Source of the DNA: Candidatus Hinthialibacteria bacterium OLB16
GTDB taxonomy: Bacteria > Hinthialibacterota > Hinthialibacteria > OLB16
Length of the DNA stretch: 64,000 nt
NCBI GenBank assembly: GCA_001567115.1
Contig: LMZT01000020.1
Span: 1 to 64,000 of the forward strand
Reading direction: 5' to 3'
Part shown: piece by piece, positions 1 to 64,000 of the stretch
How positions within the stretch are numbered: the first letter of the stretch is position 1
Layout: each line of letters starts with the position of its first letter
Notes under the pieces: generated by a model
Seen by the model: the letters and a program-made list of their open reading frames with translations, nothing else
What the model was told of the DNA's origin: nothing
Databases searched by the model: none
Program-made: the position numbers and the translations under genes

Positions 1-140
1 GCTGCGGCTTCGGCTTTTTCGACAGGCCCTGTGGATGATGCATCGAACAAATATGGCCTGGCGAAATAGGCCATGACACCAGCAGAAACCACACACAGCA
101 GGAAAAGAATGGAGTTCAGTATCAACCATAATTTCTTCAT
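1..140 (-). CDS. Membrane-anchored protein, N-terminal fragment (partial at window edge)
   Basis: The minus strand has an ATG at 140-138 that stays open to the window edge, giving 46 residues. The peptide begins MKKLWLILNSILFLLCVVSA, which is two lysines followed by a long hydrophobic stretch, so a signal anchor or uncleaved signal peptide. After it come a short charged segment and an Ala/Glu-rich stretch. A GGGAG purine run lies about 8 bases before the ATG. This N-terminus resembles those of GspC/PilP-like inner-membrane proteins and many other bitopic proteins, so no function is assigned. Only the first part of the gene is inside the window. Confidence 0.55.
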   Translation of the reverse strand, partial: MKKLWLILNSILFLLCVVSAGVMAYFARPYLFDASSTGPVEKAEAA

Positions 141-686
141 TGTGAGGCTCCCAGCCCGGTTTTTTCCCCTCGGATTGGCAGAGCTCAGATCTGATTCCCG
201 GATTGCACAGCAGAGTTGCTTAACAACAGGCACTGAGGCTGTTATCAGCCCTGCCCCTGCTCCCCTCATCACCGGGAAGGATTTCGCTCCCCGCTCCCCC
301 CTATGGTTGGAATATCGCCTGCCTGCAGGCTTTTTCCTTGCTCCCTTCAAGGATGCCACGGAGTCCCTTCAAGGGGAAGAACCTATGGAAATCCTCCGAT
401 ATTTTCCTGTTTCATGAGAGCCATCCTCCTCAGGGGTGTTTGCAGCCAAAGTAAAGAGGTCCGGGCCAGTCACAAAATGATCCCAATGGCAGAGGCCAGG
501 CACTCCTGGCGTTTTGATATAAGGTTCTCGTCCCATAGAGCGTCATTTCGGTAGGGGCACGGCTTGACGTGCCCTTTCAAGAGCCTTTTTCTCAAAACGC
601 CATTGGCATTCTCTCCCTCTTGTTCTCCGTCAGAAACCTGTAAACTCTCCAGAAGGAAGATTTTTCGCAGGATTTGCATTTCAACC
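141..686. other. Intergenic stretch without a convincing gene
   Basis: This roughly 550-base stretch lies between the divergent partial gene and the next plus-strand gene. Short open frames exist in several frames on both strands, but none has a ribosome site plus recognisable protein character. The only clear structure is a GC-rich inverted repeat at 553-576, described separately. The divergent promoters of both flanking genes presumably lie here, but no strong -10/-35 pair was picked out. Confidence 0.5.
553..576. repeat. Short inverted repeat (GGGCACG / CGTGCCC)
   Basis: The arms GGGCACG (555-561) and CGTGCCC (568-574) form a perfect 7-bp stem around a 6-base loop, extendable by an A-T and a G-T pair. 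TTTC follows the right arm. The position between a divergent gene pair does not suit a normal terminator. It looks more like a small dispersed palindromic element of the kind scattered in many bacterial genomes. Whether it recurs in this genome cannot be seen here. Confidence 0.45.
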
Positions 687-749
687 ATGGTCCGGCAGGC
701 CATTCATATTCATAATGAAAAGGCACCGGGCTTGATTGGCATTGATCGC

Positions 750-1631
750 ATGGTATTCCACACCCATTGGAACTTTTCACTGGTCTTTCTGTGTTCCCTG
801 ATGCTGGGAACCGGGTCGCCTGATCCGTGTCCAGCGGCCTCCAACCCTGCCACCATTGATCTCGAGGCTTTTCGAACCAGTGTTTCTCCGGGAACCATTG
901 ATGAAGATCTGCAGCAGATGAAAGATTTGATACCTGAGCTCGCACGGCGCATGTTTCCTCCGGGTGAGGGCAGGCTGGCCGAACCGGAAACAATCGACTT
1001 CAAAGAGGTCCGGGTTCCGCGTCTGGCCCCGGATGAAAAGGGAGGCTTTCGCACCTCCTATCATTCTGTTAACCGCATGGTCATCAATGGCCGGAAGTAC
1101 CTGCGGGCTGCGGAGTCTTACCTTTTCTGGCGCAGGGACTATGAGAAAAAATGGATCGCATCCGCCAGTCCGACTGCTCAAGCGGGAGAGATTCCGCAGA
1201 CCCCCCTCCAGCAGATATTCTCGGCTACAACACTGGACCGGCGTGGGAAAACCCATGCCTTGCTTGACCTTTATTCACGCCAGCTGCTTCCCACCCCAGT
1301 TCCCGCACCCACCCCTCGTCCAGACTTCTGGCCGATATCGGATATCTTTGACATACCGGAGGCGAGTGGAACTGTTCAGTTTAATTTAAGGGGAGGGAAA
1401 GTGGTGGTGCTGGAAAAAGGGTCTGGAGAAGTCTGGATTCTCCCGTTTGATCCAGCACTGGATCCCATGAAATGGCTGGAATCATTCCGCTTCAAGGCCA
1501 GGCGGCACGGGATCGGGAAAGCGGCTGAGATGATGCGCTCCGAGGGAATCATTGCGCCCTCCCTGGAACCCAAACCCCTTCCCCTTCCACAGAGGCCGTA
1601 TATCGGCCCGCGCCCGTTTGCCCCTTATTGA
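750..1631 (+). CDS. Secreted or membrane-attached protein of unknown function
   Basis: I do not recognise a family. The frame is open from 564, but the best starts are ATG 687 and ATG 750. The latter puts a signal-peptide-like segment (NFSLVFLCSLMLGTG) near the N-terminus, giving about 293 residues. The mature part has an acidic N-terminal half (residues about 40-150) containing a tyrosine- and tryptophan-rich patch. A proline-rich linker (PTPVPAPTPRP) follows, then a C-terminal region with alternating hydrophobic residues resembling a small beta domain, and finally a proline-rich tail ending PRPFAPY. The 3' end overlaps the convergent STAS gene by 7 bases. Neither start has a strong ribosome site, so the start is uncertain. 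Confidence 0.5.
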   Translation: MVFHTHWNFSLVFLCSLMLGTGSPDPCPAASNPATIDLEAFRTSVSPGTIDEDLQQMKDLIPELARRMFPPGEGRLAEPETIDFKEVRVPRLAPDEKGGFRTSYHSVNRMVINGRKYLRAAESYLFWRRDYEKKWIASASPTAQAGEIPQTPLQQIFSATTLDRRGKTHALLDLYSRQLLPTPVPAPTPRPDFWPISDIFDIPEASGTVQFNLRGGKVVVLEKGSGEVWILPFDPALDPMKWLESFRFKARRHGIGKAAEMMRSEGIIAPSLEPKPLPLPQRPYIGPRPFAPY

Positions 1632-1948
1632 ATTTTTACAAGGGTGTCGAGCTGGGCAGCCATGAACACATGTTTGATCTTGTCATTGGCGCCCGCAATG
1701 GTGATTTTTCCTCCGCGGCTTTCGAGCTCCACATAAGACCACATGATGATCCCCAGCCCGAGGCTTTGGATATAAGTCAACCGCGATAAATCGTAGGTGA
1801 TATGGGACACTCCATGATTTACCAGATCCGCTATCGCCTTTTTGAAGGATGTGTAAATCGAGTAATCCAGATCCCCATCCAGCTCGATCACTGCTGTTCC
1901 CTGCGCGGTATCCACATCGCGGACTTTGAACTGTCCATCTTCGCTCAT
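1625..1948 (-). CDS. STAS-domain protein (anti-sigma factor antagonist-like)
   Basis: This is a single STAS domain of about 107 residues, the fold of SpoIIAA/RsbV-type anti-anti-sigma factors, which bind a partner kinase when dephosphorylated. The beta strand VIELDGDLDY near the N-terminus and the loop YIQSLGLGIIMW fit the family. In the classic D-S-S-G-L loop the Asp is Gln here, while the first Ser is kept. I chose the ATG at 1948 because an AGAAGGAGG ribosome site sits about 10 bases upstream; the earlier ATG is only one base from that site. No partner kinase or phosphatase gene is adjacent, so the partner is unknown. The 3' end overlaps the preceding convergent gene. Confidence 0.85.
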   Translation of the reverse strand: MSEDGQFKVRDVDTAQGTAVIELDGDLDYSIYTSFKKAIADLVNHGVSHITYDLSRLTYIQSLGLGIIMWSYVELESRGGKITIAGANDKIKHVFMAAQLDTLVKIQ

Positions 1949-2041
1949 TGAATCCATGCCTCCTTCTACGGGACTGAAATCCACCCCTGATGTCTAGGAT
2001 AGGCAAAATCGCGATTGATGGAAAGGCCAAAAGTGTCAACT

Positions 2042-2950
2042 TCAGGGGTGGGCTGCCCCGATGAGCTCCTCCAGCCTCCCGACTTCATGGCTGTCCATCC
2101 AGCTGCGGATCTCCCGGAGGATATCAATCATCGCACATGGGTTGATGAAATTAGCTGTTCCCACCTGGACCGCAGTGGCTCCTGCCATGAGAAATTCAAT
2201 CGCATCCCTGCCATTCATGATTCCCCCGACCCCGATAACCGGAATCGTCAGGTGCTTATAGAGATTCCAGACAATTTTCAATGCAACCGGTTTTACCGCC
2301 GGGCCTGAAACTCCACCGAACTGTGCACCCAGGATCGGCCGTTTCTTTTCGATATCCACCGCCATTCCGCCCAGTGTGTTGATTGCAACAATGGCATCTG
2401 CGCCGGCACCCTCAGCGGCTTTGCCAAGGTCTGCCGGGTCCGGCACATTGGGAGACAGCTTGACCCAGAGCGGTTTGCGGGTGCTTTGTCGAAGGGCCGT
2501 GGTGATCCGTTCGACCCCGGAGTGGGTGGTTCCAAATTCCAGGCCTCTTTTGACATTCGGGCAGGAAAGGTTGATTTCAAAGCCATCCACACGCGGGCAT
2601 TCATCCAGCTTTTCGACAACCTCCTGGTATTCCTCGATCCCGTTGCCGACCACATTCACAATCAGCGGCGGCTCAAATCCTTCGAGGAAGGGGATCTTCT
2701 CCCGCAAGAAACCCTCAGCCCCGGGGTTCTGCAAACCGATCGAATTGAGCAGCGAACTTTTCAACTCGACAAGGCGTGGGGGTAGATTCCCCGGCCGTGG
2801 ATGCAGGGAAACCGCTTTGCTGACAATCGCCCCGAGCTCATTCAAATCGAAGAGAGGTGCAAATTCTTCTCCATAACCGAAGGTCCCGGAGGCAGGCATC
2901 ACCGGGTTCTTCAGATGCAGCATACCAATCCGGGTTTCAAGACTGGCCAT
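2042..2950 (-). CDS. pyrD: Dihydroorotate dehydrogenase, catalytic subunit (class 1B)
   Basis: It oxidises dihydroorotate to orotate in pyrimidine synthesis, using FMN and passing electrons through PyrK to NAD. The protein is about 302 residues, normal for PyrDB. The N-terminal motif LKNPVMPASGTFGYG, the active-site segment FEINLSCPNVKRG with the catalytic cysteine, and the C-terminal FMN-phosphate loop (GVGGIMNGRDA, then AVQVGTANF) are all present. The ATG at 2950 is preferred over the one 18 bases upstream, because GGGAGAGGG then lies just before it and the N-terminus matches the family. The gene directly follows pyrK in the same operon. Confidence 0.95.
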   Translation of the reverse strand: MASLETRIGMLHLKNPVMPASGTFGYGEEFAPLFDLNELGAIVSKAVSLHPRPGNLPPRLVELKSSLLNSIGLQNPGAEGFLREKIPFLEGFEPPLIVNVVGNGIEEYQEVVEKLDECPRVDGFEINLSCPNVKRGLEFGTTHSGVERITTALRQSTRKPLWVKLSPNVPDPADLGKAAEGAGADAIVAINTLGGMAVDIEKKRPILGAQFGGVSGPAVKPVALKIVWNLYKHLTIPVIGVGGIMNGRDAIEFLMAGATAVQVGTANFINPCAMIDILREIRSWMDSHEVGRLEELIGAAHP

Positions 2951-2952
2951 CT

Positions 2953-3765
2953 TCAGGCCCTCTCCCATTCGACTGTATATCCATCGACTACCGGACCATC
3001 GATACAGGAGCGGATGAACTCTCCATCAGTGGATTGGTACACACACCCCAGGCAAGCCCCCAGGCCGCATCCCATCTGAACCTCGAGTGAGGCCTCAACC
3101 GGCAGGCCGGCCCCACAGGCGATTTCAAATACCTTCTGCATCATGATCCATGGGCCACAGGTATAAATCCGATTGTAGACCTGCTTTCCTGCGAGCAAAC
3201 GCGCCACATCGGTGCAGAATCCCTGATGTCCCCGCGAGCCGTCATCGGTCGAAAAATGAAAGGTAAAAAAGCAGTCCTTCCTCTGAAAGGGATCAAGTTC
3301 CTGGATTTCACTTGCTGTCGAAACTCCATAGCAGAGATCTCCTGCTGCGCCCACGGCGGCCTGATCGATGACTGCCAGCAACGGCGCGACTCCGACACCA
3401 CCGCCAGCCATCAGGACCCTTTCTCCGGGTTGGATCGGAGAAAAGGCGGTCCCCAGAGGGCCGAGAACATCCAGGCGGTCGCCCGGTTTTGAGAGGTGCA
3501 GGAGTTGAGTTCCCACCCCGACCTCTCGAATCAGCAGCTCGAGCCGGCCCTGATGAACGCGTTGAATGCTGATCGGGCGCCTCAGGAGTGGATGGTCCGA
3601 ACTGGACACCCGGATATGAACAAACTGTCCGGCTTTGAATGAAAAGCCTTCCGGCAAGTCCTCAAGAGCCAGCAGGAACAGGCCTCTGGAGTAATCCTGA
3701 ATGTCTGCGATCACGGGCTGGAACAGGGCTGCCTGCTCCTGACAGGAATGGTGCAGGTGAGGCAT
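2953..3765 (-). CDS. pyrK: Dihydroorotate dehydrogenase electron-transfer subunit
   Basis: This is the FAD and [2Fe-2S] partner of PyrD that moves electrons to NAD. Its 270 residues are close to the family norm. Visible motifs are the FAD-binding RRPISIQRV, the nucleotide-binding loop GGGVGVAPLLAV, and the C-terminal cluster GCGLGACLGCVY with a further Cys 12 residues on, matching the C-x4-C-x2-C-x12-C iron-sulfur site. The start ATG (3765-3763) overlaps the stop of the upstream nucleotide-sugar dehydrogenase as TGATG, so translation is probably coupled. The pyrD start follows two bases after the pyrK stop. Confidence 0.94.
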   Translation of the reverse strand: MPHLHHSCQEQAALFQPVIADIQDYSRGLFLLALEDLPEGFSFKAGQFVHIRVSSSDHPLLRRPISIQRVHQGRLELLIREVGVGTQLLHLSKPGDRLDVLGPLGTAFSPIQPGERVLMAGGGVGVAPLLAVIDQAAVGAAGDLCYGVSTASEIQELDPFQRKDCFFTFHFSTDDGSRGHQGFCTDVARLLAGKQVYNRIYTCGPWIMMQKVFEIACGAGLPVEASLEVQMGCGLGACLGCVYQSTDGEFIRSCIDGPVVDGYTVEWERA

Positions 3766-5090
3766 CAGGCCTGCACTATTCTCGCCTGGGGAGATTTTAC
3801 CGTTGCCATTGCATTGCGGGTGTCAACCACAAGCTTCGCGTATTTGCCCACCTGGTCATAAGGCACCGAACGATGGTCTGTGATGATCAGAACCGCATCC
3901 GATTGCTGGAGAACTTCAGGCGTGAGGTCAACCGAATGAATGCCCAGTGCGCCTTTGCGCCCTTCCGGGTAATCCGGAACATAAGGATCATGGTAGGACA
4001 CATCCGCTCCCAGCCTGAGCAAACGGTGGGTGATCTCCAGGGCAGGGGATTCACGCACATCATCCACATCCCGTTTGTAGGCCACCCCGAGGATCAGGAT
4101 CCGCGATCCTGAAATCGGCTTGCGGTCCTCATTGAGCGCCAGCAGCAGCTTATGGATCACATATTCCGGCATGGAGGTGTTCACTTCGCCCGCCAGTTCG
4201 ATGAAGCGGGTGTTCAACCCATAACGCCGTGCCTTCCAGGTGAGGTAAAAGGGATCGATCGGGATGCAGTGTCCGCCCAGGCCCGGACCGGGATAAAACG
4301 GGCTGAAACCAAAGGGCTTGGTGCGCGCTGCCTCGATCACTTCCCAGATATTGATGCCCATGGCATCGGTAACCACCTTGAGCTCATTGACCAGCGCAAT
4401 GTTGACGCAACGGAAAATATTTTCGAGGAGTTTCGACATCTCCGCCACACGCGGACAGGAAACAGGAACGATTTTCTCATAGATCCGGCCATAAAAGGCC
4501 TTGATCGCTTCAAGGCAGGCGGGTGTCTGGCCGCCCAGGACCTTCGGGATCTTTCTTCCGGAGAACTGTGGATTGTTGGGGTCCTCTCTTTCAGGTGAAA
4601 AGGCCAGAAAGAAATCTTTTCCAACAGTGAGTCCGCTTCGTTCCAGGATCGGCAGAACCAGTTCCTCGGTGGTTCCGGGATAAGTGGTGCTCTCCAGGAT
4701 GACCAGCTGCCCTTTCCGCAAATGTTTTGAAATTTCAATGGCTGTCTGTTCGACATACTTGAGATCAGGTTCCCGATGCTCATCCAGTGGGGTTGGAACA
4801 CAGATGCTGATCGAATCCGCTTCTGGAAGCCGGTCAAATTGAGTGGTCGAGGCAAATCCCTTCTTCGTCGCGGTGGCGATTTCCTCCCCGCTGATGTAGT
4901 TGATATAGCTTTCGCCCCTGGCCAGCATTTCCGGCTTGCGGGCATCGATATCGAAACCAAGGGCACGGAAGCCTGCTTCAGTAAATAACATGGCTAATGG
5001 CAGGCCGACATATCCAAGACCGATGACTCCCCCTGTGAAGTCATGGCTTTCAACCTTCCGAAGAAATAAATCCAGTTGAGATTCAGGCAT
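3765..5090 (-). CDS. Nucleotide sugar dehydrogenase (UDP-glucose / UDP-N-acetylhexosamine 6-dehydrogenase family)
   Basis: It is an NAD-dependent enzyme that oxidises C6 of a UDP-sugar to a uronic acid for surface polysaccharide synthesis. It has about 441 residues with all three family domains: the Rossmann motif GVIGLGYVGLPLAMLF near residue 22, a central helix, and the catalytic loop GPGLGGHCIPIDPFYL with the active Cys. A C-terminal UDP-binding domain contains ILGVAYKRDVDDVRESPALE. The DDVRESP and IPIDPFYL sequences fit the WbpA/WecC group (UDP-GlcNAc or UDP-ManNAc dehydrogenases) better than plain Ugd, but the substrate cannot be fixed by eye. The start at 5090 has GGAAGGA six bases upstream. 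It is the first gene of a run with pyrK and pyrD. Confidence 0.9.
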   Translation of the reverse strand: MPESQLDLFLRKVESHDFTGGVIGLGYVGLPLAMLFTEAGFRALGFDIDARKPEMLARGESYINYISGEEIATATKKGFASTTQFDRLPEADSISICVPTPLDEHREPDLKYVEQTAIEISKHLRKGQLVILESTTYPGTTEELVLPILERSGLTVGKDFFLAFSPEREDPNNPQFSGRKIPKVLGGQTPACLEAIKAFYGRIYEKIVPVSCPRVAEMSKLLENIFRCVNIALVNELKVVTDAMGINIWEVIEAARTKPFGFSPFYPGPGLGGHCIPIDPFYLTWKARRYGLNTRFIELAGEVNTSMPEYVIHKLLLALNEDRKPISGSRILILGVAYKRDVDDVRESPALEITHRLLRLGADVSYHDPYVPDYPEGRKGALGIHSVDLTPEVLQQSDAVLIITDHRSVPYDQVGKYAKLVVDTRNAMATVKSPQARIVQA

Positions 5091-5201
5091 TGTCAATCCT
5101 TCCGGTGCAATAAATTATCGATAAAGATGATTCCCACAGGGCTGTTGTTTGTGCAAAATAAGAGCGCTTCGAAGAAAAAGGAAGGGCAACAGGAAATCTG
5201 A

Positions 5202-6208
5202 ATGGATATTTCACAAATTCAACTGCTGACCACCCGGCAGGCGACTACTTTCAATCTTGAACAGCGAAGCAAGACACTCCCGGTGAAGCGAGGTGAACGA
5301 CGCACACTCCTCGAAGCCGATGGAACCGGAGTGATCACCCAGTTCTGGATGACCTTCCCTGGATGGTTCTGGCAGCACTGGAATCCTTCCGCAGCGATCA
5401 GCCAGTCCATTCTGAAAACGCTGATTCTACGGATTTACTGGGATGGATCCGAAAAACCGGCTGTCTGTGCCCCGGTGGGCGATTTCTTCGGGAATGGCCT
5501 CTGTGAAGTGGCATCCTTCGCGAACCATTATTTTGGCATGTCGAGCGGGGGGTTCTTCTGTAAATTTCCCATGCCTTTTCGTAAAGCTTCCGGATTGAGG
5601 TTGAAAATCTGGATGCTGCCATCGATACCGATATTTTCATGAATGTCCTCTATCAGGAGGACAAACAGCTCTCGCCTGAAAAAGGCTATCTGCACGCACG
5701 CTTTTCAACCGGGAAAGACTTGCAGGAGCACCTTCCCCTCTGCCAGGTTCAAGGGTCAGGCCATTATGTGGGCTGCACTTTGTCTCTTCAGGGGCAACGG
5801 CTCAATGAGCTCAGCTTCCTGGAAGCCCCGGAATATGTATCTGTCGATGAAGACTGGGACAAGCCTCGCATCACTGGAACCGGCCTGGAGGATTACTTTC
5901 TTGGCGGCTGGTATTTCCGTGAAGGCCCCTTCCAGGGTCCCTTTCATGGTGTTGTTCTGAAAGATACCCTGCGCGCCAGTGTGGTCATGTACCGTGTCCA
6001 TGAAGCCGATGCGATTCATTTCCGCCATCGCTTTCGGTTCGCATTTGTCCATCCCTGGGGCAAGGACAGGATCAATCCGTTCTTTTTTTCGAGTGTCTCC
6101 TTTTTTTACATGACAACACCGGAGGGAGAGGAAAAGGGGCTGTTCAATGCGGCTGACCTTCTGGGGCAGTACCGTGTCAGAGATACAGATCATCAGAGCA
6201 TTCCCTGA
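5202..6208 (+). CDS. DUF2961 family protein (GH172-like), frameshifted
   Basis: Two overlapping frames (5202-5642 and 5639-6208) together make one DUF2961 protein of about 335 residues. DUF2961 includes the GH172 group of fructofuranosidase and related sugar-active enzymes. The first half carries LEADGTGVITQFWMTF, the DFFGNG segment and PMPFRKAS. The second half carries TGTGLEDYFLGGWYF and the family's terminal AFVHPWGKDR-like region. Adding one C at 5590-5591 joins them as PMPFRKASRIEVENLDAA, the expected family sequence. No signal peptide is seen, so it is probably cytoplasmic. The start ATG has CAGGA 8 bases upstream. It may be a one-base sequence error or a recent pseudogene. The substrate is unknown. 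Confidence 0.8.
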
Positions 6209-6290
6209 CCTCCACCGGAACTCGACAACTTGCCGACCGAAGTTATCCTGATAATATGGGAACATATTTCCACTTATTCAGGATAAATAA

Positions 6291-7430
6291 ATGACTGAAG
6301 TCGGTATTGTTGGCTTGCCCCAGTCGGGCAAGAGCACGCTTATGGCCGCTTTGACCGGTGCGCCACTTTCACTCACGGGTGCTCCGGGTGAAGCCCATCG
6401 CGGAATCATTCCTGTTCCTGACCCGCGAGTCGATCAGCTCTCGGAAATCTATAAACCCAAAAAGACCACCCATGCCACCATTCAGGTTACAGACCTTGTC
6501 GGCGCGCATGGCCCATTGAAAAAGGGGGAGTTGTTCACCCCAGCTCAGATTGGCCATTTGCGTGACATGGATCTGCTGGTGCTGGTAATCCGCCTGTTTT
6601 CTTCCGATGTGGTGCCTCACCCGCTCAACCGCATCGATCCCGGCGAAGACCTGAACCTCTTTCTGGGTGAGTGCCAGCTGGCTGACCTGATACTGGCGGA
6701 GAAGCGCATCGAACGCATCGATGCCGAAATGCGCAAAGGGGGTGCCGGCAAAAAACGCGAAGACCTCGAGCATGAAAAGGATGGCCTGCTGGCTATCAAA
6801 GAAGCCCTCGAAGCTGAACACCCTGTCCGTGAGGTGGAGCTGACTCCGCAGCAGAAACAGATGTACAAAGGCTTCGGATTTCTTTCAGGAAAAAAGATCC
6901 TGCCTGTTGCGAACACGGGAGACTTGAACTCCCAGACCGAAACCGACCGCCTTCATCACCTCAAAGATCAGATAGCAGTCTGGAACAGGAAATGTGCCGC
7001 CTGGGATCTTGGTGATCCCCTGCTGGTGAATGCACGGCTCGAGTATGAATTGAGGGAAATGGTTGGACCTGACCAGCTGGAAAGCCCCGAGGCGCTGGAC
7101 TATTTCAGGGAGGTGGGGCTGGAGGGTTCCAGCCAGTCCCGGATTGTCGAACGGGCCTATGCCAGCCTCGGCCTGATTTCATTCCTGACCGCTGGTGAAG
7201 ATGAGGTGCGCGCCTGGACCATCCCGCAGGCCTGCCATGCCCCTCAGGCGGCGGGTGTGATTCATTCCGACCTTGAAAAAGGTTTTATCCGTGCCGAAGT
7301 CATGGCTTATCAGGACTTCATCAGCGCCGGCAGCCAGGCCGAGTGCCGCAAACAGGGGACGCTGCGGTTGGAAGGCAAAGACTATCTGGTCAAAGACGGG
7401 GATATCCTCAATATAAGATTCAGTGTTTGA
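6291..7430 (+). CDS. YchF/OLA1-like P-loop NTPase with TGS domain
   Basis: It is a 379-residue GTPase-fold protein of the YchF/Obg family. The P-loop GLPQSGKST is at residues 8-16. A coiled-coil insertion (about 130-180, rich in Glu/Lys/Arg) follows, and the C-terminal TGS domain contains TAGEDEVRAWTI, IHSDLEKGFIRAEVM and the ending DGDILNIRFSV. Canonical YchF reads NVGKS in the P-loop, whereas here it is QSGKS, and other G motifs look weak. It is probably a divergent paralogue rather than the housekeeping YchF. YchF proteins bind ATP or GTP and associate with ribosomes; the role of this version is not known. The start has an AGGA ribosome site 7 bases upstream. Confidence 0.85.
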   Translation: MTEVGIVGLPQSGKSTLMAALTGAPLSLTGAPGEAHRGIIPVPDPRVDQLSEIYKPKKTTHATIQVTDLVGAHGPLKKGELFTPAQIGHLRDMDLLVLVIRLFSSDVVPHPLNRIDPGEDLNLFLGECQLADLILAEKRIERIDAEMRKGGAGKKREDLEHEKDGLLAIKEALEAEHPVREVELTPQQKQMYKGFGFLSGKKILPVANTGDLNSQTETDRLHHLKDQIAVWNRKCAAWDLGDPLLVNARLEYELREMVGPDQLESPEALDYFREVGLEGSSQSRIVERAYASLGLISFLTAGEDEVRAWTIPQACHAPQAAGVIHSDLEKGFIRAEVMAYQDFISAGSQAECRKQGTLRLEGKDYLVKDGDILNIRFSV

Positions 7431-7485
7431 AATCTCTGTGCATCCTCATTAAAGATACCCTGTATACAGGAGGGGAAGGGAAAAC

Positions 7486-8642
7486 ATGAAGGTTGTACGC
7501 TGCGAAATTCTCGAAGTGGACATTCCTTTCAAACTTACTTTCAAGCATTCCCTCAAGGAACGCGCCGAATCCGATTCGATTTTCCTCCGCCTCCGTTCCG
7601 ACAAGGGAGATACCGGCTGGGGGGAATCCCTGCCCAGGGCTTATGTGACAGGTGAAACCCCACAGGAAGTGGTTCGAATCATTCGCGATGTCCTGCTGCC
7701 TGTCCTGGCCGAGCATCCCATACAGACCTGGGAGGAAGCACTCGAGCTGGCCAGCGGGCTTGAAAAAGAGGCGCGCAAAAAGAATCCGGATCTGCCGGAC
7801 CGGATCGGGGCTGCACGCTGCGCCCTCGAACTCGCCTTTCTCGATCTGGCGGGAAACCATTTCCGCCGTTCCGTGTCTGACATTTTTGGCTCACGAAAAA
7901 GGGAATGGGTTGAATACAGCGGGGTGATCGGGAGTGATTCACGCTGGAAAATTGCCAAGAGCGCGATCAAGATGCGGCTGGGCGGGCTTCAGAACATCAA
8001 GGTTAAAGTCGGCTCACAGGACGACAGGGAAAAACTCCGCCTGGTTCGCAGGCTGATGGGGAGTTCGGCGGATATCCGGGTGGATGCCAATGGGGCCTGG
8101 AGTGTTTCCGATGCCATCGGGAATATTCAGCCTTCAAGCAATTCGGCATCTCCTGCATCGAACAGCCGGTCCCGGCTGATGACTATGAGGGCCTGGCATC
8201 GGTCACCCAATCGGTGACCACTCCTGTCATGGTGGATGAATCCCTGTGCTCCATGTCCGATGCAAAAAAACTTGTTGATATGGATGCCTGTGATTTCTTC
8301 AACATCCGGTTATCGAAATGTGGCGGGTTATTTGCCAGCCTCGAACTGGCGGAGTTTGCACGGAATTACGATAAAGGATGCCAGCTCGGGTGCCAGGTGG
8401 GCGAAAGCGCCATCCTGTCGGCAGCAGGCAGGCACTTTGCACTGGGGTTTGCCGGCTTCAAGTATTTCGAAGGCTCGTTTGGAACCCATCTGCTTGAAAA
8501 AGATGTCGCTGTGGAGAATCTGACTTTCAGAAGAAGGGGAATTGGCCGTACAATTACAGGGCCAGGCCTGGGGATTCGTGTCCTTCCAGAACGAATCGAA
8601 CCGCATGTCCGCAAACGGCACGACATTGAGGTAGCGCAATGA
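7486..8642 (+). CDS. Enolase-superfamily enzyme, muconate-lactonizing subgroup (epimerase/racemase-like), frameshifted
   Basis: Frames 7486-8217 and 8214-8642 form one enzyme of about 385 residues. The N-terminal capping domain is followed by the barrel with the catalytic pieces in order: NIKVKVG (KxK on strand 2), RVDANGAW (metal Asp), CIEQPVPADD (metal Glu), VMVDES (metal Asp) and RLSKCGG (second catalytic Lys). Adding one base after 8128 changes ..NIQPSS into ..NIRAFKQFGISCIEQPV and restores the fold. This motif set belongs to the subgroup holding dipeptide epimerases, N-succinylamino-acid racemases and muconate cycloisomerases; the substrate is not predictable by eye. An AGGAGGGG ribosome site precedes the ATG. 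The stop overlaps the next gene as ATGA. Confidence 0.85.
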
Positions 8643-10315
8643 ATCTCATCCAGATCATCCTCGGCGTCACCGGGTTCCGTCAAGCGCGTGCTTTCGATCA
8701 ACGCTGCCGCAATCCCCGCCAGACCCAGGAAGATCTGCTCCGCCGCATCCTGGAGGTGAATGCTGCAAGTGCTGTCGGGAAAGAATTTGGCTTCGGCAAA
8801 ATCCGCACCATCGAAGAATTCCAGAACACAATGCCAGCCAGCTGCTATGCCTTTCACGAACCCTATATCCAGCTTGAAGCCCGGGGTGAGAAATACCAGC
8901 TGACCCGGGACAAGGTCAGCCTGTTTGCCACTACCAGCGGGACCACAGGAACACCCAAGTACATCCCCATCACACCGACTTCACGGCGCGATAAATCCAC
9001 CGCGATGCGCCTCTGGCTCTATCATGCTGCAACCACGCATCCCGGCATGTTCGATGGCCAGCTGCTGGCAGTTGTCTCTCCCGAGATCGAAGGCTACACG
9101 GAAAGCGGCATCCCCTATGGGGCTGAATCCGGACATGCCTACCGCAACATGCCCTCCATCATGCGCGGGGTTTATGCCATCCCCTATGAAGTGTTCGCCA
9201 TCAGGGATTATGAGACGAAATACTACACGATCCTCCGGATTGCCGCTGAAAAAAACATCACTTCAATTGGAACCTGCAACCCGAGCACGATCCTCCTGCT
9301 GTGCCGCAAGCTGAGGAAGTACGAATCACGCATCATCCGGGATATCCATGATGGCACTCTGGATAAAAACCTCGATGTTCCCGACGAAGCACGCGGTGTG
9401 ATCGAAAAGGACCTTTCGGCCAACCCCGTGCGAGCCGCCTTTCTGGAAGACTGTCTGGCACGTTCAGGCACCCTTCTGCCAAGGGATATCTGGCCGCATC
9501 TGGCCATGATCGGATGCTGGAAAGGCGGGAGTGTCGGCTTGTATCTGCGTGATTTTCCTGATTTCTTCTCACCGGAAACCCCTGTCCGGGATTGGGGATA
9601 TCTGGCGAGTGAAGTCCGCGGGTCGATTCCCCTGAACGATGAGGGCTGCGGAGGGGTGCTTTCAATCGAAACCAACTTCTTTGAGTTTGTCGCCGAAGAG
9701 GATGCCGAATCCAGCCAGCCCACTTTTCTGACAGTGGACCAGATCGAGGAAGGCCGCCAGTACTTTGTTTATCCCACAACCACAGGCGGCTTGTACCGTT
9801 ACGATATGAATGACCTGGTCCGTGTCTCCGGCTTTCACGAGGCCACTCCGGTTATCGAGTTCATCCAGAAAGGCAAAGGAGTCAGCTCCCTCACCGGAGA
9901 AAAACTCTATGAATCACAGGTGTGCCAGGCAGTCCAGCTTGGAACCTCGGTGATTCCGGCAGGATATGAGTTCATTGTGGCCTGCCCGAAATGGGGGGAT
10001 CCGCCACGGTATCTGTTTCTGGTCGAAGAGTCGGAAGGCTCATTCCCGGATGCCCAGTGGAAAGACTGGATCGCAACTGTTGAAAATTCCTTGCGGGGTG
10101 AAAATGAGGAATACGATATCAAGCGCAAATCGCTGAGGCTGGGATCCCCGATTGTCCTGGTGGTGGAGCCGGGTGAGTTGATGCGCTACCGGGCGCAAAG
10201 GGTTGCCGAGGGTGCCCCTGATGGACAATTCAAGATGCTCAAGTTGAATCCCGATCTTGAATTTCCAAAACAGTTCCGGATCCAGAGAGAAATCCCACTG
10301 CCAGAGCAACGTTAG
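8639..10315 (+). CDS. GH3 auxin-responsive-promoter family acyl-adenylate-forming enzyme
   Basis: It belongs to the GH3 family of the adenylate-forming superfamily. In plants GH3 enzymes activate a carboxylic acid with ATP and join it to an amino acid; most bacterial members are uncharacterised. Its 558 residues match the family length. Motif I is FATTSGTTGTPKYIPIT near residue 97, and a C-terminal region holds GGLYRYDMNDLVRV, a tyrosine-rich nucleotide-binding stretch, and GVSSLTGEKLYESQV, typical of the family. It starts inside the stop of the enolase-superfamily gene (ATGA at 8639-8642) with GAGG 7 bases before the ATG, so the two proteins are made together. It ends with a 4-base convergent overlap with the reductase gene. 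Confidence 0.9.
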   Translation: MNLIQIILGVTGFRQARAFDQRCRNPRQTQEDLLRRILEVNAASAVGKEFGFGKIRTIEEFQNTMPASCYAFHEPYIQLEARGEKYQLTRDKVSLFATTSGTTGTPKYIPITPTSRRDKSTAMRLWLYHAATTHPGMFDGQLLAVVSPEIEGYTESGIPYGAESGHAYRNMPSIMRGVYAIPYEVFAIRDYETKYYTILRIAAEKNITSIGTCNPSTILLLCRKLRKYESRIIRDIHDGTLDKNLDVPDEARGVIEKDLSANPVRAAFLEDCLARSGTLLPRDIWPHLAMIGCWKGGSVGLYLRDFPDFFSPETPVRDWGYLASEVRGSIPLNDEGCGGVLSIETNFFEFVAEEDAESSQPTFLTVDQIEEGRQYFVYPTTTGGLYRYDMNDLVRVSGFHEATPVIEFIQKGKGVSSLTGEKLYESQVCQAVQLGTSVIPAGYEFIVACPKWGDPPRYLFLVEESEGSFPDAQWKDWIATVENSLRGENEEYDIKRKSLRLGSPIVLVVEPGELMRYRAQRVAEGAPDGQFKMLKLNPDLEFPKQFRIQREIPLPEQR

Positions 10316-11217
10316 ACAGGCTCAGTGATGGTCCTTCCGGAAACAGCCTCAAAGGCTCGTATCACACTCTGCGTCCCCAGATCGCCACAACCCATCTTCT
10401 GAACAGCGATAAACATCTGCTGGGCCATCGAAGCGCCGATCAGCGGGAGATCTCCATCTGCAGCGGCTTCCATCACCAGGCGAAGATCCTTGAGCAGCAG
10501 GCGCACCATGAATCCCGGGTTATGGTCTCCATCGACTATCCTGGGGCCGAGATTCTGCAGGGACCAGGAGTTGGCCGCGCCCCCGGTCAGCACCTGGAGA
10601 GTCTTATGCAGGTCCAGTCCCGAGGCTTTGGCCAGCAGCAGGCTTTCTGAAACTGCCACCAGATGAATCGCCACCAGGACCTGATTGCAGAGTTTTGTGC
10701 ACTGCCCGGCCCCTGAAGGCCCCACATGAGTGATCGTTTTTCCCATGGCTTCGAAAACCGGCAGCGCCCGTGTGTAGTCTTGCTCTCTGCCTCCCACCAT
10801 GATGGTTAGAGTCCCTTTTTGTGCCCCGACATCCCCTCCGCTGACCGGCGCATCCAGCATCCCGATCCCGCGTTCCGCCAGAGCCTTCGACATCTTCCGT
10901 GTGGCTTTGGGAGATATGGTGCTCATGTCGATCACGACTGCCCCGGATTCAGCTCTGTGAATAATTCCCTCTTTGCCCAGGATGACATCTTCCACATCCG
11001 ATGTGTCTGTCACCATGGTGATAATGGCATCGACCTCTTCCGCTGCTGCTCCGGGTGTTTCTGCGCGCAAGGCGCCTTCAGCAGCCAGCTGATCGGCTTT
11101 TGATGAAGTGCGGTTATACGCCTTGACCTCAAAGCCAGCCTTTATCAGATTCCTGGCCATGGGCAATCCCATGATCCCCAGGCCAACGAATCCCACTTTT
11201 TTAATTTCTGCACTCAT
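10312..11217 (-). CDS. NAD(P)-dependent 3-hydroxyisobutyrate dehydrogenase / tartronate semialdehyde reductase family
   Basis: It is a beta-hydroxyacid dehydrogenase of 301 residues. The N-terminal Rossmann motif VGFVGLGIMGLPMARNL is followed by the substrate-binding DAPVSGGDVGAQKGTL. The catalytic region GPSGAGQCTKLCNQ contains the conserved Lys. The family reduces or oxidises small beta-hydroxy acids such as 3-hydroxyisobutyrate, 2-hydroxy-3-oxopropionate or succinic semialdehyde; the exact substrate is not fixed by these motifs. The start has AAGGA 10 bases upstream. It lies 25 bases downstream of the gspF-like gene on the same strand, so it could be read from the pseudopilus cluster, though no functional link is evident. 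Confidence 0.9.
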   Translation of the reverse strand: MSAEIKKVGFVGLGIMGLPMARNLIKAGFEVKAYNRTSSKADQLAAEGALRAETPGAAAEEVDAIITMVTDTSDVEDVILGKEGIIHRAESGAVVIDMSTISPKATRKMSKALAERGIGMLDAPVSGGDVGAQKGTLTIMVGGREQDYTRALPVFEAMGKTITHVGPSGAGQCTKLCNQVLVAIHLVAVSESLLLAKASGLDLHKTLQVLTGGAANSWSLQNLGPRIVDGDHNPGFMVRLLLKDLRLVMEAAADGDLPLIGASMAQQMFIAVQKMGCGDLGTQSVIRAFEAVSGRTITEPV

Positions 11218-11242
11218 TTCTCTTTCCTTTTCGGATTATGGT

Positions 11243-12373
11243 TCAGTTAGAAATCTGCCAGAGCTGGAAGTAGGGAAGGTAAGCGGCCAGCGCCACAACC
11301 AACACCACTCCGCCGATAGTTAAAATCATGAAAGCCTCCTGAAGCTGGGTGAAGATTTCGATGGCCGAATCGACCTCCTCGGTGAAGGCCTGGGCGATCT
11401 TGTCGAGCACAGTGTCCAGGGTCCCGGATTCTTCGCCGATCGCCAGCATGTCGATCATCATCTGGGGATACAGCCCGCAATCCTCCAGGGGTTTGACCAG
11501 ATTCCCACCTTCCTCAACCACCTTGGCTGTATCTCGAAAGGAGGCTGAAATGAAATAATTCGGCTGAGTTTGAGAAACGATGCGCAGGGCCGGAATGATC
11601 GGTATTCCGCAATGAACCAGTGTCGAAAACATCGCCGCCACACGGGCTGTGATGATCCGTGCCCCGAGGTAGGTCCCCAGAAGCGGCGTTTTTAACTTCA
11701 GGAAATCTTCGATAACCTTTCCAGGCCTGGTTTTTCTGAACAGCAGCAGAGAGGCGATCAGCAGGATTCCTCCAAAGAGGAGCCGATGCCAGTGCCTCAG
11801 GGCGAATTCTCCGATGGCATCCACAGCGAGGGTCAATGGGGGAAGGATGATTCTCGGGTTCGCTTTGAGCGGCTCGAGTATGTTCGGGAATACAAACACC
11901 ACCAGGACTACCAGCACAACCAGCAGCACAAATACTGTCAGCAGCGGGTAGACCGATGCCGAAATCACCTTGCGCCTGAGCCTTATGGATTTCTCGAGAT
12001 AGATCGACAGGCGGCGCATCGATTCATCCAGAACACCCCCGGTTTCGCCGACTTTCACAATTCCCACCATGAGCTCGTCAAAGATGCCCGAATGGTTTGC
12101 CATGGCTGCCGCTACTGTATTTCCATTTTCCACACTCTCCAGAATTTCGGCGATGATCTTCCTGAATTTAGGATGAGAAATCCTCTGCGACAGGATTTCA
12201 AAGACACGCAGGAGAGGAATCCCCGCATCCAGCATGATCGACATCTGGCGGCAGAACATGGCGATCTGGGTTTTTGACACATGGCTTCTTCCCCAGAAAT
12301 ACAGCCCGACAGGGATGCAGCTGGCCAGAACCGAAACAATCAGAAATACATACCAGCCATTCATAAAATCCAT
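11243..12373 (-). CDS. Type II secretion / type IV pilus inner-membrane platform protein (GspF/PilC family)
   Basis: It is a polytopic inner-membrane protein that anchors the assembly ATPase and pulls pseudopilins from the membrane. It has 376 residues with two GspF domains. The first follows an N-terminal membrane segment and contains CRQMSIMLDAGIPLLRVFE and VGETGGVLDESMRRL. The second contains VHCGIPIIPALRIVSQ and IGEESGTLDTVLDKIAQ. Three further hydrophobic segments lie near residues 135-165, 195-215 and 345-370. Most GspF proteins carry a cytoplasmic lead before the first domain, whereas here a membrane segment comes directly first, an unusual arrangement. It sits 27 bases after the ATPase gene and is the distal secretion gene of the second pseudopilus cluster. 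Confidence 0.88.
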   Translation of the reverse strand: MDFMNGWYVFLIVSVLASCIPVGLYFWGRSHVSKTQIAMFCRQMSIMLDAGIPLLRVFEILSQRISHPKFRKIIAEILESVENGNTVAAAMANHSGIFDELMVGIVKVGETGGVLDESMRRLSIYLEKSIRLRRKVISASVYPLLTVFVLLVVLVVLVVFVFPNILEPLKANPRIILPPLTLAVDAIGEFALRHWHRLLFGGILLIASLLLFRKTRPGKVIEDFLKLKTPLLGTYLGARIITARVAAMFSTLVHCGIPIIPALRIVSQTQPNYFISASFRDTAKVVEEGGNLVKPLEDCGLYPQMMIDMLAIGEESGTLDTVLDKIAQAFTEEVDSAIEIFTQLQEAFMILTIGGVVLVVALAAYLPYFQLWQISN

Positions 12374-12400
12374 TCCATTGACTCACTTCTCGCAGAGGAT

Positions 12401-14404
12401 TCAGTTTTCGTCGAGGACTACAATCCTCGACAGTTCGTCGTAGCTCGTCACACCATCGAGAACCTTCCGCCTTCCGGATTCGGAGAGGCGCACCATGCCT
12501 TCTTCGGCAGCCAGGCGGGAGATCTGTTTTTCGTCTTCGCCATTGATCAGGGCATCCTCGACCCTTTCACTGACCCGGAACAGCTCGAACAGGCCGGTTC
12601 GCCCATGGTAACCGGTCCCGAAGCAGGCCGCACAGCCAACTGCCTCCCAGATCTTCTCACCTGGCTGCAGCCCAAGAATTCTTTTCGCCAGAGGACGAGG
12701 CTCAGCCTGCCGCCTGCATTCGGTGCAGAGAACCCTCACCAGCCTCTGGGCGACGACACACACCAGCGAGGTGGCGATCTGAAATCGCGGCACCCCCAGA
12801 TGCTGAAGCGCAGTGACCGCGCTGACAGCATTATTGGTATGCATCGAACTGAGCAGCAGGTGGCCCGTGTTTGCTGCGCGGACTGCTGTTGCCGCAGTTT
12901 CAGGATCCCGGATTTCTCCCACCAGAAGGATGTTGGCATCCTGGCGCAGGATTGAACGCAACCCCGATGCAAAGGTGATTCCAATCTTCGGATCGACCTG
13001 AACCTGATTGATTCCCGGCAGCTGGTACTCGATCGGATCCTCCAGAGTCACGATATTCCTTGTGTGATGATTGATTTCCGAAACTGCTGTGTAGAGAGTT
13101 GTGGTTTTTCCCGAGCCGATCGGCCCGGTCACCAGAATCATTCCATGCGGATGATGAATCAGCTGTTTGAACCGAACCAGGTCTCCATCGTTGAAGCCAA
13201 GGAAACCCAGGCCCCGAAGCACCGCCTTTTCATCATGAATGCGCAATACAATCTTCTCTCCCAGATGGGTGGGAAGGGTCGCCGCCCTCAAGTTCACACG
13301 GTGATTTTCGTAATCAAATCCAATATGGCCATCCTGGGCGCGGCGCCTTTCTGTCAAATCCATGCCAGCCAGCACCTTGACCCGCGACACGGTGGGGATG
13401 CCCATATCCCTCGGGATGGTCATGATGTCATACAGCATTCCATCGATCCGGTAACGGATGCGAAGCCCTTTCTCGCTCGGTTCGATATGAACATCGGTGG
13501 CATGGGTATTGATTGCGCCCTCGATGATCCGGTTGACCATTTTAACCGCTGAATCGCTTTCCAGCAGCTCTCGAAAAGAGGCTTCATCCGCCTGCAGCGC
13601 CTTGATTCTGTCAGAGCCGGACACCGGCAGAACAATGTACTCGTCCAGGCGCTTCATGATCTCGCGCCGATCGGCAAAATACGGAACGACCTCAAGGCGT
13701 GTCATCATTTCAATCTTCTTGATAACGGCGCTGTTCCGGGGGTCACTCATCGCCAGATGGAGCTTCTTGCCTTTTCGTCTGAAAGGAAGCAGGAAATGAG
13801 TCTGCATGAGGTTGTCCGGGACCAGATGCACCACCTGAATCTCGATGGAAATGCCGGCCAGGTCCACCGACTCGATGTTGAGATGGCGTTTGAAAAGATC
13901 GGCCATGACATCGAATGTGACCAGCTCCATTTCGAGGACAATCTGGGAGACTCGCAGCCCCTTCTGGTGAGCGATCCGGTTCGCCTCTTCAACCTGCTCA
14001 GGAGTCAGTATGTTATCCTTAACCAGAAACTTCCGTACCGATGGGCCGATGTCCGTCCGCCCCTCGATCTCACGCCGCAGTTCTTCAGCCAGTTCGGTTA
14101 ATGCCTCGGGCGGGACGATGCGATGATTCACCAGCAGTGTTGCGAGCGGAGTCTGGGTTTCCGCCATCTCAGCCAGCAGGTGCTCCCATTCCTCATGGCT
14201 GACCAGCCCTTTTTCAACCAGCAGATCTTCGGTGTATTTGCCCTGTTCGAGGAGGAATTCAAGGCTCAGATTTTCTATCTCACGATCTCTTTCGCTGGTG
14301 AATGGGCGTGTCAAATCCAGTGTCATCAGCTCCCGCATGGTCGAAATCGACAATCCCGATGAAAAGATTTCTTTCAGGCTCTTCTTACTGGGGGAAAATA
14401 ACAT
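12401..14404 (-). CDS. GspE/PilB-family secretion or pilus assembly ATPase with long N-terminal region
   Basis: This 667-residue cytoplasmic ATPase powers pseudopilus assembly. An N-terminal region of about 240 residues carries two MshEN-like helical segments, including EQGKYTEDLLVEKGLVSHEE and a LVKDNILTPEQVEEANRIA stretch. The GspE core follows, with Walker A GPIGSGKTTT near residue 427, Walker B ILLVGEIRDPETA and the His box SSMHTNNAVSA. The zinc site has four cysteines as CTEC and CAAC, with GRTGLFEL after it. MshEN domains in some relatives bind cyclic di-GMP; whether these do is not shown. The gene lies between three pilin-like genes and a gspF-like gene. It is distinct from the GspE at 41859 and the PilB-like ATPase at 51700. 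Confidence 0.92.
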   Translation of the reverse strand: MLFSPSKKSLKEIFSSGLSISTMRELMTLDLTRPFTSERDREIENLSLEFLLEQGKYTEDLLVEKGLVSHEEWEHLLAEMAETQTPLATLLVNHRIVPPEALTELAEELRREIEGRTDIGPSVRKFLVKDNILTPEQVEEANRIAHQKGLRVSQIVLEMELVTFDVMADLFKRHLNIESVDLAGISIEIQVVHLVPDNLMQTHFLLPFRRKGKKLHLAMSDPRNSAVIKKIEMMTRLEVVPYFADRREIMKRLDEYIVLPVSGSDRIKALQADEASFRELLESDSAVKMVNRIIEGAINTHATDVHIEPSEKGLRIRYRIDGMLYDIMTIPRDMGIPTVSRVKVLAGMDLTERRRAQDGHIGFDYENHRVNLRAATLPTHLGEKIVLRIHDEKAVLRGLGFLGFNDGDLVRFKQLIHHPHGMILVTGPIGSGKTTTLYTAVSEINHHTRNIVTLEDPIEYQLPGINQVQVDPKIGITFASGLRSILRQDANILLVGEIRDPETAATAVRAANTGHLLLSSMHTNNAVSAVTALQHLGVPRFQIATSLVCVVAQRLVRVLCTECRRQAEPRPLAKRILGLQPGEKIWEAVGCAACFGTGYHGRTGLFELFRVSERVEDALINGEDEKQISRLAAEEGMVRLSESGRRKVLDGVTSYDELSRIVVLDEN

Positions 14405-14416
14405 GGTGGCTCATCC

Positions 14417-14911
14417 TTATTTGTAGGGTTCGCTTCTTTCCAGGCCAGGCCATGAAGCCCAGATGACCGGTGGCCTGCTTTCCTGAATGACATAATACCA
14501 GGTGGCTTCTGCAGTCGATCCGAGTGCCGGTGTGGCAGCCACAGCACAGTACATCCGGATCGGTGCTGTCGGGGAGGCGCTGGAGATAACCGGTTCCGCG
14601 GAAGCATCCAGGATCGTCCCAAGGACTTCCAGAGGCGGATCCCTGGGTGTCACCTGAACTCGTGTGCCGAAATAGTCATAACGCACCAGGCTGTCAGGCG
14701 GATCCCAGGCCGCCTGAAGCACTGCCCCATGACAGGCCCATTCAGCCTGCAGCCGTGCGGCTGTCAATCGGCTGCTTTCCAGGCTCGAATCGAGTGTCAT
14801 CTCAAGAATCGAAAGGAGAAATGTGACAACTGTCAGAACACCGAGCGCCATGACCAGCGCATAGCCATTCTGGCTGGTTCCTGTCAATCTCCTCTCTGGC
14901 TGCACACGCAT
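14417..14911 (-). CDS. Pilus-assembly-associated membrane protein, minor pilin-like (GspK/PilX-like N-terminus)
   Basis: It is a 164-residue protein with a short basic N-terminus, then NGYALVMALGVLTVVTFLLS, a hydrophobic helix in the place expected of a PilX or GspK-type membrane helix. The rest is about 110 residues of a predicted extracytoplasmic domain without recognised motifs, ending in an aromatic segment YYVIQESRPPVIWASW. It has no canonical G|FTLIE prepilin site, so it may be processed atypically or stay in the membrane. It begins 5 bases after the preceding pilin-like gene and ends 12 bases before the ATPase gene. I infer a minor pseudopilin or tip component from context; no exact family is recognised. 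Confidence 0.6.
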   Translation of the reverse strand: MRVQPERRLTGTSQNGYALVMALGVLTVVTFLLSILEMTLDSSLESSRLTAARLQAEWACHGAVLQAAWDPPDSLVRYDYFGTRVQVTPRDPPLEVLGTILDASAEPVISSASPTAPIRMYCAVAATPALGSTAEATWYYVIQESRPPVIWASWPGLERSEPYK

Positions 14912-14916
14912 GTCTT

Positions 14917-15495
14917 CTATTCCACCCGGCCCCGGATAAGCATTTCGCGCATGACCGGGAAATCCTTGTAACGGCTGTCTTCAAAATTCAAATGGAGCCG
15001 TGTCCAGGCTGCCGATGAATGCCTCACTTCAGGTGAGGCGGACCAGGCCAGGCTTTCTGTCTCCTCTAACCGGAAGAGAATCTTCGATGCCTCGGAAGGA
15101 GTCTGGGAAACAGTTTTTAATGTGCGAAAGAGAGATACCCTGGACTCGGATGGATCTTCCTGGTCGAACCGGTATTCAACCTGCTCGAGATCCACCTGGG
15201 GAGAAGTTTCCTGAATCAGAACCTGTGCGCTGAATAGAACTTGAGGGGATGTTATTGATGTGGCTGAAGCAATCCGGACTGTGGATGCTTCACTTTCCGG
15301 ATAACGGGAATCGAGGTCACGCTCCAAAACTGTCTGCAGCAGCCGCAGCCGGTCGATTCTCGAAGCCACACTCATCTGCTGATTGACACTTCTGACACTT
15401 GTGGCCATGAGGTGCAGGGCCATGCTTCCGACAAGGGTGGCCGACAGGAGAATCACCACCATCTCCAGCACCGAAAAAGCCCGATTCCCCCTCAT
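14917..15495 (-). CDS. Prepilin-type minor pseudopilin (GspJ-like)
   Basis: A 192-residue protein beginning MRGNRAFSVLEMVVILLSAT. The Ala-Phe junction followed by the conserved Glu at +5 and a hydrophobic helix is a type IV prepilin signal, slightly atypical because Ala replaces Gly before the cleavage site. The long helix is followed by a heptad-like stretch (SVASRIDRLRLLQTVLERD) as in GspJ and related minor pilins, then a beta-rich domain. It overlaps the upstream pilin-like gene as ATGA at 15492-15495. The substrate or tip role in the pseudopilus is inferred from context only. Confidence 0.75.
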   Translation of the reverse strand: MRGNRAFSVLEMVVILLSATLVGSMALHLMATSVRSVNQQMSVASRIDRLRLLQTVLERDLDSRYPESEASTVRIASATSITSPQVLFSAQVLIQETSPQVDLEQVEYRFDQEDPSESRVSLFRTLKTVSQTPSEASKILFRLEETESLAWSASPEVRHSSAAWTRLHLNFEDSRYKDFPVMREMLIRGRVE

Positions 15496-15914
15496 CCGTC
15501 CACCTCATAATCCAGTGCAGTGGTATTGAAAACCAGCTGCTCCACCCCATGCGGCCCCACCCAGCTGATGGTCAGCTCAAGGCCGACCAGGCCTTCCACC
15601 GGGGCATCCTGTGGCATCAGCTGAACAGTGAACGCAGTTTCGTATTTTTTGATTTCCCCCAGGTTTTCATCCACACGGCGCCAGTCTTTCTCCACACGAA
15701 GCATCTCCAGAACATCCCTGCTGATCTGGAGAGCGGTGTCCATCTGATGGATTTCCAGCTGGACCCTGCGCGAGTGGTGAAACACCTGCAGGACAAAGAG
15801 CGATAAGGTGGATATCACAAGCAGGGCTGCCAGAACTTCGATGGCGGTCATTCCCCGCAGGCGGGAGGGTTGACTGGCAGGGGCAATGCAGGAAAGAACC
15901 CGGGGCATTGGCAT
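15492..15914 (-). CDS. Prepilin-type minor pseudopilin (GspI/PilV-like)
   Basis: A 140-residue protein with a 21-residue basic leader, then RGMTAIEVLAALLVISTLSL. The Gly before the cleavage site, Met at +1 and Glu at +5 form a good prepilin peptidase motif, close to the GspI/PilV pattern MTxIEVLxAL. A short globular domain of about 80 residues follows. It is the first gene of the second pseudopilus cluster, with a GGGA ribosome site 7 bases before the ATG at 15914. The leader is longer than the usual 6-8 residues, so an internal start is also possible. It overlaps the next gene by 4 bases. Confidence 0.75.
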   Translation of the reverse strand: MPMPRVLSCIAPASQPSRLRGMTAIEVLAALLVISTLSLFVLQVFHHSRRVQLEIHQMDTALQISRDVLEMLRVEKDWRRVDENLGEIKKYETAFTVQLMPQDAPVEGLVGLELTISWVGPHGVEQLVFNTTALDYEVDG

Positions 15915-16003
15915 ATTTAATCCCAGCGATTCAATGGACCTTTCATCCAGATTGCAGATCCTGCCCAGGCCTGGCCCTCAGTGGCATGGGTGTGGGAAGA
16001 TTC

Positions 16004-18225
16004 TTATGCAACCCGTTTCTCAGGTCCAGATGGACGGCGTGTGTTTCGGATTCGGTAGGATGTTGTTCGCGAAGCATGTTTCCGTGTGGCTTGTTTCGCG
16101 ATCCTCTCCGGAACCACCCCTTGCGAAGCATCGGTCACAGCCTCCATCCGATTGGTTGGAGAAAGGTTTTCTCTTCTCTTTTCCATCCGTTGCATCCTCT
16201 GCGCCCCGAGCACATAGCGTTCACGATCCAGAGAACGGCAATACGGCTCCAGCTTTCCTGTTCGAACCCGGACCGATCGAGCAGCTCGACCCGCTTGACA
16301 CTGAGCTGCAGCCGCAGCATGTCGCCGGTTTTCAAAAACAGCAGGTGCCCGCCTTTATAAGCCTCGGGTGTCATGTGCCCGATGGCTGCCCCATAAGTCA
16401 CACCGGAAAATCTCCCATCCGACAGAAGAATCGCCAGCTTCCTCAGCTGGCTGTTGTTGTTGATATGGTGCATCGGGGTGAACATCTCCGGCATCCCATA
16501 AGCCTCCGGACCCTGGCCGCTGATGACCACCGCCACCTTGAACAGGCGCCTGTCAATCATCATGCTGAACAGGTTCGAACGGTTCATCAGGTTTGCCTCG
16601 GCCAGTGTCGGGTCACTGTCTTCACGGTTCGCTTCGATCATCGCCAGCAGGGCTTCTTTTGACAGGGACTTCTGATGGCGGAGAGAATCCACCAGATGGG
16701 CATCGGTCAATCCCGCCGTGGCCTCATCCTCGTTTTCGAAATACAGCACATAGAATACTTTTTCGTCAAACTCGCGGATCTGCTGATCACTGAAGCCGCT
16801 CACCTTGAGGATGGCTGACTCGAAGAAATTCCCGCGCAACACATCGATTCCGGATATGGACCGCCTCGGAGTGTTCAGGATAATCGGATTATCAGGAATC
16901 TTCCTCAATTCGCTCTCCTTGCGCGCTGCCATGCGGTCCTTCCAGGTGGTTCCGGTCACTGTCGGAGAACTGAGGTTCATCGGCAGGCCATTGTCAGCCA
17001 GAGATTTGATGATCGACTCTGTCCCATAGCTCTGGCCGGAGCAGCATTGTTGCGCAAGAGCAAACATGTCCCTCCCGGCTGTCAATGAATAATCAAAAAG
17101 GTCTGGAATCGGCTGGGTATTTCGGATCCGCTGGTAATCCCACAGATCGAACCGATAGACCGAATACAGCATGCAGGCCACCAGGTGCATCATCAGGTTT
17201 GTCGATCCGCCCGTGCAGGAATGGAGCCGGATGGCATTTTCGATGTTTTTCGAAACGATGTTCGAAACGGAAAAATCAGGTTTCATCAGAATCGAAAACA
17301 GGGCACGGGTGGCTGTTTCCACCTGGTTCTGGTCTGGAGGCTCGACCAGCAATTCTGTCGCCGGATGAGTCAGGCCCAGAGCCGACACCACCAGGCGTGA
17401 GGTGTTTCCAGTTCCGTAAAAAGCACAGATGCCACCCTTGGAATCGCAGGTATTGATTGCCAGTTCTTTTTCGATCCGCTTGTGGTCAGTTTTGGTGAGC
17501 AGGTTCAGCTGGACTGCGCGTTTGAGGATTCCCTGATATGCCTGGTTGGTGCTGCATTGAAGAATGTACTGAAGTGTTTCATCGAGGTCCTGTGCCAGGT
17601 GCTCATGCCGCTGCATCCGCGCGGTGGCCGCCAGGGTTTCGAGCTCCTTGCGCAGCCCTGATGGAAGTGTGCCCCCCCGCAGCACATGGGACGGAACAAA
17701 TGTGGCATGAAGCGGATGATCTCCGCGCTGCTGCCGGACAGCATCCAGATTGGCCAGGCCATTCAGAATCCCGAATGGTGATTTGTCGCAGCCCGACAGC
17801 ACCACAGCGCTGTGATACGAATGCGCCTCCATCTGGTTAACGACAATATCCGACAACAGGTTTCTTGAATTCAAAGAGTAGGACATGCCGATATTGCTCT
17901 GGGCGGTTCCATCACACAGCACCGGAACACCAAATGAGAATGGAACCCCACCCTGTCCCCAGATCGATGCGGCAAAGCGCAGCTTGACCTCCTCATCCAT
18001 GATATGCGCCGGGTGATCCGATGAGCCACAGATGATGGCGACACGGGGGGAGTTGTTTTCCAGGCGGTCATAAATGTCACCCAGTGAAACTGCGCGCCGC
18101 GGGACTCCCGGCAATGAACGCGCCCGGTCCAGCAGGGCTGCTACCGTGATTGGTTCATTGGCCTTGCCCTGGACCTGCTCCTGGTAAGGGTTGTGCCCTT
18201 TGATCCTGATGGTATTTTCTGGCAT
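16004..18225 (-). CDS. IlvD/Edd-family dehydratase (iron-sulfur), C-terminal frameshift likely
   Basis: This family dehydrates dihydroxy acids or sugar acids using an Fe-S cluster. The three cluster-type cysteines are visible in ICGSSDHPAH (near residue 64), VLSGCDKSPFG (near 145) and KGGICAFYGTGNTSR. GGSTNLMMHLVA and LLSDGRFSGVTYGAAIGH also fit. The main frame runs to 16135 (696 residues). However, its last 40 or so residues look unlike a natural end, while the neighbouring frame to 16004 reads RERYVLGAQRM.. and DASQGVVPERIA. One base gained between about 16225 and 16275 would connect them, so I give the longer span. The substrate could be a sugar acid rather than the branched-chain precursor. 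The gene starts 16 bases after the cyclase-family gene. Confidence 0.82.
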
Positions 18226-18241
18226 GGGTCTTCACCGCTCC

Positions 18242-18868
18242 TCAATATAGCCTTCCAATCGCACGGCAAGGCGATCCGTCACCTCCCCGGATCTTCAATG
18301 GCAAACAGACCAGGTCCACTTCCCCTGGATTCAATCCTGAAAGATTCAATCCTTCGACTACAATGATCCCATTCCCCAGCAGGATATGGTGAACCGGGTG
18401 ACCTTTCAGGCCACGAGGCTCGATGGAGAGGTAATCGATTCCAACCAGGCGGATGCCGCACTCGACCAGATATTCAGCTCCCTCAGGCGACAGCGCCACG
18501 AAATCCCCCATGAATTGGGGATCGTTCATCCAACGGCCAGTGGCGGTTTTCAGCAGCAGCCGTGAAACCCCTTCTGGAAGCAGTGGGTGTAGATCGCCTG
18601 GCTCAATCATCCGGTTCAGCGAGCTTAAATCCACCACTGTTGCCTTGCCGACGAGCACATCGAGGTCGAGTTCATCGATGGTGCGACCCTGTGGGATAAA
18701 ATGGCGGGGTGCATCCATGTGAGTTCCGGTATGGCTCGAAAATGTGAGCAGCGAAGTATTACAGCCATCCCCCTGATCAATCGAGGCAAGGGGTTGTATT
18801 TCTGGAGATGGATCCCCGGGCCAGGTCACCATTCCGGAATGGATGGGGTGGGTCAGATCGATCCACAT
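18242..18868 (-). CDS. Cyclase-family metal-dependent hydrolase (kynurenine formamidase-like fold)
   Basis: It is a 208-residue protein of the cyclase / arylformamidase family. The N-terminal strand IDLTHPIHSGMVTWPGDP and the metal-binding signature FSSHTGTHMDAPRHF (H, H and D ligands) are intact, and GIDYLSIEP plus GNGIIVVEGLNL in the C-terminal half match the family. Members hydrolyse N-formylkynurenine, isatin or related lactams and amides. There is no kynurenine pathway gene nearby, so the true substrate is open. It is read just before the IlvD/Edd dehydratase, with a 16-base gap, which suggests the two act on related small acids. The start ATG lies 79 bases from the glycosyltransferase stop upstream. 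Confidence 0.88.
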   Translation of the reverse strand: MWIDLTHPIHSGMVTWPGDPSPEIQPLASIDQGDGCNTSLLTFSSHTGTHMDAPRHFIPQGRTIDELDLDVLVGKATVVDLSSLNRMIEPGDLHPLLPEGVSRLLLKTATGRWMNDPQFMGDFVALSPEGAEYLVECGIRLVGIDYLSIEPRGLKGHPVHHILLGNGIIVVEGLNLSGLNPGEVDLVCLPLKIRGGDGSPCRAIGRLY

Positions 18869-18947
18869 TTCTGGAAAAAACCTCAGAAAAATTCAATAAC
18901 AGTATCAGGCTGGAGGCTTCCAGAGGCAAGCCCGTTCAGGTAAATAT

Positions 18948-20060
18948 TCAGGAAATTCCCAGAACATCCAGATAGAGGTTTTCATACTCCTGAACAATTC
19001 GGGACCAGTCATACCGTTGCCGGGAGGCTTTGGCCCCCTCCGCAAGCCGGTTTCTGAACTCTTCATTGCCCAGGACTTTCAGGAGTGCTTCGGCCAGGGC
19101 ATCCGCATCCGCATGGGGGACCAGCAGCCCGTTTTTCCCCTCTTCAACGATATCGATGATCCCCCCGACTCGGCTGCTGATGACTGGAATCCCCGCCGAA
19201 AAAGCCTCGATGTTCACGATCCCGAAATGTTCCATGTGTGACGGGCAGGTAAAAGCCAGTGCGCCGCGGTATAAGGAGGCTTTCTCTTTCTCATTGACCG
19301 ATCCCAGAAATTTGACTCGATGGGTGACTCCCAGCTCCGAGGCCAGTCGATGGTAAGGTTCCGCTTCAGGGCCATCTCCGGCGATCAGCAGATCGATTCC
19401 CGGGATGCGGGATTCAATTTGACTCCAGGCTTTGAGCAGGTAGTCGATTCCTTTGACACGGTGCATCCGCCCCATCATAAACAGATAGGGACGGGGATAC
19501 TGGCAGGGCGGGGCATCCCGGAAAAAGGCCACATCCACTCCGCAGGGAATCACACGGACCCGTTCGGGGGGAGCGCCGGCGGATTCGAGCTCCTCACCGA
19601 TATAACGGCTGATTCCGATGCAGGCTGCCGCCTGTGGAACGATCCTGCAGATTCTTGCCTCGACTCGCGGGATTTTTCGCTCCCGTTCTCCACGGACAAT
19701 CTCTGTCCCATAAGGAGCGATGAGATATGGAATTCCGGTCAGGCGATGAAAAGAATGTGCGATGTACCCCTGAGGGTATGCTGCATGGCAGTGGACCAGG
19801 TCAAAGCGATGCTTCCAGTGGGCCATCAGAAGGTGAGGCAGAACCAGGCGGGTCCCCCATCGCTTCGAGCGCAGGCGGGGATAACGTTTCACCGGGAGCT
19901 CGACCGGCTGAGGACCCTCCCCATGCTGGTTGGGAGCCAGCACAACAATCTCATGGCCTCTCTTCTGGAGGGCCACAGCCAGGTTATGCGCCATCCATTC
20001 CGCTCCGCCCACCTTGGGCAGATAGGTCTTGGTAAAAAAGCAGATTCGCAGGCTCTTCAT
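18948..20060 (-). CDS. Glycosyltransferase family 4 (GT-B fold)
   Basis: It is a 370-residue retaining glycosyltransferase. The N-terminal domain has FFTKTYLPKVGGAEWMAHNL, the usual nucleotide-sugar transferase start. The C-terminal GT4 domain carries FMMGRMHRVKGIDYLLKAW, IAGDGPEAEPY and the E-x7-E motif region EHFGIVNIEAFSAGIPVISS. It transfers a sugar from an activated donor to a lipid-linked glycan or other acceptor; donor and acceptor cannot be read from the sequence. It is the last gene of a three-gene minus-strand run with the methyltransferase 10 bases upstream, which suggests a role in a surface glycan or modified glycolipid. Confidence 0.92.
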   Translation of the reverse strand: MKSLRICFFTKTYLPKVGGAEWMAHNLAVALQKRGHEIVVLAPNQHGEGPQPVELPVKRYPRLRSKRWGTRLVLPHLLMAHWKHRFDLVHCHAAYPQGYIAHSFHRLTGIPYLIAPYGTEIVRGERERKIPRVEARICRIVPQAAACIGISRYIGEELESAGAPPERVRVIPCGVDVAFFRDAPPCQYPRPYLFMMGRMHRVKGIDYLLKAWSQIESRIPGIDLLIAGDGPEAEPYHRLASELGVTHRVKFLGSVNEKEKASLYRGALAFTCPSHMEHFGIVNIEAFSAGIPVISSRVGGIIDIVEEGKNGLLVPHADADALAEALLKVLGNEEFRNRLAEGAKASRQRYDWSRIVQEYENLYLDVLGIS

Positions 20061-20070
20061 GGAATCGGCC

Positions 20071-20709
20071 TTAATCCTGTTTGCGCTTCCTGGCGAGCAC
20101 CAGGATCGATGCGCTGTAATCCAGATTCAGAAGCCTGAAAAGCGGGGTTGCCAGCCAACGGGACCAGCGTTTCAGAAACGATGCGCTGTATGTCCGGTAA
20201 ATCTCCTGGATTTCGAATCCACTCATATAAAGCAGAGCTCCAAGGCTTTCATAATTGAGAAACAGGCAATGTGTCGGATCACTCATGAAGAGCGCAGGAT
20301 TATGGATGTTCGGTGTGCTCAGGGCCAGCACCCCGTCGTCCTTCAGGAGCTTTTCGATCCTGGCCAGGGTATCCAGGGCGGCCGGCATTTCCAGATGCTC
20401 GATCACCTCCATCAGCATGATGCAATCATACCTGCCGGTGACTTCATCCATCGACCGGAAGTTTTGAGGCTGATTGGGGTCGACATCCATTGTGAGGTAT
20501 TCGATGCCATCCAGGCCGAGGAGAACCTTGCGGCCAAATTCGCCATCACCCGCTCCGATATCCAGAAGGGACATGCCGGGCTGGAGTCCCCTGCGGATCG
20601 GATCCTGTTTCTTATGAATGACTGGAATATCCCAGACACGGCGAAATCGTTTGCGGATCGCTTTTTTCCCCGCCGCCCAATCGCTCCAGGATTCTGGGGA
20701 CAGTTTCAT
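20071..20709 (-). CDS. Class I SAM-dependent methyltransferase
   Basis: It is a 212-residue methyltransferase. The SAM-binding motif I is LLDIGAGDGEFGRKVL near residue 47, motif II-like YLTMDVDPNQPQNF follows, and CIMLMEVIEHLEMP is the acidic loop typical of UbiE/Tam-like enzymes. LALSTPNIHNPALF and the C-terminal ILVLARKRKQD complete the fold. The substrate is unknown; its place beside a GT4 enzyme suggests a sugar, lipid or glycan acceptor. It overlaps the upstream creatininase-like gene as ATGA at 20706-20709 and is followed after 10 bases by the glycosyltransferase gene. Confidence 0.88.
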   Translation of the reverse strand: MKLSPESWSDWAAGKKAIRKRFRRVWDIPVIHKKQDPIRRGLQPGMSLLDIGAGDGEFGRKVLLGLDGIEYLTMDVDPNQPQNFRSMDEVTGRYDCIMLMEVIEHLEMPAALDTLARIEKLLKDDGVLALSTPNIHNPALFMSDPTHCLFLNYESLGALLYMSGFEIQEIYRTYSASFLKRWSRWLATPLFRLLNLDYSASILVLARKRKQD

Positions 20710-21395
20710 CGATCCACCAGCTCCTGCAGCGCTTTTTGCAGAATCGAGGCCATGGCTCCCACCTGCAGGTCGAGTGCGCGTTCGCCCTGTTCGGCATAGG
20801 CTGCTTCGAGAGGGTCGCCGGGAAGCCTGCGAAGCGAGGAGGCATCCCCATCCAATGGATCATGAGCCAGATCGACCAGCTCCGGGCAGAGCGCCCTCAT
20901 CAGGCAGGCTTCCATGCCGGCGGCCGGTGGCTGGTCCGTGAGAGTCATGTCCTGCGGAAGAATCCGGGAGAACAGAAGAATTCGAAGCCCATATTTCTGC
21001 TCCCAGGCGAGCCGATGCACTTCGAGGGCCTCGATGGAGGGATCATATCCATGTGCGACCACGATCCGAAACCCATAATCCGCCACTTCATGGATCAGGC
21101 ATTCGACCAGATTGGCAAAGGATGTGAGGCTTACCCGGCAGATCGAGCACTCCGGCGAAATCATGCACAGAGACTGGGGGAGCTCCGGGCTGAAGTAGAC
21201 CACCGGCAATACCACCCCCCCGACCTCACGGGCCAGGGCCGAAAACAGCCCTTGCGAGAGGATTCCCGCAAACCCGAGAGGCAGATGGTCCTGCTGGGAT
21301 TTCAAAGCTCCCAGCGGCAAATATGCAACAGGGGCCTGATTCACCCGTGCCCGCAAACGGTTGGCGGTCAGGTCTGTAAAAAGAACATGTTCCAT
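20706..21395 (-). CDS. Creatininase-family protein with degenerate metal site
   Basis: It is a 229-residue protein with creatininase (creatinine amidohydrolase) fold features: the strand PVAYLPLGALKSQQDHLPLG near residue 22, a RIVVAHGYDPSIEAL segment where the family has GHGGN, and AGMEACLM where it has AGxxET. In active members the first motif reads EQHGPHLP with Glu and His as metal ligands; here it is SQQDHLP and the following Asp is Gly, so the usual binuclear site is missing. It may be a non-catalytic relative or have a changed activity. It is the first gene of a three-gene operon with a methyltransferase (4-base overlap) and a GT4 enzyme, an unusual setting for this family. Confidence 0.65.
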   Translation of the reverse strand: MEHVLFTDLTANRLRARVNQAPVAYLPLGALKSQQDHLPLGFAGILSQGLFSALAREVGGVVLPVVYFSPELPQSLCMISPECSICRVSLTSFANLVECLIHEVADYGFRIVVAHGYDPSIEALEVHRLAWEQKYGLRILLFSRILPQDMTLTDQPPAAGMEACLMRALCPELVDLAHDPLDGDASSLRRLPGDPLEAAYAEQGERALDLQVGAMASILQKALQELVDR

Positions 21396-21591
21396 GAGAT
21401 CGAAGGACCGATGCTAATCCGACCCTTCATTTCAGTCAACTTTCATAAATATCCCTTTCGGAAAACGGGTGACCTCCCTGGGCGCATCATGCTGTGCCCC
21501 TGCACACGGAAAATGGAAAGCCACTGATGGGGAATTCCGTCGCCGGCTTGAGTGTGCTGTTGGATTTTTTTAACGAACGAAACTCCAGATG

Positions 21592-21621
21592 TGGACGGCC
21601 TCCGTGATGTCGGTTTATAAT
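21592..21621 (+). promoter_or_regulatory. Possible sigma-70 type promoter
   Basis: TGGACG (21592-21597) and a perfect TATAAT (21616-21621) are separated by 18 bases, about 35 bases before the probable GTG start of the cysteine-rich membrane protein. The -10 is exact and the -35 is 4 of 6. No experimental support is available. Confidence 0.4.
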
Positions 21622-21656
21622 CCGGACCAACCTTGTCCACAGAAGGGAGGATGCTC

Positions 21657-22180
21657 GTGCAGCAGTACACCCGCCTGCAAACTGTCATCGCAAACATTCC
21701 CTACTCCATCATGATTCTGCTTGGGGCAGTGATAATATCTCTAGGCTCCGGGTTCTCACTGACGGGTCTGATTGGCGCAACCGGCTACATCCTGTATGGG
21801 ATTGCCGGGTCGGCGTGGACAATGATCTTCATCTGCCCTTATTGCGCCTACTATGCCACAAGGTCCTGCCCCTGCGGTTATGGAATGCTGTCGGCGCGAA
21901 TGGTGCGCCGGGGGGAAGGGTCCTGCTTTTCAGAGAAATTCCGGCGCATATCCCGGTGCTGGTTCCTCTCTGGTTCATACCTGTAATTTGCGGAGGGATC
22001 GCTCTCTGGTTTTCACCCTCATGGGTGCTGGCTGGCGCTCTGCTTGTATTTTCCATCAACTCATTCGTCGTGCTTCCCCTGGTTTCGAGGAAACACAGCT
22101 GCAGTGAGTGCCCTCAGAAAGATGACTGCCCCTGGATGAGTGTCGGCATCCGCAAGGATAATCAGAGATTGACAGCCTGA
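21657..22180 (+). CDS. Cysteine-rich four-helix membrane protein of unknown function, frameshifted
   Basis: Two overlapping frames reconstruct a protein of about 175 residues. The first gives two hydrophobic helices followed by ICPYCAYYATRSCPCGYGML, and the second gives two more helices followed by HSCSECPQKDDCPW. One base added after 21947 joins FSEKFRR to HIPVLVPLWFIPV. The likely start is GTG 21657, with GAAGGGAGG 6 bases upstream; ATG 21651 is too close to that site. The paired Cys clusters on what would be one side of the membrane could bind iron-sulfur or zinc, or be redox active. I do not recognise the family. A promoter-like sequence lies upstream. Confidence 0.65.
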
Positions 22181-22299
22181 TTCGGGGAGAGCATCGGCAC
22201 AACTGGCCGGATGCCGCAGCCAACGGTCTTCCATTCATCGCTTGCGGCTTTATCATGAAGTCAGATGATTTATCGATGACTTTTTTCAAGAGGTGAATT

Positions 22300-22527
22300 A
22301 TGCCGATTTCCCCTGAACTTCTGGAAATTCTGGTTTGTCCTGACAGCAAAGCGCCACTTGTCCTGGATGGTGAAACCCTGGTATCAACCGATCCAGCCAC
22401 CCGCCGCCGTTACAAGATCAAGGACAACATCCCCATCATGCTGATCGATGAATCCGAAATCCTGCCGGAAGCGGAATGGCAAACCATCCTCGCACGGCAG
22501 GGTGCTCAACCCTGTAAGAAAACCTGA
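22300..22527 (+). CDS. Trm112 family protein (UPF0434-like)
   Basis: A 75-residue protein with the Trm112/YcaR fold: LLEILVCPDSKAPLVLDGE at the N-terminus and YKIKDNIPIMLIDESE toward the C-terminus. In eukaryotes and archaea Trm112 activates methyltransferases; the bacterial short form is of uncertain role. Many members have two cysteines as CPxCK; here only the first is kept (CPDSK), so a zinc site at this end is unlikely. An AGAGGTG ribosome site precedes the ATG. It lies upstream of the thioredoxin reductase gene in the same direction. Confidence 0.85.
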   Translation: MPISPELLEILVCPDSKAPLVLDGETLVSTDPATRRRYKIKDNIPIMLIDESEILPEAEWQTILARQGAQPCKKT

Positions 22528-22602
22528 TTCCATATTGTTTCCACCTGCTCGGTCCGATCGATCCGGTCTGAGCTCTTTTTATAACAAATCAAGGAGATCG
22601 AA

Positions 22603-23571
22603 ATGGCAGAAAAATTGATGATTCTCGGTTCGGGACCGGCCGGCTGGACTGCCGCAATTTATGCCGCGCGAGCCAACCTGAATCCGGTCGTTCTTGAAGG
22701 CGGGCACATCCCCGGGGATTTGCCTGGCGGGCAGCTCATGCTGACCACTGAGGTTGAAAATTTCCCCGGATTCCCCGAGGGAGTGGATGGCCAGGAGCTG
22801 ATGCACTTTTTCCGTAAACAGGCCCAGCGTTTCGAGGTCAGAATCGAGGAATACACCGGGGCGGACTCCGTGGATCTTTCAAAATACCCTTTCATTGTCA
22901 ATGATTCCAATGGCAAAACCTGGGAGTCCCATGCGCTGATTATCGCCACCGGGGCAACCGCCAACTGGCTGGGCCTTGAAAGCGAACAGTATTTTCGCAA
23001 AAAAGGGCTGGGGGTGACTGCATGTGCAACCTGTGATGGAGCATTCCCGCGTTTCCGTGATCAGCCTGTGGCGGTGATCGGCGGGGGTGATTCAGCCATG
23101 GAAGAAGCCACTTATGTCACCAAGTTTTCGAATCCTGTTTACATCGTGCATCGTCGGGATTCATTCCGTGCCAGCAAGATCATGGGGGAGCGTGCGCTCG
23201 CGAATCCACGCATCAAACCAGTCTGGAATTCGACTGTCGAAGAAGTTCTCGGGAATGACACCGAAGGGGTGACCGGCGTGCGTTTGCGCAATGTCCTGAC
23301 CAGCGAAGTCAGTGATCTTCCGGTGCGTGGTGTGTTTCTTTCGATCGGGCACACTCCCAATACAGGGTTCCTCAAAGGACAACTGGAGCTGGATGCCAAA
23401 GGATACATTGTTCTGAAAAATCCAGCGGGTTCTCATACCAGTGTGGAAGGCGTCTTTGCGGCGGGAGATGTTGCCGACAGCACCTATCGCCAGGCGATCA
23501 CTGCGGCTGGCATGGGCTGTCGATCCGCGATCGATGCCGAAAGGTGGCTGGCAGCTCGAGGCATCGACTGA
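22603..23571 (+). CDS. trxB: Thioredoxin reductase (NADPH, FAD)
   Basis: It moves electrons from NADPH through FAD and a redox disulfide to thioredoxin in the cytoplasm. The protein has 322 residues, as expected. The FAD-binding [18 protein letters not shown] is at residues 8-25, the catalytic CATCDGAF (CxxC) near residue 142, the NADPH site [15 protein letters not shown] follows, and the terminal FAD motif [16 protein letters not shown] is intact. AAGGAGATCGAA precedes the ATG. The next gene, a URO-D-like protein, starts 18 bases after the stop, so both may be on one transcript. Confidence 0.96.
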
Positions 23572-23589
23572 GCAGATCGGGAGGTGTGA

Positions 23590-24645
23590 ATGCCCTACGA
23601 GGATGGCTGGGCGGCTCTCAATCTCGAGATGCCGAAACGAATTCCGCGTACTGAGTATTCCCTCGAACTTCATTCCGGGGTGATACGCGCAGCCACCGGC
23701 TATGACATCCACCTGGCCGATCCGTCTGTTCGCTCCCGAGCGCAGCGGGCACTGTACGACAGCTGGAACTACGACCTGGTCTGGTCCACCATCGATTCCC
23801 GCACAATCATTACCAGCTTCTCAACCCGGATGGGTCATGCTGTTTATCAGGAAGGTGGAGTCGATTTCGATCCGATGATCAGCTCCCCATTCTCCTCAGT
23901 CGAGGAAATTTTCACTTTCGATCCCTGGGAGCACTTCGGCCGCAGAAACGAGGCTGGCTTGATTGCCGGGTTCGAGAGCCACTACCAGGCCAATTGCCAG
24001 GCTTTTCCCAACCAGGTCAACATGACCGGAATTTATGTTTCCTGCATCTCGGGGGTTCTCGATCTCTTCGGCTGGAACTGGCTGCTCGAAGCCCTTGGAA
24101 CCGACCCGGTGCGTTTCGGGAAGGTTGTTCAACGATATTCCTCCTGGATTCTCCAGTACTTCGAAGCCCTGGCCAGTTCCACAGCCCCTGTGGTGATGGT
24201 TCATGATGATATCGTCTGGAGCTCCGGCCCATTCACGAAACCCTCGTGGTACCGTGAATTTGTCTTTCCGGCTTTGAAAAGCCAGATGGACCCCTTGCGC
24301 CAGGCCGGGAAGATCATCCTGTTTACCTCAGATGGAAACTTCACCCCTTTTTTCGAAGATCTGGTGGACTGTGGAGTCAGCGGTTTTGTCCTGGAACCCC
24401 TCACCGATCTGGAGCTTCTGGCGGACAGGTATGGAAAAACACATGTCCTGATTGGAAATGCCGACACCCGCATCCTTCTTTCCGGCACCCACCAGGAGAT
24501 CCGTGATGAGGTGGAACGCTGTCTTCGGATCGGCCGGAACTGCCCCGGTTATTTCATGGCTGTAGGCAATCATATCCCGCCCAACACCCCTGTCGGAAAT
24601 GCCCTGTACTACAATCAGGTTTATGAAGAACATTGTCTGCGATGA
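23590..24645 (+). CDS. Uroporphyrinogen decarboxylase-like (URO-D superfamily) protein
   Basis: A 351-residue TIM-barrel protein of the URO-D / methyltransferase superfamily, which includes MtaA/CmuA-type cobamide methyltransferases and many uncharacterised members. Recognisable pieces are RIPRTEYSLELHSG near the N-terminus, MVHDDIVWSSGPFTKPSWY in the middle, LFTSDGNFTPFF where true MtaA proteins carry a zinc His-x-Cys, and the family ending YFMAVGNHIPPNTP. The His/Cys zinc ligands are not kept, so corrinoid methyl transfer is unlikely and true haem synthesis is also doubtful. The ribosome site is GGGAGG. It overlaps the following GH42-like gene as ATGA at 24642-24645, a strong hint that the products work together. 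Confidence 0.85.
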   Translation: MPYEDGWAALNLEMPKRIPRTEYSLELHSGVIRAATGYDIHLADPSVRSRAQRALYDSWNYDLVWSTIDSRTIITSFSTRMGHAVYQEGGVDFDPMISSPFSSVEEIFTFDPWEHFGRRNEAGLIAGFESHYQANCQAFPNQVNMTGIYVSCISGVLDLFGWNWLLEALGTDPVRFGKVVQRYSSWILQYFEALASSTAPVVMVHDDIVWSSGPFTKPSWYREFVFPALKSQMDPLRQAGKIILFTSDGNFTPFFEDLVDCGVSGFVLEPLTDLELLADRYGKTHVLIGNADTRILLSGTHQEIRDEVERCLRIGRNCPGYFMAVGNHIPPNTPVGNALYYNQVYEEHCLR

Positions 24646-26762
24646 AGATAGGAGGAACTTGCGATGATGCTGGCCAAAGCTTGATATGCTGCCTGTATAT
24701 TTCTGCCCTGGGGCCTGCAGACCTCGACTCTCTGCCGGTCTGTGTCCAGTTTTCGCCGGTGCCCTCGGGACCAGGCTGGCGGAATGCCGATGAGCCACTG
24801 ACCGATGAACTGATCCGTGCCACTATCGATAATATCCTGGATCATGGCTTTACCGGGATCGAAGCCCCTCCTCATCGTTCCCCCGAAGAAGACAAGCTGA
24901 TTCTCTCCTATGCCCAGTCCCGTGGCATGTTTGTCAGCGCCCATGTCGGTTCGGTCGAGATTTTCGGACGTGATGCTCCTTCACCGATCTGTGTTTATTC
25001 GAAAGACTATGCCATCGAGGTTGAACGCCGTGTGCGTGAGAACCTCAAGTCCCTGAATGGAATCCCGAGGCTCTATAACATCTTCCCTTTCCAGGATGAG
25101 CCTTTTCATGCCGGTCCAAAATCCTTCGATATGAGCCAGGAGGTGAAGGATGAATTTCGCAGGCGGTATGGATATGACCTGCCGGAGGATCTCGGCACAG
25201 CCCGGGAAAATCCACGTGCCTGGCTCGACCTCCTGAATTTTCATTCCGATAATTTTTCTGATGGCTGGAGGCAGGCTTACCGGATCCTGAAATCGATCAG
25301 CCCGGAAGTGACTGTCACTCTCACACATGACAGCCACAACACCCTGGGGGGCGGCTTTGGTTCGCATACAGAGCTGGCCATCGATGATGTCTTCCACTGG
25401 GGGGGAGATTTCGCCGATATGTATGTCTTCGATATCTACCCCTACATGAGCATCGATTTCCGATTTGGCGAGCCTTCAAAATTCCTGAAACCCCGCATTG
25501 CCCAGACCCACTACACCATGGCGCAGATGCGGAATCTGACCACCCATTACAACAAAATTTTCGGATTCTGGGTGGAAACATACAATCCTGACTGGTTCAC
25601 CGGCTTTATCGATGAAAGCCGCCGCCTGAAGCACTGGACCGAAAGAGAGATCTCACTGACCGCTGTGGCACAGGGGGCCGACTATCTCCTGACCGGCCAT
25701 AAGATACCGATCGATGCCGGCCACTGGGAATCATTCGGCCAGGGATTGAATCTGCTCAAAAAAGCCGGAAAAGACCTGCTGGTGGCGCCGAAAAAGCAGG
25801 CGGCCGCAGCCATGCTCTTTCCTCGAACCCAGCTGCTGCAACTGCAGGAGGAATATGCGGATGTCTCTCTGTCGTATGAACTCTTTCTGCGGGCATTCGG
25901 TGAGCTCGATATCCTTCATGAAGAACAGATCACGGATGACACCCTCAAAGGTTACCAGATCCTTGTCCTGTTTGATGTGCGCCTGCTCCCGTCAAAAACC
26001 ATGCGCCACCTGAAATCGTTCGTCGAAAAAGGGGGTATGATCATCGCCGATTCACTTCCCACTCTGGATGAGTACCATGCACCGAATCCCCTCATGGAGG
26101 AGCTCTTCGGTGTCCGCCAGACCTCAGGGGATCGTATTTTACGGCAGGGGCATTGGGTGGGTTATGAAAACACTTATCCGCCCACATGGCATTTTCGGGA
26201 TGAAAATGCGCTGGATGAAATCGCCGCAGAAAAACATGCAGACATCCAGGGAACATTCCTGGGCAAGGAATACGATCTGAAAGTGACCAGCCCGAGGCTC
26301 TTCCAGGCCGGCCCGGCCTCGGCACACCTGGCAGATGCAGATGGGCAATGCGGTCTCGCCGGCAGGACAGTCGGCCAGGGGAAAGTTTTCCTCTTCGGTT
26401 TCTGCATGCTGGACACCTTCTTTTCCTTTCTGCGCACCGGGAACCAGCAGGCTGTCGATGAACTGGCCGGCCTGGTCCGCGCAGTGGCACGCTCAGAAGG
26501 GCATGTGCCGAATGTCTGTTCATCGAACCCCGATATCGAGGCCTCGCTGCGAGTTGGGCGGAACTCTGCCTTCCTGTTCCTGATCAATCATGAAGGGAAA
26601 CAGCCGGAAATCGATGTGGAACTCAAAACCTGCCTGCCGGATATGAAACGGATTACAGACCTTGAAGATGGCGCCGAAATTCCATTCACCCGGAAGGACA
26701 GCATCCTCAGCCTCTCAGCGAATGTTCCAGAAGGTGAGTGCAGGATCTTTCGGCTCGAATAG
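24642..26762 (+). CDS. GH42-like beta-galactosidase family protein
   Basis: It is a cytoplasmic-looking protein of about 706 residues. The N-terminal barrel has GFTGIEAPPHRSPEED, YNIFPFQDEPFHAGP (a DEP acid pair at a likely catalytic position), DSHNTLGGGFGSH and YVFDIYPYMS. The C-terminal half, from AAAMLFPRTQLLQ, has the class I glutamine-amidotransferase-like trimerisation domain of GH42 enzymes, including VLFDVRLLPSKTMRHLKSFVEKGG (shown here only in outline), and ends in a small beta domain. The catalytic residues differ from classic GH42, so the substrate is unknown. The start ATG at 24642 overlaps the upstream stop as ATGA; a stronger GGAGGA site at 24651 leads only to a short frame, so the N-terminus carries some doubt. 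Confidence 0.75.
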   Translation: MKIGGTCDDAGQSLICCLYISALGPADLDSLPVCVQFSPVPSGPGWRNADEPLTDELIRATIDNILDHGFTGIEAPPHRSPEEDKLILSYAQSRGMFVSAHVGSVEIFGRDAPSPICVYSKDYAIEVERRVRENLKSLNGIPRLYNIFPFQDEPFHAGPKSFDMSQEVKDEFRRRYGYDLPEDLGTARENPRAWLDLLNFHSDNFSDGWRQAYRILKSISPEVTVTLTHDSHNTLGGGFGSHTELAIDDVFHWGGDFADMYVFDIYPYMSIDFRFGEPSKFLKPRIAQTHYTMAQMRNLTTHYNKIFGFWVETYNPDWFTGFIDESRRLKHWTEREISLTAVAQGADYLLTGHKIPIDAGHWESFGQGLNLLKKAGKDLLVAPKKQAAAAMLFPRTQLLQLQEEYADVSLSYELFLRAFGELDILHEEQITDDTLKGYQILVLFDVRLLPSKTMRHLKSFVEKGGMIIADSLPTLDEYHAPNPLMEELFGVRQTSGDRILRQGHWVGYENTYPPTWHFRDENALDEIAAEKHADIQGTFLGKEYDLKVTSPRLFQAGPASAHLADADGQCGLAGRTVGQGKVFLFGFCMLDTFFSFLRTGNQQAVDELAGLVRAVARSEGHVPNVCSSNPDIEASLRVGRNSAFLFLINHEGKQPEIDVELKTCLPDMKRITDLEDGAEIPFTRKDSILSLSANVPEGECRIFRLE

Positions 26763-26763
26763 T

Positions 26764-28176
26764 TCAGGTCTCCTCACGGACTGGCTGAGAATCGAGCGCG
26801 AGAAGAATCACTTTTTCCCGTGACATCTCCCATGCGCCGATGACCAGATAAGTCGCCAGAGCTGCGCCCAGAGACACCAGGTAAGGGTAGCGCACCTGGG
26901 CCACATAGGAGCCTGAAACATAAACCAGGATTCCCACGATCAGGGTTGCATAGCCGCTCACAACCCTCCCGAAGCGGGTAAACAGGCCGAAGAAGACCAC
27001 TATAAAAATCCCTGTGCTTCCGAAAGCCGAAGCCTCTTCGACCAGGTCATGAACCCCATCGGCACTGACTGCCAGAAAGTAAGAAACCAGCCCGAAAAAG
27101 AAAACAGATCCACGGGAGATCATTACCTTTTTCTTTTCACTCAGGCCCGGCATCAATGGGATGATCAGGTTGTGCGAAGTCAAGCCGCCCGCAGCCAGCA
27201 GCGCGCTGTCGACTGTGGAAAGAATCGCCGAGATCAATGCCCCAGCAAACAGGACAAACAGAAATGGATTCAGATAGTGCTGCGCCAGCTCGGGCAGGAA
27301 ATGCTCGGGTATCTCAAGGCCGGGAAGTATCGCTGGCCCGATCAGTCCCAGGAAAACCGGAATCATGCCGACACAGAAATACAGCAGCCCGGCCAGCAGA
27401 GCCGAGTTTCTCGCAACCTCTGGTGATCGGGCTGCCAGGGTGCGTGATATCAGTTCCTGGGAAAGCAGGGAGCCGATAATCGGGATGCACCAGGATTCCA
27501 TCTGGGCCAGTGGAGATTCCTCCTGTGCGTAGGCCAGATTGAGACGGGATGAATCCAGATGGGTGAAATTTCCACTTGCGTATTCATAACCGATATATCC
27601 CGAGATAATGAGCAAACCCAGAATGAGCACAATGCCCTGGATGAAGTCTGTGCAGGCATCGGCAATCATTCCACCGCGGGCTGTGTAAATGATGACCACC
27701 GCGGCCGAGAGGGCGATGGCGATGTCCAGTGTCATTTCCGATGCTGCGGACAGCACGGATCCGAAGGCTCGAATCTGTGCGCCGGCCCACATCACCGAGG
27801 TTGGGACCAGCAGGATGACAGACAGGCGCTCCACCCCGGGAGAGAATCGATCGCGAAACAAATCTGCCAGAGTTGTATATTGCTTTCGCCACAATGGTGC
27901 CGCGATGAACAGTCCCATCAGCAGCAGGCAGATGGTGTAACCGAAAGGGTCCATCCGTGCGCCAGCCAGTCCATGGGCATAGACTTCTCCCGAGGCCCCG
28001 ATACAGGTTTCCGCTCCGAACCAGGTGGCGAATATGGTCATGACCAGCAGGCCATACCCGAAACGCCTTCCACCCAGCAGGTAATCGGCTTCAGTCGATA
28101 TCTTTCGGGAAACGAGCAGGCCAACAACTAATTGGGCGCCGACATACGCGAACACACCCCAGAGGACAAGGTTCAA
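26764..28176 (-). CDS. Sodium/solute symporter (SSS family)
   Basis: It is a cytoplasmic-membrane transporter with about 13 hydrophobic segments. The protein has about 470 residues when started at the TTG 28176, where GGAGGG lies 9 bases upstream and the first helix follows at once (LNLVLWGVFAYVGAQLVVG). The frame is open to 28329, but that extension looks unlike a transporter N-terminus. Family features are EADYLLGGRRFGYGLLVMTI in the second helix, ATWFGAETCIGASGEVYAHG in the substrate/sodium core and YTARGGMIADACTDFIQG. It could carry sugars, amino acids or other solutes with sodium. It lies 115 bases after the lipoprotein gene in the same direction and is convergent with the GH42-like gene, with one base between stops. 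Confidence 0.9.
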   Translation of the reverse strand: MNLVLWGVFAYVGAQLVVGLLVSRKISTEADYLLGGRRFGYGLLVMTIFATWFGAETCIGASGEVYAHGLAGARMDPFGYTICLLLMGLFIAAPLWRKQYTTLADLFRDRFSPGVERLSVILLVPTSVMWAGAQIRAFGSVLSAASEMTLDIAIALSAAVVIIYTARGGMIADACTDFIQGIVLILGLLIISGYIGYEYASGNFTHLDSSRLNLAYAQEESPLAQMESWCIPIIGSLLSQELISRTLAARSPEVARNSALLAGLLYFCVGMIPVFLGLIGPAILPGLEIPEHFLPELAQHYLNPFLFVLFAGALISAILSTVDSALLAAGGLTSHNLIIPLMPGLSEKKKVMISRGSVFFFGLVSYFLAVSADGVHDLVEEASAFGSTGIFIVVFFGLFTRFGRVVSGYATLIVGILVYVSGSYVAQVRYPYLVSLGAALATYLVIGAWEMSREKVILLALDSQPVREET

Positions 28177-28291
28177 CTTTTGAAACCCTCCAGGTGAGAG
28201 AATGAGTGACCAGGCTGATCTGATCGTGAAATTATCAATTTCCGCCTGAACTGCAAGTCCCTGCCGCTCCCTCGATTGCCAGATTACTTCA

Positions 28292-29275
28292 TCATTTTGG
28301 TTCAAAGGCCGCAGTCTGATCATGCGCATTCAGGACCACACGGCGGTGGCTCAGAAGAAATGGCGTCCCGAGGCTTCCGGCATGGCGGCCATCCTGCCTT
28401 TTTTCGACAAAAACTGTGGAGCCGGTATCGAAGGTGTGCCCGGCGATTTTCACCGGGAAGGGAAGCCGGTAGGCTTTGACTGTATAGGTCCCGCGAAGTG
28501 TGCGGCATTCAGCGGTTCCAATGCTCGGTGTGGATTCGATCTTTTTCCCATAGATGCCATTCGAGTCAAAAATCAGATTCGAATTGGAGCCGGTATCGAG
28601 CAGAAAACGCACACTGCGATCGGTTCCCACTTCGAGTGGCAGCACAAAGCCATTGTTGTCCGGCACCCACACCAGAGCCACCCGTGTCTTGATCCCATGG
28701 ACCTGAGGAGCACTGAATGAACGCAGGAACAGCCGCTTCTGTTCGATCGCCAGTTCAATCTCCCCGCGATGGAGCAGCGAGGCTCCCAGCACTCCTTCCA
28801 GCCTTTCAGCTCCTCCCCTGCGGCCGAGGGCATCGATGTCCTCATCCTGGACAAAGGCCACCACTTCATTCCGCAGGACAAATTCTCCGATCTTCAGCCT
28901 TGAGGTTGTGTAGAGGGTCTGTTCGCTGGTGGAGCCTGAAGCCGTAATTATTTCTGCCCTGGCCAGAGGGGTGGCGCCAATTTCCTTCTGGAGGGACTGC
29001 CGGATCAATGTGACCGAACTTCCCGTATCGAGCTGAAACAGATATTCCTTGCTCCGGCATGTCACCTGGACACCAATGAAGGGCGACTGGGATTTGCTGC
29101 CTGGAGAAATTCCGACCAGGGGAGCGGAGATCTCCGACTCGGCCGGGGCCATGCGGGTAACCAGCTCCGGCCAGGTGTGGTTGCGTTGAATCAGGGAATA
29201 GCACGAACTCAGCCCCACTGAAAACAGCGCAATCAATACCCAGCGAATGTGACCGGAGAAACCAGGCGCGCACAC
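28292..29275 (-). CDS. Lipoprotein with two retropepsin-like (DTG) aspartic protease domains
   Basis: A 327-residue protein with an N-terminal hydrophobic signal and a lipobox LSSC (Cys near residue 25), so probably membrane-anchored. Two aspartic protease-like halves follow, each with a DTGS motif: YLFQLDTGSSVTLI at about residue 83 and VRFLLDTGSNSNLIF at about residue 227, each followed by a family-like GVLGASLL or GSLGTPFL flap end. Single-domain retropepsin-like proteins dimerise; two in one chain could act as a pepsin-like pair. The start is GTG at 29275, and no strong ribosome site is seen. About 290 bases of unassigned sequence separate it from the divergent helicase gene. No known partner is adjacent. 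Confidence 0.75.
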   Translation of the reverse strand: MCAPGFSGHIRWVLIALFSVGLSSCYSLIQRNHTWPELVTRMAPAESEISAPLVGISPGSKSQSPFIGVQVTCRSKEYLFQLDTGSSVTLIRQSLQKEIGATPLARAEIITASGSTSEQTLYTTSRLKIGEFVLRNEVVAFVQDEDIDALGRRGGAERLEGVLGASLLHRGEIELAIEQKRLFLRSFSAPQVHGIKTRVALVWVPDNNGFVLPLEVGTDRSVRFLLDTGSNSNLIFDSNGIYGKKIESTPSIGTAECRTLRGTYTVKAYRLPFPVKIAGHTFDTGSTVFVEKRQDGRHAGSLGTPFLLSHRRVVLNAHDQTAAFEPK

Positions 29276-29565
29276 GGTATCTGAATTAAGCCTTGCTCAA
29301 CTCATCTTCTCAGCTGGATTTTCCTGTTGGCTGCACACCCTGAAAACAGCCACATTTCAGAGGCACCACTAGGAAATATGGCATAAAACGTTTATGAAAA
29401 TACATGGATGGCACCTCCAGGCTTTTCCATCGAGTCGAATGGGTGCATCGAATGGAAACAGGCCGGATGAATACGGCGGGGCCGGTTTCCTCTTTCGTAA
29501 TCATCGGTCAATACGTTAAGGAAAACGCCGCAAAGCTTCAATGACATGAGGATTTTCTGAAATTT

Positions 29566-31631
29566 GTGAACAGCCGCCGGGAGGTATCCATATCCGAATG
29601 CCTGCAGGGCTTCTTTTCAGAGGAGGGAACACTCTCCAAATCTCTTCCATCGTATGAGTTCCGCCCCGAACAGCTGGCCATGGCAACCGCAGTTGCCAGA
29701 GCGATCGAGACGGAGCGGATTCTGCTTCTGGAGGCTGGAACCGGTGTTGGAAAGTCCCTGGCCTACCTTGCACCCGCCATCATCCATGCCATTCAGGAAG
29801 AAAAACACATCTACATCGGGACCGGCACAAAAACTCTCCAGCACCAGCTGATGGAGAAAGAACTTCCATTCCTCAAACGATACCTCGAATCCTCCTTTTC
29901 TTATGCTCTCTGTGTGGGTTCAGAAAATTATGTGTGTGAGCGCCGCCTGGGAGGCGGAGCATTTCCCGGGCAGGAAGACCTCTTCCCGAATCCCGATGAA
30001 ATCAGCCAGCTGCGTGCCTGGGCGCAGACTTGCAGACAGGGGCTTCGTTCGGAACTCGATTTTCCATGTTCCCCCCAGACCTGGCACCAGATCTGCCGGG
30101 TGCCGGAGCTCTGTGCCGGGCAGAAATGCCCTAAAGGGGGGGACTGTTTCTACCAGCGGGCACGGGCCCGCATTGCCAGAGCCACTGTCCGGGTTGGCAA
30201 CCACCACCTGCTGTTTGCGGATCTTCAATCCGATTGGGAGTACCTCCCCGCCTCGGATATCCTGATTCTGGATGAAGCCCATAACATCGACCAGACAGCC
30301 TCGGATTGCCTCGGAACCGAATTCTCCCATCGTGCTCTCGTGCGTGTCTGGGAGACCCTGCGAGGTGTGGAAGGGCGCAACTGCCTGATCGGCTCCCTGC
30401 AGGAAATTCCCATCGAACAACGGCTGGGGGTGCTGGATCTGATTCGGAAAGCTGAAAAGCAATTCCATGAATCGATCGACTGGTTTCTCCGGGAAATCCT
30501 TGGAGATTCCTCGCGCATCGCTGTCAGCCAGGACACAGCGGTTGTCGGGTTAAACCATTTCATTGAACCGATTTCGGAAGTTGTCGCCGCACTGCGCCTG
30601 GTTGCACGCAAACTTCTCCATGATGAAGTTAAAAAGGAATGCGAAGGCTACATCAATCGTCTGGACCGGATCGTGGCCGATGCCAAAATGATCTCGGACC
30701 TTCAAGAGGGTGCTCCCTGGCTGCTGTGGTGCGAGGAGGTGATGATTCGTTCACGCTCCCATCCAACCGGTGTCCGTTCGGCGGCTTTTCATGCAACCCC
30801 CCTGGAACCGGGGCGCATCCTGAATGAAAAGCTCTATCCGCACTTTGAATCCAGCATCCTCGTTTCGGCAACCCTCTCGACAGGGGGAGATTTTTCCTAT
30901 GCCCAGGAGCGTCTCGGGACTGCCAAAGCGGAGACCCTCACCCTCCCCTCTCCCTTCGATTACCAGAATCACCTGCTTCTCTACACCCCCGATGACCTTC
31001 CGGATCCGGTGGATGCCGATTCATATTTCTCCCAGGTCTCCGTACGGATCGATGCGCTGGTCGATCTGGCGGAGGGAGGCACTTTTGTTCTGTGCACCAG
31101 CTATTCCTCCCTCAACAAACTGTATGAATCCTTCTGCCAGTCACACGGGCTGCCACCCTCCACGGGTAAATCCCGTTCATCGAATAAACAGATCTCTGCC
31201 TTTCGCCAGGGGGATATTCCCAAGGAACGCATGCTTGAAGAATTTAAATCAGCAAAGAAGGCGGTGCTCTTCGGCGCTGCCACTTTCTGGCAGGGAGTGG
31301 ATGTGCCCGGCAGGATCTTGAACTGGTGATCATCACGCGGCTTCCTTTTCAGTCACCGGATGATCCAGTCCTCGATGCCCGCATCCGCCATTGCCGTGCA
31401 CGCGGAGGCAACCCTTTCTTCCACATTCAGGTTCCCGATGCGGTCATGCAGTTCCGCCAGGGGATCGGGCGCTTGATCCGCAGCAAAACAGACCGGGGCG
31501 TAGTCGCGATTCTGGATTCACGCATCCGGAAGAAAGGTTATGGCAAGGAGTTCCTCGCTTCGGTGCCTCCCTGCCGGGTGGCCAGCCATCTCGATGAGGT
31601 CCGACAGTTCTTCTCGAAACCCCATCCATGA
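29566..31631 (+). CDS. DinG/YoaA-type (Rad3 family) ATP-dependent helicase, frameshifted
   Basis: Superfamily 2 DNA helicase of about 688 residues once two frames are joined. The first frame has Walker A EAGTGVGKSLAYL, four cysteines suggestive of a [4Fe-4S] cluster (CVGSENYVC and CPKGGDC) and the DEAH box ILDEAHNID. It ends at 31329 just after FWQGVDVPG. The second frame (31326-31631) continues ELVIITRLPFQSP and the motif VI region VMQFRQGIGRLIRS. Adding one G at 31313-31314 yields GVDVPGRDLELVIIT, the normal family junction. Members unwind DNA in repair and replication stress. The start is the GTG at 29566, with a weak GAGG upstream. The error is more likely in the sequence than in the gene. 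Confidence 0.88.
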
Positions 31632-31688
31632 TTCCTGTAAAATGGGGAGTTTGCAGGCACACTCATTTTTATCTGGCTGCCCGTATTT

Positions 31689-33056
31689 TCAGGAATTCTC
31701 TTTGAGCACAATCTCTCTGAAGATACCCAGGGCCTCTTCGAGAGCAGCCTGATCGATGCACAGGGGTGGATTGATTTTTATGGTCCCTCCTCCCGGACCT
31801 ACCGGAGCGAAAGTCAGAATTCCATTTTCATAACAACGCTGTGTGATTCGGTGCGCCAGCTCGCCATCCGGCTCCTTTGTCCCGGGTTTGACAAACCGGA
31901 TGCCGCTCACCAGCCCTTTCCCATGCACAACGCCAATGCACGCGGCTTCGTCCTTGAGTCCCTGGAGAAACTCCTGCTGGATCTGGCCCAGCTGGTTCGA
32001 ATTCTCCACCAGGTTTTCCCATTCGATGATCTCGATTCCAGCCAGTGCGGCACGGCAGCAGATCGGGTTTCCTGAATGGGTGCTGGTCATCTCGCCATGC
32101 CCGAACTGGTCCATCAGTTCGGCTTTTCCGAGGACAGCAGACAGCGGCATCCCGCTGCTGATCCCCTTTCCACAGCACATCAGATCCGGTTCGATCCGGT
32201 AATGCTCGAAGCCGAACCATTTCCCGCAACGCCCGAAGCCGGCCTGAACCTCATCCAGGACCAGGACAATCTGATGGCTTGTGCACCACTCCCTCAGCGC
32301 CTGCATGAATTCCACAGGTGCAAAGGAAGCAGTTGCTCCCTGATAGGTTTCAAGCAGGACACAGGCGATTTCATCGGTCGTGACCGATCTTTCCGAGAGA
32401 GCACCGAGGAAGGATTCAAAACGGGTCTCCTCATTCTGGTAGCCATCCGGGAAGGGGACCTGCACAAAAGTGGGATCCTCCTGCTGGATCCAGGCTTTCA
32501 GAGCAGGGATTCCTCCAGCCATTTGCGATCCCAATGTCCGGCCATGAAAGGCATTCTGGAAACTGATGATCCGCTTCTTGCGGCTTCCACCCTGTGATGT
32601 GCCATGCCGTCTCGAAATCTTGATGGCGCATTCAATCGCCTCGGATCCCGTGGTCAGCAGGAAAGCCTTTTCCATCGAGGCCGGGGTGACCTGCACCAGC
32701 TTCTCGGAGAGAGCCGCACGCGCCTCATGGGGGAAGCAGTAGCAGTGGTGCAGTCCGCGCTCCAGCTGATCCGCCATCGCTGCACGGACCCAGGATCGGC
32801 CATGCCCGGCATTGGCGACCAGCACCCCGGATGACAGATCGATCCAGCGGTTCCCATAGGGGTCTTCCACTGTATAGCGATGCGCACGATGCCAGATGAC
32901 CGGCGGCTGCCCATGCATGCTGCGCGCTTCATAATGTTCCATCTTCTCCAGCAAAGGGATTGAGGCCGGGTGTGGAAGGGCGCTTTGAATGCGCCGAAAG
33001 TCTGTGGCTATGGGTGCAATTTCCTGAGGGATGCGCGGGTAAGTGCTGGGCTGCAT
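31689..33056 (-). CDS. Class III (omega) aminotransferase, PLP-dependent
   Basis: It is a 455-residue PLP enzyme of the class III family (4-aminobutyrate, acetylornithine, and related aminotransferases). Signature pieces are LLTTGSEAIECAIKISRR, NAFHGRTLGSQMAGG, the PLP-associated LVLDEVQAGFGRCGKWFGFE and the Lys-bearing CGKGISSGMPLSAVLG. The substrate is most likely an omega-amino acid or diamine but cannot be fixed. The ATG at 33056 follows AGGAG by 4 bases; a GTG four codons upstream is also open. It sits 46 bases after the last gene of the secretion operon on the same strand, and no functional link is obvious. Confidence 0.92.
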   Translation of the reverse strand: MQPSTYPRIPQEIAPIATDFRRIQSALPHPASIPLLEKMEHYEARSMHGQPPVIWHRAHRYTVEDPYGNRWIDLSSGVLVANAGHGRSWVRAAMADQLERGLHHCYCFPHEARAALSEKLVQVTPASMEKAFLLTTGSEAIECAIKISRRHGTSQGGSRKKRIISFQNAFHGRTLGSQMAGGIPALKAWIQQEDPTFVQVPFPDGYQNEETRFESFLGALSERSVTTDEIACVLLETYQGATASFAPVEFMQALREWCTSHQIVLVLDEVQAGFGRCGKWFGFEHYRIEPDLMCCGKGISSGMPLSAVLGKAELMDQFGHGEMTSTHSGNPICCRAALAGIEIIEWENLVENSNQLGQIQQEFLQGLKDEAACIGVVHGKGLVSGIRFVKPGTKEPDGELAHRITQRCYENGILTFAPVGPGGGTIKINPPLCIDQAALEEALGIFREIVLKENS

Positions 33057-33102
33057 GTCTCTCCTCACCTGTCGAATTCAGAAAGTAAAAAACCGGGCGC
33101 GG

Positions 33103-33642
33103 TTACTTTGGAACTTCTTTGGTATATTCAACACCACCTTCCTTGTTGAACCAACCCATGACATTGTCGGTCTTCCGCCACAGGAAGATGCGGCCGCCAT
33201 CCTTGTCGATCTTGACAATGACATAAGCGGCTGCTGAAGGATCTTTTGGAACCGTGTCTCCTTCTTTATAAGTTGTCGTCTTCCCATCTCCGGTTGTCAG
33301 CTGCACATTCCGCCCGATGATGTTCTTGATCTTCCATTTTTCATTGACCAGGGGCACCGGGGTTTCGGTGGGTGTGGGGAGAATCGGTTGCGTGGCTGTT
33401 GGTTTGGGGGTCACTAACTGAGAGAACAGGTCAGGCCGGTCTTTGAAAATGGCGATGGCAGTCGCCAGAGGAGTCGGTTCGTAGGCTTCCTCCTCGGCGG
33501 TTTCGATCAGAATTTCATCCGTCTTCATCAGGTCGGCACGCTCTGCTTTGGCCTGCAGAATATCTGTCACCAGCAGCAGGCTCAAACCGCCGGCCAGCAG
33601 AATCAGAATAAAATAGACAAGGAACTCGGTCTTCTGGTTCAT
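33103..33642 (-). CDS. PilP/GspC-like bitopic protein
   Basis: The protein is about 179 residues from the ATG 33642. An inner-membrane helix FLVYFILILLAGGLSLLLV lies near residue 7, followed by a long acidic and proline/threonine-rich linker (PKPTATQPILPTPTETPVP). A small beta domain with IIGRNVQLTTGDGKTTTYKEGD resembles the homology region of GspC or PilP-type proteins, which link the pseudopilus platform to the outer-membrane secretin. The upstream GAAGAAGAAG region serves as ribosome site. No secretin gene is in the window, so the partner is elsewhere. It is the last secretion gene of the operon. Confidence 0.65.
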   Translation of the reverse strand: MNQKTEFLVYFILILLAGGLSLLLVTDILQAKAERADLMKTDEILIETAEEEAYEPTPLATAIAIFKDRPDLFSQLVTPKPTATQPILPTPTETPVPLVNEKWKIKNIIGRNVQLTTGDGKTTTYKEGDTVPKDPSAAAYVIVKIDKDGGRIFLWRKTDNVMGWFNKEGGVEYTKEVPK

Positions 33643-34221
33643 CGGCTTCTTCTTCCCGGCCGGTCCGCGTGATCTTGTGTTCGACCAGGCGGGAGATGTC
33701 CACATCCGCGGTGATGGCTGAGTTTGAGGAAACCCCAGCCCCCTGCCTTCTCCGGACTGTCAGGCTTTTGATTTCAAGAACAGCGGGGTTGGTTTCGATC
33801 TGGTACAGAAACGCGGCCAGTGTGGGCCAGTCAGTCGAAATTGTCTTGAGTGAAAAGAGTAAATCTTGAAATCGTCATCGATGCGCTCAGGATTGCTCTC
33901 GATCTGGGAACTGGGAATGATGGCCGATTCCTCCAGCAGCCGGGTCAGCTCGGCATTGATCCGCTCCTTTTTCTCCTGTTCCGAGCCTTCAATCGACAAA
34001 CTCTCACGGATGCGTTCGAATTCGGCACGGTACTGTTTGGAGCGGACATACTGTTCTTTGGTTTTTTCCCAGTCTTTCCTGATGTCGGCAATCTGCATAT
34101 CCAGGCTCTTGTACTCGTTATACAACGGCCGGAATGCCAGCAGATATCCACCTCCGAACAGGATGGCCAGCGCAGTCAGCCCCATCAGGAATCTTTCACG
34201 TTTTGTCTGTAATACCGCCAT
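33639..34221 (-). CDS. PilO/GspM-like inner-membrane assembly protein, frameshifted
   Basis: A protein with one N-terminal membrane helix (FLMGLTALAILFGGGYLLAF), a coiled-coil (residues about 35-105, rich in Glu/Lys/Arg) and a C-terminal ferredoxin-like domain. The main frame ends at 33760 in an unlikely tail. The neighbouring frame reads SLKTISTDWPTLAAFLYQI and then LEIKSLTVRR, normal PilO sequence. One T restored to the A-run at 33853-33856 joins them. That second frame then runs open to 33515; a further base restored in the CCC at 33655-33657 would place its stop TGA (33641-33639) exactly over the next gene's ATG. I use that end as the likely one. The family stabilises PilN/GspL in the assembly platform. 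Confidence 0.7.
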
Positions 34222-34239
34222 CAGCCTTTCCTTATTCCG

Positions 34240-35784
34240 CTATTCCTGAAGCTTGGGATTTGTGCGCAGGATGGCTGTGGTGCCAGTCACCTGCTGGTAG
34301 TTGGGGATGTCATACTCCCCCCTCATGCGGGACAGATCCTTCGTCTCCAGCCGTCCACGCTCGATGGTTCCCGCAAAGTATGGAGAGTCCCCCAGTATCT
34401 TCACATACGCATCCATATCCGCGCCGGTGTAAGTCTCGAGGTTCATGACCACTGAATCGGATTTCTTGAATGTCAACTGGGTGATTTTGACCTTGTCCGG
34501 GGTTCGCTCGAACAAATCCGACAGCACTTTGAAAGCGGAGTTCTGGCGGTCAATGTTCTGGTTGATCACCTTTAACTTTTTATCGATGACATCGATGTCC
34601 TTGATCTGGGGCTGGATCGCCAGGATTTTGGATTGATAGATTCCGGCCAGTTGTTTTTTGTTCCAGACCGAATGGCCCACCCAGCCTCCCAGGAGCAGCA
34701 GATTGAAAATCAGCAGGATGACAGAGTTGACCAGAAACTGCTTGCGGCGGGCGGCTGCGCGTTCGTGGTAAATCTCCTCCGGGACCAGATTGAAATGGTG
34801 GGTGTTGTGAATTTCCTCGAGTGCCAGACCGATCGGGCTGGAGTAAAAAAGAAGCGGCTCGTTGGATTTTCCAGGATTGATCGGCAGGCGTTGAGTTACA
34901 GGGATGGAAATTTCATTTTCGATGGCATCTTTCAATCCAGGGATTTCACTCCCTGGCCCCGAAAACACAACATACTTCGGCATGGTCCCCATCGGTTCAT
35001 GGGCAAATCCTGTTATCGAACGCTTCAGGTTGCGAACCAGGCCGGCCCACCACTGGTTCTGGTCCTCTGTCCAGTCCATCGGGGGCTTTTCAAAGCTGAT
35101 TCCAAGCGATCCGGATTCAAGATCATCGGTTGCAATCGGCGCAGTCCGTGAAAAGCGCAGCTGGCGGTCAACAATCAGCCCGATCAGGGAGCTCTGGTTA
35201 TCGAGGTGGAAAACTGCAAAGGGTTCCCCATCGCGTTCCCCTTCGCTGCGTGTAAAAGCATAGGCGCAGCCATGCACATCGACATCCAGCCGCAATGGCT
35301 CCAGCCCGGCTTCATCGAGCTCCTCGATGATCTGGTAGAGTTCATTGCGCCGGGCGGCAACCATCAGCACACGGGATTCATTCGCTCCGATCTGCTCGAT
35401 AATCCGATAGGAGATCTCCGCTTCGTCAGGAGGGAAGGGGAGATAACGCTCCACATCGAAAAACAGCATCTCTCGGACTTCTTCCGGATCCCCGGAAGGA
35501 AGGCTGACAAGCCGGGTGATGACATCCTCCCGCGGGACACCCACGATGACATCCCCCAGATCCTTGGGGTGTTTCGAGAGGGCTTCCTTGAGGGCGGCAC
35601 GGCGTCCGGCGAGCAGGTCTTCAGTCACTCCACGCCGCCCATGGGGGGCGTGGGCCTGGGTCAATCCCTTCAAGGAGATTTTTCCCGAGCGGTTGACTGA
35701 CAGTGTCGCAATCCGGACCAGGCGCTTGCCATACTCGATGCCGGTGACAGTTCGCGCCTTATGCGCGGTTTCTTTTTTGGCCAT
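34240..35784 (-). CDS. PilM-PilN fusion (GspL-like) assembly platform protein
   Basis: A 514-residue protein joining an actin-like PilM domain (residues about 1-320) to a PilN-like part. The PilM part has GIEYGKRLVRIATLSV, VIVGVPREDVITRLVSLPS, REMLFFDVERYLPFPPDEA and YVVFSGPGSEIPGL. The second part has a membrane helix LVNSVILLIFNLLLLGGWVG and a periplasmic region with a coiled-coil. In type IV pili PilM and PilN are separate and PilM sits in the cytoplasm on PilN; GspL in type II systems is a natural fusion of this kind. The ATG 35784 overlaps the upstream stop as TGATG. It follows gspK and precedes the PilO-like gene by 18 bases. Confidence 0.85.
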   Translation of the reverse strand: MAKKETAHKARTVTGIEYGKRLVRIATLSVNRSGKISLKGLTQAHAPHGRRGVTEDLLAGRRAALKEALSKHPKDLGDVIVGVPREDVITRLVSLPSGDPEEVREMLFFDVERYLPFPPDEAEISYRIIEQIGANESRVLMVAARRNELYQIIEELDEAGLEPLRLDVDVHGCAYAFTRSEGERDGEPFAVFHLDNQSSLIGLIVDRQLRFSRTAPIATDDLESGSLGISFEKPPMDWTEDQNQWWAGLVRNLKRSITGFAHEPMGTMPKYVVFSGPGSEIPGLKDAIENEISIPVTQRLPINPGKSNEPLLFYSSPIGLALEEIHNTHHFNLVPEEIYHERAAARRKQFLVNSVILLIFNLLLLGGWVGHSVWNKKQLAGIYQSKILAIQPQIKDIDVIDKKLKVINQNIDRQNSAFKVLSDLFERTPDKVKITQLTFKKSDSVVMNLETYTGADMDAYVKILGDSPYFAGTIERGRLETKDLSRMRGEYDIPNYQQVTGTTAILRTNPKLQE

Positions 35785-37149
35785 CAACCCTCTTCCTCAA
35801 AATTCGTGACCAGGAATTTCACCTGCTCTTCAGGCTCACGGTCGCGTTTGAATCGGCTGCGTGAGGCATCATCCAGCTCGATCTCCTCTGTGAAAAGCCT
35901 GAGAACAGTCACATGGATGGTCTTTTTAACATCATTGACGATGCCTGTCGAATGGATCACAAAATAGTCCGAACCCACTCCGAAACTTCCCGACAATCGA
36001 TCCGAATCAGTTGAGTCCAGACCGGCTTTGTCGATACCTTCGCTGTTTTCATCGGAATGGGGAAGAGTCCGGAACTTGCGGTCATCGTCCGATCCCAGCA
36101 TATCATCACTTCCATTACGGTATTTGACAATCTTCTCCGCAACAGTCTGGGCATGGTCCCCCGACTCCTTCTTCTCCCCAGACCATCGCCTGGATGACTT
36201 CAAATGGAGCTGAGTTGAGGTTTGGCTTTCCAATTCTCTCGTTCGACAGACCCGACTGGACAGCCAGAAAATCGCGGATCCCCAGCTGCAGCTTCCCATC
36301 TTCATTGTCATCCGGAGGTGATTCATCCCCATCATCTTCGTTGTCATCCAGCTCCCCGTTATGGTTTGCATCCTCTCCGACAAAAATCAGATTCGTCATT
36401 CCCGGGACCAGCAGGAGCTCCTCGACTGCGCTCAAAGGGCCATTGCGCATAACAGTCCGAGGCCCGTAATTGTCAATCTCTTCGGGTGACTGGTGTGGGT
36501 TGTAATAATAATCCTCATTCGCCTGATCTCCGAACTCCCAGCCCGGAATATCAGTTTCGTCGGTCAATGTCGGCTGGTCATCCGAGTCGACAAAATCGGT
36601 GATCGCCGCCCCCAGGGCCATGGCGTATTTCTCTTCGACTCCGCACACTTCGAGAAGCCGGCGCATGGTGATGTAATTGATGGCGTTGACATTGATCCGC
36701 CCGGAAAGATCCTCCACTTTGACCGTGAATGTGCCGCGGACATCCTCGATCCGTGCCCCTTCTTCTTTTTTTCGGCCTCCCGGATTCAGCCCGTAGGCTT
36801 CCGGATTGTACCCCCAGGCTTCCGATGGGGCATCGTACTGGTAGTTCTCATCCTTATCATCGACTTCAATCAGGTCATCCTCGCCGAGGACTCCCATGTC
36901 TTTAAGTTTGTCTTCGCGAAGGTAAACCATGGCCCTTGCAGCTCCGGCCCTGGCCAGATAGAGGGCCTTGATGCTGTTGGTCTGAAAACCGGTCATGCGG
37001 ATTTCCATCTGGCACTGGCGGGCATAAGTCCAGGCGATGACAGTCAATACCAGCAATGTCCAGATGACTGTCACCAGGATGATTCCCCTTTCGGATTCAG
37101 GCTTCTGATGAATCCCAGGGATGGAGGCAGGCTCGCGGGCGGCTGTCAT
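35784..37149 (-). CDS. gspK: Type II secretion minor pseudopilin GspK, frameshifted
   Basis: GspK is the largest minor pseudopilin and caps the pseudopilus tip. The N-terminal segment RGIILVTVIWTLLVLTVIAW is its helix; instead of an obvious G-F cleavage it has G-I with the usual GspK-like start. Then come YLARAGAARAMVYL, VEDLSGRINVNAI and the acidic, probably calcium-binding stretch EDANHNGELDDNEDD. The first frame ends near 36115 in a cysteine tail, while the second runs on to 35784 with AQTVAEKIVKYRNGS. One G added to the run at 36158-36162 joins them. Total length is about 455 residues. It overlaps gspJ as ATGA and the next gene as TGATG. Confidence 0.82.
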
Positions 37150-38132
37150 CGTCGGCGGCGGTCCCTTCGTCCACGGTCGCCGATTTTCCGGCTGGTAACA
37201 AGAGACCGGTCGCCATTCTTCAATCGTTCGAGCCGGTCGATGCTGGCACGGTAAGCGGTTCCAAAATCACTCTCATTGGCTCGTGCGCTCACAATGTTCA
37301 GGTCAGCTGCCGGTATGGCTGTGCTGGTTGACAGCCTCACATCCTCCGTGACCCGGACATCCACCCGGACCAGGCGGGGCAGGCCAATCCGTTCTTCATC
37401 CTCTTCAGTCAGCTCGTCCTCGGGGAGATCCCGGCAGAATTCGTTGATGACGACTTCCTCCGAATCCCAGTTGTCACGCCAGTCCTTGCCATCGTAATAC
37501 GCGAATTTGACCTCTTCGACTTTGTCGCATAAGGTTTGAACAATTGGCTTTTCGAAAAATCCGGCATTCGGAGGGGGTTCAAATCGCGGACGTGTCCGGC
37601 CGAGGGTATCTCCACCCATCGGGTTTCTTTGTTCCATCCGGCGCGCCTGGATTTCAGCCAGGCGTGCCTCGAGGAGGCTCCGGTAGATCTCTTTGACCAG
37701 CTTGCCTTTCTCAGAAACTTTGTAGCGCACCTCGCGGATATCCATCTTAGGGCCATTTTCGGTTTCCATTTCCTGCCGCACCACGAACTGCACCGAGCTC
37801 GAATCCCCTTTGAAGGTCACCTGCATCTGAGGCCCTTCCTCATCCAGGTAGTAATCTCCTTCCCCTAAGGGATCTTCTTCTTCCCGCTCATTGAACGGGA
37901 ACGAGGCAGGACCGAGCGCACGCCGGAGATCGAGGACCATGCGGTTCAATCCGGCGCGGGTGGTCTGGTACATCTCCATGCTCTCTTTGCCCACAGCCAG
38001 GGCTGTCGTCGCTGCTTTCAATGAAACAAAGATGGTTCCAACCACCAGCACAAAGATGGTGATCGCCAGCAGCAGTTCGATCAGTGTCATGCCAGACCTG
38101 CAACCTGTGGAGGGATGGAGTGGCCTGGTCAT
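37146..38132 (-). CDS. gspJ: Type II secretion minor pseudopilin GspJ
   Basis: A 328-residue prepilin-type protein. The leader MTRPLHPSTGCRSG is followed by MTLIELLLAITIFVLVVGTIF, giving a good prepilin peptidase site (G|MTLIE). The mature part is long for GspJ, with a LVRVDVRVTEDVRL strand and a very basic tail (DRGRRDRRRR) that overlaps the GspK start. Such Arg-rich tails are unusual and may be a feature of this family's members here. GspJ sits under GspK at the tip. The start overlaps the upstream gene (GspI) by 4 bases and the 3' end overlaps gspK by 4. Confidence 0.85.
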   Translation of the reverse strand: MTRPLHPSTGCRSGMTLIELLLAITIFVLVVGTIFVSLKAATTALAVGKESMEMYQTTRAGLNRMVLDLRRALGPASFPFNEREEEDPLGEGDYYLDEEGPQMQVTFKGDSSSVQFVVRQEMETENGPKMDIREVRYKVSEKGKLVKEIYRSLLEARLAEIQARRMEQRNPMGGDTLGRTRPRFEPPPNAGFFEKPIVQTLCDKVEEVKFAYYDGKDWRDNWDSEEVVINEFCRDLPEDELTEEDEERIGLPRLVRVDVRVTEDVRLSTSTAIPAADLNIVSARANESDFGTAYRASIDRLERLKNGDRSLVTSRKIGDRGRRDRRRR

Positions 38133-38638
38133 TTCTTGTATTCCTCGGGATAACGCGGCCGCGGGACTTCCGTCACAATCCGGTAATACTGTGTCTTGTC
38201 GTGGTTGTATAAATCACGGGCATCGGTTGCCCAGATGACAGTGACTGAAATCCTGCGGGTCCAGAACTCGTCGATATCCTCGCTCGAAGCGATCCAGCGG
38301 AAATTCGGATTTTCCCTGAAATCTCCTGAGCGCGGGATGACGAATCGATCATTGAGGGTGGCGCCTGCTTCCAGCTCCGACATCACCTTCTGCGCCAGGA
38401 AAAGAGCCTCTGTATACATCCGTGCTTCGGTCGTCGCCCTCAGTGAACTGAAGATCGCGTTCAGTGCTGCGGTCACACCAACTGCCAGAAGGGTTGTCGC
38501 AACAAGGACTTCGATCAGAAAAAACCCCTGTTGTTTCACTTTTCGAGAAAAGTTCCCCGCATGAGCAGGGGTTGGCCTGCTCCGGATGATCTGATTTTTG
38601 CCAGAAAATATATTCGTAATATCAGAGGAGATATTCAT
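38129..38638 (-). CDS. gspI: Type II secretion minor pseudopilin GspI
   Basis: Prepilin-type protein with the site QQG|FFLIEVLVATTLLAVGV. From the ATG 38638, which has a GGAGGAG ribosome site about 10 bases upstream, the leader would be about 37 residues, long for a prepilin. A GTG at 38539 gives the short leader MKQQG, with only a weak GGGGAA nearby, so both starts are possible. The mature part (about 130 residues) has a FLAQKVMSELEAG helix and a WTRRISVTVIWA strand, as in GspI. The first start overlaps the end of gspH by 17 bases; the stop overlaps gspJ by 4. Confidence 0.82.
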   Translation of the reverse strand: MNISSDITNIFSGKNQIIRSRPTPAHAGNFSRKVKQQGFFLIEVLVATTLLAVGVTAALNAIFSSLRATTEARMYTEALFLAQKVMSELEAGATLNDRFVIPRSGDFRENPNFRWIASSEDIDEFWTRRISVTVIWATDARDLYNHDKTQYYRIVTEVPRPRYPEEYKK

Positions 38639-39170
38639 ATTCGCGCCGCTCCTCCTCAGGAAGAATCCGCACACGTCCATCACTGCCCCGGATTTCAAGG
38701 ATCATCAGAGACCGGTATTCCGAGCTTCCTTTTGCCGTCGGAATTCCAAGGAAAACAAGGGTATCTATTGAGGTTCCATCTGGATTAAATGAGATGCGTG
38801 CATTCCGGCGTTTTTCTGTATCATCTTTTTCGGAGAAATACACCATCAGAAATTCGAAGTCCCCACCCAGCGAGCGAATCTGGTCGGGGCGGTATTTCAG
38901 TTTTTTGGAATGTTTTCCCGGCTGCAGGAATTCGAGCCAGTAATGGTTCTTGCGAAAATCGATGACAAAATCATGTTTGGCCTGCTGGAAAATACTCTTC
39001 TGATTTGCCAGGCGCAGAGTCATGGCCACTTCTTCAGCAACACTGTCGGCACGCTCCTTTGACAACACTGAACTGAACATCGGGATAGCGGCGCCCAGCA
39101 TCAGGCTGACAATCCCCAAAACAATGACCAGTTCGATCAGAGTGAAAGCGTGTTGTTTTGTTTTCGCCAT
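38622..39170 (-). CDS. gspH: Type II secretion minor pseudopilin GspH
   Basis: Prepilin-type protein of about 182 residues. The leader MAKTKQHA precedes FTLIELVIVLGIVSLMLGAA, a good prepilin motif although Ala rather than Gly precedes the cleavage site. The mature domain includes RLANQKSIFQQAKHDFVIDF, a pattern shared by GspH-type minor pilins, and NARISFNPDGTSIDTLVF. I chose the ATG at 39170 over 39197 because it gives a short basic leader. It overlaps gspI by 17 bases. The tip proteins GspH, GspI, GspJ and GspK are encoded in order here. Confidence 0.82.
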   Translation of the reverse strand: MAKTKQHAFTLIELVIVLGIVSLMLGAAIPMFSSVLSKERADSVAEEVAMTLRLANQKSIFQQAKHDFVIDFRKNHYWLEFLQPGKHSKKLKYRPDQIRSLGGDFEFLMVYFSEKDDTEKRRNARISFNPDGTSIDTLVFLGIPTAKGSSEYRSLMILEIRGSDGRVRILPEEERREYEYLL

Positions 39171-39269
39171 GCGATCTGGATTCCTTCGGTCACCCAAGCA
39201 ACCCTGGTGGATGGAATTTTCAGGAAAAAATCTGGGGAGATGTGCAAGAGGAAGGGCGGGCTGCCCTGA

Positions 39270-39575
39270 TTACACTCGGACCCCGGATCTCATTCCGGGA
39301 ATATCTCCCTGAAGCCCATCGTTCCGATCCGATTCCGGGGAGTAGTCAGGGTTCGAAATGAAGGGTGGCTGATACAGGGTTCGTTGAAATTCGAGCCTTT
39401 CCAGTCTCCTTTCAAGATTATGCAGGGCACCTATTTCCCGATGCCCCGATATTCCGCCCAGCCACAGGCCAAGCAGCAAACCAACAGTGAACACAGCGAG
39501 AAGAGCCTCGGTCAGAGTCATCGAACGCCATTGGGTTCTGACCGGCCATTTAAAGTTGACAACCGAGTCGCTCAT
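39270..39575 (-). CDS. Small pilin-like membrane protein
   Basis: A 101-residue protein with an 18-residue leader followed by MTLTEALLAVFTVGLLLGLW. Glu sits at +5 and a hydrophobic helix follows, as in pilins, but Ser rather than Gly or Ala precedes the presumed cleavage site, so processing is uncertain. The rest is short and basic with a coiled stretch LHNLERRLERLEFQR. It stands between gspG and gspH in the operon. I do not recognise a family; an extra minor pilin or an assembly helper are both possible. GGAGAG lies about 8 bases upstream of the start. Confidence 0.55.
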   Translation of the reverse strand: MSDSVVNFKWPVRTQWRSMTLTEALLAVFTVGLLLGLWLGGISGHREIGALHNLERRLERLEFQRTLYQPPFISNPDYSPESDRNDGLQGDIPGMRSGVRV

Positions 39576-39689
39576 CTGGAGATCTCTCCATTTCTCTGCT
39601 TTGGGATCCCCGGGGTGGTTGAGGCCACCCCGGGAAACTTGCTATTCATTCATGCAGGTGCAGGCCACCTCGGTGCGGTTCCGGGGCGA

Positions 39690-40241
39690 TTAACCTCCGG
39701 TTCCACCACCACCGCCGGTACCGCCACCCGTTCCACCTCCACCGCTGGTACCGCCACCCGTTCCACCTCCACCACCGGTGCCGCCGGTTGTTCCTGTTCC
39801 AGTCCCTGTGGTTTCATCGCTTTCGGACAGCCAGTTGCCGATATCGTCCTCTGTCCCTTCCTGCTTGTCTTTGCCATTGGACCAGACATCCGGCCCTTCC
39901 AGCCCGTTTTCACTCTCCTCCCGGTAGTTGTATGGCTGCCCCCAGGGGTCGGTCGGCACCTGCGGCAGAAAAGACCGGTGCTCATCGGTCTTCTCGACCA
40001 GCGCCTGAATACCCTCATCGTCGCTTGGATAACGTCCCATGGTGACCTCATACATCCCCAAGGCTGTCTGAATCGCCTGGATATCGGTTTTCGCTCGAGT
40101 TTTACGTGCATCTTCACCGACACCCGTCAGGTTGGTGACTGCAACTCCAGCCAGAATGCCGAGAATCACGATCACCAGCATCAATTCGATCAAAGTAAAT
40201 CCTCGTTGTGCCTGCCGAGATCTTTCTCTCCATGAATTCAT
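39690..40241 (-). CDS. gspG: Type II secretion major pseudopilin GspG with glycine-rich C-terminal tail
   Basis: This is the main pseudopilus subunit. The start ATG 40241 has AGGAGG 10 bases upstream. The leader MNSWRERSRQAQRG precedes FTLIELMLVIVILGILAGVA, a textbook prepilin site. The conserved GspG domain follows: TDIQAIQTALGMYEV, GRYPSDDEGIQALVEK, PTDPWGQPYNYR. An acidic SNGKDKQEGTEDDIGNW segment, matching the family's calcium-binding end, comes next. Unlike normal GspG, which stops here, the protein continues for about 45 residues of Gly and Thr arranged in ten-residue repeats. The DNA encoding this tail is a 30-base direct repeat. About 183 residues in total. Confidence 0.92.
   Translation of the reverse strand: MNSWRERSRQAQRGFTLIELMLVIVILGILAGVAVTNLTGVGEDARKTRAKTDIQAIQTALGMYEVTMGRYPSDDEGIQALVEKTDEHRSFLPQVPTDPWGQPYNYREESENGLEGPDVWSNGKDKQEGTEDDIGNWLSESDETTGTGTGTTGGTGGGGGTGGGTSGGGGTGGGTGGGGGTGG
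39717..39776 (-). repeat. 30-base tandem repeat encoding Gly/Thr tail of GspG
   Basis: Two nearly identical 30-base units lie head to tail (39717-39746 and 39747-39776), followed by a partial third. In the minus-strand frame each encodes ten residues of the form GGGGTGGGT plus S or G. The units differ at only a few bases, which suggests recent slippage or selection on the repeat. The repeat is inside gspG and in frame, so changes in copy number would leave the reading frame intact. Confidence 0.8.
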
Positions 40242-40361
40242 TGTTCTGCTTCCTCCTTGATGTGCGGGACTTGCCCGGAAATAACACACATATCGCCCCT
40301 CTTTGTTGGACGCCAGCAAAGTCGGGTTATTCATGATAGTTCACTTATCTCACACAGCCTG

Positions 40362-40583
40362 TCAACCAGCAGTCTCGGACTGTGAAGTTGTCTTTTCTGC
40401 TGTGGCCGAAAAACCATAGTCGATACCAGGGGCGGCTTCAGCCTGTTTTCGATTTTCCAGCGTGATCGCTCCCAGTGCTCCGAGAGTCACCATTCCGATC
40501 AGGATCACAACCAGCTTCCAGGTCGCCACTCCTGCCGATCGATGGTGCTCTCTTCTTGTTTCCATTCCCTTTGTTCGGCTCAT
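40362..40583 (-). CDS. Small single-pass membrane protein of unknown function
   Basis: The protein is about 73 residues. A basic N-terminus (RTKGMETRREHHRS) leads to one membrane helix TWKLVVILIGMVTLGALGAI, followed by a short hydrophilic tail rich in Ser/Thr/Glu. AGGAG lies 7 bases before the ATG at 40583. It sits between gspF and gspG in the secretion operon. No family is recognised. It could be a small assembly factor or a subunit of the platform; it lacks a prepilin site. Confidence 0.5.
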   Translation of the reverse strand: MSRTKGMETRREHHRSAGVATWKLVVILIGMVTLGALGAITLENRKQAEAAPGIDYGFSATAEKTTSQSETAG

Positions 40584-40637
40584 TTCCATTCTCCTGCTCA
40601 GTAAGCAATCAATTGTTTTTTTATCCGGGTGTCAGGG

Positions 40638-41855
40638 TTACCCTCTCACCGCGGTTGACAGCTGGAAGATCGGAAGGATCATGGCCATCACGATAAATCC
40701 AACCACCAGCGCCATGCAGACGATCAGCAGAGGTTCGATCAGTGTCACAAGAGTTTTGATGGCACGATCGGTTTCTGTTTCATAAGTTTCTGCAATTCGC
40801 AGCAAGGCCCTTTCCAGCTCACCTGTTTCTTCGCCGACTGCCACCATGTTGGTGGCGACCGGTGGAAATATCTGGCTCTGCCGCATCTTGTTGGAAAGCC
40901 GTGCCCCCTCCGAAATATCCCCTTTTAGGGCAGCCACTTCATCCGCCAGAATCTTGTTGCTGATGACTGCGGTAACGACATCCAGTGCCTTGAGAATCGA
41001 TACTCCATTTCCCAGCAGGGTCCCGAGAGTGCGGGAAAACTTCGAAATCTCCTGTTTGCGTATCATGTCGCCCAGAACCGGGATGTGCAGTTTCGCCTGG
41101 TCGATCACCAGGCGGCCTTCCGGCTTGGCGACAAATTGCCGGAATGCATAAACGATCATGCAGATGGCTGCAATAAACAGATACCAGTAACCTCGAATCG
41201 CATCGCTGAATGTGATCAGCACCTTGGTAACTCGCGGCAGCTCGAGCTTCTGGTCCTCGAACATGTGCACAAAAGTCGGTACGACATAAACTGTCAGGAT
41301 GATGATGACCGCAAGCGCCACGCAAATCATGATGATCGGATAGGCCATCGCATTTCGGATGCGGCTGCGCAGATCGGCCTCTTTTTCCAGAAATTCCGCC
41401 AGCCGATCCAGAACTGTATCGAGATATCCTCCCACCTCGCCCGATCTGACCATGCTGGAATAGAGATCTGAAAACTGCCTCGGAAACTTCGCCAGTGCAT
41501 CGGAAAACGGTGTTCCCCCAGCGACATCGTTTTTCATGCTCCGGATCATGTTCTTCATCTTGTCGTTCTCGGTCTGCTCGATGAGCACATCCAGTGAACG
41601 GACTAAAGGCATTCCAGCTTTGGTCAGATCTGACAATTGTCTTGTAAAATTAACGATATCCGTGAACCGGATGCGGATCAGGCTCTGGAAGTTGACTTCT
41701 TTCTGTAATCCCCGGCCGCCTTCCTCTTCCACCGTTATCGGAAATACCTTCATCCCCTGCAGCTTGGAGATCACCAGACGGCGGTTTTCAGCTTCGAGGA
41801 TGCCCTCGACGATCTCTCCATTGGGGCGTTTGGCTTTGTAGGCAAATCGTGGCAT
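40638..41855 (-). CDS. gspF: Type II secretion platform protein GspF
   Basis: A 405-residue inner-membrane platform protein. The cytoplasmic lead MPRFAYKAKRPNGEIVEG is typical of the family. Two GspF repeats follow: TRQLSDLTKAGMPLVRSLDV with RSGEVGGYLDTVLDRLAEFL, and TLLGNGVSILKALDVVT with VGEETGELERALLRIAETY. The membrane helices are IIMICVALAVIIILTVYVV, YWYLFIAAICMIVYAF and the C-terminal LLIVCMALVVGFIVMAMIL. It lies just after gspE (3 bases apart) and before the small membrane protein. GspF is thought to couple ATPase movement to pseudopilin insertion. Confidence 0.93.
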   Translation of the reverse strand: MPRFAYKAKRPNGEIVEGILEAENRRLVISKLQGMKVFPITVEEEGGRGLQKEVNFQSLIRIRFTDIVNFTRQLSDLTKAGMPLVRSLDVLIEQTENDKMKNMIRSMKNDVAGGTPFSDALAKFPRQFSDLYSSMVRSGEVGGYLDTVLDRLAEFLEKEADLRSRIRNAMAYPIIMICVALAVIIILTVYVVPTFVHMFEDQKLELPRVTKVLITFSDAIRGYWYLFIAAICMIVYAFRQFVAKPEGRLVIDQAKLHIPVLGDMIRKQEISKFSRTLGTLLGNGVSILKALDVVTAVISNKILADEVAALKGDISEGARLSNKMRQSQIFPPVATNMVAVGEETGELERALLRIAETYETETDRAIKTLVTLIEPLLIVCMALVVGFIVMAMILPIFQLSTAVRG

Positions 41856-41858
41856 GGC

Positions 41859-43640
41859 TTAAAGCTCGAATCCGGCTTCGATTACCTTCTTTTCTTTGTT
41901 GAGTTCTTCGGTAATAGATTTTTCGAGGTACACATCCTCCTGCGTGACTCGAAGCAGCTCTTCGACTGTGGTCAGCCCGGATTTGACACGCCCCCAGCCA
42001 TACTGGCGGAGGGTTTCCATCCCCTGCTGCATGGCGCAACGCTTGATTTCTGCTCCGGATGCCCGGCGTGTAGTCAAATCCCGGAGCTCCTGCCCGATCG
42101 GCATCATTTCATAAATGCCGGTTCGGCCGCTGTACCCCAGGTATTTGCATTCTTCACACCCGCGCCCCTTAAAGAACGAAACCCCTGTATAATCATCCGG
42201 GCGGTATCCCAGAGCGGCCAGAAGTTCATGCTGGGGGGCAACTTCATCCTTGCAGTTGGGGCAGATCACACGCACCAGGCGCTGGGCGATCACACCAATC
42301 AGCGAGGAGGCTACCAGGAATGGCTCCACTCCCATATCCACCAGGCGGGGAATGGCTCCCGCGGCATCGTTCGTGTGCAGGGTGCTGAACACGAGGTGGC
42401 CGGTCAAAGCAGTTCGAATGGTGATCTCCGCAGTTTCCTGGTCACGGGTTTCACCGACCAGCATGATATCCGGGTCTTGACGGAGCAGGGATCGCAGCAC
42501 AGTGGCGAAACTCAGCCCGATCTTCGGCTGCACCTGGATCTGCGTGATCCCTTCCATCTGGTATTCGATCGGCTCTTCGATGGTGATGATCTTCACATCG
42601 GTCCGGTTCAATTCCGCCAGTGAGGCATAAAGGGTGGTGGTTTTTCCGGATCCGGTCGGTCCGGTAACCAGAATGATCCCATGGCTTCGATGGATCATCT
42701 TCTGCCAGATTTCGTAACTCCCCGGATCCATGCCCAGGCGGCCCAGGTCATACAGTTCACCACTGCTGTTGAGAATTCGGATGACTATGCTTTCCCCATA
42801 GGGTGTTGGAACTGTGGAGACACGAAGATCAAACTCAGTTCCTCCGCGCCGGATGGTGATGCGTCCATCCTGCGGGAGGCGTTTCTCGGCGATGTTCATG
42901 TCCGCCATGATCTTGATGCGTGAAATAATCGCGGCCTGGTACCTTCGGACTGCCGGCGGCAGAGAGGCTTCATATAACAGGCCATCGATACGGTACCGGA
43001 TGCGCAGACGGTTATCGAATGGCTCGATGTGTATATCGGTGGCGCGATCATTGATCGCTTCGCTCATGACCTGATTCACAAAACGGATGATCGAGGCATC
43101 TTCCGAGAGCTCTTCGATATCTCCATCGGCTGCCGCAGAGACATCCGTGGCAAACTCATCGCCTTCCTCTTCCATCAGGCTGTCGACCGTGTCCGATCCG
43201 ATGCCGTAATAACGCTTGATCGCGGTCTTGATATCCGAACTGTATGCCAGCAGAGGCTCTACCTCGCAGCGCAGCAGAAGCTTCAGATCATCGAAAGCGT
43301 CATGGTTCAGGGGGTCGGCGGTCGCGACTTTGATGCAGCCATTTTCGCGCTCAACTGGTACCAGGTGGTAACGGTGAACCAGGCGGACAGGAACTAGCTG
43401 CAGGATGTCTCGCTGGATGGAGATATCCTTGATTTCGACTGTTTCGATGCCCAGATAATCGCAAATGGCATCGTGGAGCTTCTGGATGTCGACAATGCTG
43501 TTCTCCACCAGGATAGCATCCAGATCCCCACCCTGGTTGGATTGGATTGCAAGCGCCCGATTCAGGTCGTCTTCAGTCATAACCCCGAGGGTGACCAGAA
43601 GCTCTCCATAGGAACGTCCCAAAACCGGAGTTTCTGCCAT
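41859..43640 (-). CDS. gspE: Type II secretion ATPase GspE
   Basis: A 593-residue cytoplasmic ATPase. The N-terminal MshEN-like domain begins YGELLVTLGVMTEDDLNRAL near residue 11 and keeps a Gln at its end. The linker leads to the motor with Walker A GPTGSGKTTTLY near residue 326, IMLVGETRDQETAEI, the His box STLHTNDAAGA and the zinc four-Cys element CPNC...CEEC, then GRTGIYEM. It is the first gene of the secretion operon. A promoter-like sequence, a palindrome and a hairpin are in the untranslated region upstream. It resembles PilB and GspE equally; the context of gspG-K makes GspE the better name. Confidence 0.93.
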   Translation of the reverse strand: MAETPVLGRSYGELLVTLGVMTEDDLNRALAIQSNQGGDLDAILVENSIVDIQKLHDAICDYLGIETVEIKDISIQRDILQLVPVRLVHRYHLVPVERENGCIKVATADPLNHDAFDDLKLLLRCEVEPLLAYSSDIKTAIKRYYGIGSDTVDSLMEEEGDEFATDVSAAADGDIEELSEDASIIRFVNQVMSEAINDRATDIHIEPFDNRLRIRYRIDGLLYEASLPPAVRRYQAAIISRIKIMADMNIAEKRLPQDGRITIRRGGTEFDLRVSTVPTPYGESIVIRILNSSGELYDLGRLGMDPGSYEIWQKMIHRSHGIILVTGPTGSGKTTTLYASLAELNRTDVKIITIEEPIEYQMEGITQIQVQPKIGLSFATVLRSLLRQDPDIMLVGETRDQETAEITIRTALTGHLVFSTLHTNDAAGAIPRLVDMGVEPFLVASSLIGVIAQRLVRVICPNCKDEVAPQHELLAALGYRPDDYTGVSFFKGRGCEECKYLGYSGRTGIYEMMPIGQELRDLTTRRASGAEIKRCAMQQGMETLRQYGWGRVKSGLTTVEELLRVTQEDVYLEKSITEELNKEKKVIEAGFEL

Positions 43641-43680
43641 TATCTCCTCGACTCAGGCTCTCTTGATTCGTACCGACATT

Positions 43681-43710
43681 CTCCCGGGGCGAGGCGCCTT
43701 CGCCCGGGAG
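43681..43710 (-). promoter_or_regulatory. GC-rich hairpin in the gspE 5' untranslated region
   Basis: The arms CTCCCGGGGCGAGG and CCTTCGCCCGGGAG pair over about 14 positions with one or two bulged bases and a 2-base loop. It lies 40-70 bases before the gspE start on the transcribed strand. It is not followed by a U-run, so it is not an ordinary terminator. It may protect the transcript or be a copy of a dispersed palindrome. Confidence 0.5.
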
Positions 43711-43815
43711 ACGCTCCCTGATTGCGCGTCGGTCTGCCATCCTGCGGGATTCGCAATGACAGCAGCGGGTCCTCCCCCGACATCCATCCCGTCATAAAGC
43801 AATCTCTGTGCCGCT

Positions 43816-43829
43816 CTGGGTCGACCCAG
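43816..43829. promoter_or_regulatory. Perfect 14-base palindrome, candidate operator
   Basis: CTGGGTCGACCCAG reads the same on both strands. It lies just downstream of the predicted gspE -10 element, around the likely transcription start. This is a good place for a dimeric repressor. The protein that would bind is not known. Confidence 0.4.
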
Positions 43830-43835
43830 CCGAGT

Positions 43836-43862
43836 ATTATCGAAAACAGTTTATTTTGTTAA
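43836..43862 (-). promoter_or_regulatory. Possible promoter of the gspE operon
   Basis: On the minus strand TTAACA (complement of 43857-43862) and GATAAT (complement of 43836-43841) are 15 bases apart; shifting the -35 by one base gives 16. Both boxes match 5 of 6 consensus bases. It would give a leader of about 180 bases containing the palindrome and hairpin. No experimental support. Confidence 0.35.
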
Positions 43863-44070
43863 AGATAGATCAGTTTTGTCTCCCAGGGGTTTAACACTGA
43901 AGCTCCAAATCAAACCGGGAATTCCCAGCCCTCCTCCGGATTTTTTCGGCATTACAGGTTATTTCCGGCGGGGGTCCTCTCTGGTTCATTCAAAACATTT
44001 CCCTTATCATCTGCATCACCCTCAGAACGGCAAAGGCCAAAGTGGACTTATATTTCGAAAGTGATTCAAA

Positions 44071-44439
44071 ATGACCGATTTTTCTGATCTTCCCGAGCTC
44101 GAAACATTCGAAAACCAGTACCCCCAAAGGGAGTATGAAATACGCATCGAATGCCCGGAATTCACCTCGGTCTGCCCGAAAACAGGCCTGCCCGATTTTG
44201 GAACTCTGACATTTACCTACTCACCGCTTGGAAAATGCGTGGAACTGAAGTCATTGAAATACTACCTCATGGCCTATCGGAACAAGGGAATCTTTTATGA
44301 GCATATCACCAACAAGATTCTCGATGACTTTGCCAAGGCCTGTTCACCCAGGTGGGCGGTCCTCGAATCTCGATGGACCCCGCGAGGTGGAATCGCCACT
44401 GTTGTGACCTGCCGTTACCAGGCTTCAACAACCGAATAA
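44071..44439 (+). CDS. queF: NADPH-dependent preQ1 reductase (7-cyano-7-deazaguanine reductase)
   Basis: It reduces preQ0 to preQ1 in queuosine tRNA modification. It has 122 residues, a short unimodular type. The active-site motif [15 protein letters not shown] contains the catalytic Cys that forms a thioimide with preQ0, and [16 protein letters not shown] is the NADPH-binding signature. [12 protein letters not shown] and [12 protein letters not shown] complete the fold. No other queuosine genes are in the window. It is read away from the gspE operon, starting after about 430 bases of regulatory sequence. Confidence 0.95.
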
Positions 44440-44533
44440 GCCCCTTTCCCAGATGGACACCCAATTTCCGTCAGCCTAATCTGATCTCTGAGCCATGTTG
44501 GAATCTCGAATCTTTCTGCCTGGGGAGGCTGCC

Positions 44534-47095
44534 ATGAAATCATGTTCAGCAGGCCTGATACTGATCTTCTGCTCGCTTGCATGGGCTCAATCCCCGCCAT
44601 CTGTCATCCACTTGGATCGAACCTGGCTGTTCAAACCCGACTCGGCCGGCAGCGGTTTGGAGGAACAGTGGTTTTCGCGAAATATCGACCTCACTGGCTG
44701 GGTTTCGATCCAGACAGGGCGAAGGTGGGAAGATCAGGGTTATCCTGACCTGAATGGGGCAGCCTGGTTCCGCAAGGAAATTGAAGTTCCTGAATCCTGG
44801 AAAGGGTCTCCGATCTGGTTGGTGCTTGGGGGTGTCAATGATGAATATGATCTCTTCTGCAATGGCAGCAGGGTCAATTCATTTGGTGAACCACCGAAAA
44901 AATCTGTGGCATCCGACCTGACAGTCGCCGAGTTAAGTCCTTTCCTTCACCCGGGGGAAAAAAACCTTCTGGTGCTTCGTGTCATCGATTGGTCAGGCAG
45001 TGGCGGCATTCAACGAGACCCCTGTTTCCTCACGATCGAGCCACAATGCCTGCCTCCCCTGCCAAAGATTGCCTGCCAGCTTAAATACCCGGAAAAACAG
45101 CTTCAGGTGGAGTGCGACTTGACTTCACTCGGGAGAGATTTCCTTTCTGGCGACCGGCATCCGCTCCATGCACGTTTTGAATTAGACCTGAGGACGCCAG
45201 CTGATCCTGTTCAGGCTCAGGAAATCGATGTCCAGCCGGGCAGTCGATATCTCACGACCGTCTTTAAAATGCCGGCTGCTTCCGAACATTTCTGCCAGGT
45301 GCGGGTTTCGATTCCGGCAGGCCTGAATTCTCAATGGAATTATGCCAATTCCCAGGATGTCCATTGGAATCCCTGCCCCACCTGGGATAAATACCCTCAC
45401 CTCAAGATTCGCAATAATTTTGTGACAGACCTGTCTGATATCGATGTCCCACCCGGCCAAATAACGGCAGGCACATTCCCCAATCCCCGATCCGGCTGGG
45501 TTTGTTTTTCCATCACGGCAGAAAATTCTTCGATCCCTGCACCGGATAGCTTCTCAGTCCTTGTGGACAGTGAAAGCCAGGCATTGATCTTCCGTGCCAA
45601 TCCGAATCAACCCGTTCTCGAAGCCATGCGGATGCTGCCGGAGGGAAACCACAGCCTTGAAATCGAATCAAAGAACCAGCTGCATCTGAATATCCGCACC
45701 ATCCCGGAACTGGCATACACTTATTACCCTTCTTCTTCCCACCTCAAACCCCAGGGTCCCTATGACTGGAAATACCTTGAACGTTACATTCTTCCCCAGG
45801 CCAATACCCTGGTTACCACCGGGGGAGCTCCGCCCGAAGAATTGGAAAGCTGGCACAAGGAAGGGAGGCAGTGGCTCGCTAATGCCGGACTGCCTGGTCT
45901 GGGCGCCTCCGCCCCACAGGCAGATGCAGTCTGCCGGACCTGGCTGGAGACTCCTGTCCTTTTTGATCCTCCAGTTTCGGGGATCATCGTCGATGAGTTC
46001 ATGGATGCCTCTCCGCGCCACTACCAGGCCTGGAAGGATGCCTGGAAATGCCTGGTGGATCATCCCAATTGGGGATCGAAGGTGTTCTATGCTTTCAGTG
46101 GTGACATCTACCACCTCGGTGATCCGGAAAGCCGTGAATTCTGTCGCGCACTTCTCGCGAGAGGAGACCGCTTTGCGGTAGAAAAATATTTCCCTGAGGA
46201 ACCTTCCCTGGAGATTGCTCAAAACTGGCTGGTCAGCGGCCTCCAGACAACCCTTCTGGACTGGAAAAATCTGTTCCCTGGATTCGAGAAACACCTTGTT
46301 TATTGCCTCGGAAACCTCACCGCTCCACCCGAATCCCTGAATACCAACCCCGGGGTCGATCTGAAAGTTTACATGGACATGCAGATGCACTTTCTGGCCA
46401 CTGATCCTGCCTTCTGGGGGCTTTTTGGCCTGATGCAATACACGGCCAGTTATGCCGATGAGGAAATCCAGCGCTATGCTTTCCGTCTCTTCAGACATTA
46501 CTGCATTGAAGGATCAACCGAGCGAATGAATCAGGATCCTTATCACCTGACACATCTTATCAATCCCGATTTTGAGCAGGGGCTGAATGGCTGGGAAGTT
46601 CAGGCTTCTTCTCCATCCGATATCCACTCCGCATCCATGGAAGGTTTCAGCTGGCTGCAGGGGCGTTACCCGCGAACCAGCCAGGGGGATCACTTTGCGC
46701 TGATCCATTCGGGATCATCCGGCCAGATTCGTCTGAGCCAGAAAGTCCTGAACCTGAAACCCGGACGGCCCTATTCCCTCAAGTTTATTACCGCCGATCT
46801 GGACCACCTCGACCGACCGCATGAAACCGCTCTCTCCTTTGATCTGGAAGATGTCCAGCTCCAGCCTGGCCTTTCTTTTAAAGCCTTGTATCCCAGCTGC
46901 TACTCGCACACCCTGGGGGACTACAACCGTGAACATCCCGCCTATTTCACCTGCCATAGAATTGTGTTTTATCCTGAGAGAGAGACCTCCAATCTGAAGT
47001 TTTCGCCCATTGCCCAAGAAAACGGCCGGGATGATCCACCCTCGGGCAGGATTGCGTTGAACTTTGTTGAAATACAGCCTTTTGAGAAACCTTAA
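44534..47095 (+). CDS. Large secreted protein with GH2-type sugar-binding fold; possible glycosidase
   Basis: An 853-residue exported protein. A signal peptide (MKSCSAGLILIFCSLAWAQS) follows a GGGGAGG ribosome site at ATG 44534. The first domain (about 25-160) resembles the jelly-roll of GH2 enzymes, with DLNGAAWFRKEIEVPESW and NDEYDLFCNGSRVNSFGEPP. A beta-rich region follows, then from residue about 400 a barrel-like segment with TLVTTGGAPPEELESWHK, SGIIVDEFMDASPRHYQAW (DE pair as a possible acid) and FAVEKYFPEEPSLE. A C-terminal carbohydrate-binding-like part is FEQGLNGWEVQ. I cannot match it to a named glycoside hydrolase family; activity is inferred. It converges on the sensor kinase gene. 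Confidence 0.65.
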   Translation: MKSCSAGLILIFCSLAWAQSPPSVIHLDRTWLFKPDSAGSGLEEQWFSRNIDLTGWVSIQTGRRWEDQGYPDLNGAAWFRKEIEVPESWKGSPIWLVLGGVNDEYDLFCNGSRVNSFGEPPKKSVASDLTVAELSPFLHPGEKNLLVLRVIDWSGSGGIQRDPCFLTIEPQCLPPLPKIACQLKYPEKQLQVECDLTSLGRDFLSGDRHPLHARFELDLRTPADPVQAQEIDVQPGSRYLTTVFKMPAASEHFCQVRVSIPAGLNSQWNYANSQDVHWNPCPTWDKYPHLKIRNNFVTDLSDIDVPPGQITAGTFPNPRSGWVCFSITAENSSIPAPDSFSVLVDSESQALIFRANPNQPVLEAMRMLPEGNHSLEIESKNQLHLNIRTIPELAYTYYPSSSHLKPQGPYDWKYLERYILPQANTLVTTGGAPPEELESWHKEGRQWLANAGLPGLGASAPQADAVCRTWLETPVLFDPPVSGIIVDEFMDASPRHYQAWKDAWKCLVDHPNWGSKVFYAFSGDIYHLGDPESREFCRALLARGDRFAVEKYFPEEPSLEIAQNWLVSGLQTTLLDWKNLFPGFEKHLVYCLGNLTAPPESLNTNPGVDLKVYMDMQMHFLATDPAFWGLFGLMQYTASYADEEIQRYAFRLFRHYCIEGSTERMNQDPYHLTHLINPDFEQGLNGWEVQASSPSDIHSASMEGFSWLQGRYPRTSQGDHFALIHSGSSGQIRLSQKVLNLKPGRPYSLKFITADLDHLDRPHETALSFDLEDVQLQPGLSFKALYPSCYSHTLGDYNREHPAYFTCHRIVFYPERETSNLKFSPIAQENGRDDPPSGRIALNFVEIQPFEKP

Positions 47096-47113
47096 AAGGA
47101 AAGAGGCCTTTTA
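47094..47113. terminator. Weak bidirectional terminator-like hairpin
   Basis: AAAAGG (47094-47099) and CCTTTT (47108-47113) form a 6-bp stem overlapping both convergent stop codons, with U-rich ends on both strands. The stem is AT-rich, so efficiency is doubtful. Confidence 0.35.
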
Positions 47114-49704
47114 TTGAGGGCCTGGGGAGATTGGATTTCCATTGGGGCCAAGGACCTGGTGAATCTTCTCTTTGAGTTCTTTCATCCGGTAAGGTTTCTG
47201 AAGAAAGCCTGAAACTTCGATCCCATCGAAACGTTTTTGAAATTTCTTCCTGGCTGAATCCACTTGAAAGAATTACAGGAATCACTGGATCGATCCGGCG
47301 GATTTCACGGTACATTTCCTCTCCATCCATCTTCGGCATGGTGATGTCGAGAAGGATGCAGCAGATGCTCCGGTGTTCTTTCTGGAAAACTTCGAGTCCT
47401 GATTCCCCATCGTGTGCCATCAGCACATTGAATCCCATCGAACTCAGAATCTTCGAGCCAACATCGAGGATGGTCTGCTCATCATCGACAAGCAGGATCG
47501 TGCCAGTCCGCAGGATTGGGGGTTCGTCCGCAACACACTGCCCAGTGCCGATGACGGGCGGCTGGATGGCTGGCAGGAGCACCTGGAAAGTGGTCCCGGT
47601 GCCGATATTGCTGCTGACCTGAATGATTCCATCGTGGCCCTGGACAATGCCCAGCACTGCGGCCAGCCCAAGCCCTCTGCCGGTGAATTTGGTGGTGAAA
47701 AACGGCTCGAAGATTCTCTTTTGTGTGGTTTCAGACATTCCGCACCCGGAGTCTTTAATGACCAGGCTCACATATTTTCCTTCCGGCATGTCGCCTGTGC
47801 GTGGAACGGGATCAATACTTTTTGAATTCAACTCCAGGATTCCTGTGGAAATCTGGATGCTGCCTGAATCGTCCCCGATGGCTTCGGCTGCATTGATGAT
47901 CAGGTTCATGATGACCTGCCGCAGCTGGGATTCGTCACCCTTGACCCAGGGAGGTTGAGAGGAGGGATGGAAAGTCAGCGCCACCTTCTTTGGAATCGAG
48001 ACCATCAGCATCTCTTTCATTTCTTCGATGATGCCATTCAGGTTAAGGGGTTGAATGACAAAATGCCCTCTCCCTGAGTAAGCCAGCATCTGGCGGCAGA
48101 TGTCCGAAGCATGAAGAGAAGCCTGCAATGCCTTTGCCAGGCTGTGGGAAGTTGATGTTTCGGCGGGCAGGTCCGCCAGGCTGAGCTCGATATTCCCGAT
48201 GATGGCCTGCAGCAGATTGTTGAAGTCATGCGCGATTCCGCCCGCCAGAATCCCCAGGCTTTCGAGCTTCTGTGTCTGCTGCAGCAGGCGCTCCATTTCC
48301 AGGCGTTGTTTTTCCCCGGCCTTCAGGTCCGTAATGTCATGGGCGACCTGGACTATTCCATAGAGACGGCCATCGGCATCTCGAAGGGGAGTCGATGTGA
48401 CCAGGAAAGTGCCACCCAGCAATGGATGATCAAGTTCACCCCGAAAGAAAGCCGCAGAATCCGGGGTTACACCATACTGATTGTGGAGATCGTGCTGGCT
48501 GCCTCCAGGATAAAAATTGAAATTACGGATCTGTTCCTGAGAAAGTGGCTCCATTCGTTCCTGGAGGGCCTGATTCATGCGCTGAACCCTGAATTCGGGA
48601 TCCAGCAGGCAGACCAGGTCCGGAACTGCATTGAAGGTCCGTTCCCAGGCTTCCTGGGCATCACCCAGGGCACGCTGGCTCTCGATCAGGGATGTGACAT
48701 TCCGAAGTTGAACAATATGGCCGGTGGGTTGGTGGTGGTATTTTCGAAGGGGATTGATCTGGACATCCAGCCATTGTTTTCCATCGGCTGCTTGAATCAG
48801 GTGGGTTGCTCCCGGGGAGCTGCTTCCATCTGCGTGTCCGATCAAGTCCGGCCAGGCTGGAAGAACTGCCACGATTGGCTGGCCGATATGGTTGCTGGAA
48901 ATTCCCAGAAGCTTCCTTGCTGCTGGATTCGAATCGATCAGGCGATCCTGGTTGTCTGCCACCAGAACTCCATCGGCCTGGGAGGTAAAAAGAACTTCAT
49001 AGGCGATTGGGGCAAGATCCAGAAGCCGGAAACGATAGATCGCCCATATCGTGACCAGTCCGGTAACTGTCAAAGCCATCGGTGTGAAGTCGATTTCCGG
49101 GATAGGGCTGTTGCCGGTGATAAAAGCAATGCTCGTCAGGATGGGAACCACAACTCCCGCCAGCAGCAGCCAGGACTGTTTGCGATACAGATTTGGCAGC
49201 CAGACCAGATGATGGACCAGGCAGCCTGTCCCGAACAGCAGGCAGCCATAGGTAAAAACTATGTTCAGATAAAAAAGCGGTCCATGGGCATATCGCAGGA
49301 TGTGTGGAGTGGCCGGACTGATTTCCGGCCAGAACAATCCGTGAAAATCATTCGTGAAGGCACCGATGACCGTAATTGCCGGGATGATCCAGATGCCGAT
49401 TCTGACACCTGGTTTCAGAAAACGGTGATTTCCGCAGTACTGGATAATGAACAGAAACCAGGCCGGGCCGGTTGCGACAACCCCCAGATAACTCAGCTTG
49501 CCGCACCAGACCTTCAACCCCTGGCCAGGGATCACCAGTTCCATTCCGGCGAAAAAACGCCCATACCGCAATCCCGCCAAGCAGCAGGACTGCGCTGTGA
49601 GCGCCCTGAGTCAGCCAGCGCCTGCGCCAGGTATAAACAGCCAGTCCCCCCGCCAGCACTGAGGTGATCCCATGGATCAGGACCACGATCCACAATGGTA
49701 CCAT
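47112..49704 (-). CDS. Hybrid sensor histidine kinase with receiver domain, two frameshifts
   Basis: A membrane sensor of about 863 residues. The N-terminal part (residues about 1-230) has seven hydrophobic helices of the 7TM histidine-kinase type. PAS-like segments follow (VLFTSQADGVLVADNQDRL and FNAVPDLVCLLDPEFRV). The phosphoacceptor box GGIAHDFNNLLQAIIGN, ATP-binding NLIINAAEAIGDDSG, DSGCGMSE and GRGLGLAAV and a receiver with ILLVDDEQTILDVG and ILLDITMPKMDG complete it. One extra T at 49552-49557 breaks the frame after IAVWAFF, and one extra A at 47234-47238 near the end hides the true tail ISKRFDGIEVSGFLQKPY, which ends at 47112. Removing these gives a normal kinase. Its signal is unknown. 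Confidence 0.85.
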
Positions 49705-49768
49705 GGACGATTCACTATCCTCGTTTCATATAGCCTTGAACCCAAAGGCTCTGTGCATTTTTCCAGTA

Positions 49769-51505
49769 TCAGCCGGGGCGAGTTTTTTTAAGGAGTTGGC
49801 AGAAATCGTTGAGCTCCCTGGTGTTTGCGATGGCCTCGCGGCCCAAACCTGCTTTCCGCGCCACATCGATGCCATAACGATTATCCGCCAAACCTGCCGT
49901 ATTGTGCGCATCAGGATTAATACAGAATAGCACCCCCTTGTCACGGGCCTCCAGGCAGGCACGCCAGTCCAGGTCAAGCCGCCAGGGGTTGGAGTTGATC
50001 TCAATCCACTTTCCATTCCTCGCTGTGGCATCGATAACTTTTGCGACATCGACTGGATAAGGCTCTCTCTGAAGCAGCAGACGCCCGGTCATGTGCCCTA
50101 AGAATGTGATCCCCGGGGATTCGATCGCACAAATCAGCCGTTGTGTCATCTCGGCCTCGCTCAGAGCAAACTGGCTGTGAACCGATCCCACCGCAAAGTC
50201 GCATTCGAGCAGAATTTCTTCGGCAAAATCCAGTTCACCATCACGCAGGATATCCACCTCGCTGCCTTTCAGTATCTTGACCGGTCCGCCCTGGCGGTTG
50301 TATCGATCGATTTCCTCCCACTGTTGAGCCAGCCTTTTTTCATCCAGGCCATTGGCATAAAAGGCCGCTTTGCTGTGATCTCCAATCCCAAGGTATTGGT
50401 AGCCCAATGCACCGGCGGCGGCAGCCATTTCCTCGAGGCTCGCCTCGCCATCGGAGGCGCGTGTATGGCAATGCAGTGTCCCCTTCAGGTCCCCGTATTC
50501 AATCAGGCTGGGAACCGCCCTGTTCATGGCCCAGCCGATTTCATGCAGGCCCTCGCGTAATTCAGGCGGGATGTAATCCAGCTCGAGCGCCCAGTAAATT
50601 GCCTCTTCATTCTGGCAGGACAGGATTTCACCATTTTCACGGGTCAGAGCGTATTCATTCAGGCGGTATCCAAAGGTCCTGGCCCGTGATCGCATCAGGG
50701 TGTTATGTTCTTTGCTGCCGGTGAAATAGTTCAAGGCAAATGGAAATTCATCATCCGCGACCACACGCAAATCCGAGGCGATTCCATTCTCCAGAACCAC
50801 ACTTGCCTTGGTGGAGCCTTGGCCGGTAATGGTTTTGACCTGTGGCAGGCCGGTAAAAGCCTCGATCAGTTCCCCAGGCTCACGGGAGCTGGCCAGAAGA
50901 TCGATGTCTTTGATGGTTTCCCTTCGGCGCCTCAAAGAACCGCACAGGCTGGCGCGAAGGGTGGCGGGGTGGCTGCTGACACTTTCGAAAAGGGGTTGAG
51001 CGGCAGATTCGGCTGCTGGAAGGAGAACCCTGGCCGCATAGGTTCTGACACGCTCGATTCCCTCCAGGATTCTCTGCTCGGTTTTCTCCCCGAACCCGGA
51101 TAATGCACGAATGATTCGGGCCTGGCAGGCTTTTTCGAGCTCATCGAGGGACTGGATGCCCAGGGTCGAATAAAGGGTCTTCACTTTTTTGGGGCCGAGG
51201 TTGGGTATTTTCAGGAGATCGAACAGGGTTGGGGGAAATTGCCCGCGCAGCTTCTCGTAATATTCCAGGGTGCCGGTCACTGCCAGGGTCAGAATCTTTT
51301 CCTCGAGCGCCTTGCCGATCCCTTTTGTTTCACCCAGCTGCCCGCTCCGGATCAGCTCCTCCAGAGACTCCCCGGTTGTTTCCAGCACTCGTGCCGCATT
51401 TGAATAAGCACGGGATTTGAAAGGGTTTTCTCCCGCCAGATCCAGAAGCACAGCGATCTCTTCGAGAATCTGGATGACACTTTTCTTTTCGAGAATCAAA
51501 TCCAT
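49769..51505 (-). CDS. polX: DNA polymerase/3'-5' exonuclease PolX
   Basis: A 578-residue family X polymerase with a C-terminal PHP phosphoesterase. The start MDLILEKKSVIQILEEIAVL at 51505 matches the family; the frame is open further upstream. A helix-hairpin-helix part includes LKIPNLGPKKVKTLYSTLG, and the polymerase core includes SLRRRRETIKDIDLLASS with the two catalytic Asp residues. The PHP domain begins LHCHTRASDGEASLEEM and has IGDHSKAAFYANGL. The enzyme does short-gap repair synthesis and can also cut back from 3' ends. It stands between the kinase and the third secretion ATPase and is not obviously linked to either. Confidence 0.93.
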   Translation of the reverse strand: MDLILEKKSVIQILEEIAVLLDLAGENPFKSRAYSNAARVLETTGESLEELIRSGQLGETKGIGKALEEKILTLAVTGTLEYYEKLRGQFPPTLFDLLKIPNLGPKKVKTLYSTLGIQSLDELEKACQARIIRALSGFGEKTEQRILEGIERVRTYAARVLLPAAESAAQPLFESVSSHPATLRASLCGSLRRRRETIKDIDLLASSREPGELIEAFTGLPQVKTITGQGSTKASVVLENGIASDLRVVADDEFPFALNYFTGSKEHNTLMRSRARTFGYRLNEYALTRENGEILSCQNEEAIYWALELDYIPPELREGLHEIGWAMNRAVPSLIEYGDLKGTLHCHTRASDGEASLEEMAAAAGALGYQYLGIGDHSKAAFYANGLDEKRLAQQWEEIDRYNRQGGPVKILKGSEVDILRDGELDFAEEILLECDFAVGSVHSQFALSEAEMTQRLICAIESPGITFLGHMTGRLLLQREPYPVDVAKVIDATARNGKWIEINSNPWRLDLDWRACLEARDKGVLFCINPDAHNTAGLADNRYGIDVARKAGLGREAIANTRELNDFCQLLKKTRPG

Positions 51506-51699
51506 GGCTGGCAGTTTTCCTTGCCCTTTGATCATATCAAAGACCACGCGGGATGAGAGGATCCTCCGGATCACTTTCAACTCGAAAGCAGCTGGCGAAA
51601 AAAGGGGATGATTTGTCCGATGGGGCACTTCTCAGAAAGTGTTTTGAGAGTTAGTCTAAATCTGAGTACAAAGGTCGGATGTTCTAGCAGAGGAAAGTT

Positions 51700-53532
51700 A
51701 TGGCGGATCAGGCACACAAAGGATTCTCCGGTGATGGAGCGGAAGAGAGCGAGCAGAAGAAATCTCTCTCTCTCGATGACCTGATGGAAGCAGCCGGTTT
51801 CATTACCGACACCCCCAAAGAAGGGATCGAGGATGAAGCGGCCCAGCCCTACAGGTCTCCCGATTACGGAACAGAAGTTTTCGGCCAGCAGGACACAGGC
51901 CAGCTTCAGAAAGGGCTGGCGGATATTCTCGGCATCCCTTATGTCGATGTCTCCGCGATCCGTCCCACCCCGGAGCTGCTCAAGGTCATCCCCAAAAAAA
52001 CAATCGTCAAATACAAGATATTTCCTGTGGAAGCCTCTCCGACCACCCTCAAGGTGGCCTTCTCCGATCCCTATGATGTCAATGCCCTCACCGATGTCCA
52101 GCTGATCGCGGATGACATGGGGCTGGTCCTCGAGCAGTGCCTGGGAGATGAGCAGGATATTGCACGCTCCATCGATCGGTATTACACCGCGGAGCGTAAT
52201 GAGATCATCGGGATGATCGACCAGGTGTCCGACCAGCTCGCGACTTCGGGAGCCGGCAGACCCTCTCAGGCCGATAATGTCATCGACCTTTCGAACCTGG
52301 GCGATGAAGAAGATTTCTCATCACTGGCTAAATCCCTTGAAAATGCCGATCTGGATTCGGTTGAAGCCCCGATTGTCCGCCTCATCAACCTGATCTTCCA
52401 GAAAGCCTTGCGGATGCGCGCCAGCGATATTCATTTTGAGCCATATACCGATGAATTCCGCATCCGGTTCCGGGTGGATGGCGTGCTCCAGGATATCGAC
52501 AGCCCCCCCACCAAACTTCAGCCTGCGATTCTCTCCCGGCTGAAAATTCTGTCCGGGATGGACCTTGCCGAAAAAAGAATCCCGCAGGATGGGCGTATCC
52601 AGATGAGGATCGACAACAAGGATATCGACTTCCGTGTTTCGGCGCTTCCGGCGATCTGGGGTGAGAGTGTGGTTCTCCGAATTCTCGACAAGACCGGCCT
52701 CGTGCTGGGTCTGGAAGAAGTCGGTTTCATGCCCGACAATGTGGCCCTGTTCCAGCGCCTGATCAAGCGCCCCAATGGAATTATCCTGATGACCGGTCCC
52801 ACCGGCTGCGGAAAAACCACCACCCTCTATGCAGCCCTCAATTCGATCAACACGGTCGATGTCAAAATCATTACTGTCGAAAACCCGGTGGAATATATGA
52901 TCGAGGGCATCAACCAGGTTCAGGTAAATGAAGATATCGGCCTGGACTTTGCCCTGGCGCTCCGCACCATGCTCCGTCAGGCCCCCAATGTCATTCTCGT
53001 CGGTGAAATGCGTGACCTCGAAACCGCCGAAACCGGCATCCGGGCTGCCCTTACAGGCCACCTGGTTTTCAGCACCCTCCACACCAACGATGCCCCCAGC
53101 GCCACCACACGTCTGATCGAAATGGGGATCAAACCCTACCTGGTCGCTTCAGCTCTGCAGGCGATTATTGCTCAACGCCTTGTCAGGCGCATCTGCCCGG
53201 AATGCAAAGAGCCTTATTACCCGCCCCCGGCACACATCGAAGAACTGGGTTTCAATCCGGATGATTACCGTGGACAGCCATTTTACCAGGGTGTCGGCTG
53301 CCACACATGCAGTTACTCCGGGTATCGTGGCCGAACCGCCATCCATGAAATCATGGTCTTGAGCGATGATCTGCGCGGGATGGTTCTCAAAACTTCCTCG
53401 GCGGAAAAGGTTCGAAGAAAAGCACGCGAAGAAGGCATGCGCACACTCCGCGAAGATGGCTGGCAGAAGGTTCTGCGTGGGGATACCACCATCGAGGAAG
53501 TGATGCGTGTGACTGCAGATGAGCTGAAATAG
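51700..53532 (+). CDS. GspE/PilB-family ATPase (third copy in window)
   Basis: A 610-residue ATPase. The N-terminal part (residues 1-65) is acidic and lacks the helical lead of MshEN. It then has the compact domain YVDVSAIRPTPELLKVIPKK and YKIFPVEASPTTLKVAFSDP. The motor has Walker A GPTGCGKTTTLY near residue 366, VILVGEMRDLETAETG, STLHTNDAPSA and the zinc element CPEC...CHTC, then GYRGRTAIHEI. It stands alone with no pilin or GspF neighbour and has an AGAGGA ribosome site. It could serve the type IV pilus (PilB) while the gspE in the operon serves secretion; that is inference. Confidence 0.9.
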   Translation: MADQAHKGFSGDGAEESEQKKSLSLDDLMEAAGFITDTPKEGIEDEAAQPYRSPDYGTEVFGQQDTGQLQKGLADILGIPYVDVSAIRPTPELLKVIPKKTIVKYKIFPVEASPTTLKVAFSDPYDVNALTDVQLIADDMGLVLEQCLGDEQDIARSIDRYYTAERNEIIGMIDQVSDQLATSGAGRPSQADNVIDLSNLGDEEDFSSLAKSLENADLDSVEAPIVRLINLIFQKALRMRASDIHFEPYTDEFRIRFRVDGVLQDIDSPPTKLQPAILSRLKILSGMDLAEKRIPQDGRIQMRIDNKDIDFRVSALPAIWGESVVLRILDKTGLVLGLEEVGFMPDNVALFQRLIKRPNGIILMTGPTGCGKTTTLYAALNSINTVDVKIITVENPVEYMIEGINQVQVNEDIGLDFALALRTMLRQAPNVILVGEMRDLETAETGIRAALTGHLVFSTLHTNDAPSATTRLIEMGIKPYLVASALQAIIAQRLVRRICPECKEPYYPPPAHIEELGFNPDDYRGQPFYQGVGCHTCSYSGYRGRTAIHEIMVLSDDLRGMVLKTSSAEKVRRKAREEGMRTLREDGWQKVLRGDTTIEEVMRVTADELK

Positions 53533-53544
53533 GCCCGGGCAGTG

Positions 53545-53829
53545 CTAATCTTTGAGATTCGTGTAGATCAGAAAGCTCAGGAACAGAAACCCCAGCAGTC
53601 CATAGGTGCACACCCACAGCGCCAGCATGCCGGCATTGATGTCGATATATTGCCCCGACAAAAGGACAATCATCGACCAGCCATACACCACCACCCAGGT
53701 GATCAGAAATGTCTTCTGCCAGTTGCGGTATGCGCACACCAGAGCGATCCCGATGCCGAAAAAAAGGGCATAATCACTGACACCATAACTCGACCAGGCT
53801 GTTTTCCAGGCATCAATCAAATCCTGCAT
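53545..53829 (-). CDS. Small membrane protein with about three helices, unknown function
   Basis: A 94-residue protein with hydrophobic segments at about residues 20-35 (ALFFGIGIALVCAY), 41-58 (FLITWVVVYGWSMIVLL) and 66-88 (AGMLALWVCTYGLLGFLFLSF). A short charged tail follows. No motif is recognised. It is convergent with the ATPase gene (12 bases between stops) and divergent from the ABC ATPase gene. Confidence 0.6.
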   Translation of the reverse strand: MQDLIDAWKTAWSSYGVSDYALFFGIGIALVCAYRNWQKTFLITWVVVYGWSMIVLLSGQYIDINAGMLALWVCTYGLLGFLFLSFLIYTNLKD

Positions 53830-53915
53830 GGCAAACCCCTTTCATTACCTGATAAATATGTTATAGCGGATATGTTGTATATGTCAAATAATATTTTCGG
53901 GGAGATCTTACCATC

Positions 53916-54926
53916 ATGCTGATCGAGGGTGGTTCCCAGTCCTTGTTGGTCCTCGATCGTCTCCAGACCTCATTCTACCGCAAGGGAAGGGAAGTTCGTG
54001 CGGTCGATGGTGTTTCGCTGGAGGTTCATGCCGGTGAGGTGGTTGGCCTGGTGGGTGAATCCGGTTGTGGAAAAAGCGCGACTGCCTTATCCATCCTGCG
54101 TCTGATCCCATCTCCACCCGGGAAAATCGTGGGTGGAAAAATCCTGTTTAATGGAAATGATCTGCTCGCCCTGAATGATAAGGACATCCGGAAAATTCGG
54201 GGGAATAAAATTTCCATGATCTTCCAGGAGCCGATGACAGCCCTGAATCCGGTTTTCACTGTCGGCAACCAGATTGCCGAGGTCTTCCGGGTTCATCGTG
54301 GCATGAATCGGAGAGAAGCCCTGGATGCAAGCATCGCAATGCTGACTCAGGTCAGGATGCCGGAACCGGCCAAAAGAGCCAGAGAATACCCCCACCAGCT
54401 GTCTGGAGGGATGCGCCAGAGGGTCGTCATCGCCATGGCACTTGCTTGCCGCCCCGAGCTCCTGATTGCTGATGAGCCAACTACTGCGCTGGATGTGACA
54501 GTCCAGGCGCAGATCCTCGCCCTGATGGAGCAGCTGCGGAAGGAAAATGGATGCGCTGTTCTGTTCATCACCCATGACCTCGGGATTGTGGCCGAATTTT
54601 GTACCCGGGTAGCGGTCATGTATGCCGGACAAATTGTGGAAGTAGGACCTGTCAGCCGGATCTTCGAGGAGCCAAGGCACCCCTACACCCAGGGGCTGAT
54701 CCGCTGTGTCCCACGGGTGGACCGCCCCCGCCGCGGCAGGCTGCCGGTGATTCCAGGAACTGTTCCCGAGTTTAAGGAAGCCTTGCCCGGGTGCCGCTTC
54801 GCGCCCAGATGCGACCAGAAAATGCCTGAATGTGAAAGATATAAACCTGAACTCAAACCGATTTCAGGGACCGACATCCAGGTGCGCTGCTTCCTTCATC
54901 ACCCCCCGGATGCATCCGGAGAGTGA
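53916..54926 (+). CDS. Oligopeptide/dipeptide ABC transporter ATP-binding protein (DppD/OppD type)
   Basis: A 336-residue cytoplasmic ATPase. Walker A GESGCGKSATALS is near residue 48, the Q-loop FQEPMTALNPVFTVG, the signature LSGGMRQRVVIAMAL, Walker B LLIADEPTTALDV and the H-loop FITHDLG are all present. The C-terminal oligopeptide extension has the CRFAPRCDQKMPECERY cysteine cluster, typical of DppD/OppD. Permease and substrate-binding genes are not adjacent in the window, so this is an orphan ATPase here or it pairs with genes elsewhere. The start ATG 53916 has GGGGAG about 11 bases upstream. Confidence 0.93.
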   Translation: MLIEGGSQSLLVLDRLQTSFYRKGREVRAVDGVSLEVHAGEVVGLVGESGCGKSATALSILRLIPSPPGKIVGGKILFNGNDLLALNDKDIRKIRGNKISMIFQEPMTALNPVFTVGNQIAEVFRVHRGMNRREALDASIAMLTQVRMPEPAKRAREYPHQLSGGMRQRVVIAMALACRPELLIADEPTTALDVTVQAQILALMEQLRKENGCAVLFITHDLGIVAEFCTRVAVMYAGQIVEVGPVSRIFEEPRHPYTQGLIRCVPRVDRPRRGRLPVIPGTVPEFKEALPGCRFAPRCDQKMPECERYKPELKPISGTDIQVRCFLHHPPDASGE

Positions 54927-54933
54927 TCCGCCA

Positions 54934-56133
54934 TCATCTCTGTGCATGTTTTCGGATGCAGCCCACCAGGTATTCGATCCCCTCTACGGTCATTCGGGGA
55001 TGAATGGGAAGAGTGACCAGCTTTTCCGCGATCGATTCCGCCACCGGGTACTGGCCGCGGTGAAATCCCCGTTTCTGGAATGCCTGTGTCCAGTTGAGTG
55101 GGTTGTAGTGGGTTCCGACTTTGATCCCGCAGTCATGCAGCATGGTGTAGATGAAATCTTCCTTGTTCATTCCATAGACCTGTGGATCGATCAGCAGCGG
55201 ATACAGATGGAAAACATGCTTGCATCCCGGAGCCACTGTCGGCAGAGTCAGCCCGGGAATATCTTTCAGCCCCTCGGTGAGAATCTGTGCAATCTGGATT
55301 CGCCTGGCATTGAGTTGTTCGAGTTTCCTGAGCTGGATCAGACCGGCAGCCGCCTGGATATCGGTCATCCGGAAGTTGTACCCGGCATCATCGAAATCCT
55401 GCCACCAGAAACGTTTCCCCATCGGGAACTGTGATTCATCGATGCGGCAGTACTTGGTCGAATTTCCATAGACACGCGCGCAGTGTGAACGGTACAGGGC
55501 AATCCTCTCGAAAAGATCCGGATCATCCGTGACGATCATCCCTCCCTCCCCGAGGGTCGACATGTTCTTCTGTTCATGAAAACTGAAACAGCCGGTTGCA
55601 CCGAAATGCCCGGCCCGGATTCCCCTGTATTCACCCCCGACTGCATGGCAGGCATCTTCGACTACTGCAAACCCGTGTTTCCTCGATAAGTCGAGGATTG
55701 GATCCATGTCACAACACTGGCCATACAAATGCACCGGGATGACAACCCTGGTGTTCGCGGTGACCTTCTTTTCGATCTCATTCGGATCGATGTTATATGT
55801 GGCAGGATCGACATCGACAAAATCCACTTCTGCCCCGAGTGTGCAGGCAGCAGCGGCCGTGGCGATCCAGGTCAGCGGGGTCGTCAGGACCCTGTCACCC
55901 GGGCGGATGTCCAATGCGATCAGGGACAGGAACAATGCTGCAGTGCCATTGCTGACCACCCGCGCATGTGCACTTCCGATGTAGGCGGCGAATTCCTTTT
56001 CAAACTGAATGCAGGCATCTCCTGAGGTGGGTGCTCCCTTGCGCAACACCTCCAGGACTGCCTGCTCTTCCTCTGGACCGTATTCGCTGCCGAATTTGCT
56101 TTCCAGTTCAAATTTCACTTTTGGTGCTGTCAT
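54934..56133 (-). CDS. DegT/DnrJ/EryC1/StrS family sugar aminotransferase
   Basis: A 399-residue PLP enzyme of the sugar aminotransferase family, which puts an amino group on a keto-sugar nucleotide. The N-terminal SNGTAALFLSLIALDI and VEDACHAVGGEYRG match the family. The PLP-binding Lys lies in CFSFHEQKNMSTLGEGG, followed by GYNFRMTDIQAAAGLIQLRK. It is preceded on the same strand by the RmlD-like reductase (43 bases between them), fitting a deoxyamino-sugar route for surface glycan. AAGGAAGGG lies before the ATG. Confidence 0.93.
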   Translation of the reverse strand: MTAPKVKFELESKFGSEYGPEEEQAVLEVLRKGAPTSGDACIQFEKEFAAYIGSAHARVVSNGTAALFLSLIALDIRPGDRVLTTPLTWIATAAAACTLGAEVDFVDVDPATYNIDPNEIEKKVTANTRVVIPVHLYGQCCDMDPILDLSRKHGFAVVEDACHAVGGEYRGIRAGHFGATGCFSFHEQKNMSTLGEGGMIVTDDPDLFERIALYRSHCARVYGNSTKYCRIDESQFPMGKRFWWQDFDDAGYNFRMTDIQAAAGLIQLRKLEQLNARRIQIAQILTEGLKDIPGLTLPTVAPGCKHVFHLYPLLIDPQVYGMNKEDFIYTMLHDCGIKVGTHYNPLNWTQAFQKRGFHRGQYPVAESIAEKLVTLPIHPRMTVEGIEYLVGCIRKHAQR

Positions 56134-56176
56134 GTTCCCTTCCTTTCCTGCCGGAGTTTCAGGGGTCCCGGCTGCT

Positions 56177-57076
56177 TCAGTGGGTTCGCAGCTGCAGAAG
56201 ATAATCTATCCCCTCCTCGATTCCTTTGAAACGAGTCGTGAGCTGAGATCGAGTCCAGTCCTGGTTCAGGGAGACATCCCGGGGGCGGGGGGCACGGCCC
56301 GGGATGGCATCGGCATTTTTAACAACGACAAGCGCTGGGTCATACCCCAGCCTGGCGGCGATTCGCTGTCCCATTTCATAACGTGTCAGTTTTTCGGTCC
56401 CGGCAAGATGGAAGATGCCGGTCAAGTCATTCCCGGCCAGCTCCAGGATGGCTTCCGCAAGAGTCTGAACATCGATCGGTGACCGGATTTCATTGTCCGG
56501 ACACCCCACCTCCCTGCCACTGTGCAGGGCTGATTCCATCTTGTCCAGAAAGGAGTTCCCCTCGCCGCGGGTCGAAAACCCCATGACCAGACAAAGGCGC
56601 GCGATGGCCCATGGGATTTTTGACCCGGAGACAATCTGTTCAGCCGCCTGTTTTGTTTTTCCATAGAAATTAACCGGACTGGGTGAATCATGTTCCCTGT
56701 AGCCGCCCTGCTCACCATCGAAAACTGTATCGGTGGAAAGGTAAACCAGACGGCACTGGCAGGTTTCACACAGATGGACCAGCTTCTCAGTCAGTTCGAC
56801 ATTGATCCGCCAGGCCAGCTCCGGATCCTTCTCGCAGGCATCGATATCCGCCATGGCAGCCGCATGGATAAGGCTTCCGGGGCGGGTTTCCTGCATGAAC
56901 TTTTCAAGCCTGCTGAAATTTTCCTGCAGGTTCATGGTGTGCCAGAAATCAGATTCAATTCCCATCGGCTGGGTTTTGCTGGAAATTCCATGCAGCTCGA
57001 AGCGATCACTCCCTCTGGAAAATATGATTCCCCCGACAAATCCTCCGGCTCCAGTGAGAATCACTTTTTCTCCCAT
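56177..57076 (-). CDS. dTDP-4-dehydrorhamnose reductase-like (RmlD) SDR family protein
   Basis: A 299-residue extended short-chain reductase. The Rossmann motif VILTGAGGFVGGIIF is near residue 5, followed by the catalytic YxxxK in VNFYGKTKQAAEQ, and LVYLSTDTVFDGEQGGYRE and SRTDIQTL-like SPIDVQTLAEAI as in RmlD. It reduces a 4-keto sugar nucleotide; rhamnose or a related deoxy sugar is possible. The start has AAGGACCG directly upstream. It is followed by the DegT aminotransferase gene. Confidence 0.85.
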   Translation of the reverse strand: MGEKVILTGAGGFVGGIIFSRGSDRFELHGISSKTQPMGIESDFWHTMNLQENFSRLEKFMQETRPGSLIHAAAMADIDACEKDPELAWRINVELTEKLVHLCETCQCRLVYLSTDTVFDGEQGGYREHDSPSPVNFYGKTKQAAEQIVSGSKIPWAIARLCLVMGFSTRGEGNSFLDKMESALHSGREVGCPDNEIRSPIDVQTLAEAILELAGNDLTGIFHLAGTEKLTRYEMGQRIAARLGYDPALVVVKNADAIPGRAPRPRDVSLNQDWTRSQLTTRFKGIEEGIDYLLQLRTH

Positions 57077-57211
57077 CGGTCCTTGACCTCCCCTTTATGG
57101 ATGGCGTTGACAGCTGGCAGGTTGCATCCTAATGGTATCTCTCTCCCGGATGGAGGGGTTTCGGATTGCAGACCATAGAAAAAAGAAAACCAAGAGGCAC
57201 AGGCTAATCTC

Positions 57212-57718
57212 ATGGCAAAAACAGAATCTTTCGATGTATCGACCGGTGTTGACCTGCAGGAGGTGGACAATGCCATCAACCAGGCCCTCAAAGAGATCAC
57301 ACAGCGTTATGATTTCAAGAACCTGACAGTTCAGATCGACCTCGACCGCAAGGAAAACAAAGTCAACATCGATGCACCGGATGAATTCAAACTCAATGCG
57401 GTGTGGGAAGTGCTGCTCTCGAAGATGGTCAAACGGTCCGTGCCCACCCGCAACCTGCATCGCGGGAAGGTCGAAATCGGTTCGCATGGCCGTGCTCGCC
57501 AGACTGTTGACCTGATTCAGGGGCTGGATGCCGACCTGACTCGCAAGGTTGCCAAACTGGTGAAGGATGCCGGCCTCAAAAAGGTTCAGGTTACCATCCA
57601 GGGTGACCAGGTCAGGATTTCAGGCCCATCTCGGGATGACCTTCAGGCGGCGATTCACCTTCTGCGGGAACAGGATCTCGGAGTCGAATTGAAGTTCGGC
57701 AACTATCGCTCTAACTGA
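57212..57718 (+). CDS. YajQ family nucleotide-binding protein
   Basis: A 168-residue cytoplasmic protein with two ferredoxin-like halves. Family signatures are SFDVSTGVDLQEVDNAINQA at the N-terminus, TQRYDFKNLTVQIDLDRKE, VPTRNLHRGKVEIGSHGRAR and KKVQVTIQGDQVRISGPSRD. Some YajQ proteins bind cyclic di-GMP or nucleic acid; binding here is not shown. It stands divergent from the RmlD-like gene. Confidence 0.94.
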   Translation: MAKTESFDVSTGVDLQEVDNAINQALKEITQRYDFKNLTVQIDLDRKENKVNIDAPDEFKLNAVWEVLLSKMVKRSVPTRNLHRGKVEIGSHGRARQTVDLIQGLDADLTRKVAKLVKDAGLKKVQVTIQGDQVRISGPSRDDLQAAIHLLREQDLGVELKFGNYRSN

Positions 57719-57732
57719 GCCGAACCGGTCTG

Positions 57733-59270
57733 TCACCTGCCAGGCCGGTTGAAAATGCTGTAGAGGCTGCTCTGGATTCGTCTGGCCGGGACAACACGGA
57801 GCAGATCCTGTTTTCGGAACAGCCCGGTGAGCCAGGCCAGGCCTCCATACCCCAAAGTCAGAAGCAGGCCTTTCAACCCAAAACCGGCCATGCTGCTTCC
57901 GTTTGCGGGCAGGCCGGCCAGCAGCGCGAATCCAATACACCCCACTGCACAGAGGCTGGTCCAAAAAATCCGGGTGTCGATGGCGCCAGTATATGGGAAA
58001 CAACCAGCAGGCCGCCAACCCCCAGGGGAAGGATGCATGTAAAGAGGACAATGCCTTTCCCCCAGCCGATCACCCAGGCAGCATAGGGAATGACAAAAGC
58101 GAATCCGACTGCAAGGGCTACCAGATACTGTTTCATCCGGGTCAGCGAAAGCAGCATCCGTAAATGGAATTCAGCTGCCAGCATCAACCCCCCGGCAATC
58201 CCTCCGATCTGAATCAGGCGGGTCATGAGATTGATATCGCGATGGTACTCTTCCCCCAGAACAACCCAGATCAATGGGCGTGTCATCCCGAGTATCATGG
58301 CCACCAGCCATCCCCCCAGAAAGGCGCTCATCCGCCAGGACTCCGCCTGAATTTCTGAAAAGCGCTCTTTCTCACCCGCCTCCGCCGAGGAAACCAGCCA
58401 GGGGTAGGCGCTCACACTGAAGATGCTCGCCAGATAAATGACCAGGGCGAAACCCTGGATGCTCAATCCCAGATACCCCACCTGCTCTCTTGGAAATTCC
58501 ATCTGACCGGCCAGCGGCACCAGGGTTCTGGTGAAGATCTGATAGATCAGCTGCCCGAGCAGGGAGGCAATTCCCAGTAATTTGATTTCATGCCAGGGGA
58601 ACCAGGACTCACAGGGAGCCAGCGCCGAGATCTTCTTGTCGAACCAGGTGTGGCTTCTGCTGCGGAATGAAAGAATCATCCAGGCCAGCGAGGGCAGGGA
58701 AGCCACCAGCAGCAGGATCGGAATCCACTCAACCGCCCAGGCATCGATGGTGGAAGGCCCGGAAGTGGCGGCCATCATCCCGGCATAACCTCCGATGAGC
58801 ACGACCCGCATAAACAGCACCAGAACCGGAAACCAGGTGGTCGGCCCCAGAAAACCGAGGCCATACTCGGCGCTCGAAAGCAGCTGCGCGGTCCCGGAAA
58901 CCGCCACACCAAAAAAGATCCAGGCAAAGCCTGTCCGGTCTGCCAGGAATGGATAAACCAGCCAGATCGAAAGCAGCATGACAAAAAACCAACGGAACAC
59001 CTGGCGGATAAACGGCCACTGCCTCCCCGGATCCGATACACGGTAGATGGCAATGAAGTGAGAAAGCATGGGTGCAGCGCAGCCATTCAGCAGCCCCAGC
59101 AGGAACATGAAAGATCCGAGGTAATATTGCAGGGTCCCATGTGCTTTCGGGCCAAGAAGGATGGGATACACCACCAGCCCGACCATGGACAGGGCCAGAT
59201 TCGCCCCTCGGCCGGCCAGCAGAATCAGTGTTTCCCGGCCAAGGGAGGGTTTTTCAGGGCTGGATGCCAT
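57733..59270 (-). CDS. Polysaccharide flippase / O-antigen exporter-like membrane protein, frameshifted
   Basis: A membrane protein of about 512 residues with some 13-14 hydrophobic segments, of the MurJ/Wzx-like MATE superfamily. It begins with ETLILLAGRGANLALSMVGL. The main frame ends at 57873 in an odd tail, while the neighbouring frame to 57733 gives TSLCAVGCIGFALLAGLPAN and FGLKGLLLTLGYGGLAWL, two natural helices. One C added at 57972-57974 yields PSTPRIFWTSLCA and restores the helix. It moves a lipid-linked glycan across the inner membrane. It is read after trpC (30 bases). Confidence 0.82.
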
Positions 59271-59300
59271 GGCATCTCGGAAAAGTGGTTGATTGCATGG

Positions 59301-60107
59301 TTATTCCCGGAATGGGGAGGGGGCAGAAGGGTTATACAGATTCCGGATTGCCTGGCTCAGGTCACTCTGCCGTATCAGTGTTTCACCAACCAGGACCGCC
59401 GATACCCCCACATCCCGCAGGATCTCCAGATCGGCATAGCAACGGATTCCGCTCTCACTCACGACCACCGATTTCTTCGGGGCCAGCCCAACCAGATCGA
59501 AGGTGGTCTGCAAAGTCACTTCGAAGGTTTTCAAATCCCGATTGTTGATTCCAATCAAATCTGCTCCACAATCGATGACCCGCCGCATCTCGGTTTCATC
59601 ATGCACCTCGCAGAGCACCGCCAGATTCAGGCTGCGCGCCAGGTCGATGAACCTCTTCATTTCCGAGTTGGTCAGAATCGATGCGATCAGCAGAATCGCA
59701 TCCGCTCCCAGCAGCCGAGACTCCGGCACCTGGAATGCATCGATGATGAAATCTTTGCGCAGTGCGGGAATTTTGACTGTTTCATGAACAACCTTCAGAT
59801 AGCCTGGATGTCCCTGAAAATATTTTTCTTCGGTCAAAACGGATAATGCCGCTGCACCTCCCTTGGCATAAGCCAGCGCGATTTCCCGCGGTTCAAACTC
59901 TTCCCGGAAAACCCCTTTGGAGGGAGAGGCTTTTTTCATTTCGGCGATCAGGGTGATTTTCTCCTTGCGCACCAGGGCTTTACGAAAGTCCCGTGGGGAT
60001 TCCGCCCGGGAGGCCTCTTCCATGTATCGCTCGAAATCTCTGCCTTTCTTCAACTCTTCAACTTCAGGTCTTTTATCGGTTACGATCTGTTCCAGAATCG
60101 ATGACAT
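59301..60107 (-). CDS. trpC: Indole-3-glycerol phosphate synthase
   Basis: A 268-residue TIM-barrel enzyme of tryptophan synthesis. MSSILEQIVTDKRPEVEELK is the usual family start; AGGAG precedes this ATG at 60107. Signatures are AEMKKASPSKGVFREEF, PALRKDFIIDAFQV, LCEVHDETEMRRVIDCG, IGINNRDLKTFEV and SESGIRCYADLEIL. No other trp gene is seen nearby. The flippase gene follows on the same strand. Confidence 0.95.
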   Translation of the reverse strand: MSSILEQIVTDKRPEVEELKKGRDFERYMEEASRAESPRDFRKALVRKEKITLIAEMKKASPSKGVFREEFEPREIALAYAKGGAAALSVLTEEKYFQGHPGYLKVVHETVKIPALRKDFIIDAFQVPESRLLGADAILLIASILTNSEMKRFIDLARSLNLAVLCEVHDETEMRRVIDCGADLIGINNRDLKTFEVTLQTTFDLVGLAPKKSVVVSESGIRCYADLEILRDVGVSAVLVGETLIRQSDLSQAIRNLYNPSAPSPFRE

Positions 60108-60212
60108 CCTTCTCCTGTTCCTCTTTCTCTGGGCGGTCGACAAGCAGGGGCATCATAGACAATATGCCGGGCGGATTTCAGCCTTTCACACTCATGGGCC
60201 GGACTTCATTTG

Positions 60213-60972
60213 ATGCCTCCTCATAATTACCAGCTTCCACCATAGAGGCGATCCCCCTTCCCACAGTCATCCCCGGCAGCTGGCCACCTCTGGTTGAACG
60301 GCATCTCAAGTGGCTCCATGAATACAACCAGATCCACAACCTCACCCGTGTTCCTGAAGAAAAATGGCTTGAAAGGCATGTCCTCGATTCGCTCGCCCTC
60401 CACTTTGCCCTCTGGAGGCCGACTGGCCGAGTCCTCGACCTGGGCACCGGCGGCGGGTTTCCGGGAATTCCTCTCGCTGCTCTGAATCCGGATACCCCCT
60501 TGTCCTGCTGGACTCCAAACAGAAAGTCACCCGCCTCCTGGAGGATTTTATCCAGTCGGACCCGGACAGCCCAAATATTCAAACCCTCACAGCACGATCC
60601 GAAGAAGCTGCCCATGATCCCGGTCATCGGGGCTGTTACCAGACCGTGGTCACCCGGGCTGTGGCGGCATTGCCGGTCCTCATCGAGCTGGCTCTCCCTT
60701 TTCTCACCGATGGCGGCCAGCTGATCTGCTGGAAATCCGATCTCTCCGAGCTCTCCACAAGCTCGAAAGCCTTGGCTGAACTCCGGGGATCAATTTCTGC
60801 TCTTCACAAATACCACTTACCCGGCGAGGAAAAGGAGCGTTATCTGATCCAGATCACACACCAATCCCCCTGCCCGGATCATTTCCGCGGAAACGGGAAT
60901 CCCGAACAAGAGGCCTCTGGTGGAATAATTCTGCTTAAAAAAATATCGCCTCATCGCGTTTTTTCCGGCTAA
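60213..60972 (+). CDS. rsmG: 16S rRNA (guanine-N7)-methyltransferase RsmG, frameshifted
   Basis: It methylates G527 of 16S rRNA. A frame from about 60228 to 60500 reads RHLKWLHEYNQIHNLTRV and ERHVLDSLALHFALW, then the SAM motif VLDLGTGGGFPGIPLA. Another frame, to 60972, continues LLDSKQKVTRLLEDFI, VVTRAVAALPVLIELALPFL and ISPHRVFSG. One C added at 60495-60499 joins PDTPLVLLDSKQK. The start is unclear: no ATG, GTG or TTG begins the first frame, and the ATG at 60213 reaches it only with one more base restored near 60240. RsmG is widespread, so an error in the sequence is the likelier cause. It is divergent from trpC. Confidence 0.8.
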
Positions 60973-61006
60973 GATGAACCCAGGACAGCGATCGAGGTTC
61001 CACCGA

Positions 61007-63580
61007 ATGAAGATGCTCTGGTATCAGATTTTGATCTTCTCTCTTGTGGGAGGAGTTTCAATGGTATCTGCTCAGCAGGTTTCACCCAAAAGAATCTACC
61101 TGGCCCCGGATGACCACACCGATTACTTCTGGACCGCCACAGGAGATCAGTATCGTCAGGCTTTTCTGGAGATGATCGATTACTACCTCGACCGTGCCGA
61201 TGCCACCATGGCGAATCCGGCGGATCACCAGAGCCGTTGGAACTGTGATGGCAGCCTGTGGATGTGGGAGTACGAAAAAAACAGGTCCCCGCACAATTTT
61301 CAGAGGTTCATCGACCGCATCAAAAGCGGCCACATCAGTGTTCCTCTCACCGCCCTGGTGTCGTGTTATGGAGGCGCCCCAGTCGAAGCCATTCTGCGTG
61401 GCATGTATTACCCGGGATCGATTGAACGCCGTTATGACCTGCGCTTTCATCTGGCTGTCTCCATGGAGAATCAGACTCTCCCGTATGGGCTTGGCTCGCT
61501 CTGGGCGGGCGCGGGGGCCAGATATTCCTGGAAAGGCATCTGCGGCTGCGCTACCAAGGTTCCCGATGCCGGCAGCCGGGAGCATGAGATCTACTGGTGG
61601 AATGGACCGGATGGCAGCCGCATCCTCACCAAGTGGTATTCTCTGGTCAGCAATCAGAGCATCGGGGGGTATGCCGAAGGGAGATCCCCCTCAAACGCAA
61701 TCGATTATGTCGATTCGGATCCTTCGTTTCTGGCCAGGCATCCCTACGGGATCATCGGAATCTTTGGCCAGGGGTGGGATGATTTCAAAACCACCAACCA
61801 GAACCTCCTGAATGCCGCCATCACCCAATCGAATGCCAGCCGAAGAATCATCGTTTCCAATGAAGCCGATTTCTTTCAGGATTTTGAATCTGTATATGGC
61901 CAGTCGCTTCCTTCGCTTTCCTGTGCTTATGGCAATGAATGGGACCTTTACTGCGCCTCGATGGCGGAGGTCTCTGCACGAATCAAGCGATCGGTTGAAA
62001 AACTGCGCGCCGCTGAAGCTCTGGCGACACTGGTCAGCCTGGCCGATTCCACCTTTATGGACTCCCGTAAAGCTTCCCAGGATCGGGCTTTCCTCAATTA
62101 TGGCCTCTACTGGGAGCATGACTGGACCGCAGATGGGCCGGTCGGCAGGCAGGCACGCGCAGACTGGCAGCGAGCCATTACCGGCGAAATCGAGGAATAT
62201 GTCGATTCTCTTTTCGAAGATTCCCAGGCAGCACTGGGCGGCATGATCCACAAATCGGGAACCTCTCCCAGATTTTATGTTTTCAACCCCCTCGGCTGGT
62301 CAAGAACGGATTCGGTGGATCTCCCCTACACGACTTCATCGCCATTCCATGTGGTTGACCTCTCCAATGGACTCGAAACCCCATCACAAAAAGTGACTCT
62401 CCCGGGTGGGGCCTCTATCCGCATCCTGGCTCGCAGTGTGCCTCCAGTGGGATACAGGGTTTTTGAAATTCGCAGCGGAGCCGGTACCGCTTTCTCCCAG
62501 GCTGCCACAGTCAACGGCAACACTCTTGAAAACGATATGTATCGGCTGACCATCGGCCCTCGTGGTTCTGTAACCAGCTGGATCGATAAAACCCGTTCCA
62601 ATCGTGAATTCGTACGCACTGTCGATGGGCTGGCGGTGAATGATTTCGGGTCGGGTGCAGGAACGACTGCAGTCGAAAATGCCGGCCCGGTATCGGTGAC
62701 CCTCAAGACCACGATTGCCTCACCACTCCCACGGACTGTGCGTGCCACCCTGACTCGTGAAGTCAATCGGGTCGATTTCATGAATGAGATCCAACAGAAC
62801 TTCAGCGATGTCCTTACCTGGGGATTCGGGTTCAACCTGGATAACCCGGTGGTTAACCATGAGGAAGTCGGTGCAGTGATCCGGGCGAAGCTTCTGGCGG
62901 ATGGGGGCCACTACTCCGGCAGGAATGCGAGGTATGACTGGCTGACCCTGAACCACTTTGCGGATATCGGTTCGGGCAGCCTGGGAGTGACCCTGTCCAA
63001 TGCCGATTGTTATTACATGCGCCTCGGGAACAGCACTCCCTCGAGTCTGGATACCTCCACCCCATTGATCCGTGTGCTCGCGGGAGGGCAGGTGGATGGA
63101 ACTGGCCTCGGAATTCAAGACCAGGATGGGGACACCCATTTTCTGCAGCGCTTTGCACTCCAAACTCATGGAGCCTATTCCTCTGTGGATGCCATGAAGT
63201 TCGCTCTCGAACACCAGAATCCCCTGATTGCCGGACCTGTCACAGGGGGGCAGACCTACCCGGAAACAACCTGGTCTTTCCTGACTGTTTCAGATAACCG
63301 AACCCTTCTGTGGGCCTTGAAACCTGCCGAGGAAGGGATAAACCGCGGGATAGTTGCACGTCTCTGGAATCTGTCGGACCAGCAGGCCACCAGCAAAGTG
63401 ACATTGCAGAATCGAAACCTGCGTTCAGCCAAAGCCCTGACACATATCGAAACAGAAACTGGAAATGCCATTCTCGAAGGTGGAGCCTTGAAAGAATCCT
63501 TTCAAGGACATCAAATTCGAACATTTCTCCTGGATCCGGAGCCGGGGTCAGCCTCGAATTCATCCTGGATGCTGTACTGA
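61007..63580 (+). CDS. Secreted GH38-like protein
   Basis: A protein of about 857 residues with a signal peptide MKMLWYQILIFSLVGGVSMV at ATG 61007; GAGG lies 9 bases upstream. The N-terminal barrel has APDDHTDYFWTATGDQ, where His and Asp fit the zinc-binding pair of GH38 alpha-mannosidases, then RIKSGHISVPLTALVSCYGG and SMENQTLPYGLGSLWAGAG. The latter aligns with the segment carrying the GH38 nucleophile Asp, which here is Asn or Gln. LNYGLYWEHDWTADGP follows. The C-terminal half is beta-rich with FYVFNPLGWSRTDSV, as in GH38 C-terminal domains. Catalysis and substrate are uncertain. The last part is short of a known sorting domain. Confidence 0.7.
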   Translation: MKMLWYQILIFSLVGGVSMVSAQQVSPKRIYLAPDDHTDYFWTATGDQYRQAFLEMIDYYLDRADATMANPADHQSRWNCDGSLWMWEYEKNRSPHNFQRFIDRIKSGHISVPLTALVSCYGGAPVEAILRGMYYPGSIERRYDLRFHLAVSMENQTLPYGLGSLWAGAGARYSWKGICGCATKVPDAGSREHEIYWWNGPDGSRILTKWYSLVSNQSIGGYAEGRSPSNAIDYVDSDPSFLARHPYGIIGIFGQGWDDFKTTNQNLLNAAITQSNASRRIIVSNEADFFQDFESVYGQSLPSLSCAYGNEWDLYCASMAEVSARIKRSVEKLRAAEALATLVSLADSTFMDSRKASQDRAFLNYGLYWEHDWTADGPVGRQARADWQRAITGEIEEYVDSLFEDSQAALGGMIHKSGTSPRFYVFNPLGWSRTDSVDLPYTTSSPFHVVDLSNGLETPSQKVTLPGGASIRILARSVPPVGYRVFEIRSGAGTAFSQAATVNGNTLENDMYRLTIGPRGSVTSWIDKTRSNREFVRTVDGLAVNDFGSGAGTTAVENAGPVSVTLKTTIASPLPRTVRATLTREVNRVDFMNEIQQNFSDVLTWGFGFNLDNPVVNHEEVGAVIRAKLLADGGHYSGRNARYDWLTLNHFADIGSGSLGVTLSNADCYYMRLGNSTPSSLDTSTPLIRVLAGGQVDGTGLGIQDQDGDTHFLQRFALQTHGAYSSVDAMKFALEHQNPLIAGPVTGGQTYPETTWSFLTVSDNRTLLWALKPAEEGINRGIVARLWNLSDQQATSKVTLQNRNLRSAKALTHIETETGNAILEGGALKESFQGHQIRTFLLDPEPGSASNSSWMLY

Positions 63581-63693
63581 TTTCCCAGGCAGAAATATGT
63601 GCTCCTCAGGTGCTGTGTCACTGCAGATTGTTCCGCTCCAGCAATCTCGCCAATGTGCCGGAGATTGAATTATCCTTTTCAAAAAGGATCCCA

Positions 63694-64000
63694 ATGATGG
63701 CGCATCGCAAGCAGAACCCTGTACCTCGAAGACGCAAATCCCTCCGGCATGCACCCCCGGGTTCCCCTCCGGGAACCATCGCGGTCGATCCTGACGCTCC
63801 AGCCCCATCCGTGCGGGTTCTGGGGTATGGTCCGGATACATTCCATGAAGAAGAAATCCAGGATTCCGGCCGCCTCAAATCACTGGCCGCCACTTTCCCG
63901 GTCACCTGGATCAGCGTGAGCGGACTGGGAGATTCGGAGGTTCTGAGCCATATCGCCCAGACTTTCGGCATACACCCCCTGGCCTTGGAGGATGTGGTGA
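63694..64000 (+). CDS. corA: CorA-like magnesium/cobalt transporter, N-terminal part (cut by window end)
   Basis: From ATG 63694 (AAAAGGA 5-6 bases upstream) to the window end, about 102 residues are open. APPGSPPGTIAVDP, VRVLGYGPDTFHEEEI and WISVSGLGDSEVLSHIAQTF, then GIHPLALEDVV, match the N-terminal cytoplasmic domain of CorA proteins. The membrane helices and GMN motif lie beyond the window. The family imports magnesium and related ions. Confidence 0.85.
   Translation, partial: MMAHRKQNPVPRRRKSLRHAPPGSPPGTIAVDPDAPAPSVRVLGYGPDTFHEEEIQDSGRLKSLAATFPVTWISVSGLGDSEVLSHIAQTFGIHPLALEDVV

Follow-up and report, generated by a model that had tools for sequence, protein, structure and literature searches.

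Does an otherwise ordinary major pseudopilin carry a repetitive C-terminal tail, and would such a tail matter to the secretion filament that the protein builds? The gene concerned, gspG, occupies positions 39690–40241 on the minus strand of the window (the whole stretch of DNA analysed, 64,000 nucleotides); it starts at an ATG at 40241, with AAGGAGG 10 nt upstream, ends at a TAA at 39690–39692 and encodes 183 amino acids. The protein displays the prepilin-type N-terminal methylation motif GFTLIE (PF07963, 1.2e-9, residues 10–34) and the T2SSG domain (PF08334, 2.4e-25, residues 38–137), the last residue of which is the tryptophan of TEDDIGNW. The Pfam limits and an alignment of 45 homologues define a canonical GspG core of residues 1–137 (39831–40241, minus strand). 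The conserved acidic motif of the calcium site is present near the C-terminus, with D118, S121, D125 and D133 invariant or nearly so among the 45 homologues, and calcium binding itself is predicted. The best PDB matches, by both sequence and fold, are the GspG/PulG/EpsG/XcpT pseudopilins (PF08334; PDB 5wda, 3fu1, 3g20, 4lw9), with structures of EpsG, GspG and PulG as the fold matches of the model; the window protein shares with this group the N-methylation motif, the long N-terminal helix and the C-terminal calcium-site motif, and its gene shares the operon place between gspF and gspH.

The gene lies within a gspE-F-G-H-I-J-K-L-M-C cluster whose order is the same in G002, a genome from a related genus of the same family. 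The neighbouring gspF (40638–41855, PF00482) and gspE (41859–43640, PF00437) are 84% and 83% identical to their G002 counterparts, a gspH-like pseudopilin gene (38622–39167, PF07963) is syntenic with G002, and gspJ (PF11612) is found at 37146–38132, all on the minus strand. No gene for the secretin GspD stands beside gspC in the cluster, the secretin genes of this genome lying at other places; a secretin gene in the same cluster is usual for type II secretion systems, not defining for GspG. As the genome contains a single strong GspG match (E ≤ 1e-20), the protein is probably the major, most abundant pseudopilus subunit, a reading to which its family and gene context also point and which agrees with the first-pass annotation. 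Apart from its tail, it is an ordinary type II secretion GspG.

Known GspG/PulG/EpsG/XcpT proteins stop a few residues past the calcium site, whereas the window GspG adds 46 residues, Gly/Thr-rich and repeated; a chain end so close to the calcium-site region is usual for GspG, not a defining feature. The extension, delimited by the Pfam domain end and low pLDDT (residues 138–183; 39693–39830, minus strand), opens with the acidic LSESDE before turning Gly/Thr-rich, and can be written as LSESDETTGTGTGTTGG followed by three copies of GT[G/S]GGGGTGG, with one G shared. Residues 138–153 read LSESDETTGTGTGTTG and are followed by three ten-residue units, each encoded by 30 bp on the minus strand and delimited by Tandem Repeats Finder (TRF) and a codon test: GTGGGGGTGG (residues 154–163; 39753–39782), GTSGGGGTGG (residues 164–173; 39723–39752) and again GTGGGGGTGG (residues 174–183; 39693–39722). 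The Gly/Thr stretch (residues 144–183; 39812–39693) contains no internal stop or frame change and runs in frame to the TAA, confirming the tail where the first-pass annotation had placed it. The 30-base direct repeat described there also stands, but the nine-letter unit given for it, GGGGTGGGT, has to be replaced by the ten-residue GTGGGGGTGG (once GTSGGGGTGG).

TRF reports a period of 30 bp repeated 2.9 times (91% matches, score 144), and every row of its output for the window falls in the gspG tail, making this a single place. Because a peptide of Gly and Thr may seem repetitive through its composition, codon choice was compared at a lag of 10 codons, the TRF period: 16 of the 24 same-residue pairs use the identical codon, against 7.7 expected when codons are shuffled among synonymous positions, and a value of 16 was reached in 5 of 20,000 such trials. 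Agreement above chance between the units indicates that the DNA itself was duplicated, over and above any bias in the peptide; the repeat is a DNA-level duplication. The glycine codons of the tail are GGT in 13 of 27 cases, compared with 21 of 223 in neighbouring genes. The exact Gly/Thr DNA pattern has no second occurrence in the 4.05-Mb genome, and a mobile or genome-wide repeat is rejected, the pattern being confined to the gspG tail. The poly-Gly places sampled in the genome yielded one other protein whose tail is of low complexity, although of another type: a 463-residue protein with a GGY/GGS-rich C-terminus (L187 1937–3325, minus strand; G000 contig 105).

The AlphaFold2 model, built with 45 homologues, gives a confident fold for the core, with pLDDT of about 90 or more, and a tail at pLDDT 47–61 that is essentially without secondary structure. 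The tail is accordingly predicted to be disordered, in line with the flexibility that had been proposed for it. In PulG, hydrogen exchange and cryo-EM place the C-terminal peptide 127–134 outside the subunit contacts of the pilus, not buried, although assembly into the fibre leaves it more ordered than in the monomer (PMC6692295). Since that peptide is unburied and makes no inter-subunit contact, a tail attached at the same end of GspG should, by homology with PulG, face outward and leave the filament surface, as expected for the surface decoration suggested by the first-pass annotation; the spacer or binding role put forward with it stays hypothetical.

Comparison with relatives shows how restricted the tail is. 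In G002 the core is 73% identical and a 36-residue Gly/Ser/Thr tail, AAEDTGGESGSGSGSGGGTSTSGGTGGGGGGGGGGE, occupies the same position; in G001, the third genome of the family, the core is 58% identical and is followed by 13 residues, QSDEDLEDSGGEE. The three genera of the family therefore differ in the residues that follow the core (46, 36 and 13 for the window, G002 and G001, respectively), and in the remaining members of the class GspG stops about 3–7 residues past it. The orthologues to which the first-pass annotation had looked for corroboration thus provide it in part: the G002 tail is comparable, whereas G001 has a short tail only and more distant relatives have none. G001 also encodes a second GspG-like protein downstream of gspG (L184 9904–10359, plus strand), the N-terminus of which lacks the usual GFTLIE.

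Among 134 GspG-like proteins from all collected loci, a census in which tails of any composition are detectable, the median extension beyond the domain is 3 residues, which bears out the earlier statement that the family normally ends near this point; four extensions exceed 13 residues, and no more than two, those of the window protein and G002, are longer than 15. Of 386 genomes searched in a way that detects Gly/Thr/Ser tails only and would miss those of other compositions, 125 contained matches at E ≤ 1e-17; among these, the proteins of the window and G002 alone run in frame into a tail. Seemingly long matches in other genomes (e.g. G275, G414, G405 and G028) proved to be read-through of the stop, and the censuses reject the tail as a common feature of GspG. 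A scan of the genome collection for relatives returned only distant GspGs, at ≤47% identity. When residue order is taken into account, the two long tails resemble each other slightly more than shuffled versions do (0.029), which weakly favours a common origin of the two sequences followed by separate growth; no sequence motif is conserved among the tails of the family, and the G002 tail has, by eye, no obvious 30-bp array. Our searches of the open-access literature turned up no bacterial GspG described as having a Gly-rich tail.

The account that we consider reasonably probable is that the major pseudopilin of this type II secretion system is a normal one bearing a family-specific disordered tail, grown by duplication, tolerated because it points outward, and with weak or no selected function. 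Within one bacterial family, the gspG coding sequence would have been extended by a disordered tail passing from acidic to Gly/Thr/Ser-rich, an ancestral form of which, perhaps 15–30 residues long, would predate the split of two of the genera. In the window lineage, tandem duplication of the GGN-rich DNA, through replication slippage or (unequal) recombination, would then have lengthened it. With a C-terminus that faces away from the filament and stays out of the contacts between packed subunits, GspG may tolerate the product, which would clothe the filament in a hydrated brush; any selected function, other than remaining soluble and flexible, would be weak or lacking. Against this account, both long tails are in frame and almost devoid of hydrophobic residues in two genera at 73% core identity, which could point to selection for a function.

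Bacterial surface proteins are known to carry Gly-rich disordered tails or linkers and low-complexity repeats, and the window tail resembles these in composition, disorder, tandem DNA units and a unit length that preserves the frame; unlike them, it occupies the free end of a subunit that polymerises into a filament in the periplasm. In its usual form GspG is compact and stops at the calcium site. A naturally long-tailed example suggests that its C-terminus can carry extra material, and it offers a natural experiment on the additional mass that the periplasmic piston and the secretin channel can accommodate. As the evidence stands, the tail is a small lineage-specific variation, and probably a minor decoration of the secretion filament that is real and very uncommon; were it selected, it would give pseudopili a novel type of surface property.

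Selection for a function is the principal alternative, and one that we regard as rather unlikely: every subunit would carry a hydrated bristle, serving to keep the pseudopilus spaced or lubricated inside the periplasm or secretin, or to hold substrate. The tails of the two genera share composition and differ in sequence, as is typical of entropic bristles; the tail is borne by the only strong GspG of the genome, and the C-terminus of PulG faces outward. Moreover, the mitochondrial GspG of jakobids, malawimonads and heteroloboseans has a conserved C-terminal extension of ~100 residues, of unknown function (PMC8134430). The likeness is one of position, with no homology claimed, and the mitochondrial extension is a conserved domain whereas the window tail is a low-complexity repeat; nevertheless, it shows that C-terminal additions to GspG are not unprecedented and that this position can carry them. 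Against a selected bristle, the third member of the family has just 13 residues beyond its core, about 3–5 suffice in other phyla and elsewhere in the class, and the tails hold no conserved motif.

A combined form, in which a selected, length-adjustable and disordered Gly/Thr/Ser brush, one tail per GspG, covers the pseudopilus and alters its movement through the periplasm and secretin or holds substrates, appears improbable. Still more doubtful is that slippage makes the length of the tail variable within the population, thereby tuning the filament. The three units are near-identical and, as the first-pass annotation recognised, their gain or loss keeps the frame, 30 bp being a multiple of three; the tail also differs in length between genera. 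However, known bacterial contingency loci usually consist of many short units, while three imperfect 30-bp units form a short array, one with no obvious equivalent in the G002 tail.

Least probable of all is that the tail arose from a sequencing or assembly error (a frame error or a collapsed or expanded repeat): the other open frame would yield a V/E/R/A/P-rich tail, not a Gly/Thr one, and G002, an independent genome, shows a Gly-rich tail in the corresponding position, so a frame-error origin is rejected. Three other genes of the contig do contain frame breaks. In gspK (35784–37149, minus strand), tblastn against G002 gives two pieces in different frames (37149–36169 in frame −2 and 36173–35787 in frame −3), with the break, near 36165–36175, adjoining a G5 run; an assembly indel or a pseudogene may be responsible. 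A second break in the same cluster affects gspM, near 33860 (minus strand; frames −2 and −1 relative to G002), and a sensor kinase gene with a receiver domain (46947–49580, minus strand) changes frame at ~47220 inside the receiver, the expected end of which is readable in another frame. These breaks may be assembly indels or real decay; if they are errors, indels would not be rare in this contig. Because of them, small length errors in the gspG repeat are possible and the exact number of its units remains in doubt, but that doubt is confined to the count and the tail itself stays in place.

Several further features of the cluster and of the genomes were observed. Between gspG and gspH, positions 39270–39575 (minus strand) encode a small membrane protein of 101 residues without a Pfam match, the N-terminal stretch of which resembles a prepilin helix (MTLTEALLAVFTVG). 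GspJ has an Arg-rich basic C-terminal tail (e.g. DRGRRDRRRR) in all three family genomes, at 37146–37250 (minus strand) in the window, ~15650–15738 in L183 and ~12740–12838 in L184; its charge is opposite to that of the acidic start of the GspG extension. Finally, the prepilin-type set is unusually large: pilin-like N-termini match dozens of times in each genome, with 49 matches in G000 and between 38 and at least 56 across the class.
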